Shown: positions 1 through 35,471 of the stretch, piece after piece
How positions within the stretch are numbered: the first letter of the stretch is position 1
Layout of the letters: each line of letters starts with the position of its first letter
From: Candidatus Gastranaerophilales bacterium
GTDB lineage: Bacteria; Cyanobacteriota; Vampirovibrionia; Gastranaerophilales; Gastranaerophilaceae
Length of the DNA: 35,471 nt
Assembly (NCBI GenBank): GCA_944325815.1
Contig: CALVBV010000009.1
Location: 1 to 35,471 of the forward strand
Direction: 5' to 3'
The notes under the pieces: generated by a model
Database searches by the model: none
Told to the model about the DNA's origin: nothing
The model's input: the letters and a program-made list of their open reading frames with translations, nothing else
Made by a program: the position numbers and the translations under genes

Positions 1-338
1 TCGGCGAGAAATTCACGACCGGGCTGGATGAGCTTAAGAAATTAGAGTTTTTCCACTATACTTTCAAAAAAGATGAAAGTAAAACTCCTCATGTCGGTGT
101 AATTGCCCAGGATTTGCAGAAGGTATTTCCGGATGCCGTTACAAAAGACGAGGACGGATATTTAAAAATCCGGGTTGAAGATATGTTTTACGCTGTTATT
201 AACGCAGTAAAAGAACTGGATACAAGAATTTCTGCATTTACAGCTGATATTACAGGAATGAAAGCAAGGATTGATAAGTTAGAAAAACAAAACGAAGAGT
301 TAATCAAAAGGATTGAAAAACTCGAAAAACAAATTTAG
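1..338 (+). CDS. Peptidase S74 / intramolecular chaperone domain protein, C-terminal fragment
   Basis: The reading frame is open from base 3 to the left edge, so this is the 3' end of a longer gene, about 111 residues. The visible part matches the C-terminal half of the peptidase S74 (endosialidase-type intramolecular chaperone) domain: L-D-E-L-K-K-L, then Y-T-F-K-K, then H-V-G-V-I-A-Q-D-L-Q-K-V-F-P-D-A-V, then a V-E-D-M-F-Y-A-V-I-N-A-V-K-E-L helix. It ends in a short leucine-heptad coiled coil. In this family the domain helps trimerise a fibre and is then cut off by a Ser-Lys dyad near its start; that part is outside the window. Such domains occur on phage tail fibres and on bacterial surface or pilin-like proteins. 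The N-terminal type cannot be seen here. Family call is good, whole-protein role unknown. Confidence 0.75.
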   Translation, partial: GEKFTTGLDELKKLEFFHYTFKKDESKTPHVGVIAQDLQKVFPDAVTKDEDGYLKIRVEDMFYAVINAVKELDTRISAFTADITGMKARIDKLEKQNEELIKRIEKLEKQI

Positions 339-387
339 CCGCTCACTTCGGCTTTTCTTTCTGGGGCGGGGAAGTTCCGCCTCTTTT
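337..387 (+). terminator. Tandem rho-independent terminators after the S74 gene
   Basis: The first hairpin pairs AGCCG (337-341) with CGGCT (349-353) and is followed by TTTCTTT; it begins inside the stop codon. The second pairs GGGGCGG (363-369) with CCGCCTC (377-383), with one G-U pair, and is followed by TTTT. Confidence 0.75.
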
Positions 388-411
388 ATTTGTTAATTTT
401 CCTAAAATTCC

Positions 412-440
412 TTGACACAATATTGATTTATAAAGACAAT
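412..440 (+). promoter_or_regulatory. Sigma-70-type promoter of the gcv operon
   Basis: A perfect TTGACA (412-417) is followed after 17 bases by GACAAT (435-440). A purine-rich ribosome-binding site (AGGGGGATTGAGG) lies just before the gcvT ATG. There is no obvious glycine-riboswitch-sized leader, since the distance from promoter to start codon is only about 20 bases. Confidence 0.6.
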
Positions 441-460
441 AAAATAGGGGGATTGAGGCA

Positions 461-1558
461 ATGACAAAACAGACTTTTTTACATGATAAACATATTGCAC
501 TAGGCGCAAGAATGGTTGATTTTGCGGGCTGGAATATGCCGGTTCAATATTCGTCAATTATTGACGAGCATAAGACCGTGAGAGAGGCCGCAGGGATTTT
601 TGATGTCTCGCACATGGGCGAGATAATTGTGAAAGGTGAGGATTCTCTTCCCTTCTTGAATAAGCTGGTTCCGCAGGATATTGCAAAGCTTGTAGATAAA
701 AAGGCGGTATACTGCCAAATGACCAATAAAAACGGCGGTATAATAGACGATTTGATTATATATAAGCTGGAAGAGCAAAAATATCTTGTTATTGCTAATG
801 CCTCAAGAATTGATGATGATTTAAACTGGATGGTCAGAAACAAAATAGGATTTGATGTTACTATTGTAAATGAATCTCATAATTTTTCTCTGCTTGCAGT
901 TCAAGGCCCTAAAGCTTGTGATTTGATAAGAAGTTTGGGTGTGAATGTACTGCCGGAATTTTTTATGATAAAAAGGGAGGAACTTTTTTATATAAATGTA
1001 TGGATTTCAAGAACAGGATATACAGGCGAAGACGGTGTTGAAATTCTCGTAAGAAATGAATTTTCCGAGTACCTTTGGGACAAACTCCTGGAAGCAGGGA
1101 AATCTTTTGGTATAAAACCAATAGGCTTGGGGGCACGTGATACGTTAAGGCTGGAAGCTTCACTGCATCTGTACGGCAATGATTTGGATGAGGATACTAC
1201 ACCTGTTGAGGCAGGGTTAAGCTGGTCGGTTTCTAAAACTAAAACGGAGGACTATAACGGTAAGAGCGTGATAGAAGAACAGCTTAAAAATGGCGGACGT
1301 AAAAAACTTATCGGATTAAAAATGCTGGACAAAGGGATTGCACGTCATGGATACGATGTTTATTATGAAAATGAAAAAATAGGGGTAATAACAAGCGGAG
1401 GTATTTCGCCCTGCAGAGGGGATAATATCGCTCTTGCCTATATTAAACCTCTTGACAATTTAACTGTAGGCTCTACAATTCAAGTAATGATACGTGAAAA
1501 ATTACACAACGCTGAAATTGTCAAAAGACCGTTTGTAACAAAACATAACAAAGTGTAG
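461..1558 (+). CDS. gcvT: Glycine cleavage system T protein (aminomethyltransferase)
   Basis: GcvT transfers the methylene group from the aminomethyl-lipoyl arm of GcvH to tetrahydrofolate, releasing ammonia and making 5,10-methylene-THF in the cytoplasm. The 365-residue length is normal. Recognisable family blocks are G-A-R-M-V-D-F-A-G-W-N-M-P-V-Q-Y near the start, the E-H-x-x-V-R-x-x-A-G-I-F-D-V-S-H-M-G block (about residues 36-53), R-T-G-Y-T-G-E-D-G near residue 190, and the C-terminal barrel domain with G-x-V-T-S-G-G-x-S-P. It is first in an operon with gcvH (30-base gap) and gcvPA. The start is supported by the GAGG motif at 455-458. Very secure. Confidence 0.96.
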   Translation: MTKQTFLHDKHIALGARMVDFAGWNMPVQYSSIIDEHKTVREAAGIFDVSHMGEIIVKGEDSLPFLNKLVPQDIAKLVDKKAVYCQMTNKNGGIIDDLIIYKLEEQKYLVIANASRIDDDLNWMVRNKIGFDVTIVNESHNFSLLAVQGPKACDLIRSLGVNVLPEFFMIKREELFYINVWISRTGYTGEDGVEILVRNEFSEYLWDKLLEAGKSFGIKPIGLGARDTLRLEASLHLYGNDLDEDTTPVEAGLSWSVSKTKTEDYNGKSVIEEQLKNGGRKKLIGLKMLDKGIARHGYDVYYENEKIGVITSGGISPCRGDNIALAYIKPLDNLTVGSTIQVMIREKLHNAEIVKRPFVTKHNKV

Positions 1559-1588
1559 AATAGTAATTATGTATAGGAGACCATTTGA

Positions 1589-1966
1589 ATGAACGAAAGT
1601 ATGTTATGTACCAAAACTCATGAATATGTGCTTGAAATTGATAAAAACAAGTACGAAGTCGGGATTACGGATTACGCCATAGAACAGCTTGGTGATATTG
1701 TATTTGTTGAACTTCCGGAAAACGGCTCTGAGTTCGCTAAAAATGAAGTATTTGCAACTATTGAATCCGTAAAGGCTGCGTCTGAAATATATATGCCGAT
1801 TTCCGGCAAGGTAATTGAAATTAACGAGGAGATTGCAGATTCTCCAGAGTTATTAAATGACGAAAATTACGAAAATAAATGGTTTGTAAAAATAGAATCA
1901 TCGGCAGATCAGGTTGAATTTGCAGATTTAATGGATTATTCGGATTATAAAGAAGAAGTGGAATAA
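1589..1966 (+). CDS. gcvH: Glycine cleavage system H protein (lipoyl carrier)
   Basis: The small carrier protein shuttles the aminomethyl group between the P and T proteins on a lipoyl-lysine arm. The lipoylation site is Lys62 in the E-S-V-K-A-A-S-E motif, which is intact. The 125-residue length and the P-I-S-G-K-V-I-E-I-N turn after the lysine fit the family. Its stop codon shares one base with the gcvPA start (TAATG at 1964-1968), which suggests translational coupling. A ribosome-binding site (AGGAGA) lies about 10 bases before the ATG. No lipoate ligase or lipoyl synthase gene is in the window. Confidence 0.96.
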   Translation: MNESMLCTKTHEYVLEIDKNKYEVGITDYAIEQLGDIVFVELPENGSEFAKNEVFATIESVKAASEIYMPISGKVIEINEEIADSPELLNDENYENKWFVKIESSADQVEFADLMDYSDYKEEVE

Positions 1967-3204
1967 TGAAAAATTTTATAGCGCATACAGATGAAATCAG
2001 ACAAGAGATGCTTAATGCGGTTTCCTGCACTTCAATAGAAGATTTATTCGAGCAGATTCCTGTTAAAATTAAAGAATTTTCTATGCAGAATCCTTTGAGC
2101 GAGCTGGAAACTCAGCGAAAAATCAAGGCTCTTGCAATAAAGAATAAAACAGAATATTCAAATTTCCTCGGTGGCGGAGTATATAACAAATTTATTCCCG
2201 CAGGTGTAAGTTATATTACGCAGAGATTTGAATTTTTAACGGCATACACTCCCTATCAGCCGGAAATTTCTCAGGGAACACTGCAGGCTATATATGAATA
2301 TCAGACTATGATTGCAAGACTTACCGGCATGGATATTGCAAATGCTTCAATGTATGACGGAGGTTCCGCCTGTGCTGAAGCTGTTCTGATGGCTCATAGA
2401 ATTGCTAAAGGAAAGAAAAATAAAGCGCTTATCTCAAGCAGGCTCAATCCTGAATATGCAGAAGTAGTCAAGACTTATGCCTGGGCGCGGGGAATTGAGC
2501 TTGAGTGGTTTGAGGAGATTCCGGAGAATGTTTCGGAGTATTGCTGTATTTTGATACAAAATCCGGATTATTACGGTGAAATCACTGAAATATCCAAGCA
2601 GGATACAATTCTAATAGTATGTGCAAATCTCTCAGCACTGTCTATTATAAAGCCTCCTTGTGATGCTGATATCGTTGTTGGTGATATTCAGCCTCTCGGT
2701 GTTTCAATGAATTTCGGCGGACCGCATGCCGGATATATGGCCTGCAAGGAGGTTTATATGAGACAGCTTCCGGGAAGGCTTGTAGGAAGAACGGTTGATG
2801 CGGATGGCGAGCAGGCTTTTACGCTTACTATTCAAACAAGAGAACAGCATATAAAAAGAGAAAAAGCCACAAGCAATATTTGTTCAAATCAATCTTTAAT
2901 GGCTCTTGCCGCAACTGTTTATCTGAGTTTGATGGGTGAAAAGGGGTTCCGTCAAACCGGTATTATGGCGGCTAATATGGCGCATGCTCTTTCTAAAATG
3001 CTTAGAGGGAAAGGTATAAAAACACTTAATAAAAACTTTTTCAATGAATTTGTAATTGAGGTTAATGATTCTGATGAATTTTTGAATAAATTAAAAGAAC
3101 AAAATATTCTCGGAGGTATTAAGCTCGATAAAAGGCGGATTCTAGTGTGCACAACAGAGATGAACACAGAAGAAGAAATTGTAAATTATATTGAAGCTGT
3201 CTGA
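1966..3204 (+). CDS. gcvPA: Glycine dehydrogenase (decarboxylating) subunit 1
   Basis: This is the N-terminal-half subunit of the two-subunit type of P protein, which decarboxylates glycine and loads the remaining aminomethyl group on GcvH. Family blocks include N-F-L-G-G-G-x-Y (about residues 67-74), the F-L-T-A-Y-T-P-Y-Q-P-E-I-S-Q-G-T-L-Q block (about 88-105), and G-G-P-H-A-G-Y-M near residue 250. At 412 residues it is slightly short but complete. Subunit 1 does not carry the PLP-binding lysine; that is on GcvPB. GcvPB normally follows directly, but here a strong terminator overlaps the stop codon and a transporter comes next, so gcvPB must be elsewhere or missing. Confidence 0.94.
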   Translation: MKNFIAHTDEIRQEMLNAVSCTSIEDLFEQIPVKIKEFSMQNPLSELETQRKIKALAIKNKTEYSNFLGGGVYNKFIPAGVSYITQRFEFLTAYTPYQPEISQGTLQAIYEYQTMIARLTGMDIANASMYDGGSACAEAVLMAHRIAKGKKNKALISSRLNPEYAEVVKTYAWARGIELEWFEEIPENVSEYCCILIQNPDYYGEITEISKQDTILIVCANLSALSIIKPPCDADIVVGDIQPLGVSMNFGGPHAGYMACKEVYMRQLPGRLVGRTVDADGEQAFTLTIQTREQHIKREKATSNICSNQSLMALAATVYLSLMGEKGFRQTGIMAANMAHALSKMLRGKGIKTLNKNFFNEFVIEVNDSDEFLNKLKEQNILGGIKLDKRRILVCTTEMNTEEEIVNYIEAV

Positions 3205-3223
3205 TAAAAGACAGCTTTTTTTT
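3194..3223 (+). terminator. Rho-independent terminator of the gcv operon
   Basis: A perfect 9-bp stem, AAGCTGTCT (3194-3202) with AGACAGCTT (3209-3217) and a six-base loop, runs into a T tract. The stem contains the last gcvPA codons and its TGA stop, so coding and termination signals share the same bases. Confidence 0.9.
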
Positions 3224-3231
3224 GATATAAT
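3223..3231 (+). promoter_or_regulatory. Extended -10 promoter of the CNT transporter
   Basis: TGATATAAT (TG at 3223-3224, TATAAT at 3226-3231) lies immediately after the gcv terminator. No good -35 box is seen. The predicted leader is very short, with AAGGAG at 3241-3246 in front of the ATG at 3252. Confidence 0.5.
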
Positions 3232-3251
3232 TTAAAAACAAAGGAGTAGAA

Positions 3252-4520
3252 ATGGAAAGATTTATCGGCCTCATTGGAATTGTTGTAATATTTTTAATAG
3301 TGTTTGCAATGTCAAACAACCGCAAGGCAATAAATTATAAAACTATAGGAATGGGCTTTTTACTCCAGATAATATTTGCGGTATTTATATTTAAAGTTCC
3401 GTTAGGCCAGAAAATGTTCTTAATGATAGGAATGTTTATTCAAAAAATTCTGGAATTTGCAACAGAGGGCGGTTTATTCGTTTTCGGCCCGTTATTAGAA
3501 AAAACAAGGCTTGCAGAATTATTCGGTGAGAGCGGAAGTATTTTTGCTGTTCAGCTTATTTGCACAAATATTTTTATGATGGTTCTGGTTAATATTTTGT
3601 ATTATTACGGAATCATGCAAAGGGTTGTTGCAGGTCTGGGCAAGGCTATGAATAAGTTTATGCATGTTTCCGGTGCGGAGGCGCTTTCTAATGTTGCAAG
3701 CTCTTTTGTGGGTCAGATTCTCGCACAAATTATGATTAAACCTTATTTAGAAAAGCTTACACGTTCGGAATTGTTAGCTTCAATGTCAGGCAGTATGGCA
3801 TGTATATCAGGCGCAATAATGCCGGTTTATATAGGAATGGGGATTCCGGCGCATTATATTTTGGCATCTTCTATTATGGCTGCGCCGGGTGCGCTAATTC
3901 TATCAAAAATTATTTACCCAGAAACCGGGGAACCGGAAACAAGAGACAATATAAGAATCTCGAGAAGGCGTACTTTTGCAAATGTTTTTGAGGCAATTTC
4001 CAATGGTGCTTCAGAAGGTATGAAAGTCGCAATCAATGTAACCGCCATGATTTTAGCTTTGGTTGCTCTTGTAGCATTCATAGACTGGGTGTTGGGCTTG
4101 GGCGGAATGTTTCTTTACAAATTCTGTCCGGGATGTTCTCATTTTGCATTTTTAAGCCATTTATCACTTAAGCTTATATTAGGGAAAATATTCGCAATAT
4201 TTGCTTTTATAATAGGTGTGCCAATTCACGACGCATCTACTGTTGGTGCTTTAATGGGAACTAAAATCGTGCTTAATGAAATGGTAGCTTATGTTGATTT
4301 AGCAAAGATAAAAGACTTGCTCGACCCAAAAAGTTTTATGCTTGCAAGTTTTGCGCTTTGCAGTTTCGGGAATTTCGGCTCTATTGCTATTCAAATAGGC
4401 GGAATAGGAGAACTTGCACCAAATCAGAAGAAAAATCTTGCAAGGCTGGGGTTGAGGGCTCTTATCTGCGGAACGCTGAGCTGTTATTTATCTGCTTCAA
4501 TTGTTGGAGTTTTGCTCTGA
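3252..4520 (+). CDS. Concentrative nucleoside transporter family (NupC/CNT) membrane protein
   Basis: CNT proteins are inner-membrane, ion-coupled nucleoside importers. The 422 residues contain a run of hydrophobic segments and the family blocks G-G-L-F-V-F-G (73-79), G-A-E-A-L-S-N-V-A-S-S-F-V-G-Q (141-155), L-T-R-S-E-L (169-174), N-E-M-V-A-Y (342-347) and G-N-F-G-S-I-A-I-Q-I-G-G-I-G (373-386). Residues matching the ribose-contacting Glu, Asn and Ser of the Vibrio cholerae CNT are kept (Glu343, Asn374, Ser377). The nucleobase-contacting Q-T-E-A-P motif reads Q-I-L-A-Q (155-159), so base recognition is probably changed and the substrate should not be assumed. The 3' end overlaps a convergent orphan by 24 bases. 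The phosphopentomutase gene deoB elsewhere in the window fits nucleoside salvage. Confidence 0.88.
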   Translation: MERFIGLIGIVVIFLIVFAMSNNRKAINYKTIGMGFLLQIIFAVFIFKVPLGQKMFLMIGMFIQKILEFATEGGLFVFGPLLEKTRLAELFGESGSIFAVQLICTNIFMMVLVNILYYYGIMQRVVAGLGKAMNKFMHVSGAEALSNVASSFVGQILAQIMIKPYLEKLTRSELLASMSGSMACISGAIMPVYIGMGIPAHYILASSIMAAPGALILSKIIYPETGEPETRDNIRISRRRTFANVFEAISNGASEGMKVAINVTAMILALVALVAFIDWVLGLGGMFLYKFCPGCSHFAFLSHLSLKLILGKIFAIFAFIIGVPIHDASTVGALMGTKIVLNEMVAYVDLAKIKDLLDPKSFMLASFALCSFGNFGSIAIQIGGIGELAPNQKKNLARLGLRALICGTLSCYLSASIVGVLL

Positions 4521-4781
4521 TATTGTTTCTTTTTCAAAAAGGAGATTTAACTCCATCATATTAGAAACACGTTCTGCGAGCAGGGTCATCATATTGATAT
4601 AGTTGTTACGCTCTTCACTTATTTTCTTTTTTACGATATCTGAGGCACCGTAATATTGACCGGAAAATTCTCGTTCCTGACAGGAATGAATCGTTAATTG
4701 TACTATGGAATCCGCTTTATACAGTTCATCAAAATTCGCCTGCTGATAATTAAGCAGTTTATATTTAAAGCTCTTCTTCAT
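4497..4781 (-). CDS. Small helical protein of unknown function (94 aa)
   Basis: I do not recognise this protein. It is predicted to be mostly helical, charged and soluble, with two or three long amphipathic helices (about residues 10-38 and 45-84) and a polar C-terminus ending in three Asn/Ser-rich residues. There is no signal peptide, no metal motif and only one cysteine. A strong ribosome-binding site (GGAGGT) sits 6 bases before the ATG, which supports it as a real gene although it overlaps the CNT transporter tail by 24 bases on the other strand. It follows the DUF262-like gene on the same strand at an 85-base distance, with a possible -10 (TATACT at 4822-4817) between them, so it may be transcribed separately. 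Confidence 0.65.
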   Translation of the reverse strand: MKKSFKYKLLNYQQANFDELYKADSIVQLTIHSCQEREFSGQYYGASDIVKKKISEERNNYINMMTLLAERVSNMMELNLLFEKETISEQNSNN

Positions 4782-4866
4782 ATATGACCTCCAATCTTTT
4801 TCATACTTACATTAATAGTATAAAGCTTTTTTTGAAAAAGTTATTAATGTATTTTCTGATAGCTGA

Positions 4867-5958
4867 TTATTTGCAGGCAATAAAAGCGTTTAAATATTTT
4901 ATAAGCTCATTAAATTCAACGTTATTTTCATGAATGTTTCTGTTTTTTAAATACTCGTCAATTGTTTTTAATATTTCAATGAAGGTTGATTCTGAAATGT
5001 TATTTTCGCAATAGTCATCATAAACATCCATTATGTAAGCATAAGTGTCCTCTCCGGAGTGTCTCTTTATTTCTATAAATGCTTTTTTTATTTCATCATT
5101 TTCAAAATTAACATTTAATATGTTATAGTATAACATTGCAGAGTGCGCAATTCTCCGCATTAAGATATCTTCCGGCATATATTGCATCATAGTTTCAAAA
5201 TAGTTAACAAAACTTTCGTATAATCGGTCTTCTTCAAATTTTTTGTAGTTAAACTTAGTAACGAAAAAGTCTTTTAGAAACCTTATGATTTCATATTCTT
5301 TTGGAAAGTAGCGGGTTTTTATTATTTCCCACTCTGATATAACACCATTTTCTTTTATAAAATCTTCTATTAATAGTATTTGATTTAATTTTCTTGAGGA
5401 GTTGAGTTTGTAGTACAGGTTGCGTTTAGAAACCTTATCTGTTTCAACAAGCGTTACTGTAACTTTTTGAAGCATGCGGAAAATGTTTGAAGCCTGAAGC
5501 TTTTCTTCTTTGATTTGTGACCAGAAGTTATGAAGAAGGATGAACATCGGAGTTTCTTTTTCTTTTCCGGATAACCGCTCTCCGTTTATAATTTTATTAT
5601 ATATTATTCCGTCTTTTTCGTTTAGCCTGAGTTTTGACTTAGAGCCGTGTATAAGATATTTTTTTCTTATAGTACTTATCGCTTTTTCATTTTGCTTGGT
5701 TGTTTTTTTGTAGCATTCGCATATTGCATGTAATAGCAGTGATAATGATACAATCCTGTTTAACCCGTCAACTATTGTATACTGGTCTGATGATTTTTGA
5801 TTAATAAAAATTATACCCAGGTCAATTTTTTGCGTAAATTGTTCATCTTCTGTCATTAAATCCAGAAAATTAACAAGTCTGCCACTGCACTTTGCGTAAT
5901 CTAAAGTGAATAAATCCCGGGCAATATTCAAGAAATCAAGTAAATTTACAACTTCCAT
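4867..5958 (-). CDS. Degenerate DUF262 (GmrS/ParB-Srx-like) protein without nuclease domain
   Basis: DUF262 proteins have a ParB/sulfiredoxin-like nucleotide-hydrolysing domain, usually in restriction or defence proteins such as GmrSD. Here I see the signature in divergent form: Y-T-I-V-D-G-L-N-R-I-V-S-L-S-L-L-L (residues 60-76) in place of D-G-Q-Q-R-L-T-T-L, and L-Y-Y-K-L-N-S-S-R-K-L-N near 181-192 where the family has an iFe-x-LN-s-x-G-x-x-L-s segment. The upstream P-x-Y-Q-R-x-Y-x-W motif is not recognisable, and no C-terminal HNH (DUF1524) domain is present in the 363 residues. It starts 2 bases after the winged-helix gene stop with a weak ribosome-binding site, so it is probably translationally coupled to it. 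The gene looks more AT-rich than neighbours (two hand-counted lines at 28-32% GC). Fold assignment is likely; function is unknown. Confidence 0.6.
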   Translation of the reverse strand: MEVVNLLDFLNIARDLFTLDYAKCSGRLVNFLDLMTEDEQFTQKIDLGIIFINQKSSDQYTIVDGLNRIVSLSLLLHAICECYKKTTKQNEKAISTIRKKYLIHGSKSKLRLNEKDGIIYNKIINGERLSGKEKETPMFILLHNFWSQIKEEKLQASNIFRMLQKVTVTLVETDKVSKRNLYYKLNSSRKLNQILLIEDFIKENGVISEWEIIKTRYFPKEYEIIRFLKDFFVTKFNYKKFEEDRLYESFVNYFETMMQYMPEDILMRRIAHSAMLYYNILNVNFENDEIKKAFIEIKRHSGEDTYAYIMDVYDDYCENNISESTFIEILKTIDEYLKNRNIHENNVEFNELIKYLNAFIACK

Positions 5959-5960
5959 TC

Positions 5961-6560
5961 TTACTCTGTTAAAACAAAACCGCCGGATGGAACATTTTTG
6001 AGTTTATCACCTTCTATTTTGGCGCGTAAGTTTTTAATATATTTGTAAACATAGTCTCTCGGTAAATCAAGAAGTTTGGCTAAATCTTTGGCATATACGG
6101 TTTTCCCGATATTGCTAAGCAGGTATTCAAACACAAGCTGCTCTCTGTCTGTCAGAGATTTTTTCAAGATTATTTGCGCCTCTTTTTTTGCAGAGGAAAC
6201 TTCTTCAACTTTTTCTATAACAGTTTTTGATTTAGATACTTTTTCCGGATTTGCAGGAACTTTAGCTGGTGGAGTTTCAACGGCTTTTGCCTGCAAATCT
6301 TTTTTTCTTATTGAAAACGGGGTATGAGATATTTTTCGTTCTCTTTCAAATGCCCGTCTGGCGATTGCAGAAAAACCGTCTTTCATATTTGAACTTGTAT
6401 TAGATGATGTACCTTTTGACATAACTATATCAACAACATCGTTTGTAGGCTTGCTCTCTTCTACGGTTTTTCCTAATCTCTGTGCAAATTCTTCCAGTGT
6501 AATTTTTTCCAAAGAACTTCTCCACTGTCTTATCTCTTCCTTCGTTAAATAATTAGGCAT
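5961..6560 (-). CDS. Winged-helix DNA-binding protein (response-regulator-type C-terminal domain, no receiver)
   Basis: The last about 65 residues (roughly 134-199) read like an OmpR/PhoB-type winged helix: L-T-D-R-E-Q-L-V-F-E-Y-L-L, then A-K-D-L-A-K-L-L, then V-Y-K-Y-I-K-N-L-R-A-K-I-E, ending in a short wing with G-G-F-V-L. There is no receiver domain. The N-terminus has a short helical segment with E-E-F-A-Q-R-L-G-K-T, and the middle (about 50-130) is a Lys/Pro/Ser-rich, probably disordered linker. The start is set at the ATG at 6560 (199 aa), since AGGAG lies 7 bases upstream; the TTG one codon earlier is too close. It is followed after 2 bases by the DUF262-like gene, so it may regulate or accompany that protein. 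Role is inferred only. Confidence 0.7.
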   Translation of the reverse strand: MPNYLTKEEIRQWRSSLEKITLEEFAQRLGKTVEESKPTNDVVDIVMSKGTSSNTSSNMKDGFSAIARRAFERERKISHTPFSIRKKDLQAKAVETPPAKVPANPEKVSKSKTVIEKVEEVSSAKKEAQIILKKSLTDREQLVFEYLLSNIGKTVYAKDLAKLLDLPRDYVYKYIKNLRAKIEGDKLKNVPSGGFVLTE

Positions 6561-6645
6561 CAAACATCTCCTATATTAACCTATGATAGTCTAACTTAAT
6601 TCCCCGTTACGGATTTATACTTATTAATTATAATGTACCACAAAA

Positions 6646-6694
6646 TTTGAAAAAATAATCAAAATATTTCACGATGTAAAGATTTTTTTTCAAA
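6646..6694 (-). terminator. AT-rich hairpin after the SPOR gene
   Basis: TTTGAAAAAA (6646-6655) pairs with TTTTTTCAAA (6685-6694), extended inward by AATC with GATT (6657-6660 with 6681-6684) around one bulged base. The loop is 20 bases. It starts 3 bases beyond the SPOR stop codon and the transcript continues with TTTTG. It may be a weak terminator or 3' end stabiliser. Confidence 0.4.
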
Positions 6695-6696
6695 CC

Positions 6697-7305
6697 TTAA
6701 TAATCTTGCACAATTCTTCCCGGCAGGTGGTTTTGCTGAACTGTATACAGCATAGTTTCTGCGCTTGTTTTATTTTTAAATATGCCTACCTGCAGCGTAT
6801 AGTTGTTAGAACCGATACATTTGACTATGGGGTTGAGCCCGCTTCCGGATTCCTGGATAATATCTTTTGCAACTTTTGCCTGTTCTGCGGAAGTGTATGT
6901 TCCGACAAAAACTTTATATACAACTTCAGGAGACGGAGGTGCCGGCTCTACAGCTTCTTGTGGTTGTTCTTCTGCCGCGGCAGGCTCTTCTTTTGGCTGT
7001 TGATGAGCCTCTTGGACTGTATCATCCGGCTTTGACATAAGTTCAGAAAAATTCCGCCCCTGATCTTCATTTTGTATCATTGCAAGTCTGTTATCTACCG
7101 GATTTTTTGTTTCATCTGCCGTTTCTATAGCCTCATCCTGATAGTCTCCGATTGATACATCTACACTCGGAGAAAATGATTTTATCAAAAACGTAAATAT
7201 AAGAAGCATTCCAAACAACGTGACAACAAAGAGTTTTATCAAATGATGGTCATCTTTGCGAATATTTTTTTTCATGTATTTTTTATAACCGAATTGATTT
7301 CCCAT
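6697..7305 (-). CDS. Single-pass membrane protein with C-terminal SPOR domain
   Basis: The 202-residue protein has a basic cytoplasmic N-terminus, one membrane segment (about residues 23-43), an acidic then Pro/Glu/Ala/Gln-rich linker (about 45-128) and a C-terminal SPOR-like domain (about 129-202) beginning Y-K-V-F-V-G-T-Y-T-S-A-E-Q-A and containing Y-T-L-Q-V-G-I-F-K-N-K-T-S-A-E. SPOR domains bind septal peptidoglycan lacking stem peptides, so a role at the division site or cell wall is likely. It starts 3 bases after the DUF366 stop codon and is the last gene of the HEAT-queC-DUF366-SPOR cluster. The link between a cell-wall protein and tRNA-modification genes is probably only operonic. Confidence 0.82.
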   Translation of the reverse strand: MGNQFGYKKYMKKNIRKDDHHLIKLFVVTLFGMLLIFTFLIKSFSPSVDVSIGDYQDEAIETADETKNPVDNRLAMIQNEDQGRNFSELMSKPDDTVQEAHQQPKEEPAAAEEQPQEAVEPAPPSPEVVYKVFVGTYTSAEQAKVAKDIIQESGSGLNPIVKCIGSNNYTLQVGIFKNKTSAETMLYTVQQNHLPGRIVQDY

Positions 7306-7308
7306 TAA

Positions 7309-7866
7309 TTACACTCCGCGAACTTTTGTTCCTGCTGATATTATATCTTCTATCTCTTCTGAATATCTGTTCATAACTTCTGTAGCAAATGCTTTTATGT
7401 CATTTATTCCGAGTTCACTTGTAAGCCCGCAGGCTTTGACAGGCGCGCCTTCTGATAAGATATTCAGACCTGTATGAATTAGTATTGAGGTTATTGATTT
7501 TGTTGCAATGGATACTGATAATTTTGCGCCGTTTATCATTAAGTCATCCCCTTTTCTTACAACAAAGATGCCTCTTTCTTCCAGCAGTTCTTTTATTATA
7601 CATATTAAAAGACGCTGGCGGAAAACGCCTTCTGTCAGGCTTATACCGAACTGTTCCGTAATAAAGCTCAGCATATATTTACTGTAAATTGGTTCATTGT
7701 TAATAACATCTTCAATATCAACCATTTCCGGAAGTTCAACCTTGCATTCTCCGCAAAATGCAACAATAGCATCTCCCTGAATTTTAAAATTTTTATAAAT
7801 CCAGTGCGGTGCAAGCTGTGAACCTATATACTTAATCTCATCTTCTATATATTTTGTTTTTATCAT
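7309..7866 (-). CDS. DUF366 family protein
   Basis: The 185 residues resemble DUF366, a small uncharacterised family found mostly in archaea and scattered bacteria and reported to have a fold related to biotin/lipoate ligases. Matching features are the start I-K-T-K-Y-I-E-D-E-I-K-Y-x-G-S-Q-L-A-P-H-W, the G-D-A-I-V-A-F-x-G-x-C block (31-41), a D-I-E-D block near 51-54, the F-R-Q-R-L-L block, and L-S-V-S-I-A-T-K-S-I-T-S-x-L-I-H-T-G-L-N (about 115-134). Its ATG overlaps the queC stop (ATGA at 7866-7863), so the two are translationally coupled. A task related to queuosine or another modified base or ligase chemistry is inference only. Confidence 0.7.
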   Translation of the reverse strand: MIKTKYIEDEIKYIGSQLAPHWIYKNFKIQGDAIVAFCGECKVELPEMVDIEDVINNEPIYSKYMLSFITEQFGISLTEGVFRQRLLICIIKELLEERGIFVVRKGDDLMINGAKLSVSIATKSITSILIHTGLNILSEGAPVKACGLTSELGINDIKAFATEVMNRYSEEIEDIISAGTKVRGV

Positions 7867-8528
7867 TTTTCAAATAAAATATCTAAATATCTTTCCCCTT
7901 GATTTGCAATAAGCGCTTTTTTTAGGTGCCTGCAGGATTCGCATACCCCGCAGTGTTTTTCTCCTCCGCCGTAACAACTCCTTACTAATTCAAGCGGTAC
8001 GGATTTTTCCATTGCAATTTTTACTATATCATTCTTGGTATAATTAATCAAGGGTGCTTCAACTTTCGGGTGTTTAAGGGTGGATAATTCAAATACCCGG
8101 CTGATTTCACTGCGAAAATTTTCCGTATTATCCGGAAAGGTTTCTCCTTCGTCTTTGTTTGCACCGAATATTATATAATCATAATTATAGGAATCTGCAA
8201 AACAGCCTGCTATGTTTAGAAAAAGACCGTTTCTGTTAGGAACCCAGACACTTTGGGCGCTTGTTAGGGTGCCTAAATTCTCGGACGGAATTTCTTTATC
8301 AGAGACAAGTGCAGTGCGGGTTATTTCTTTCAGCCAATCAAGATTAATAACTTTGTGTTTTATTTTATAAAATTTACAGATTTCACTGGAAGCTTTTATT
8401 TCCTGCTTTGCGGATTTTTGTCCGTAATCAAAGGTGAGCGCAAGATCTATCAAATATTTATCTTTAGATAGCCCAAGAGCGCATAGTGAATCTAAGCCTC
8501 CGGAGAGCAGTATTATTCCTCTATTCAT
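7863..8528 (-). CDS. queC: 7-cyano-7-deazaguanine (preQ0) synthase
   Basis: QueC uses ATP to convert 7-carboxy-7-deazaguanine and ammonia to preQ0, the precursor of queuosine in tRNA. The PP-loop S-G-G-L-D-S is at residues 9-14. The zinc site is complete: Cys185, Cys193, Cys196 and Cys199 in C-Y-G-G-G-E-K-H-C-G-V-C-E-S-C. The 221-residue length is normal. The start overlaps the HEAT-repeat gene by 8 bases and the stop overlaps DUF366 by 4. No queD, queE, queF, tgt or queA is in this window, so the rest of the pathway, or salvage, must be encoded elsewhere. Confidence 0.95.
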   Translation of the reverse strand: MNRGIILLSGGLDSLCALGLSKDKYLIDLALTFDYGQKSAKQEIKASSEICKFYKIKHKVINLDWLKEITRTALVSDKEIPSENLGTLTSAQSVWVPNRNGLFLNIAGCFADSYNYDYIIFGANKDEGETFPDNTENFRSEISRVFELSTLKHPKVEAPLINYTKNDIVKIAMEKSVPLELVRSCYGGGEKHCGVCESCRHLKKALIANQGERYLDILFEK

Positions 8529-9459
8529 CTTCGGCCTCTTCTAAAATTGCCAGTGCTTCTGATTTCAATATATCCGGATATTTTTTTTCTTCTATTATCT
8601 CATCAAGAATTTCGCGTCCTCTCATATTGTAAAGCGCCGTAAGTGCATTTTTCTTAACTTCGTCATCTTCGTCATTCAGGCAGTTTTTTATAAGTTCGTA
8701 GGCCTCTTCATACTCACTGTTCATCAATGCCTCCACAGCGTTGATTCTGACCATTGGGGAAGTGTCTGACAATGACTGTTTTAGTACTTTTAAAACTCTG
8801 GAACTGTTTAGATTCAGTTTGCCTAAAGCCTCAATAATTCTTTCTTTTAAAAAAGAGAATTTATCCCAAAGTCCTTGTTTGGATTCCATAATTTCAACAA
8901 GCGGTTCTACAGCACTTGTGTCGCCCAGAAGCCCAAGGGCAAAAGTTGCCGATTCTTTTACATAAACAGATTTTTCATCCTCGTCTTTTACAACATTTAT
9001 TAAAGGCGCGACAGCATATTTATTCCCGATTCTTCCAAGCGCGTCTGCGCAGGCGAGCCGGAGTTTATAATCTTCTTTTTTGTTATTAAGGCAATATAAA
9101 AAAGCACTTATGGTCGAGGCATCCTTGTAGTTAGAAACAGCCTTTGCACATAAAACCCGGAGTGTGGTTATATTCTCGGAATCAGTCTCTCTGTTCATCA
9201 GAAGTAAATCTATAAGTGCAGAGAGTATTTCAGGTGATTTATTAGAATCCGCAAGCCGGATTACTCCTTCTAAGATTTCCGGGTCGCCGGAGTTTTGGAG
9301 GATATAAGTGTATATACTAACAAGTTCGTCTCTGCCGTAAAATTCTTTAAGCTCTGCAAGATTCCGGACAACTGTCTCTGCAGGCTCTTTTCCATAACCG
9401 CATTTACCTAGAATTTCTGTATAATCTGACACTTTGTTAACCACAAAAATACAATACAC
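8521..9459 (-). CDS. HEAT-repeat protein
   Basis: At least five helical repeats of about 30 residues are visible, with signatures such as R-L-A-C-A-D-A-L-G-R-I-G, V-K-E-S-A-T-F-A-L-G-L-L-G-D, V-R-I-N-A-V-E-A-L and V-K-K-N-A-L-T-A-L-Y-N-M. Such alpha-solenoids are protein-binding scaffolds; cyanobacteria use related proteins as phycobilin-lyase-like or assembly factors, but nothing here points to a particular partner. It is the first gene of a tight cluster with queC (8-base overlap). The start is uncertain: the longest frame begins with GTG at 9459 without a ribosome-binding site, and two more GTG codons follow within ten codons. A TACTAT element lies about 25 bases further upstream. Confidence 0.8.
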   Translation of the reverse strand: MYCIFVVNKVSDYTEILGKCGYGKEPAETVVRNLAELKEFYGRDELVSIYTYILQNSGDPEILEGVIRLADSNKSPEILSALIDLLLMNRETDSENITTLRVLCAKAVSNYKDASTISAFLYCLNNKKEDYKLRLACADALGRIGNKYAVAPLINVVKDEDEKSVYVKESATFALGLLGDTSAVEPLVEIMESKQGLWDKFSFLKERIIEALGKLNLNSSRVLKVLKQSLSDTSPMVRINAVEALMNSEYEEAYELIKNCLNDEDDEVKKNALTALYNMRGREILDEIIEEKKYPDILKSEALAILEEAEDE

Positions 9460-9556
9460 TAAAAAATTAAATTTAGCAACAATAGTAAAGATTTCAGCCT
9501 GTATTTTTAAATATTTTGCTTAATATTTCTTAATAAATTAAAGAAAATGCGCAATT

Positions 9557-9585
9557 TTGAGAAAATGAAATACTTTATATATACA
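9557..9585 (+). promoter_or_regulatory. Promoter of the 67-aa gene
   Basis: TTGAGA (9557-9562) is followed after 17 bases by TATACA (9580-9585) in a strongly AT-rich stretch. A ribosome-binding site AAAGGA precedes the ATG at 9611. Confidence 0.45.
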
Positions 9586-9610
9586 TAGACAGTTTGTAAA
9601 GGACTTTAAT

Positions 9611-9814
9611 ATGAAAGAACAAGAATTAAATACAGCAATGTCAGTAATCGCAGATCCTATAGAAAATGTTTATAAAATAAACTCCAGAAAAGATGTTGAA
9701 GAAATTCAAAGAATCTGCAGAATATTTCAGATAGCAGAAAAGCAGGGCAACAAGCACAGAATGCTTTCTATCAAAAACTTGGCGACATTTAGACTTGTTC
9801 TAAGCAATAATTAG
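9611..9814 (+). CDS. Small protein of unknown function (67 aa)
   Basis: This short gene has its own promoter, an AAAGGA ribosome-binding site and a strong terminator 6 bases after the stop, all of which argue that it is real. The protein is charged and probably two or three helices, with no cysteine motif except one Cys, no membrane segment and no known domain that I recognise. It stands alone between a divergent HEAT-repeat gene and a convergent protease gene. A monocistronic arrangement like this is common for small regulators, but that is only a guess. Confidence 0.65.
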   Translation: MKEQELNTAMSVIADPIENVYKINSRKDVEEIQRICRIFQIAEKQGNKHRMLSIKNLATFRLVLSNN

Positions 9815-9820
9815 ACATTT

Positions 9821-9857
9821 AAATCGGCCCGGAACAATTGTTCAGGGCCGATTTTTT
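9821..9857 (+). terminator. Strong rho-independent terminator
   Basis: A 10-bp stem, AAATCGGCCC (9821-9830) with GGGCCGATTT (9845-9854), is followed by a T tract. The 14-base loop itself contains a perfect 12-base palindrome, GAACAATTGTTC (9832-9843), so the hairpin can extend. It ends the 67-aa gene and abuts the convergent protease gene. Confidence 0.9.
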
Positions 9858-10510
9858 TATATTTTTTCTTTTTCCAGCAAATATTCTTTTACAAGGTTTA
9901 TAGGTGTAGCAAAACCTATTCCTATATTTGAGATGTTATTATCAGGATTGTATATAGCCTGATTAATTCCGATTATTTCTCCTTTGGCATTTAAAAGAGG
10001 GCCTCCTGACGAGCCGGGGTTAATTGCCGCATCGGTTTGAATCCTGTTTTTCGTATAATCAATTCTGGAAATAATACCCTGGGTTAAAGTTCCGCTGAAC
10101 CCGAAGGGATTTCCTATAGCCCACACTTTCTGTCCGACTTTTATCTTTTCGGAATTACCCATCTTAACAGTTTTCAAATCTTCTGCAACATCAATCTTAA
10201 GAAGAGCAATATCTTTATTCTCTCCCAGATGCTTCAAAACTTTTGCATTATAATTTTGTCCGTTATTCATAGTAACAACTACGGTTTTCCCGATATCTAT
10301 AACGTGTGCGCTTGTAAGTATTATTCCCGATTTATCAATGATGCACCCTGTGCCGCAGGAAAGTCCGTCTGTAAGCTGAGAATCTACTGATACTATTGCC
10401 GGGTTAATTTTTTCATAAATCGTAACTGCGCTTCTGTCATCACGTCCGAAAGAGAAAGCAGGAAGTGATGTTATAAGTATTATTAAAACTAAATAAAAGC
10501 GTTTTAGCAT
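9857..10510 (-). CDS. Secreted trypsin-like serine protease (HtrA/DegP-type domain, no PDZ)
   Basis: The 217-residue protein begins with a signal peptide (about residues 1-21, L-V-L-I-I-L-I-T-S-L-P-A-F-S) and continues with one S1C/HtrA-type protease domain. The catalytic triad is His69 (T-S-A-H-V), Asp100 (N-K-D-I-A-L-L) and Ser168 (G-S-S-G-G-P). Conserved N-P-F-G and T-D-A-A-I-N-P-G blocks are present. There is no PDZ domain, unlike DegP or DegS, so it is a minimal periplasmic or secreted protease. Two cysteines (Cys52 and Cys56) could form a disulfide near the active cleft. The start is supported by GGGGAGG ahead of the ATG. Substrate unknown. Confidence 0.9.
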   Translation of the reverse strand: MLKRFYLVLIILITSLPAFSFGRDDRSAVTIYEKINPAIVSVDSQLTDGLSCGTGCIIDKSGIILTSAHVIDIGKTVVVTMNNGQNYNAKVLKHLGENKDIALLKIDVAEDLKTVKMGNSEKIKVGQKVWAIGNPFGFSGTLTQGIISRIDYTKNRIQTDAAINPGSSGGPLLNAKGEIIGINQAIYNPDNNISNIGIGFATPINLVKEYLLEKEKI

Positions 10511-10608
10511 TGACAGCCTCCCCGGTTTTTCATTTTAATATTTACAAACAAGAAGGATGTTTACAATTAGCTTAAAAAGCAGGTTTATTTTTCCAGTCAG
10601 CCTATATA

Positions 10609-10637
10609 TTGCCAGTATTCAAATTTTAATGTATAAT
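10609..10637 (+). promoter_or_regulatory. Strong promoter of the Ycf23-like gene
   Basis: TTGCCA (10609-10614), 17 bases, TATAAT (10632-10637) with a TG directly before it. The gene follows after a leader of about 35 bases with AGGAG before the ATG. Confidence 0.7.
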
Positions 10638-10681
10638 AGACGAGATAATATATCGCAATCTACATACAAAAGGAGAAATTT

Positions 10682-11437
10682 ATGTCAAGAATTGAAAGTT
10701 TTAAACGGGCTTTAAGTGAAAAAAGAGCTGTAAAAATTATTGCAGGTATTGATAATTTTGATGCGGAAAGTGTAAAAAAAGTTGTAAAATCAGCTTCAAA
10801 TTCAGGTGCAAGTGCAATTGATATTTGCGCAAATCCTGATATTATTGCTATGGCAAGAAGTATGACCGATTTGCCTTTATTTGTATCGTCAATTGACCCG
10901 CAGGAATTGGCACATGCTGCAATTTTAGGGGCTGATGCAATTGAGTTGGGTAATTTTGATGCTCTTTATAAAAAAGGACTTACTTTCTCAGCTTCTAAAG
11001 TTCTAAGTTTAGTAAAAAGAACTCTGGAACTTCTTGACAGAGATGTTTTCTTCTGTGTTACTATTCCGGGAGAATTAGAAATTGCTGAGCAAATAGAACT
11101 TGCAAGAGAATTGGAAGATTTGGGTATTGACCTTATTCAAACAGAAGGACATTTTTCTAAAGAAATGCCTGAAAATGGTGTAAGAGGGCTTGTAGAAAGA
11201 GCAGAACTTACTCTTGCAAATACAATAGAGCTTACAAGAAATGTTGAGATACCTGTAATGACAGCTACAGGTATTAACCCGACTACTGCACCGCTTGCTT
11301 TCGCAGCGGGCGCTTCTGCTATCGGCTGTGGCTCTTGTGTAAATAAGCTTGATTCAGAGATTTCAATGATTGCTGTTTGCAGAAGCTTGGTTGAAATTGC
11401 TGAAAAGAATGCTCAATATACCGTTGAGTTGGTATAA
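10682..11437 (+). CDS. DUF561 / Ycf23 family TIM-barrel protein
   Basis: The 251 residues match the DUF561 (Ycf23) family along their whole length: K-I-I-A-G-I-D-N-F-D (18-27), A-I-D-I-C-A-N-P-D, the A-I-E-L-G-N-F-D-A-L-Y-K-K-G block (about 85-98), V-L-S-L-V-K-R-T-L-E-L-L, E-Q-I-E-L-A-R-E-L-E, D-L-I-Q-T-E-G and the C-terminal A-T-G-I-N-P-T-T-A-P-L-A-F-A-A-G-A-S-A-I-G-C-G-S. This points to a phosphate-binding TIM barrel, and the family is characteristic of cyanobacteria and red-lineage plastids. Its function is not known. It is transcribed alone, with its own promoter and a strong terminator. It is the single best taxonomic marker here. Confidence 0.88.
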   Translation: MSRIESFKRALSEKRAVKIIAGIDNFDAESVKKVVKSASNSGASAIDICANPDIIAMARSMTDLPLFVSSIDPQELAHAAILGADAIELGNFDALYKKGLTFSASKVLSLVKRTLELLDRDVFFCVTIPGELEIAEQIELARELEDLGIDLIQTEGHFSKEMPENGVRGLVERAELTLANTIELTRNVEIPVMTATGINPTTAPLAFAAGASAIGCGSCVNKLDSEISMIAVCRSLVEIAEKNAQYTVELV

Positions 11438-11459
11438 ATTAAATTGAAAAAAGATAAAG

Positions 11460-11490
11460 CAAGACCCTCCCCGGGGTCTTGTTTTATTTT
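11460..11490 (+). terminator. Rho-independent terminator after the Ycf23-like gene
   Basis: An 8-bp stem, CAAGACCC (11460-11467) with GGGTCTTG (11474-11481), is followed by TTTTATTTT. Confidence 0.9.
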
Positions 11491-11530
11491 GTTTTATATT
11501 GTGCAAAAACTGTTTTAAACGCTTCTTTTA

Positions 11531-11539
11531 TGTTATAAT
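11531..11539 (+). promoter_or_regulatory. Extended -10 promoter of rbfA-truB
   Basis: TGTTATAAT (TG at 11531-11532, TATAAT at 11534-11539) without a good -35 box. AAAGGAG precedes the rbfA ATG. Confidence 0.55.
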
Positions 11540-11560
11540 CCGGTATAAAAGGAGATAACA

Positions 11561-11908
11561 ATGTCTTTACGAAATGAACGTGTAAGAAAAGAATTAATGC
11601 GTGATATATCTGATATTATAAGAAAAGAAATCCGCGGACTTGAAGGAGTTGTTTCGGTTGTAGATGTAGAAGTTTCGCATGATAATTCTTTTGCAAAGGT
11701 AATATATAGTGTCTTTGGTACTCCCGAACAGGTGGAAAAAGATAGGGAAATTATTGAAAAAAATACAGGAAAAGTCCGTTATGAAGTCGGCAGGCGTATC
11801 CGTTTAAGAGTTACTCCGGAGATAAAATTTGTATATTCAGACGGTCTTGAGCAAGGTTCCAGAGTATTGGATTTGATTGATAAAATTTCTAAAGGTGAAA
11901 TAAAGTAA
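11561..11908 (+). CDS. rbfA: 30S ribosome-binding factor A
   Basis: RbfA binds immature 30S subunits and helps 16S rRNA 5'-end maturation. The 115-residue protein has the family layout: N-terminal R-V-x-x-E-L-M-R-D-I-S-D-I-I, then V-V-D-V-E-V-S-H-D-N-S-F-A-K-V-I-Y-S-V-F-G, and R-I-R-L-R-V-T-P-E-I-K-F-V-Y-S-D (about 80-95). It is followed without any gap by truB (TAA then ATG). In many bacteria the two sit after nusA-infB, which are not here; the gene has its own promoter instead. Confidence 0.94.
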   Translation: MSLRNERVRKELMRDISDIIRKEIRGLEGVVSVVDVEVSHDNSFAKVIYSVFGTPEQVEKDREIIEKNTGKVRYEVGRRIRLRVTPEIKFVYSDGLEQGSRVLDLIDKISKGEIK

Positions 11909-12760
11909 ATGTTCGGCTTTTTGAATATTTATAAGCCAAGAGGGATAACATCACATGATGTGGTCGCACAATTAAGGCGTATTACAAAAATTAAACAGAT
12001 AGGGCATACGGGTACGCTTGATCCTTTTGCCGAAGGTGTGCTTCCTGTGTGTATAGGAAAGTCTGCTCGTCTTATTGAGTATTTAAAAGACGATAAGGCT
12101 TATATAGGAACGGTTCAGCTGGGGGAATCTACAACGACTTATGATATTGAAGGAGATGTTGTAAATGTCTCTGACAAGGTGGTTTCTGCATACGAACTGG
12201 AGAAAGCTGTGGAAAGGTTTCAGGGGAAAATTCTGCAAACACCGCCGGTATACTCGGCGTTAAAAGTGAATGGGAAAAAGCTTTATGAATATGCAAGAAA
12301 TGGGGAAAGTATAGAGATAAAGCCAAGAGAAGTAGAAATAAAAGAGATTAGAATATTAAGTTTTGATGAAGAAATGAGGGTGGTAGAGCTTTATATAGCC
12401 TGTTCAAAAGGTACATATATCCGTTCGATAGCGAACGACTTGGGGGAAGCTCTCGGTACTTACGGGTTTCTTGCTAAGCTAATCAGAGTAAAAGCAGGTG
12501 ATTTTATTGCCGAAAGCAGTGTTAAGTTGGATGATATAAAAACTCTTGAGGATGCGAAATCACATTTGCTTAATCCGATAAACTATCTGGATTATCCGAA
12601 ATACGAGTTGAATGAGATTGAAAAAGAAAGAATTTCTCATGGCATGCCTTTAAATTCTGATTTAAAAGATGGTGTAATAATATTAACAAGTGAGAATAAT
12701 ATTTGCGCAGTGGGCAAAGCTGAAAATCATTGTATTCATTGTAATAAAGTGTTTATATAG
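11909..12760 (+). CDS. truB: tRNA pseudouridine-55 synthase
   Basis: TruB isomerises U55 in the T-loop of tRNAs. The catalytic aspartate is Asp38 in G-H-T-G-T-L-D-P-F-A-E-G. Other family blocks are N-I-Y-K-P-R-G-I-T-S-H-D (6-17), T-P-P-V-Y-S-A-L-K-V-N-G-K-K-L-Y-E-Y-A-R (about 110-129) and S-K-G-T-Y-I-R-S-I-A-N-D-L-G. The 283-residue length is normal, with a short PUA-like tail. It starts directly after the rbfA stop codon; the ribosome-binding site AAAGGTG is inside rbfA. Confidence 0.95.
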   Translation: MFGFLNIYKPRGITSHDVVAQLRRITKIKQIGHTGTLDPFAEGVLPVCIGKSARLIEYLKDDKAYIGTVQLGESTTTYDIEGDVVNVSDKVVSAYELEKAVERFQGKILQTPPVYSALKVNGKKLYEYARNGESIEIKPREVEIKEIRILSFDEEMRVVELYIACSKGTYIRSIANDLGEALGTYGFLAKLIRVKAGDFIAESSVKLDDIKTLEDAKSHLLNPINYLDYPKYELNEIEKERISHGMPLNSDLKDGVIILTSENNICAVGKAENHCIHCNKVFI

Positions 12761-12792
12761 TATTTAAAATTTCTCTCTCAGCCATTCAGCTA

Positions 12793-12821
12793 TTGCCGAG
12801 ACGGGCTAAATATGGTATAAT
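12793..12821 (+). promoter_or_regulatory. Strong promoter of the S1-domain gene
   Basis: TTGCCG (12793-12798), 17 bases, TATAAT (12816-12821), with an extended TGG before the -10. Confidence 0.7.
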
Positions 12822-12854
12822 TTACCCGTGTTTATTTGAAAAAGGAGAATGCAA

Positions 12855-13928
12855 ATGGTAGAAAAGTGTTCGGATGGTGATTTTGAAGCTCTTCTGGAAA
12901 AGTATGATTACAAATTCAAACGCGGTGATATTGTAAAAGGTGTTGTCTGCGGATATGAATCGGACGGTGTTGTTGTAGATATCGGTTCAAAAAGTACTGC
13001 TTTTGTTCCGCGATATGAAATTTCTGCTGACAAAAAGGCAAATGCAGAGGATGTGCTGGAATTAAATACAGAGTACGAGTTTTTGATAACTCAGGATAGT
13101 GATGAGAATGGAAAATTTACACTTTCTTATAAGAAAGTACATTTGGCACACACCTGGGAAGAATTGGAAAAAGTTAAGGAAGCTGATGAAACTATAGCAG
13201 TAGTTGTCTCTCAAATAGTAAGAGGCGGGCTGGTTGTTGATGTTTCGGGTGTTCAGGGCTTTATTCCTCAAGGTCAGCTGTGTGCAAGGGAAACTATTTG
13301 CAACCCGGGCGATAAGATAGAAGTTAAAATTCTTACTCTTGATAAAGCTCAGAATAATCTGATTCTTTCAAATAAAAAGGTTTATGAAACCAATATGGCA
13401 GAAACCAGAAAAAATGTTTTTGCGCAGGTTGAAGTCGGTCAGATTGTTAAAGGTGAAGTCGTAAGAATTACGGATTTCGGCGCATTTGTTAATGTCGGAG
13501 GGGTAGATTGTCTGCTTCCGTTGTCGCAGATTTCTTGGAAATGGGTTGAACATCCTACAGATTTGTTAAAAGTAGGTCAAGAAATTAATGTTGAAATTAT
13601 TGATATTGACAGAGATAAGCAGAGAATAAGCCTAAGTCTTAAAAATACTGAGCCTGATCCGTGGATTCAAGCAGAGGCTGAACTTAAAGAAGGAGATATT
13701 AAAGAGGGTATAATAACAAGAATAAAGCCGTTTGGCGCTTTTGTGGAAGTTCTTCCGGGCGTTGAGGCCTTATTCCCGCAGTCGGCTTTAGCAGAGTATC
13801 AAAATCAATACAACTGTATTTTAAAAGCAGGTGATAAGATTAATACAAAGATAATTAAGTTTAATCCGAAAGATAAACGAATTTCTTTGGGGCTTCCTAC
13901 AGAGGATACTGCAGTTGCTGCAGAATAG
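12855..13928 (+). CDS. rpsA: Small-subunit ribosomal protein S1 / S1 RNA-binding domain protein
   Basis: Four S1-type RNA-binding domains in tandem are visible, beginning around residues 22, 107, 195 and 280 (for example G-D-I-V-K-G-V-V, G-Q-I-V-K-G-E-V-V-R-I-T-D-F-G-A-F-V-N-V-G-G, and I-K-E-G-I-I-T-R-I-K-P-F-G-A-F-V-E-V). A short four-domain S1 resembles the cyanobacterial form rather than the six-domain E. coli protein. It likely helps mRNA loading on the 30S subunit. The start is set at ATG 12855 (357 aa) because AAAGGAG at 12841-12847 is 7 bases upstream; the ATG at 12849 lies only one base from it. The 3' end overlaps convergent maf by 32 bases. A second general S1 paralogue elsewhere cannot be excluded. 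Confidence 0.82.
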   Translation: MVEKCSDGDFEALLEKYDYKFKRGDIVKGVVCGYESDGVVVDIGSKSTAFVPRYEISADKKANAEDVLELNTEYEFLITQDSDENGKFTLSYKKVHLAHTWEELEKVKEADETIAVVVSQIVRGGLVVDVSGVQGFIPQGQLCARETICNPGDKIEVKILTLDKAQNNLILSNKKVYETNMAETRKNVFAQVEVGQIVKGEVVRITDFGAFVNVGGVDCLLPLSQISWKWVEHPTDLLKVGQEINVEIIDIDRDKQRISLSLKNTEPDPWIQAEAELKEGDIKEGIITRIKPFGAFVEVLPGVEALFPQSALAEYQNQYNCILKAGDKINTKIIKFNPKDKRISLGLPTEDTAVAAE

Positions 13929-14472
13929 ATTTTACCGCATCAGGTGAAAGTCCGACAATATTTTCAAAGCTTCCTTCAAATTTATCAAGATAATTTGGAG
14001 GAAGTTCTTGTATGCCGTAACTTCCGGCTTTATCCAGAGGATTAAATTCATCTATATAATAATGAATCATTTCATCACTCCAGGGGGTAAATCTGACATA
14101 ACTTGTTGTTGAAATCAATGCAGCACGGTTAGTCTGAGTGTTTATCCCGCAGGTGGAAGTTACAACAGAATGCGTTGCGCCCTGCAAGGATTTTAGCATA
14201 TCAAAAGCTTCTTCTTTAGAGTGCGGTTTGCCTAAAATCCGATTGTGTAAAACAACTACTGTATCAGCTGCAAGCACAAGTGAATTTTTATCTGCGCGTC
14301 TCACCACATCCAGACACTTTTGAGTCGCAATATCTTCAATTTTTTCGTAGGAGAAAATGTCATCAGAAAGTTTTTCGTCATAATTTGAAGGAATAACCTC
14401 AAAAGATAGCCCTATATCTTTGAGTATTTGTTTTCTCCTCGGGGAATTTGACGCAAGAATGAGTTTTATCAT
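13897..14472 (-). CDS. maf: Maf-type nucleoside triphosphate pyrophosphatase (dTTP/UTP class)
   Basis: Maf proteins hydrolyse non-canonical or pyrimidine NTPs and are house-cleaning enzymes linked to septum inhibition. Motifs are L-I-L-A-S-N-S-P-R-R-K-Q-I-L (4-17), A-A-D-T-V-V-V (about 68-74), I-L-G-K-P-H-S-K-E-E-A and D-K-A-G-S-Y-G-I-Q-E. The 191-residue length is normal. It is the third gene of a run radical SAM - orphan - maf, and its start shares one base with the orphan stop (TAATG). It overlaps the convergent S1 gene by 32 bases. Confidence 0.92.
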   Translation of the reverse strand: MIKLILASNSPRRKQILKDIGLSFEVIPSNYDEKLSDDIFSYEKIEDIATQKCLDVVRRADKNSLVLAADTVVVLHNRILGKPHSKEEAFDMLKSLQGATHSVVTSTCGINTQTNRAALISTTSYVRFTPWSDEMIHYYIDEFNPLDKAGSYGIQELPPNYLDKFEGSFENIVGLSPDAVKSILQQLQYPL

Positions 14473-14933
14473 TACTGCTTACCTTTAAGTTTTTCCAGTA
14501 TTTCCATACCTTTCTTTGTGAAGCCTTCCATTGTTATTTTTTTCTTTTTAACTGTATTTGTATCATTAAAATGTTCTTCGAAAAATTTAAGATATTTATC
14601 TACATTTTTCATGATTTTTCCCCAGCTGGTAAAGAAAGGTTTGTGCCAGTCAACAATTTCACCTGTTTTATTGTTAATAACAAGCTCTGTATTTTTTATA
14701 GTAAATAGGGTTTCTCTCTGCATTTGTTTTTCCTGCGGAACTTTATCAAAAATCATTCTGCCGTCTATAAAGCGTACTTTATCTTTTTTGCAGGAAAGTT
14801 CCTTAGTGATTGTTGAGCTGAACCAGGTGTCATTTTTTTTAGAGACAGTTTCGCCGTTCATTTTGGAAAGCAGCGTTTCTATACTTTTCAATTGATTTGT
14901 GTTTAAAAAGTGATTGGTCTGTTGAATTTTCAT
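14472..14933 (-). CDS. Protein of unknown function (153 aa)
   Basis: I do not recognise this protein. It is basic, with a helical N-terminus (about 1-27), a central region rich in short beta segments (about 37-100, including a D-G-R-M-I-F-D turn and V-I-N-N-K-T-G-E-I-V-D-W), and a lysine-rich helical tail containing K-K-K-K and ending E-K-L-K-G-K-Q. There is no signal peptide, membrane segment or cysteine motif. AAGGAG 6 bases before the ATG supports the start. It is tightly placed between a radical SAM gene (19-base gap) and maf (1-base overlap), so it is transcribed with them. Confidence 0.7.
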   Translation of the reverse strand: MKIQQTNHFLNTNQLKSIETLLSKMNGETVSKKNDTWFSSTITKELSCKKDKVRFIDGRMIFDKVPQEKQMQRETLFTIKNTELVINNKTGEIVDWHKPFFTSWGKIMKNVDKYLKFFEEHFNDTNTVKKKKITMEGFTKKGMEILEKLKGKQ

Positions 14934-14952
14934 ATTGTACTCCTTGTTTAAT

Positions 14953-15582
14953 TTAATATCCGTTTGTAATGAATTCTCTGTTTCTGAACTTTGCCCCGAG
15001 AGATTCTGCTATTTCTTCGCATTTTTGAACATCTATTTTATGTTCTTTATCAAAATCGGTAACAATGCTTGCCGTAACATCTATTCCGGCCTCTGCACAA
15101 GCTTTTATAAACTTTTTAACTTCTTCGTAAGCATTTTCTATTTTTGGATTGCAAATTTTATTGTACTGTTCTGCATTTGAAGAATTAAGGCTTATTGATA
15201 CAGAATCAATGAGTCCCTTAAATTCTTCTATTACATTGGTTTTATATATTGCATTAGCATGTCCGTTTGTATTAACGCGGATTTTTATCTCAGGGTGATT
15301 TTCTCTTAAATATCGGGCAAAAGCCTTCATCATATCTTTTTTTAAAAAAGGTTCTCCGTATCCGCAAAAAACAACTTGTTTAGGAACCGGTATAAATTTG
15401 TTAAACTGTTCAATTATATTTTCAAGTGTATATTTATCATCATGCCACATATTTGAGCCGCAAACATCATCTTTTTGCTCTCTTAAGCAAAATATGCAGG
15501 AGTTTGTGCAGGCATTAGTCAGATTGACATAAACCGTCTCCGGCGATTTTTCTTCATTTATTGAGTAAACCAGTGTATACAT
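14953..15582 (-). CDS. TatD-linked-type radical SAM protein
   Basis: The 209-residue protein is a short radical SAM enzyme. The [4Fe-4S] ligands are Cys25, Cys29 and Cys32 in L-T-N-A-C-T-N-S-C-I-F-C-L-R-E, followed by the SAM-binding G-Y-G-E-P (74-78). The V-Y-V-N-L-T-N-x-C-T-N-x-C-x-F-C start, the small size and F-C-G-Y-G-E-P match the family often annotated as 'TatD-associated radical SAM protein'. No tatD is in this window. The reaction is unknown. GGGGG 7 bases before the ATG supports the start. A ferredoxin gene lies just upstream on the same strand and could supply electrons, but a hairpin and a promoter separate them. Confidence 0.82.
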   Translation of the reverse strand: MYTLVYSINEEKSPETVYVNLTNACTNSCIFCLREQKDDVCGSNMWHDDKYTLENIIEQFNKFIPVPKQVVFCGYGEPFLKKDMMKAFARYLRENHPEIKIRVNTNGHANAIYKTNVIEEFKGLIDSVSISLNSSNAEQYNKICNPKIENAYEEVKKFIKACAEAGIDVTASIVTDFDKEHKIDVQKCEEIAESLGAKFRNREFITNGY

Positions 15583-15603
15583 TCCATATCCCCCTTAAGA
15601 AAA

Positions 15604-15611
15604 ATTATACA
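15604..15611 (-). promoter_or_regulatory. -10 element of the radical SAM operon
   Basis: On the minus strand TGTATAAT (15611 to 15604) lies about 15 bases before the GGGGG ribosome-binding site. No clear -35; the upstream sequence is the ferredoxin terminator hairpin. Confidence 0.5.
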
Positions 15612-15613
15612 AC

Positions 15614-15645
15614 AAACGAGCCCCAATAAAACATGAGGCTCGTTT
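15614..15645 (-). terminator. Terminator hairpin after the ferredoxin gene
   Basis: AAACGAGCC (15614-15622) pairs perfectly with GGCTCGTTT (15637-15645), loop of 14 bases. The T tract on the minus strand is weak (GTTTGTTGTA), so termination may be partial. Confidence 0.6.
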
Positions 15646-15666
15646 GAGATTAAAAATTATTAAATT

Positions 15667-15843
15667 TTATTCTACAACGATTGCAGAAACAGGGCATGCG
15701 CCTGCAGCTTCTTTAACACAGTCTTCGTTGCCTGCAATATTAGAAGCATTAACTTCTGCTTTGTCTTCTACATGAAATACTGCGTCGCAGATTGATTCGC
15801 AAGCGCCGCATCCGATGCATGAATCTTCAATAGTTACGTTCAT
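15667..15843 (-). CDS. Single-cluster [4Fe-4S] ferredoxin (58 aa)
   Basis: This short reading frame encodes a Thermotoga-type ferredoxin. The cluster ligands are Cys9, Cys12, Cys15 and Cys50 (C-I-G-C-G-A-C, and A-C-P near the end). Two further cysteines, Cys19 and Cys42, sit where Thermotoga maritima ferredoxin has a disulfide, with the same spacing. The protein is strongly acidic, as expected of a soluble low-potential electron carrier. AAGGAG lies 8 bases before the ATG. It is probably monocistronic: a TGTATAAT element lies upstream and a hairpin follows. Partners are not identified; radical SAM enzymes or anaerobic oxidoreductases are likely users. Confidence 0.93.
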   Translation of the reverse strand: MNVTIEDSCIGCGACESICDAVFHVEDKAEVNASNIAGNEDCVKEAAGACPVSAIVVE

Positions 15844-15864
15844 TAGTATTCTCCTTTTTGGTTT

Positions 15865-15884
15865 AGCTGAATTTTATTTCAGCT
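15865..15884 (-). other. Hairpin in the ferredoxin leader
   Basis: AGCTGAA (15865-15871) pairs with TTCAGCT (15878-15884) around a six-base loop, about 10 bases ahead of the ribosome-binding site. It is followed on the minus strand by AAACC, so it is not a terminator for this gene; it may tune translation or mRNA stability. Confidence 0.4.
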
Positions 15885-15904
15885 TTTATTTATTTACCTT
15901 TTTT

Positions 15905-15912
15905 ATTATACA
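15905..15912 (-). promoter_or_regulatory. -10 element of the ferredoxin gene
   Basis: TGTATAAT on the minus strand (15912 to 15905), just past the deoB stop codon; a leader of about 55-60 bases follows. The -35 position is only TTTTAA. Confidence 0.5.
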
Positions 15913-15927
15913 CTCAAATTTAAAAAA

Positions 15928-17109
15928 TTAAAATAACCATCCGGCCACCCTCTCTGCTATTGAATCAAAGCCAATGGTTTCTCCCAGATTTTTAGGGTTA
16001 ATATTTTTTGAATAATATAACACCGGCACTTTTTCTCTTGTATGATCTGTTCCGGGTACTGTCGGGTCGCATCCGTGGTCGGCCGTAATTATCAACAAGT
16101 CGTCTTCTCCGATAAGAGGCAGAATTTGAGCCAGATATAGGTCGATTTCTTCTATTGCTTTACCATAACCCTCTGCATTATTTCTGTGCCCGAAAAGCAT
16201 ATCCGTATCAACAAGATTGGTAAATATTATTTCTTTTGTTTCGTCTGTAATGTCCGTATCCTGATATTTTATACTATCTAAATCGAGGGTTCCGTTGAGA
16301 GCTTTAATCGTAAGTTCAAGCCCTTCTTTGTTAGAACCTGTGTGAATCGCATGTGTAATACCGGCTTTAGAGAAAATATCTTCAATTTTCCCTATACCGA
16401 TAACCTTTGCGCCGGCATTTTTAACTTTATCAAGAACGGTTGCTTTGGGCGGCTTCATTGAATAATCTCTTCTGTCCTTAGAAATTCTCGTCGGTTTTCC
16501 GTCAATGATTTTGTAAGGACGCGCAATGACACGCGCTGTATTGTAACCGCCTACATCCAGAATATGACGAGCAATCTCGCACCATTTGTATAATGTTTCA
16601 AGCGGAATCATGTCAGTATCAACTGCAATCTGGAATACGCTGTCAGCCGAGGTGTATACAATCGGATATCTTGTTCTGTGGTGTTCTTCATTAAGCTCTT
16701 CAATAATAGCAGTACCGCTTGCCGGACGGTTTGCAAGAACCCCGCTGCAATTGGTTTCTGTAATAAATTTATCAATAAGTTCTTTGGGAAAACCATTCGG
16801 GAATGTAGAGAATGGTTTTTCCGACACAAGCCCTGCAATCTCCCAGTGGCCGGTTGTAGTGTCTTTACCTTTGGATTTTTCTTCAAGAGTGCCATACTGT
16901 CCTAATGGACTTGTTGTTTTATTAATGCCTTCAAAATCCTGAATATTGCCTAAACCTAATGACGACAAATTAGGAACATGAAGCCCGTTGTTAAATGCGC
17001 AGACATTTTTCAGGGTATTGCATTCTTTAATATCGCCAAATTCTTCACAGTCAGGCATAGCGCCTATCCCCATTGAATCTATTACAATAATTACTGCTCT
17101 TTTTTTCAT
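15928..17109 (-). CDS. deoB: Phosphopentomutase
   Basis: DeoB interconverts (deoxy)ribose 1- and 5-phosphate, linking nucleoside breakdown to the pentose phosphate pathway. The 393-residue protein has the alkaline-phosphatase-superfamily metal-binding blocks: V-I-D-S-M-G-I-G-A-M-P-D (9-20), K-D-T-T-T-G-H-W-E, with the catalytic Thr in T-T-T-G, D-T-D-M-L-F-G-H-R, T-A-D-H-G-C-D-P-T and D-H-T-R-E-K-V-P. All are intact. An AGAGG motif precedes the ATG. It is transcribed from a promoter that overlaps the one for the divergent coiled-coil gene. It fits a nucleoside salvage role. Confidence 0.96.
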   Translation of the reverse strand: MKKRAVIIVIDSMGIGAMPDCEEFGDIKECNTLKNVCAFNNGLHVPNLSSLGLGNIQDFEGINKTTSPLGQYGTLEEKSKGKDTTTGHWEIAGLVSEKPFSTFPNGFPKELIDKFITETNCSGVLANRPASGTAIIEELNEEHHRTRYPIVYTSADSVFQIAVDTDMIPLETLYKWCEIARHILDVGGYNTARVIARPYKIIDGKPTRISKDRRDYSMKPPKATVLDKVKNAGAKVIGIGKIEDIFSKAGITHAIHTGSNKEGLELTIKALNGTLDLDSIKYQDTDITDETKEIIFTNLVDTDMLFGHRNNAEGYGKAIEEIDLYLAQILPLIGEDDLLIITADHGCDPTVPGTDHTREKVPVLYYSKNINPKNLGETIGFDSIAERVAGWLF

Positions 17110-17157
17110 CTTCTAAACCTCTGTTAAGATATGTTACAAATATTACAGTCCGCGAAA

Positions 17158-17191
17158 TTGACCATTGTTTTTTGACTTTATTATTATAGCA
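17158..17191. promoter_or_regulatory. Overlapping divergent promoters (coiled-coil gene and deoB)
   Basis: On the plus strand TTGACC (17158-17163), 18 bases, TATTAT (17182-17187) drives the coiled-coil gene. On the minus strand TGCTATAAT (17191 to 17183) would drive deoB with a leader of about 65 bases. The two -10 elements overlap by five bases, so the promoters should exclude each other. Confidence 0.55.
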
Positions 17192-17210
17192 CAATCAGAG
17201 GATATGTAAG

Positions 17211-17861
17211 ATGTCAGACGGTGTACAAATGGATGTAAATTTAGCATACAGTATAAATATGCCCTTGATTCTGGGAGTAGACAGAGCTTTAGAATTGAAT
17301 AATCTAAAGAAACAAGCCGGTTTGAATAAAACTGATCTGGAAAAATTTTCAGCAGAAATGAATCAAGTTATAGATGAGCAGACAGAATACGTTATAGAAT
17401 TAGAATCTTTGCAGATGGAAATGGATGATTTACAGGAATCTTATGAGCAAGAATTAGATTCTACGCTGGAAAGATACCTGGAATTAAAGGAAAAAGCCTT
17501 TAACGGTAATCTAACGGAAGATGAAGCAAAAGAACTCGATTTATTGGAAGATGAACGTGCCGGTTTGGTTTCTGACTATCGGGCAAAATCGCAAAGTGCC
17601 GAAAGTTCTATTGAGGCAGTTCGGCAAAATTATCAATCAGCAGAAAATAAAACTGCTTCAAATTTGATAGCTCAGACAAATTCAACAATAGACGGGCTTA
17701 CACAGTGGAACAGCGACAATAATTCTGAAACCGGGAAGAAAATTCTCAAGCGTTTTAACCAATCAAATAATGTTATAATAAATGATTTATCAAGCAGAAT
17801 AGATGATGTTGAAGAACAGAATAAAATTTATTCCAAATATTCAAGCTTTTTGAAAAAATAA
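17211..17861 (+). CDS. Coiled-coil protein of unknown function (216 aa)
   Basis: I do not recognise a family. The protein is acidic with a long central coiled coil (about residues 35-145; many Glu/Leu heptads such as L-E-S-L-Q-M-E-M-D-D-L-Q-E-S-Y-E-Q-E-L) and a Ser/Asn/Thr-rich C-terminal third (about 145-216) that again becomes helical. The N-terminus is mildly hydrophobic (N-L-A-Y-S-I-N-M-P-L-I-L-G-V) but without the positive charge of a signal peptide. AGAGGA lies about 8 bases before the ATG. It has its own promoter and stands before nusB. A structural or scaffold role is only a guess. Confidence 0.72.
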   Translation: MSDGVQMDVNLAYSINMPLILGVDRALELNNLKKQAGLNKTDLEKFSAEMNQVIDEQTEYVIELESLQMEMDDLQESYEQELDSTLERYLELKEKAFNGNLTEDEAKELDLLEDERAGLVSDYRAKSQSAESSIEAVRQNYQSAENKTASNLIAQTNSTIDGLTQWNSDNNSETGKKILKRFNQSNNVIINDLSSRIDDVEEQNKIYSKYSSFLKK

Positions 17862-17884
17862 TATATATTTTTCTCATAAGTTTA

Positions 17885-17893
17885 TGTTATTAT
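17885..17893 (+). promoter_or_regulatory. Extended -10 promoter of nusB
   Basis: TGTTATTAT (17885-17893), no clear -35; GGAG at 17921-17924 is 7 bases before the nusB ATG. Confidence 0.4.
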
Positions 17894-17931
17894 AAACTAA
17901 AAGTTGAATAATAGAACTTAGGAGAAAATAT

Positions 17932-18594
17932 ATGCAGGCAAGACGTGCATCAAGAGAATTAGCATTAATACTTTTTTCACAGTTTGATAAAGAGATTACA
18001 AAATATTCAAGAAAAGATTTTGAGGATATAATGCTTAAGTCTGTCAGAATCCTTTCAAATTCTGCATCGGAAGAATTAAAATTAACTGTAGGCTCATTAA
18101 TAGATATAAAAGATTCAATAGAAACTTATGAAGCAGAACATGAGTCTAATCTGGCTCGTCCTCTCGGTGCGAAAAATAAGCCGGTAAAGGTTCCGATGAC
18201 AGATGAGATGATTCAAAAGGTTGATACAATGCTGGATGTGGCTGAAAAAGCTATTTTAGCCTTGGAAATTGCAGAGTTTGCAACCCTTGAAAATCAATCT
18301 GAGGTTAAGAATTATACCGTAGAAATAGCTGAGCAGTTCAAGATAAATCATGATGCTATTGATGCTGAAATTCAGAAATATTCTAACGGCTGGGATATTT
18401 CAAGGCTTGTAAAAATTGATAAAGATATCTTAAGAATCGCAATTACAGAACTTCTTTATACTAAGAAAGCTCCGATTAAGGTTGTTGTAGATGAAGCTGT
18501 AGAACTTGCAAAAAAATATTCTACAGAGGATTCATCTTCATTTGTAAATGGGATTTTGGCAAAAGTAATTGTGGAAAACGGTCTTCGCGGCTAG
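17932..18594 (+). CDS. nusB: Transcription antitermination factor NusB, long form
   Basis: NusB binds boxA RNA with S10 and prevents premature termination, mainly in rRNA operons. The family start R-R-A-S-R-E-L-A-L-I-L-F-S-Q (3-16) and the C-terminal core (V-K-I-D-K-D-I-L-R-I-A-I-T-E-L-L, then K-V-V-V-D-E-A-V-E-L-A-K-K-Y, then S-F-V-N-G-I-L) are clear. At 220 residues it is about 70-80 longer than E. coli NusB; the extra part is a mostly helical stretch in the middle (about 30-125), as in cyanobacterial NusB proteins. It precedes ftsY, an adjacency also known from cyanobacteria as I recall. Confidence 0.92.
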   Translation: MQARRASRELALILFSQFDKEITKYSRKDFEDIMLKSVRILSNSASEELKLTVGSLIDIKDSIETYEAEHESNLARPLGAKNKPVKVPMTDEMIQKVDTMLDVAEKAILALEIAEFATLENQSEVKNYTVEIAEQFKINHDAIDAEIQKYSNGWDISRLVKIDKDILRIAITELLYTKKAPIKVVVDEAVELAKKYSTEDSSSFVNGILAKVIVENGLRG

Positions 18595-18703
18595 TGGAGA
18601 TTTGAAAAGTTGGGGAGTAGTTATGGTTTAGGAGTTTAGAAGAAGTTAAAACTCTAAATACTAAAAACATTATTCACCCACTCACTTAATCACTTTGCCA
18701 CTG
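18593..18703. repeat. Long imperfect inverted repeat between nusB and ftsY
   Basis: The first half of this spacer (G-rich on the plus strand) is an imperfect reverse complement of the second half (C-rich). Outer ends AGTGG (18593-18597) and CCACT (18698-18702) pair exactly; the centre pairs a TTTAGGAGTTTAGA-like arm with TTAAAACTCTAAA. The right arm shows an 8-base rhythm of CACT. The dot-matrix look is that of a folded palindrome of about 110 bases, for example a MITE-like or REP-like element. It begins inside the nusB stop codon and ends shortly before the ftsY start. Confidence 0.6.
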
Positions 18704-18714
18704 AAAATAAAATT

Positions 18715-19617
18715 ATGTTTAACTTTTTCGATAAATTAAAAAATACAGTATCAAAAACCGCGCAGGCTCTTGTAGGGAATGTTGCTGAAGCAGTATCAGA
18801 GGAAGAAGAATTCTCAGAATTTGTCCTTGATGATATGGAGGATTTGCTAATAAGTGCTGATTTGGGAGTGAATTACGCCTCTGAACTTGTTGATAAATTG
18901 AGAGGACAAAATAAGATTAAACCATCCCAAGTCAAAGAGTTTTTAAAAACAGAATTTTTGAAAACCCTTGAAGAAGCAGGAACCGGTAAGATTGCTTATA
19001 AGGATAATGAATTAAATATCTATTTTATAACAGGTGTTAACGGTGCCGGAAAAACAACGCTTATCGGAAAGCTTGCGTATAAATTTAAGCAGGAAGGAAA
19101 AAAAGTCTTAATAGCCGCCGGAGATACATTCAGGGCTGCGGCAGAAGAACAGGCGGATATCTGGTCTAAGCGCTCAGGGGCTGATATTGTAAGGCGGGAT
19201 AAGGCAGATCCTGCGTCCGTTGTTTATGAGGCAATACAAAAAGCAAGGAATGAAAAATACGATGTCATTCTTGTTGATACAGCAGGAAGATTGCAGAATA
19301 AATTTAACCTGATGGAAGAGCTTTCGAAAATAAAAAATGTAATAGATAAGAATGCGCCGGAATCTCTGAGAGAATCTATTCTGGTCATTGATGCCAATAC
19401 CGGCCAAAACGGTTTATCTCAGGCAAAAGTTTTTAAAGAGTGTGTTAATCTGACATCTGTAGCCTTAACTAAGCTGGATGGCTCTGCTAAAGGGGCAATA
19501 ATATTAGCCATAGCAAAAGAGCTGGGGCTTCCGGTAAAACTAGCGGGGGTTGGTGAAAAAATGGAAGACTTAAAAGACTTTGACTCCAAAGAGTTTATAC
19601 AGGCGCTTTTTAATTAA
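18715..19617 (+). CDS. ftsY: Signal recognition particle receptor FtsY
   Basis: FtsY is the membrane-associated GTPase that docks SRP-ribosome complexes at the Sec translocon. GTPase motifs are complete: G-V-N-G-A-G-K-T-T (107-115), D-T-F-R-A-A-A, D-T-A-G-R, T-K-L-D-G and G-V-G-E-K. The N-terminus is a short acidic region (E-E-E-E-F) plus the NG domain helices, so the large A domain of E. coli FtsY is absent, as is usual outside proteobacteria; total 300 residues. No recognisable ribosome-binding site precedes the ATG; the palindromic spacer ends 12 bases upstream. The stop overlaps the convergent ruvC end by 8 bases. Confidence 0.95.
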   Translation: MFNFFDKLKNTVSKTAQALVGNVAEAVSEEEEFSEFVLDDMEDLLISADLGVNYASELVDKLRGQNKIKPSQVKEFLKTEFLKTLEEAGTGKIAYKDNELNIYFITGVNGAGKTTLIGKLAYKFKQEGKKVLIAAGDTFRAAAEEQADIWSKRSGADIVRRDKADPASVVYEAIQKARNEKYDVILVDTAGRLQNKFNLMEELSKIKNVIDKNAPESLRESILVIDANTGQNGLSQAKVFKECVNLTSVALTKLDGSAKGAIILAIAKELGLPVKLAGVGEKMEDLKDFDSKEFIQALFN

Positions 19618-20080
19618 TGTTTCTTGAATGGCAGATGGCAATTGCAATTGCGTCTATCGTATCATCAAGCTTCGGCAGTGTATCAACTCCGAGCGAAATT
19701 TTGACCATTTGTTCAACTTCTTTTTTCTCGGCTCTTCCATATCCTGTTAAGACCTGTTTTACCTCCATAGGTGTGTAGCTGAATGTCGGAATATTATATT
19801 TTTCCAATACTGTAAGGATAACCCCGCGCGCTTCTGCCACAGGAATTACAGTCTTTTGGTTTTTAAAGAAAAATAATTCCTCTACGGACGCACAATCAGG
19901 TTGATACTTTTTAACAATGGTGCTTAAATCCTCTTGAATCTCGAGAAGCCTCTTTGAATCTGAAAGCTTCTTGTCTGTTTGGATAGAACCCGAGGTTACA
20001 AGTTTTATTTCCTCTTTATTAATCTCAATAAGCCCGTATCCGACAATTGCCATGCCGGGATCTATTCCTAAAATTTTCAT
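19610..20080 (-). CDS. ruvC: Crossover junction endodeoxyribonuclease RuvC
   Basis: RuvC cuts Holliday junctions together with the RuvAB motor. The four catalytic acids are seen as Asp7 (G-I-D-P-G), Glu67 (S-V-E-E-L-F-F), Asp140 and Asp143 (L-D-D-T-I-D-A-I-A). The 156-residue length is normal. An AGAGGA motif precedes the ATG. A TGTTATAAT element on the minus strand (20154-20146) lies about 65 bases upstream. No ruvA or ruvB is in the window. Confidence 0.96.
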   Translation of the reverse strand: MKILGIDPGMAIVGYGLIEINKEEIKLVTSGSIQTDKKLSDSKRLLEIQEDLSTIVKKYQPDCASVEELFFFKNQKTVIPVAEARGVILTVLEKYNIPTFSYTPMEVKQVLTGYGRAEKKEVEQMVKISLGVDTLPKLDDTIDAIAIAICHSRNIN

Positions 20081-20145
20081 TTAATCCTCTTAGACAAATA
20101 ACCCTTTTACAGGGCTAAATTATTACTCTCTTTTACGCCTCAAGT

Positions 20146-20154
20146 ATTATAACA
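20146..20154 (-). promoter_or_regulatory. Extended -10 promoter of ruvC
   Basis: TGTTATAAT on the minus strand (20154 to 20146), with TTGCGC 17 bases upstream (20174-20169). A leader of about 60 bases follows. Confidence 0.5.
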
Positions 20155-20206
20155 GTAACTTAACATTTGCGCAAATTCTAGTGACAAATCTTTCTTTTCG
20201 CGCTAT

Positions 20207-20212
20207 TATAAT
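20207..20212 (+). promoter_or_regulatory. -10 element of the DUF2229 gene
   Basis: TATAAT at 20207-20212, with GTGACA at 20181-20186 at a longer than usual distance. AAAAGG precedes the ATG at 20246. Confidence 0.4.
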
Positions 20213-20245
20213 TTTGGTATGTAAAAATAAAGAAAAGGTTTTTTA

Positions 20246-21319
20246 ATGGAAAAAGAAATGGTTATCGGTATTCCGAGAGGAATGTCATTCTACAGCAACT
20301 ATCCCTTCTGGTACGGTTTTTTTACAAGTTTAGGAATAAAAATTGTATTGTCTGATCCTACAACAAAACAGACTATGTCAGAAGGCTCTGCTCTTGTTGT
20401 GACGGAGACTTGCCTGCCAATAAAAATTTATCTGGGGCATATTCTTAATTTGATTACAAAAGGAGTAAAGAACATTTTTGTTCCCTCATTGCAATCTATT
20501 GCGCCAAAAATTTATAATTGCTCTAAAATAAGAGGACTTCCGGATTTGGTGAGAAACGTTATTAAAGCTGATATTAATATAATTGAGCCTACGCTTGATA
20601 AGTCGGCTAAACATCAGGGATTGTATGAATTTCTGGAAGACGCTGTAAAACCTTTCGGGATTACAAATATTGATGATATAAAAAAAGCTTCAAAGCAGGG
20701 CTGGAAAGTTTATAATAATTTCCTTGTAATGATGCGCTCAGGTATGAGCTATAAAAAAGCTATTAATTATGCTCTTCAGGGAAAAGTCTTTATTGAAAAC
20801 CCTGCAAACTCTGCACCAATTAATGTTGCATTAGTTTCGCACGGTTATAATATTTATGACGAGCGGGCTTCTATGAAGATTTTTGATAAGTTAGAAAAAA
20901 TGGATGTAAAAGTATTTACATCTCTTCAGCTTACAGACGAGCAGATGGAAGAAGGTATTGCATCTCTCGGGCAAAAACGCTATTGGGCTAATGAGTATGA
21001 AATGACCGGTACAGCAGGTCATTACCTCAAGGATAATAAGATTGACGGAATTATCACTCTTAACGCTTTCGGTTGCGGCCCGGATTCTTTGATGATAGAA
21101 AGAATTACAAGAAAAGCAAAAGAAGCTAATAAGCCGATTTTATCGTTAACGATTGACGAACACACCGGTGAAGCCGGATTTATCACACGGCTGGAAGCGT
21201 TTATTGATATGCTTTACCGCAAGAAACGCTCTAAGATTATTAATAAAATTACAATGCCTGAGTACGATTATGTTCCTCAGACAAATATCTGTGATACTTT
21301 GTTTGCAGAGAAGAAATAA
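20246..21319 (+). CDS. DUF2229 / acyl-CoA dehydratase activase-related protein
   Basis: The 357 residues match the DUF2229 group that is related to 2-hydroxyacyl-CoA dehydratase and its activator: I-G-I-P-R-G-M-S-F-Y at the start, T-E-T-C-L-P-I-K (about 53-60), V-P-S-L-Q-S, and the C-terminal F-G-C-G-P-D-S-L-M and L-T-I-D-E-H-T-G-E-A-G-F-I-T-R-L-E-A-F. Cysteines in T-E-T-C, Y-N-C and F-G-C-G probably bind an iron-sulfur cluster, as in relatives. The BadF/BcrA ATPase domain that is often fused to it is absent. It is followed after 3 bases by a MacB-type permease. Substrate is unknown; such proteins are typical of anaerobes. Confidence 0.82.
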   Translation: MEKEMVIGIPRGMSFYSNYPFWYGFFTSLGIKIVLSDPTTKQTMSEGSALVVTETCLPIKIYLGHILNLITKGVKNIFVPSLQSIAPKIYNCSKIRGLPDLVRNVIKADINIIEPTLDKSAKHQGLYEFLEDAVKPFGITNIDDIKKASKQGWKVYNNFLVMMRSGMSYKKAINYALQGKVFIENPANSAPINVALVSHGYNIYDERASMKIFDKLEKMDVKVFTSLQLTDEQMEEGIASLGQKRYWANEYEMTGTAGHYLKDNKIDGIITLNAFGCGPDSLMIERITRKAKEANKPILSLTIDEHTGEAGFITRLEAFIDMLYRKKRSKIINKITMPEYDYVPQTNICDTLFAEKK

Positions 21320-21322
21320 CAG

Positions 21323-22552
21323 ATGCTGGATTTTAAATCGACTTTAAAAATGGCAGTAAATTCACTCAGGGTGAATATGCTTCGTTCGGCTCTTACAAGC
21401 CTTGGTGTAATTATTGGCGTAAGTGCCGTAATTATAATGCTTGCAGTCGGAACTGGCGCCAGCAAAAAGGTTACAGAGAATATGGAAGCTATGGGGACTA
21501 ATATTCTCACTATCCGTTCAGCTTCCGCAAAATCCGGCGGAGTTCACATGGGGATGGGTACAAAGCCGACATTGACATCAAAAGATGCTATTGCTATAGA
21601 AAAAATGGCACGCGGGATTCTTGCAATCTCAACAATGTCTTCTCAGACTCAGCAATTAACTTACGGTAACCAAAATTGGTCTACAACAGTTTACGGGATA
21701 CAGCCTGCCTATCTTTTTATAAAAAATTATGAAATGGAGATGGGGCGGGGGTTTATTCCGGAGGATCTGCAAAACAGCGCAAAGGTTACGATTATAGGCT
21801 CAACTATTGCGGCTGAACTCTTTGGTGATGTTGATCCGATTAACAAGGTGATACGTGTAGGGAATATTCCGTTTAAAGTGATTGGATTATTAAAAACAAA
21901 AGGCCAGTCAGGCCCGTTTGATCAGGATGATTTGATTTTTATTCCGATAACAACTGCTCAAAAGAAGGTATTTGGGACGGATTTCCCGGGGACTGTAAGC
22001 CAGATTGTGATTAAGGGGCAGGATCCTGATACCTTGGATGAGACAATGGAGGATATAAACGAAATCCTTATAGCACGCCATCATATCGGGAAGAATCAGG
22101 AAAATGATTTTGAGATAAGAAACTCGGCAGAATTTCAAGAAAGGATGAAATCTACAGTCCAGACCTTTGCAATACTTTTGGCATCTATTGCCTCTGTATC
22201 TTTGCTGGTAGGCGGAATAGGGATTATGAACATTATGCTAGTTTCGGTAACAGAAAGAACAAAAGAAATTGGTATTAGAATGGCAATTGGCGCAGGGGTA
22301 AATGATATAAGGCTGCAATTCCTTGTTGAATCGTTTTTGTTGTCTATGATAGGCGGTTTAATCGGGGTTGTGGTTGGAATTGTGGGCTCGTATTTGATAA
22401 CGGTTTTTGCACCGAGTATGACAATTTCTATATCTTTATTCTCGATAATTCTTGCTTTGAGTTTTTCCGGACTTGTCGGAGTAGGGTTCGGCTACTATCC
22501 TGCATATAAAGCGTCTCTTTTGAATCCGATAGACGCACTGCGGTATGAGTAA
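21323..22552 (+). CDS. MacB/FtsX-type ABC transporter permease
   Basis: The 409 residues show the MacB permease layout: one membrane segment near the N-terminus (about 21-43, A-L-T-S-L-G-V-I-I-G-V-S-A-V-I), a large periplasmic MacB-core domain (about 45-270), and three C-terminal membrane segments in an FtsX domain (about 275-300, 325-355, 370-395) with G-I-M-N-I-M-L-V-S-V-T-E-R-T-K-E-I-G-I-R. Relatives export peptides, lipoproteins or antibiotics with an ATPase subunit and a membrane-fusion partner. Neither gene is adjacent. It starts 3 bases after the DUF2229 stop and ends 3 bases before the convergent polA stop. Confidence 0.9.
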   Translation: MLDFKSTLKMAVNSLRVNMLRSALTSLGVIIGVSAVIIMLAVGTGASKKVTENMEAMGTNILTIRSASAKSGGVHMGMGTKPTLTSKDAIAIEKMARGILAISTMSSQTQQLTYGNQNWSTTVYGIQPAYLFIKNYEMEMGRGFIPEDLQNSAKVTIIGSTIAAELFGDVDPINKVIRVGNIPFKVIGLLKTKGQSGPFDQDDLIFIPITTAQKKVFGTDFPGTVSQIVIKGQDPDTLDETMEDINEILIARHHIGKNQENDFEIRNSAEFQERMKSTVQTFAILLASIASVSLLVGGIGIMNIMLVSVTERTKEIGIRMAIGAGVNDIRLQFLVESFLLSMIGGLIGVVVGIVGSYLITVFAPSMTISISLFSIILALSFSGLVGVGFGYYPAYKASLLNPIDALRYE

Positions 22553-22555
22553 CGC

Positions 22556-25243
22556 TTATCCTTCTTTCCAGCTAGGGCCGTAGTTTACATCAACAATCAG
22601 CGGCACCTTCAGAGGCTGGTCAAGTTCCATACACCTTACTGCTATCTCTTTTACTGTTTCAAGCTCTGTTTTCGGAACTTCAAACACAAGTTCATCATGA
22701 ACCTGTAATACCATTTTTGTCTTGAGCCCTTCAAGCTCTTTATCAACTCTTATCATAGCCATTTTGACTAAGTCCGCGGCAGTTCCTTGAAGCGGCTGGT
22801 TTATTGCAGCTCTTTGCGCAAACTCCCTAATCTGATAGCTTGAACTTTGAAGTTCTGATGCCAGATACCTTTTGCGGCCGAAAATTGTCTCTACATAACC
22901 GTGTTTGGCTACAAATTCAATTTCTCTATTCATGTATTCTTTTACACCGGGATATGTCTCAAAATACTTATCAATAAATTCCTGCGCCTCACTTGCAGAA
23001 ATTCCGAGGTTTTTAGCAAGACCGTATTTCGACTGTCCGTATACAATCCCGAAGTTTACGGCTTTGGATTTACGCCTCATCTCTTTTGTTACATCCTCCG
23101 GCTTGACACCGAAAACTTTTGAAGCAGTCATTGTGTGGATATCTTGTCCTGTTGAGAATGCATGTATAAGATGTTCATCTTCTGATATATGGGCAAGCAG
23201 CCTTAATTCTATCTGGGAATAATCGGCAGAGAGAATTAAAGAATTTTCTTTATCCATTGCGCAGAACGCAGAGCGGATTTTATTGCCTTCTTCTGTTCTT
23301 ATAGGAATATTCTGCAAATTAGGATTTGATGAGGAAAGGCGTCCTGTGACAGTGAGCGCCTGATTAAACGTTGTATGTATTCTGCCGTCGCGTTTGCTTA
23401 TAAGAGTCGGCAGCACATCTGTATATGTTGATTTAAGCTTAGAAAATTTTCTGTGCTGGAGTATGTAATCACAGATTTCGTATTCTTTAGCAAGCTCTTC
23501 CAGAACTTCTGCGCCTGTTGAGCGTGATTTTTTCTTTTTATTTTTTATCCCGAGTTTATCAAACAGGATTTCAGCAACCTGCTTGGGAGAATTTATATTG
23601 AATGACTCACCTGCAAGCTGATAGATTAAATCCTCAAGTTCAGCAAGTTTTTCTGTCATATATGCAGAGAGCTCTTTTAAATATTCAACATCGATTGCGA
23701 CCCCTGTATGTTCCATTTTGGCAAGTACAAGTGTCAGCGGGATTTCTATTTCCGAAACAAGTTTTTCTTCCTGCCGGTTTAGATGTGTTTTCCAGTAATC
23801 ATACAGTTCAAAGATTGTATGTGCCTCATCGCAGGTATACTTTATAAAATCGTCATCTTCCTCCGTCATAATATGGTTAAGAAAATCCAGCGCCTGTGCC
23901 TCCAGTGTGTGTTTCCTGTTGGGATCCTGAACATAGCTTGCTAATAAAACATCATATTCCAGCCCCTTTGGGGATATTCCGTTATTCAAAAGCAGATGAT
24001 AATCTGATTTAGCGTCAAAACCGATTTTTTTGATTTCAGAATCTTCAATAACAGGTTTAAGAGCCTCAATAAACGCTTCTGAAAAATAGTAGCTTGTTCC
24101 GATTGAAATTGAACAACCCTTTATTAACCCGTCTTTTGCGTACCACTTTATTGCAATACGTTTAGAATTTTTGATTTTATCTAAAATATCTTCTAAGTTA
24201 TCCTGATTAACTTCTTTGTACTCAAACCCTTTATCCTCAACAAACTTTTTTACAGCCTGAGAAAAAAGGTTTTGCTGCAGTGGCTTTTCCGGTATTGAAA
24301 ATAAACTTAAATTTTCGCCCTCATTAAAACTGCTTGATGATTGAGATTCCCCATCAAAAGACGAAAGAATTTTGTCAATATTTTTAATAAAAGTATAAAA
24401 CTGCATTTTTTTAAGAAACGCTGTAACTTTATCCAGTTGAGGAAGCGTGACAGAAGCTTTATTTATATCAAAATCAATGTCAACATCTCGGACAATTGTT
24501 GCTAAATCTTTTGATAATATTGCGATATCTTTTCCTTCGCAAATTTTTTTTCTTATTGCATTTTCAGGAATATTTTCGCAATCATCAAGCACAGCCTCAA
24601 GATTAGGATATCTGTTCAAAAGTTTCTGGGCAGATTTTTCTCCGATACCTTTAATCCCCGGGATATTATCAGATGTATCTCCTCTAAGCCCTTTATAATC
24701 CGTAACCTGATTCGGATAAACCCCGAGTTTTTCATATACCTTATCCCAATCGTATTCAATCAACTCGCCTTTGGACGGAATAAGAACTTTTACACAGCCT
24801 GTTTTATCAATAAGCTGAAAGCTGTCTTGGTCTCCTGTAAGAATAAGCGTCTGATGTCCGTTTTCGCAGGCTATTTTTGAGATTGTTCCTATAACATCGT
24901 CAGCTTCAAACCCTTCTTTTGTAATTATCGGAATATCAAAAGCTTCCAGCCCTTCCGTAATTTCCCCGAGCTGGATTCTTAAAGTGTCCGGCATGGCTTC
25001 GCGGTTAGCTTTGTATTCTTCAAATTTTTCTGTGCGGAATGTTCTTCTTCCTACATCAAATGCTACTGCAATATAGTCGGGATGTATTTTCATTATCAAA
25101 TCAAATATGGCCTTAAAAAAACCGTACACAGCCCAGGTCGGCTGATTATCGGCGGTTTTCATTGCGGTTCTTTCCAGTGCAAAATACTGACGGTAAGCAA
25201 GCGCATGACCGTCTATCAATATCAAAGTCTTTTTATCTGCCAT
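22556..25243 (-). CDS. polA: DNA polymerase I
   Basis: PolA fills gaps and removes RNA primers. Three parts are visible: a 5' nuclease (about residues 5-290; L-I-D-G-H-A-L-A-Y-R, G-D-Q-D-S-F-Q-L), a central 3'-5' exonuclease-like region (about 330-500), and the polymerase (about 510-895) with T-G-R-L-S-S-S-N-P-N-L-Q-N-I-P, S-A-D-Y-S-Q-I-E-L-R-L-L-A-H, R-R-K-S-K-A-V-N-F-G-I-V-Y-G and Q-V-H-D-E-L-V-F-E-V. The exonuclease D-x-E motif is not recognisable, so proofreading is probably lost, as in B. subtilis and Taq. The start is set at ATG 25243 (895 aa): GGGAG lies 6 bases upstream, and a TTG upstream at 25264 overlaps the promoter -10 and would not be transcribed. Confidence 0.96.
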   Translation of the reverse strand: MADKKTLILIDGHALAYRQYFALERTAMKTADNQPTWAVYGFFKAIFDLIMKIHPDYIAVAFDVGRRTFRTEKFEEYKANREAMPDTLRIQLGEITEGLEAFDIPIITKEGFEADDVIGTISKIACENGHQTLILTGDQDSFQLIDKTGCVKVLIPSKGELIEYDWDKVYEKLGVYPNQVTDYKGLRGDTSDNIPGIKGIGEKSAQKLLNRYPNLEAVLDDCENIPENAIRKKICEGKDIAILSKDLATIVRDVDIDFDINKASVTLPQLDKVTAFLKKMQFYTFIKNIDKILSSFDGESQSSSSFNEGENLSLFSIPEKPLQQNLFSQAVKKFVEDKGFEYKEVNQDNLEDILDKIKNSKRIAIKWYAKDGLIKGCSISIGTSYYFSEAFIEALKPVIEDSEIKKIGFDAKSDYHLLLNNGISPKGLEYDVLLASYVQDPNRKHTLEAQALDFLNHIMTEEDDDFIKYTCDEAHTIFELYDYWKTHLNRQEEKLVSEIEIPLTLVLAKMEHTGVAIDVEYLKELSAYMTEKLAELEDLIYQLAGESFNINSPKQVAEILFDKLGIKNKKKKSRSTGAEVLEELAKEYEICDYILQHRKFSKLKSTYTDVLPTLISKRDGRIHTTFNQALTVTGRLSSSNPNLQNIPIRTEEGNKIRSAFCAMDKENSLILSADYSQIELRLLAHISEDEHLIHAFSTGQDIHTMTASKVFGVKPEDVTKEMRRKSKAVNFGIVYGQSKYGLAKNLGISASEAQEFIDKYFETYPGVKEYMNREIEFVAKHGYVETIFGRKRYLASELQSSSYQIREFAQRAAINQPLQGTAADLVKMAMIRVDKELEGLKTKMVLQVHDELVFEVPKTELETVKEIAVRCMELDQPLKVPLIVDVNYGPSWKEG

Positions 25244-25263
25244 AAAATACTCCCATTTTCCCA

Positions 25264-25272
25264 ATTATATCA
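25264..25272 (-). promoter_or_regulatory. Extended -10 promoter of polA
   Basis: TGATATAAT on the minus strand (25272 to 25264). Transcription should start near 25257, only a few bases ahead of GGGAG, which decides the polA start codon. Confidence 0.6.
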
Positions 25273-25332
25273 TAATTTTCAGAAAAACCCAATAATAAAC
25301 AAAATTGAGCAATTTTTTTTACTTAATTGTTT

Positions 25333-25338
25333 TATAAT
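25333..25338 (+). promoter_or_regulatory. -10 element of the 113-aa membrane-protein gene
   Basis: TATAAT at 25333-25338, with no -35 at a good distance. GAAAGG precedes the ATG at 25356. Confidence 0.45.
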
Positions 25339-25355
25339 ATATAGAAAGGCAAGTT

Positions 25356-25697
25356 ATGGCAATTTCAGTTGATAAAGTTCAAGCTTATAAAATTAATTCA
25401 GTGCCCTTAGCAGAAGAAAGACAAAAAGAAGAAAAGAGGGTTTCTAAAAAAGCTGTTTTAACAGGCCTCGGTGCTCTCGGTGCAGTTGGATTAGGGATTA
25501 TGCTTGCCAAAGGAAAATTTAAAAAGAAACCGGATGTTGTCAAGAAAATTATTGGTAAAGACCCGAGGGTGGAAAAGTTAACAGAAGAAGAAAAGCTTAA
25601 GCTTATTAAAGAATTACAGGCCAAAACAGATAATCCTGATACGAAAGAGACAATAAGAAAGCTTGTAGAAAATGGCGAATGGGATAAGCTTCCTTAA
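25356..25697 (+). CDS. Small single-pass membrane protein of unknown function (113 aa)
   Basis: I do not recognise a family. Residues about 33-50 (V-L-T-G-L-G-A-L-G-A-V-G-L-G-I-M-L-A) form a glycine-rich membrane segment between two basic flanks (E-K-R-V-S-K-K and K-G-K-F-K-K-K). The C-terminal half is a charged, helical, probably soluble tail with E-E-E-K-L-K-L-I-K-E-L. The first 20 residues (A-I-S-V-D-K-V-Q-A-Y-K-I-N-S-V-P-L) resemble the polar N-termini of the 78-aa protein and the AAA+ protein in this window and may be lineage-typical. The stop overlaps the mntP end by 4 bases on the other strand. Confidence 0.72.
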   Translation: MAISVDKVQAYKINSVPLAEERQKEEKRVSKKAVLTGLGALGAVGLGIMLAKGKFKKKPDVVKKIIGKDPRVEKLTEEEKLKLIKELQAKTDNPDTKETIRKLVENGEWDKLP

Positions 25698-26230
25698 AAA
25701 ATAACAGCTTTAATGCCGAGAGCTGCAAGTATAATTCCTGCAAAAATTTCCAGCCATTTTGACGGAAATGTTTTCAATCTTCTGCCTAACGCAAAACCTG
25801 CTATTGAGTTCACAAAGGTCACAATGCCGATAAGGACAGCCGGTTTAAGTATATGATATCCGTATAAAGACAGTGTAATTCCGGCCGAGAAGGCGTCAAT
25901 ACTTGTCGCTATTCCTGTTAAAAACAAGCATTTTATATCTATGCATAATCTTTCAGCTTTTCTTTTTTCAAATGCTTCTAAGATGAATTTTATACCAAGA
26001 TATGTAAATATAAAGAATACTACCCAATCCGCGAATGGTTCAATGTAAGATTTGACAAAACCGGTTAAAAAGTATCCGATAACCGGCATTAAAAATTGAA
26101 ATCCCCCTGTAAATCCTGCCAGTTTTAGAGCGTTGGAAATCCCTTTGTAAGTGAGTCCGTATGAAAAAGAGACAACGCAAGCATCAATTGATAACGCTAT
26201 TGCAAGTATAATTATGGATAAATATGACAT
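25694..26230 (-). CDS. mntP: Manganese efflux pump MntP
   Basis: MntP exports Mn2+ across the inner membrane. The 178-residue protein has six hydrophobic segments in two repeats, each with the conserved S-I-D-A motif (S-I-D-A-C near residue 14 and S-I-D-A-F near residue 109). The length is normal. It is the last gene of the proS-dnaB-mntP run (11-base gap), with GGGAG ahead of the ATG. In E. coli mntP is controlled by a Mn-sensing yybP-ykoY leader; no room for one exists here, so regulation must differ. Confidence 0.93.
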   Translation of the reverse strand: MSYLSIIILAIALSIDACVVSFSYGLTYKGISNALKLAGFTGGFQFLMPVIGYFLTGFVKSYIEPFADWVVFFIFTYLGIKFILEAFEKRKAERLCIDIKCLFLTGIATSIDAFSAGITLSLYGYHILKPAVLIGIVTFVNSIAGFALGRRLKTFPSKWLEIFAGIILAALGIKAVIF

Positions 26231-26241
26231 TAATTTCTCCC

Positions 26242-27636
26242 TTAGAAAACATCTGTTTTAATAGGATTTTTGAATTTCGTAATACTGCCCTGGAATAGAA
26301 GTTTCACAGTTCCGACTGGCCCGTTTCTGTGTTTTGCAATAATGATTTCTGCTTCGCCTTTGTTGGCAGCTTTCTCTGCCTGTTCCTCTTCATCGTTGGT
26401 GCTTTTGTAGTATTCATCTCTGTAGATGAACATTACGATATCCGCGTCTTGCTCAATAGAACCGGATTCTCTAAGGTCTGAAAGCATAGGACGTTTATCT
26501 GTTCTGCTCTCTACTGCGCGGGATAATTGTGAAAGCGCGATTATAGGAACATTGAGTTCTTTGGCAAGAATTTTCAAGCCTCTTGAAATACTTGAAATCT
26601 GCTGCATTCTATCTTCCCTGCCGGTTCCTTCAATTAATTGAAGATAGTCGATTACTATCAAGCCGAGATTCTTTTCTGCCATCGCAAGACGTCTGCACTT
26701 TGCTCTCAAATCAGTAATCGTACATCCAGCTGTATCGTCAATATAAATAGGGGCTTCCGAGAAGCTGTTCATTGCAACAGCAAGTTTTTCCCAGTCTTTA
26801 GCCTGCATATTTCCGGTCTTAAGCCTTTGCGTGTCGACTTCTGCTTCTGAACACAAAAGACGCTGAACAAGCTGTTCCTTTGACATTTCTAATGAGAATA
26901 TTGCAACGGGACGGTTTGCTCTCAATGCAACATTCTGAGCTATATTGAGAGCAAATGCGGTTTTACCCATAGCAGGGCGCGCTGCCAGAATGATTAAGTC
27001 TGATTTTTGCAGACCGTTTGTCATTGTATCTAAATCATAGAAATTTGTCGGAACACCGGTTAAAGTTCCTTTATTATTGTACCTCTCTTCTATTTTTGCA
27101 TAAGTGTCATATACTAAGTCCTTAATCGGTGCCAGGGATTTTGAGGCCTTTTGAGATGCAATATCAAATATTAATTTTTCCGCCTGTTCCAGAGATTCCT
27201 CTATCGGATTCAAATCATAGCCTGCAGATACAATCTCAGAGCCGGCATTGATTAATGACCTTTTTATTGCTTTTTCCTGTACGATTTTTGAGTAGTATTC
27301 AACGTTAGCTGTTGTAATTGTTTTGTAGCTCAAATCATTGATAAAAGCACGTCCGCCGACAAGTTCAAGCTTTTGATTTATATTCAAAATGTCGGATACT
27401 GATACAATATCAATTTTATCTTCACCGTTATATAGTTGCAGCATTGCTTCATAAACATACCTGTGTGCAGGTTTATAGAATGAATCAGGTTTAAGATGTT
27501 CTACGACCTTGTTCATGCAGGAAGGGCTCACAAGAATTGCGCCAAGAATAGCTTCTTCCGCGTCAATGTTTTGAGGCATAAGCTGAGAGAGCTCTTCTGC
27601 CGTTTTTTTCTTTTTTGCTGTGTATGAAGATGTCAT
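26242..27636 (-). CDS. dnaB: Replicative DNA helicase DnaB
   Basis: DnaB is the hexameric helicase of the replication fork. The 464 residues comprise an N-terminal helical domain (L-M-P-Q-N-I-D-A-E-E-A-I-L-G-A-I-L, 19-35) and a RecA-like ATPase: Walker A A-R-P-A-M-G-K-T (219-226), V-I-D-Y-L-Q-L as Walker B, and Q-L-S-R-A-V-E-S-R, D-L-R-E-S-G-S-I-E-Q-D-A-D. There is no intein, though this gene is a frequent intein site. An AAGGA motif and a 9-base gap follow proS. Confidence 0.97.
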   Translation of the reverse strand: MTSSYTAKKKKTAEELSQLMPQNIDAEEAILGAILVSPSCMNKVVEHLKPDSFYKPAHRYVYEAMLQLYNGEDKIDIVSVSDILNINQKLELVGGRAFINDLSYKTITTANVEYYSKIVQEKAIKRSLINAGSEIVSAGYDLNPIEESLEQAEKLIFDIASQKASKSLAPIKDLVYDTYAKIEERYNNKGTLTGVPTNFYDLDTMTNGLQKSDLIILAARPAMGKTAFALNIAQNVALRANRPVAIFSLEMSKEQLVQRLLCSEAEVDTQRLKTGNMQAKDWEKLAVAMNSFSEAPIYIDDTAGCTITDLRAKCRRLAMAEKNLGLIVIDYLQLIEGTGREDRMQQISSISRGLKILAKELNVPIIALSQLSRAVESRTDKRPMLSDLRESGSIEQDADIVMFIYRDEYYKSTNDEEEQAEKAANKGEAEIIIAKHRNGPVGTVKLLFQGSITKFKNPIKTDVF

Positions 27637-27645
27637 AGAAATTCC

Positions 27646-29388
27646 TTATTTAATGTTATGTACTGCTGTTACAACAATTTCAGCGGCTTCTTCAGGTTTT
27701 ATATTAGAGACCTCCCCAGTCTCCCGTACTTTAAATTCGACAAGCCCTTCTGAAATACTTTTTCCGACAGTAATTCTATATGGGAAGCCAATCAAGTCCG
27801 CATCTTTGAATTTTACTCCGGCTCTTTCGTCTCTATCATCAATTACGACTTCAACACCGTGTTTTTTAAGCGTTTTGTAGATATCTTCCGCAACCTTCAT
27901 TTGAAGTTCGTCTTTTGTGCTGACAGGAATTACTATGGCATGATAAGGCGCGATAGCAAGCGGCCATTTGATTCCGTGTTCATCATAATGTGCTTCAACC
28001 GCTGCCGCAGCCGTTCTTGAAATTCCGATTCCGTAACAGCCCATTATATAAGGCTTTGTTTTGCCGTCAATATCTGTATAGACCGCATTCATTGGTTTTG
28101 AATACTTTGTTCCTAGCTGGAAGATGTTTCCGACTTCAATCCCTCTTGTTACTTTTAGCGGTTTGCCGCATACAGGACAAAGCTCGCCGGCTTCAACAAG
28201 TCTTATATCGGCAACTGTTTGGGGAAGCTGAACATCTTCTCCCCAGTTATACCCGACACCGTGCTTGTCTTTTTGATTTACGCCGATTATAAAGTTTTTC
28301 ATATCCTTGACGGTTTCATCCGCTATTACTGTAACCGGATATCCGTTATATTCTTTTAATCCATTTGGTCCTATGAATCCCTTTTCTGCCTCAAATCCAT
28401 TTACCCCCATCATTTCTTCAATTTCGCCCGCTGTTGCGATTCTTATGTCAGAACCGCCTGCAGCATTCATAAGTTTGGTCTCTTCAACAGCCTTATCACC
28501 TCTTATAAGAGCCAAGACAGGTTTTTTATCAACAATATAAACAAGAGTTTTAACAATTAATGTTGAAGGTATTTTCAAGAAATCGCACAATTCATCAATA
28601 GAATGAGTATTAGGAGTGTCAACTATTTCAGCCTTTGTGTAATCTCCGATAACCTTCGCTTCAGGAAGTTTTGACACTGCATGGTTTGAGTTTGCGGAAT
28701 AATCACACTCACAGTAGAAAACGTCATTTTCCCCGGCATCAGTATCTGTGATAACCATAAACTCGTGGCTTACACTTCCGCCGATGGCGCCGGAGTCTGA
28801 TTGAACCATTTTGGTATTTAATCCGCAGCGTTTGAAGATTTTTGTATAAGCCTGCGCCATATTTTCGTATTCTTTTTCAAGCCCTTCTTGAGTTGTGTCA
28901 AAAGAATATGCATCTTTCATAATAAATTCACGTCCTCTTAAAAGCCCGAATCTTGGTCTGACTTCGTCACGGAATTTTGATTGGATTTGATAAAGATTTA
29001 CAGGTAACTGTTTGTAAGACTTAAGGCCGTCTCTTGCAATCGCAGTGATAATCTCTTCATGCGTAGGCCCGAGGCACATTTCTCTGTCGTGTCTGTCTCT
29101 CAAGCGCATAAGCTCACGCCCGTAGACTTCCCAGCGGCCTGATTCTTCCCAGAGTTCTTTTGGCTGAACAAACGGCATCAAAAGTTCCTGAGCACCTGCA
29201 GCGTCCATTTCTTCTCTTACGATATTTTCAATCTTTTTAAGCACACGCCACATAAGAGGCAGGTAGTTATAAACTCCGCTCGTTAATTTTCTTATGTATC
29301 CAGCTCTTACAAGCATTTTATGTGAAATAACTTCCGCATCTGACGGAAATTCTCTTAAAGTCTGTACAAACAATTTTGACATTTTCAT
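27646..29388 (-). CDS. proS: Prolyl-tRNA synthetase (bacterial type with editing domain)
   Basis: ProRS charges tRNA-Pro. The 580 residues show the class II core: G-A-Q-E-L-L-M-P, motif 2 with F-R-D-E-V-R-P-R-F-G-L-L-R-G-R-E-F-I-M-K-D-A-Y-S-F-D, and a C-terminal motif 3 (G-C-Y-G-I-G-I-S-R). The insertion (about 225-400; for example K-T-L-V-Y-I-V-D-K-K-P-V-L-A-L-I-R-G-D) is the YbaK-like domain that deacylates Ala-tRNA-Pro. The anticodon-binding domain closes the protein. It heads the operon proS-dnaB-mntP. The first of two close ATG codons is preferred from the AGGGG spacing. Confidence 0.97.
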   Translation of the reverse strand: MKMSKLFVQTLREFPSDAEVISHKMLVRAGYIRKLTSGVYNYLPLMWRVLKKIENIVREEMDAAGAQELLMPFVQPKELWEESGRWEVYGRELMRLRDRHDREMCLGPTHEEIITAIARDGLKSYKQLPVNLYQIQSKFRDEVRPRFGLLRGREFIMKDAYSFDTTQEGLEKEYENMAQAYTKIFKRCGLNTKMVQSDSGAIGGSVSHEFMVITDTDAGENDVFYCECDYSANSNHAVSKLPEAKVIGDYTKAEIVDTPNTHSIDELCDFLKIPSTLIVKTLVYIVDKKPVLALIRGDKAVEETKLMNAAGGSDIRIATAGEIEEMMGVNGFEAEKGFIGPNGLKEYNGYPVTVIADETVKDMKNFIIGVNQKDKHGVGYNWGEDVQLPQTVADIRLVEAGELCPVCGKPLKVTRGIEVGNIFQLGTKYSKPMNAVYTDIDGKTKPYIMGCYGIGISRTAAAAVEAHYDEHGIKWPLAIAPYHAIVIPVSTKDELQMKVAEDIYKTLKKHGVEVVIDDRDERAGVKFKDADLIGFPYRITVGKSISEGLVEFKVRETGEVSNIKPEEAAEIVVTAVHNIK

Positions 29389-29487
29389 GATTTGTGATCC
29401 CCTTATAATTTATAGATAAATTTTAACATGAACAGGGGTAAATAAAAAATTCCATGCTAAATTTTTACAAATTACCCGATAAAGTTA

Positions 29488-29516
29488 TTGCACAAAAAAA
29501 AATAGTGTGATAAAAT
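29488..29516 (+). promoter_or_regulatory. Promoter of the 78-aa gene and ribF operon
   Basis: TTGCAC (29488-29493), 17 bases, TAAAAT (29511-29516) with an extended TGA directly before the -10. Confidence 0.65.
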
Positions 29517-29537
29517 TTTTACAAGAAAGGGGTGTTT

Positions 29538-29774
29538 ATGCTAGTTTCTGCAATATCAGTAAATAATAACAACGGTTATAACTTGAGTACTAATGTTCCG
29601 TTTTATAACAGCAGAGAAAATATTGGAGACACTTCGTTTAATTCTTTAACACCCTACACAGTAAAAAAAACTGCACCGACAGATAAGCTACCCCAAGTAT
29701 TTGATAATATCAATGAATGGCAGAATTTTTGTCATAAACAGATTCTCGGCGGAAAGCTTAATGTAATTGCCTAA
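29538..29774 (+). CDS. Small protein of unknown function (78 aa)
   Basis: I do not recognise a family. The protein is polar, rich in Asn, Thr and Ser, with a low-complexity N-N-N-N near the start, an apparently disordered first half and a C-terminal amphipathic segment (F-D-N-I-N-E-W-Q-N-F-C-H-K-Q-I-L). There is one cysteine. The start is set at ATG 29538 because AAAGGGG is 5 bases upstream; a GTG two codons earlier overlaps it. It ends 3 bases before ribF, which lacks its own ribosome-binding site, so translation of this gene probably carries ribosomes into ribF. It could be a coupling leader gene rather than a protein with a separate task. Confidence 0.6.
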   Translation: MLVSAISVNNNNGYNLSTNVPFYNSRENIGDTSFNSLTPYTVKKTAPTDKLPQVFDNINEWQNFCHKQILGGKLNVIA

Positions 29775-29777
29775 AGT

Positions 29778-30629
29778 ATGAAAAATTCTATTATTCTGGG
29801 TTTTTTTGATGGAGTGCATATTGCACACAAAGCAGTTATAAATTCTGCAGTAGATTTTGCGTCAAACTGCGGGGGTAAAACTATACTTATTACTTTTAAG
29901 CAGTCTCCGGCTTTTTATTTTACAGGACGGGCAGAGTATATATATTCAAGAGAAGAGTCATTAAAAAAAATCGGAAATTTAGGTGTAGATGAAATTGTTC
30001 AATTGGATTTCTCTAAAATTGCAGACATGCCTGCAGAACAGTATTTGGAAGATTTAGTGCAGAAATATTCTCCGATATCAATTTCTACAGGATTTAATCA
30101 CACATTCGGACGAAATAAGGGCGGTACTCCTGATTTTTTAAGAGAAAAACAAAAGGTATACGGATTTAAATATTTTTGTGTCCCAGCTCAAACTTATAAT
30201 GGGGAGGTTGTAAGTTCGACACTTATCAAAAAATTATTAAAAGCAGGTGAGATAGAAAAAGCAGACTGCATGCTCGGGAGTAATTTTATTCTGGAAGGAG
30301 TGGTAAAAAAAGGCGCACAAATTGGGCGTACAATAGGATTTCCGACAGCTAATATTGATTATCCCGAGAATATTGTTCAAATACCTTATGGAGTCTATAA
30401 GGTAAAAACCGGAAATAAATCCGGCGTTTTGAACTGGGGAATGAAGCCTACCGTACATAATACACCAACGCCGGTTGTTGAAATCCATATTTTAGATTTT
30501 AATGATGACTTATACGGAAAAACTATTAAAATAGAAGTAATTAAGCGTATTCGCGGAGAACGTAAGTTCGCAGGCCTGGATGAGCTTAAAGCACAGATAA
30601 ATAAGGATATAGAAGAATGCTTAAAGTAG
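29778..30629 (+). CDS. ribF: Bifunctional riboflavin kinase / FAD synthetase
   Basis: RibF phosphorylates riboflavin to FMN and adenylates FMN to FAD. The N-terminal nucleotidyltransferase has G-F-F-D-G-V-H-I-A-H-K near residue 8 and an S-S-T-L-I-K-K-L-L block; the C-terminal kinase has G-R-T-I-G-F-P-T-A-N-I (about 183-193) and N-W-G-M-K-P-T. At 283 residues it is on the short side, mainly through a very short N-terminus. No ribosome-binding site is seen; it probably depends on the preceding 78-aa gene. Its last 13 bases overlap the Fmt-like gene. Confidence 0.93.
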   Translation: MKNSIILGFFDGVHIAHKAVINSAVDFASNCGGKTILITFKQSPAFYFTGRAEYIYSREESLKKIGNLGVDEIVQLDFSKIADMPAEQYLEDLVQKYSPISISTGFNHTFGRNKGGTPDFLREKQKVYGFKYFCVPAQTYNGEVVSSTLIKKLLKAGEIEKADCMLGSNFILEGVVKKGAQIGRTIGFPTANIDYPENIVQIPYGVYKVKTGNKSGVLNWGMKPTVHNTPTPVVEIHILDFNDDLYGKTIKIEVIKRIRGERKFAGLDELKAQINKDIEECLK

Positions 30630-31570
30630 TTATAATCGGTTATGGCGGAATGTTTATGAATCTTATTGCGGGAACGCTTGACGCAGGATGTGAAATTGCA
30701 GGAGTTTTTAGAGCAGAGAGAAGGAGGTACCATCCTTTTATAAGATGGATTAAAGATATTATAAATCCTTCAATTGAGTATAATTATATAAAAAGTTACA
30801 ATCTTCCTGAAATTAATGCCCGAGGGGTAAATACAAAAGAGTTTAGGAAAGCTCTTTTAAGGCTTAATCCGGATATAATTCTTGTCGGTTCATGGGGAGA
30901 AAAATTCTCAAAAGAAATTTATGACCTGCCAAAAATTGCCGCCATAAATGCTCATCCATCGCTTCTTCCGCAATACAGAGGCCCAAACCCATATTTCTGG
31001 ACAATAAGAAATCAGGAACAAGTCACTGGCGTAACTTTTCATCTTATAGATAAAGGTTATGATACCGGCGCAATTTTGGCTCAGGAGGAGATAAAGATTT
31101 ACCCCTCTGATACCGGCAAAACACTTAAAGAAAGGACTGTACTTACGGCAAGAGGAGTTGTATGTGAGCTTTTAAAGGCTTTGAGAGAAGATATAATAAT
31201 TCCCTTAACCCAGAGAGAAGATAAGGCCAGTTATTTTTCTCATCCGGAGGGGCTGGAACTTGATTTTTCAAAGTCAGCTGAAGAAAATCATGCTCTTATA
31301 AGGGCGAGTTATCCATGGACAAAGGCTTATTTTTATCATAATTCTATTTGTTTAGCCGCATATCCAGAACATTTGGAGATATTAGAAAACAATACTGAAT
31401 ATAAAGAGCATGGAACAATTACAGATGCGGATTATAAAACCCGCACAATAAGCGTACTGTGCGGGAATGATAAGATTTTAAGAATGAAAATAGAGCATTA
31501 TAATAAAATAGATAAGCCTTTTACCGGATTTTATATCAAGCGTGAACTTACTGCCGGTTGTACCCTATAG
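30617..31570 (+). CDS. Formyltransferase-family protein (methionyl-tRNA formyltransferase-like)
   Basis: The 317 residues have the formyl-THF-dependent transferase core with the catalytic triad Asn111, His113 and Asp149 (I-N-A-H-P-S-L-L-P-Q-Y-R-G and D-K-G-Y-D-T-G-A-I) and a C-terminal domain like that of Fmt (about 205-310). Fmt formylates initiator Met-tRNA. The S-L-L-P-x-x-R-G-x-x-P block and total length fit Fmt well, but similarity elsewhere is loose and some relatives formylate sugars, so the symbol is left open. It overlaps ribF by 13 bases and its last 23 bases overlap the convergent AAA+ gene. No def gene is nearby. Confidence 0.75.
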   Translation: MLKVVIIGYGGMFMNLIAGTLDAGCEIAGVFRAERRRYHPFIRWIKDIINPSIEYNYIKSYNLPEINARGVNTKEFRKALLRLNPDIILVGSWGEKFSKEIYDLPKIAAINAHPSLLPQYRGPNPYFWTIRNQEQVTGVTFHLIDKGYDTGAILAQEEIKIYPSDTGKTLKERTVLTARGVVCELLKALREDIIIPLTQREDKASYFSHPEGLELDFSKSAEENHALIRASYPWTKAYFYHNSICLAAYPEHLEILENNTEYKEHGTITDADYKTRTISVLCGNDKILRMKIEHYNKIDKPFTGFYIKRELTAGCTL

Positions 31571-33059
31571 GCTTACGTTTGCCGGAAGCGCGGCTGGCTT
31601 TAAAGTTATCTATTGCTTTCATAAAATCCTCTTTTGTAATACGGAACAGACTTAAATCAGCCTCCGTAAGCGCATTTTCGTCGAGTTTTTGAAGAATACC
31701 CGCTCTGCTGTAGCCATTCAGGTATGCATCATTAACAATTCTTTTTATGTCAGCACCAGTAACTTCTGCATTAAACATAGCCTGGATAATTTCTTCTTTG
31801 TTAAGGTTTTCATCAAGCGGTTTTTTCCTTGCATGAATATCAAAGATTTTACCTACGCCTTCTCTGTCAGGCTTTTTGAATTCTAAATGTTTGCCAAAAC
31901 GTCCGGAACGCAGAATTGCAGGGTCAATAGCATCTTTATTATTTGTTGCCGCAAGAACAAATACATCATGCTTATTGTCTTCAATGTCTGTCATTAATGT
32001 TAGAATCTGGTTAACAACCTTGTCTCCGTATACATCCTGACCGCCTCTTGCTCTTGCGACTGCGTCAAATTCATCTAAAAATATCAAATACGGCTGATTT
32101 TCTATAGCTTCATCAAACAAATCTCTCCAACCCTTTTCAGAATCTCCGACCCATTTTGATTCAAGCTCAAGACCGTTTAAATATTTGGCATTAATGCCGG
32201 CTTCGTTCTGTAAAGCCTTTGCAACATAAGTTTTTCCGGTTCCCGGAGGACCATGCAAGATATAACCATGGGTTAAATCAATGTTTTCATAAGCCTTCGG
32301 GTTTCTAAGCGGATATAAAATACCCTCTTTAAGTTCCTTGATTACGTTATCAGCTCCTGCCACATCTTTAAACATAACCTGCTGAATAGGCTTTCTATCG
32401 TGATACAATTCTTTTAAAGTTTTTTTATTTTGTCCCTGTATAACCTTTTCTGCTTCTTTTTCAAAATTGAATGCCTGTGCGTACATATACCTGTGAAAGG
32501 CTAAGCTTCTGCTTTTAGGTTTATCAAGAATGCCAAGCTCTTTATCTTTGTATTTTAGTTTATCACCCGGGATTACAAAATAGCTGTCATAGGCGTCTAA
32601 GTAGTATTCTTTTCCGTCAGTGGTTAAGAATAACCTGTCCGGATTTCCATTAATGACTTCTACTTCGTTTAAAGAATTTTTCATAAATCCCAAAATTCCG
32701 GGCGCTTTATCATCTTCAATAAAAAATGCACGCTTAATAACATCTTTTACTCGGGGAATAGAGTTAAGCATAGCGGTCTGCGCGCTTTTTAAGTTTGAGC
32801 CCGTTATAAGCAAGTCTCCATGTTTAAGAAAAGAAAATGCATCCGCAAGCTTTTCTTCCAGAGGAAATTGTTTAACAAGAGCAAGAGCAGCTTTTTCAAT
32901 CTCACCCCTAAAATTTACTTGAAGGCGGTTGTATGTTAAATCTCTTAATTCCAATGGCTTGGAACTTCCAATACTATTCGAATCCACTGTTTTACGCTTG
33001 TTCTGCAATGTGTAGTTTGTGCTGATTGGTGTTAAATTGTTTAGTTTTTGGATTCTCAT
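31548..33059 (-). CDS. AAA+ ATPase with a novel N-terminal region
   Basis: The C-terminal part (about residues 215-490) is a single classical AAA domain: Walker A G-P-P-G-T-G-K-T (270-277), pore loop K-W-V-G-D-S-E-K (302-309), Walker B L-I-F-L-D-E-F-D (325-332), sensor A-T-N-N (371-374) and arginine fingers R-S-G-R-F-G (384-389). The pore loop and single domain resemble the katanin/spastin/Vps4 branch and FtsH-like proteins, but no protease or membrane segment is present. The first about 210 residues match nothing I know; they include a polar start, a V-N-F-R-G motif (48-52) and a probable beta-rich part (about 130-180). It follows a 200-nt structured leader and has a strong GGAGG. It probably remodels or unfolds proteins; the target is unknown. 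Confidence 0.8.
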   Translation of the reverse strand: MRIQKLNNLTPISTNYTLQNKRKTVDSNSIGSSKPLELRDLTYNRLQVNFRGEIEKAALALVKQFPLEEKLADAFSFLKHGDLLITGSNLKSAQTAMLNSIPRVKDVIKRAFFIEDDKAPGILGFMKNSLNEVEVINGNPDRLFLTTDGKEYYLDAYDSYFVIPGDKLKYKDKELGILDKPKSRSLAFHRYMYAQAFNFEKEAEKVIQGQNKKTLKELYHDRKPIQQVMFKDVAGADNVIKELKEGILYPLRNPKAYENIDLTHGYILHGPPGTGKTYVAKALQNEAGINAKYLNGLELESKWVGDSEKGWRDLFDEAIENQPYLIFLDEFDAVARARGGQDVYGDKVVNQILTLMTDIEDNKHDVFVLAATNNKDAIDPAILRSGRFGKHLEFKKPDREGVGKIFDIHARKKPLDENLNKEEIIQAMFNAEVTGADIKRIVNDAYLNGYSRAGILQKLDENALTEADLSLFRITKEDFMKAIDNFKASRASGKRKPIGYNRQ

Positions 33060-33268
33060 TTTACCTCCTCATAAAAATAAATGAACCTGCAGTGTGCCTG
33101 CAGGTTCTTCTGATATAAAAAAAGTGTGTGTGTATTATATCTCCTGCAAGTATAGGGGCGGAATACCAAGGTTCATCACAAGCATAATCACATATAGATG
33201 TGACTTTGATGATAAAATTTGTTTGTTGTTGAAATTAGTCAATTTATGAACCCCTAATCTGATTTATG
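33060..33268 (-). ncRNA. Structured leader or small RNA ahead of the AAA+ gene (candidate)
   Basis: Transcripts from the promoter at 33303-33275 would run about 200 bases without an open frame to the AAA+ ATG. The RNA has a long-range pairing GGTTCAT/ATGAACC (plus-strand 33246-33252 with 33170-33176), a CACAT/ATGTG hairpin inside it (33188-33203), a second TATAAT (33139-33134) and the terminator-like hairpin at 33107-33083. It may be a regulatory leader or a free small RNA. I could not match it to a known riboswitch or to 6S RNA. Confidence 0.4.
33083..33107 (-). terminator. Strong hairpin just before the AAA+ gene (terminator or attenuator)
   Basis: GAACCTGCA (33083-33091) pairs perfectly with TGCAGGTTC (33099-33107), loop of seven bases. 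On the minus strand it is followed by ATTTATTTTTA and then GAGGAGG and the AAA+ start codon. It could end pyrG or leader transcripts and allow only part of them to reach the AAA+ gene. Confidence 0.65.
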
Positions 33269-33274
33269 GTGTCC

Positions 33275-33303
33275 ATAGTACACTATTTTTTAAAACTTGT
33301 CAA
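33275..33303 (-). promoter_or_regulatory. Promoter of the AAA+ leader
   Basis: Minus strand: a perfect TTGACA (33303 to 33298), exactly 17 bases, TACTAT (33280 to 33275) with TG before it. It lies about 215 bases before the start codon. Confidence 0.65.
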
Positions 33304-33321
33304 TACTATAAAAGCGGAATA

Positions 33322-35284
<1,963 letters not shown>

Positions 35285-35321
35285 AGTTTTGTACTCCAAT
35301 AATTATTTATCCTAACATAAA

Positions 35322-35471
35322 CTATTTGATGAGTAAATCTTTTGTTAAAATTACTTTTTGCAAAGTATTAAATTTTCCTTCTTTCAGTTTTACGGTGAGG
35401 TAATTCCGTGTCAAACCTTTATATTTTCCGTCCTTGGCAAGTCTTTTTTCAATTAAAACTTCTGCCTCTTC
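35322..35471 (-). CDS. C-terminal fragment of a TRAM-domain protein, probably MtaB-type tRNA methylthiotransferase
   Basis: The open frame runs from the right edge to a TAG at 35322, giving 49 residues. It reads E-V-L-I-E-K-R, then G-K-Y-K-G-L-T-R-N-Y-L-T-V-K-L, which fits the final TRAM domain of MtaB (e/f-type 2-methylthio-t6A synthase), where a G-x-T-x-N-Y-x-x-V motif is typical. RimO or MiaB relatives are possible. The radical SAM part is outside the window. It ends 38 bases before the gatC start and is on the same strand, so gatC may be transcribed from it. Confidence 0.55.
   Translation of the reverse strand, partial: EEAEVLIEKRLAKDGKYKGLTRNYLTVKLKEGKFNTLQKVILTKDLLIK

What the first reader, a model, noticed from the sequence alone, without database searches (positions are those of the whole stretch)
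4867..6560. Winged-helix protein coupled to a degenerate, nuclease-less DUF262 protein
Two genes 2 bases apart on the minus strand form an isolated pair. The first is a receiver-less OmpR-type winged helix; the second has a DUF262-like fold in which D-G-Q-Q-R has become D-G-L-N-R, the Y-Q-R motif is gone, and no HNH domain follows. DUF262 proteins usually belong to restriction or defence systems, and the gene is visibly more AT-rich than its neighbours. The pair could be an undescribed regulator-effector or defence unit, or a domesticated, nuclease-free derivative. A helical 94-aa gene follows and might be part of it.
Basis: partly seen in the sequence, partly recalled or inferred. Interest (0 to 1): 0.62.

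Follow-up and report, generated by a model that had tools for sequence, protein, structure and literature searches.

The report
Tamed restriction-type protein beside a regulator
In a group of gut bacteria related to cyanobacteria, a protein descended from an anti-phage restriction enzyme has lost its DNA-cutting part and part of its trigger site and is now a fixed core gene paired with a DNA-binding regulator, which suggests, but does not prove, that a defence protein was turned into a gene-control switch.

Summary
The pair is real: a 199-aa winged-helix protein (WH, 5961-6560 -) and a 363-aa DUF262/GmrSD_N-like protein (4867-5958 -), 2 nt apart, in a Gastranaerophilales MAG. The DUF262 fold is confirmed (AF2 pLDDT 90.7; Foldseek to DndI, E 7e-7). 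No HNH follows and the Q-R sensor motif is gone, but D64, G65 and R68 of D-G-x-x-R are invariant in 50 genus members; the equivalent Arg is essential for GTPase in SspE. The pair is adjacent in 52/52 named loci (gap -1 to 5 nt); 48 of 49 sampled genus genomes have the DUF262 gene, and all 22 full-length homologs in other genera of the family are also beside WH. It is under purifying selection, was not found on phages or plasmids, and has normal third-position GC. The order shows a reductive series: canonical HNH-less DUF262 (unlinked), the degenerate WH-linked form, and C-terminal-half-only proteins. WH is an order-wide core gene, often without DUF262, under a deeply conserved promoter element. 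Most likely this is a domesticated NTP-binding ParB/Srx switch acting on WH (coupling inferred). Defence is unlikely. The 94-aa gene belongs with the NupC-type transporter. New variant of a known kind.

The parts
5961..6560 (-). WH: 199-aa DNA-binding protein with a near-invariant N-terminal segment, a variable linker and a C-terminal winged helix
6411..6560 (-). WH N-terminal segment (YLTKEEIRQWRSSLEKITLEEFAARLGK...), near-invariant over the order, function unknown
5964..6155 (-). WH C-terminal winged-helix domain (residues 136-199)
4867..5958 (-). DUF262/GmrSD_N-like 363-aa protein without HNH
5755..5769 (-). D-G-L-N-R (residues 64-68), remnant of the D-G-Q-Q-R nucleotide-pocket motif; D, G, R invariant in the genus
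5707..5736 (-). LLHAICECYK (residues 75-84), hyperconserved helix special to the WH-linked group; candidate partner surface (inference)
6660..6681 (-). Conserved upstream element CTTTACATCGTGAAATATTTTG; candidate WH operator (inference)
6627..6632 (-). TATAAT, probable -10 of the WH-DUF262 operon, inside a second conserved block
   Evidence: sequence, conservation

Best explanation
The locus is a two-gene operon of the core genome of one Gastranaerophilales genus. WH is an old, order-specific DNA-binding protein, probably a regulator that controls its own promoter through the conserved element at 6660-6681. Its operon partner is a domesticated DUF262 protein. A restriction-type DUF262+HNH ancestor lost its HNH before the families of the order split. 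In one branch of the family the remnant came under the WH promoter, lost the Q-R sensor motif and the Gln pair of D-G-Q-Q-R, and kept the Asp and Arg of the NTP pocket and a helical body. It most likely acts as an NTP-binding, perhaps weakly hydrolysing, ParB/Srx-type switch that binds WH and changes its DNA binding: the DUF262 'recognise-hydrolyse-activate' logic with a regulator in place of a nuclease as output. Shown by computation: operon layout, conservation, fold, motif state, absence of HNH, largely vertical inheritance, reductive series, conserved promoter. Inferred: NTP binding, contact with WH, autoregulation, regulatory output.
For: Adjacency in 52/52 named loci with gap -1 to 5 nt, 48/49 genus genomes with the gene, and 22/22 full-length homologs in other genera beside WH despite different neighbours. 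DUF262 fold: pLDDT 90.7, DndI E 6.7e-7. D64/G65/R68 invariant while 66-67 vary; the equivalent Arg is needed for GTPase in two SspE homologs (PMC13251355). Hyperconserved helix 75-84. Purifying selection, dN/dS about 0.18. Same breakpoint near position 358 of a 543-position DUF262 model in f7, linked and C-only proteins. One gain and two losses on the WH tree. Family-wide promoter element upstream of WH, only one close copy in the genome. Precedent: DndB, a D-G-Q-H-R ParB-like transcriptional repressor (PMC4507180; PMC12704722).
Against: No direct evidence of contact between the proteins. WH is kept in many genera without DUF262 and shows no DUF262-specific segment. Distance correlation DUF262-WH (0.56) is not above that with neighbours (SPOR 0.78, QueC 0.69). 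One linked genus has E-G-I-Q-K, so the pocket residues are not universal. No regulon found beyond the self promoter.
Confidence: 0.45

Rival explanations
1. The DUF262 remnant is co-transcribed with WH only to borrow its promoter and works independently, for example as a pseudo-enzyme scaffold or a nucleotide/DNA sensor in another process. The separately kept C-terminal domain in sister genera would do a similar job without WH.
For: C-terminal-half-only homologs persist away from WH; WH persists without DUF262; no special rate correlation.
Against: All full-length homologs in the family are beside WH although the other neighbours change, and a helix special to the linked group is hyperconserved.
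Confidence: 0.3
2. The pair is still a defence unit: DUF262 senses phage DNA or nucleotides and WH or an unlinked nuclease is the output.
For: DUF262 without HNH occurs in the defence systems Menshen, Dazbog and PD-T4-2 (PMC10952713); best profile matches are PADLOC models.
Against: Core gene at a fixed housekeeping locus; no match in phage or viral collections and only one distant archaeal plasmid hit; no nuclease gene beside it; sensor motif lost; the genome has a separate canonical DUF262/HNH-like gene pair on contig 53.
Confidence: 0.1
3. The DUF262 gene is a decaying relic without function.
For: Progressive motif and domain loss over the order and two complete losses.
Against: Open frames in nearly all of about 50 species of the genus, dN/dS about 0.18, invariant D/G/R and a hyperconserved helix.
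Confidence: 0.05

Closest known systems
GmrSD / BrxU / SspE / DndI (DUF262 + DUF1524/HNH restriction effectors)
   Same: DUF262 ParB/Srx fold with helical body; Asp and Arg of the pocket motif kept
   Different: No HNH; D-G-Q-Q-R changed to D-G-x-x-R; Q-R sensor motif lost; core gene in an operon with a winged-helix protein
HNH-less DUF262 proteins of Menshen, Dazbog, PD-T4-2 and single-domain GmrS
   Same: DUF262 without DUF1524 (PMC10952713, PMC4619093)
   Different: Those are parts of defence systems or pair with nucleases and, as GmrSD family members in general, keep D-G-Q-Q-R in nearly all sequences; here the motif is degenerate, the gene is fixed and the partner is a DNA-binding protein
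DndB (D-G-Q-H-R protein, ParB-like transcriptional repressor)
   Same: Related fold family used for transcriptional control, autoregulating its operon (PMC4507180, PMC12704722)
   Different: DndB binds DNA itself and serves the dnd operon; here a separate WH protein supplies the DNA-binding domain and no dnd genes are adjacent
OmpR/PhoB response regulators
   Same: Shape of the WH C-terminal domain; weak profile match to 1kgs, E 0.036
   Different: No receiver domain; an N-terminal segment found only in Gastranaerophilales in the genomes sampled

Membership tests
DUF262 / GmrSD_N (PF03235) | Profile match above the curated cut-off | tested here: inconclusive
   Window protein 30.6 vs 33.2 bits; linked relatives in g35, g44, g46, g50 reach 33.2-45.4, one g31 member has no match
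DUF262 / GmrSD_N (PF03235) | DUF262 fold | tested here: met
   AF2 pLDDT 90.7, Foldseek DndI E 6.7e-7, probability 1.00, TM 0.48-0.55
DUF262 / GmrSD_N (PF03235) | D-G-Q-Q-R motif | tested here: not met
   D-G-[LVF]-[NSGR]-R in 50 genus members
GmrSD/SspE/BrxU restriction effectors | C-terminal DUF1524/HNH nuclease | tested here: not met
   Protein ends after the helical body; the only GmrSD_C match in the genome is on contig 53, slightly under the cut-off
GmrSD/SspE/BrxU restriction effectors | NTP hydrolysis via the pocket Arg | not testable with these tools
   Arg conserved; activity needs an assay
Anti-phage defence system | Patchy or mobile distribution, defence neighbourhood | tested here: not met
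   48/49 genus genomes, fixed locus, no phage or viral hits, one distant plasmid hit
OmpR/PhoB response regulators | Receiver domain | tested here: not met
   Absent
OmpR/PhoB response regulators | OmpR-type winged-helix DNA-binding domain | tested here: inconclusive
   Trans_reg_C 18.5 vs 26.2 bits; best Foldseek hits include GlnR and PhoP, E 7e-3 to 9e-3

The most novel reading that the evidence does not exclude
A new two-protein NTP-responsive transcription switch: a ParB/Srx-fold protein recruited from restriction effectors (DUF262) has replaced its nuclease output by control of a winged-helix regulator and is fixed in the core genome of a bacterial genus, while the helical half of the same ancestor is kept alone in sister genera.
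Probability: 0.35. Interest if true: 0.7.

Novelty: new variant of a known kind. Interest (0 to 1): 0.5.

Why it matters
DUF262 is known as the sensing and NTP-hydrolysing half of restriction effectors. Here stages of its taming can be compared in related genomes of one order: nuclease lost first, then the sensor motif, and in another branch the whole NTPase half. That makes it testable which part of the fold is useful without a nuclease. It also gives a first handle on a near-universal, order-specific DNA-binding protein of the largely uncultured gut lineage Gastranaerophilales. The cellular role remains unknown.

Tried and rejected
Foreign origin from AT-richness: rejected, GC3 normal. 94-aa gene as third part: rejected, it stays with the transporter gene and evolves fast (dN/dS 0.46). 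Mobile or phage origin: no viral or phage relatives, one distant DUF262 hit on an archaeal plasmid. A regulon from the promoter element: the own genome gives only the self site at 0 mismatches, and relaxed counts are near the reversed-pattern control. A WH segment that appears only with DUF262: the middle helix (IAERAFERERQ) is kept where DUF262 was lost, so no partner-specific signature was found. Mirror-tree: DUF262-WH distance correlation 0.56 is no higher than DUF262-SPOR 0.78 or DUF262-QueC 0.69, so no support for specific co-evolution. Sequence search of PDB with the DUF262 profile: no hits. Paper searches for DUF262 with winged helix, transcription or domestication showed no report of such a pair in their lists.

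Full report
WHAT IS THERE. On the minus strand, WH (5961-6560, 199 aa from ATG 6560, preceded by GGAG) is followed after 2 nt by a 363-aa gene (4867-5958). The 363-aa protein matches GmrSD_N/DUF262 at E 4.7e-7, slightly below Pfam's cut-off, and PADLOC DUF262-type models at up to E 9.8e-16. An AF2 model from 48 related sequences has mean pLDDT 90.7. The only significant matches among solved structures are two chains of DndI, a defence effector (E 6.7e-7, TM 0.48-0.55). WH ends in a winged helix whose best structural matches are GlnR, VanR and PhoP (weak E-values); it has no receiver domain.

SOURCE AND CONSERVATION. Related loci are named Candidatus Gastranaerophilales / Melainabacteria MAGs. 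In that set the pair is present and adjacent in 52 of 52 loci, with gaps of -1, 1, 2, 3 or 5 nt. In a 383-genome sample of the order, 48 of 49 genomes of the window's genus have the DUF262 gene. Its place is mostly fixed in a block HEAT-QueC-DUF366-SPOR-WH-DUF262-94aa-NupC. In 22 genomes of seven further genera of the family (g31, g35, g44, g46, g50, g52, g53) the full-length gene is again next to WH although surrounding genes differ. One genus genome, G006 (94% complete), lacks both genes.

STATE OF THE DUF262 PROTEIN. Across 50 genus members D64, G65 and R68 are invariant while residues 66-67 vary. In other linked genera the motif reads D-G-V-S-R, D-G-L-K-R, D-G-K-R-R, D-G-L-Q-R and once E-G-I-Q-K. 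The N-terminal I-P-x-x-Q-R motif is absent throughout the linked group. In SspE the Arg of D-G-Q-Q-R is essential for GTP hydrolysis in two homologs, and a Tyr (Y63 in E. coli, Y30 in Streptomyces) senses phosphorothioate DNA (PMC13251355). The window protein thus keeps the pocket Arg but apparently not the sensor side (the Tyr position was not aligned here). A helix after the motif (HAICECYK) is nearly invariant in the genus and differs from canonical DUF262; it is a candidate contact surface (inference). dN/dS is about 0.18, as for QueC (only 9 unsaturated pairs).

REDUCTIVE SERIES. Families f5-f7 of the same order carry HNH-less DUF262 proteins (377-426 aa, mostly with I-P-x-x-Q-R and D-G-Q-Q-R) not next to WH. 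Against one 543-position DUF262 model, an f7 protein covers 2-358, linked forms 62-361 and 63-358, and a C-only protein 191-358. The C-only group (183-240 aa, in genera g30, g32, g33, g34, g39, g41, g42, g48) is the helical half alone, not next to WH, in other operons such as before obgE. The shared end near 358 suggests that the nuclease part was lost once, early (inference). The C-terminal-domain tree is compatible with three groups; deep branches are weak and monophyly is only not rejected. On the WH tree the linkage can be read as one gain and two losses. A short tail motif (TIN[DSE]) is shared by f7, two linked genera and several C-only proteins, which supports common descent.

WH IS OLDER THAN THE PAIR. 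WH occurs in 366 of 383 order genomes (299 of 306 good ones); in a phylum sample all 130 genomes with a match belong to the order. It sits beside many different genes and keeps its architecture where DUF262 is absent. About 85-110 bp before its start an element, roughly TTTAC-N5-GAAA-[CT]-ATTTTG, is kept in most genera of the family whatever the neighbour, followed by a TTTATGnTA block. In the window's genome the only close match is this promoter. This fits an autoregulatory site (inference).

HOW IT MOST LIKELY WORKS. DUF262 joined the WH operon and now acts as a nuclease-free NTP-binding switch on WH. Operon layout, conservation, fold and order of events rest on computation; nucleotide binding, complex formation and regulation are inferred. 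The main caution: no result shows contact between the proteins, the distance correlation is no better than with neighbours, and WH manages without DUF262. An independent function under a borrowed promoter is therefore a serious rival. Defence is unlikely: fixed core gene, no phage or viral copies, no nuclease, and a separate canonical DUF262/HNH-like pair in the same genome.

COMPARISON. It is not a member of GmrSD/SspE/BrxU (no HNH, motif changed). It belongs to the DUF262 fold family as a degenerate branch. HNH-less DUF262 proteins are known in defence (PMC10952713), and a ParB-like D-G-Q-H-R protein, DndB, is a transcriptional repressor (PMC4507180, PMC12704722). New here are the coupling to a core winged-helix protein, core-genome fixation and the graded erosion within one order.

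Noticed in passing
L099 3789-4415; L103 3673-4224; L104 3858-4415; also L095, L096, L098, L100-L102: Stand-alone 183-240-aa proteins equal to the C-terminal helical half of DUF262, without a Pfam family above cut-off where scanned, directly before obgE in genera g33 and g34 and in other operons elsewhere.
   Followed up: partly
L083 5197-6870; L086 5653-7310; L088 3887-5579: In family f6 the canonical HNH-less DUF262 gene is directly followed by a small deoxynucleotide-monophosphate-kinase-like gene in three genomes.
   Followed up: no
window 4497-4781 (-) and 3252-4520 (+): 94-aa fast-evolving gene (dN/dS 0.46) overlapping tail-to-tail with a NupC-type transporter gene and staying with it where the neighbourhood is broken.
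   Followed up: partly
G000 contig 53, about 10947-13308 (L115, L116): Two adjacent canonical DUF262 genes, one with an HNH-like stretch just below the Pfam cut-off: the likely true DUF262 defence locus of this genome.
   Followed up: no
L133, L134, L135, L136, L137, L141: In other genera WH is directly followed by a homolog of window ORF 20246-21319 instead of DUF262, so WH repeatedly heads two-gene operons with different partners.
   Followed up: no
window 7309-8528 (-): QueC next to a DUF366 gene, conserved together over the genus; DUF366 may belong to queuosine-type metabolism (guess).
   Followed up: no
C-terminal tails of L084, L085, L095, L096, L098, L101, L108, L109 proteins: Short tail motif TIN[DSE] after a variable linker shared by DUF262 relatives of all three types, possibly a peptide that binds a partner; missing in the window's genus.
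   Followed up: no
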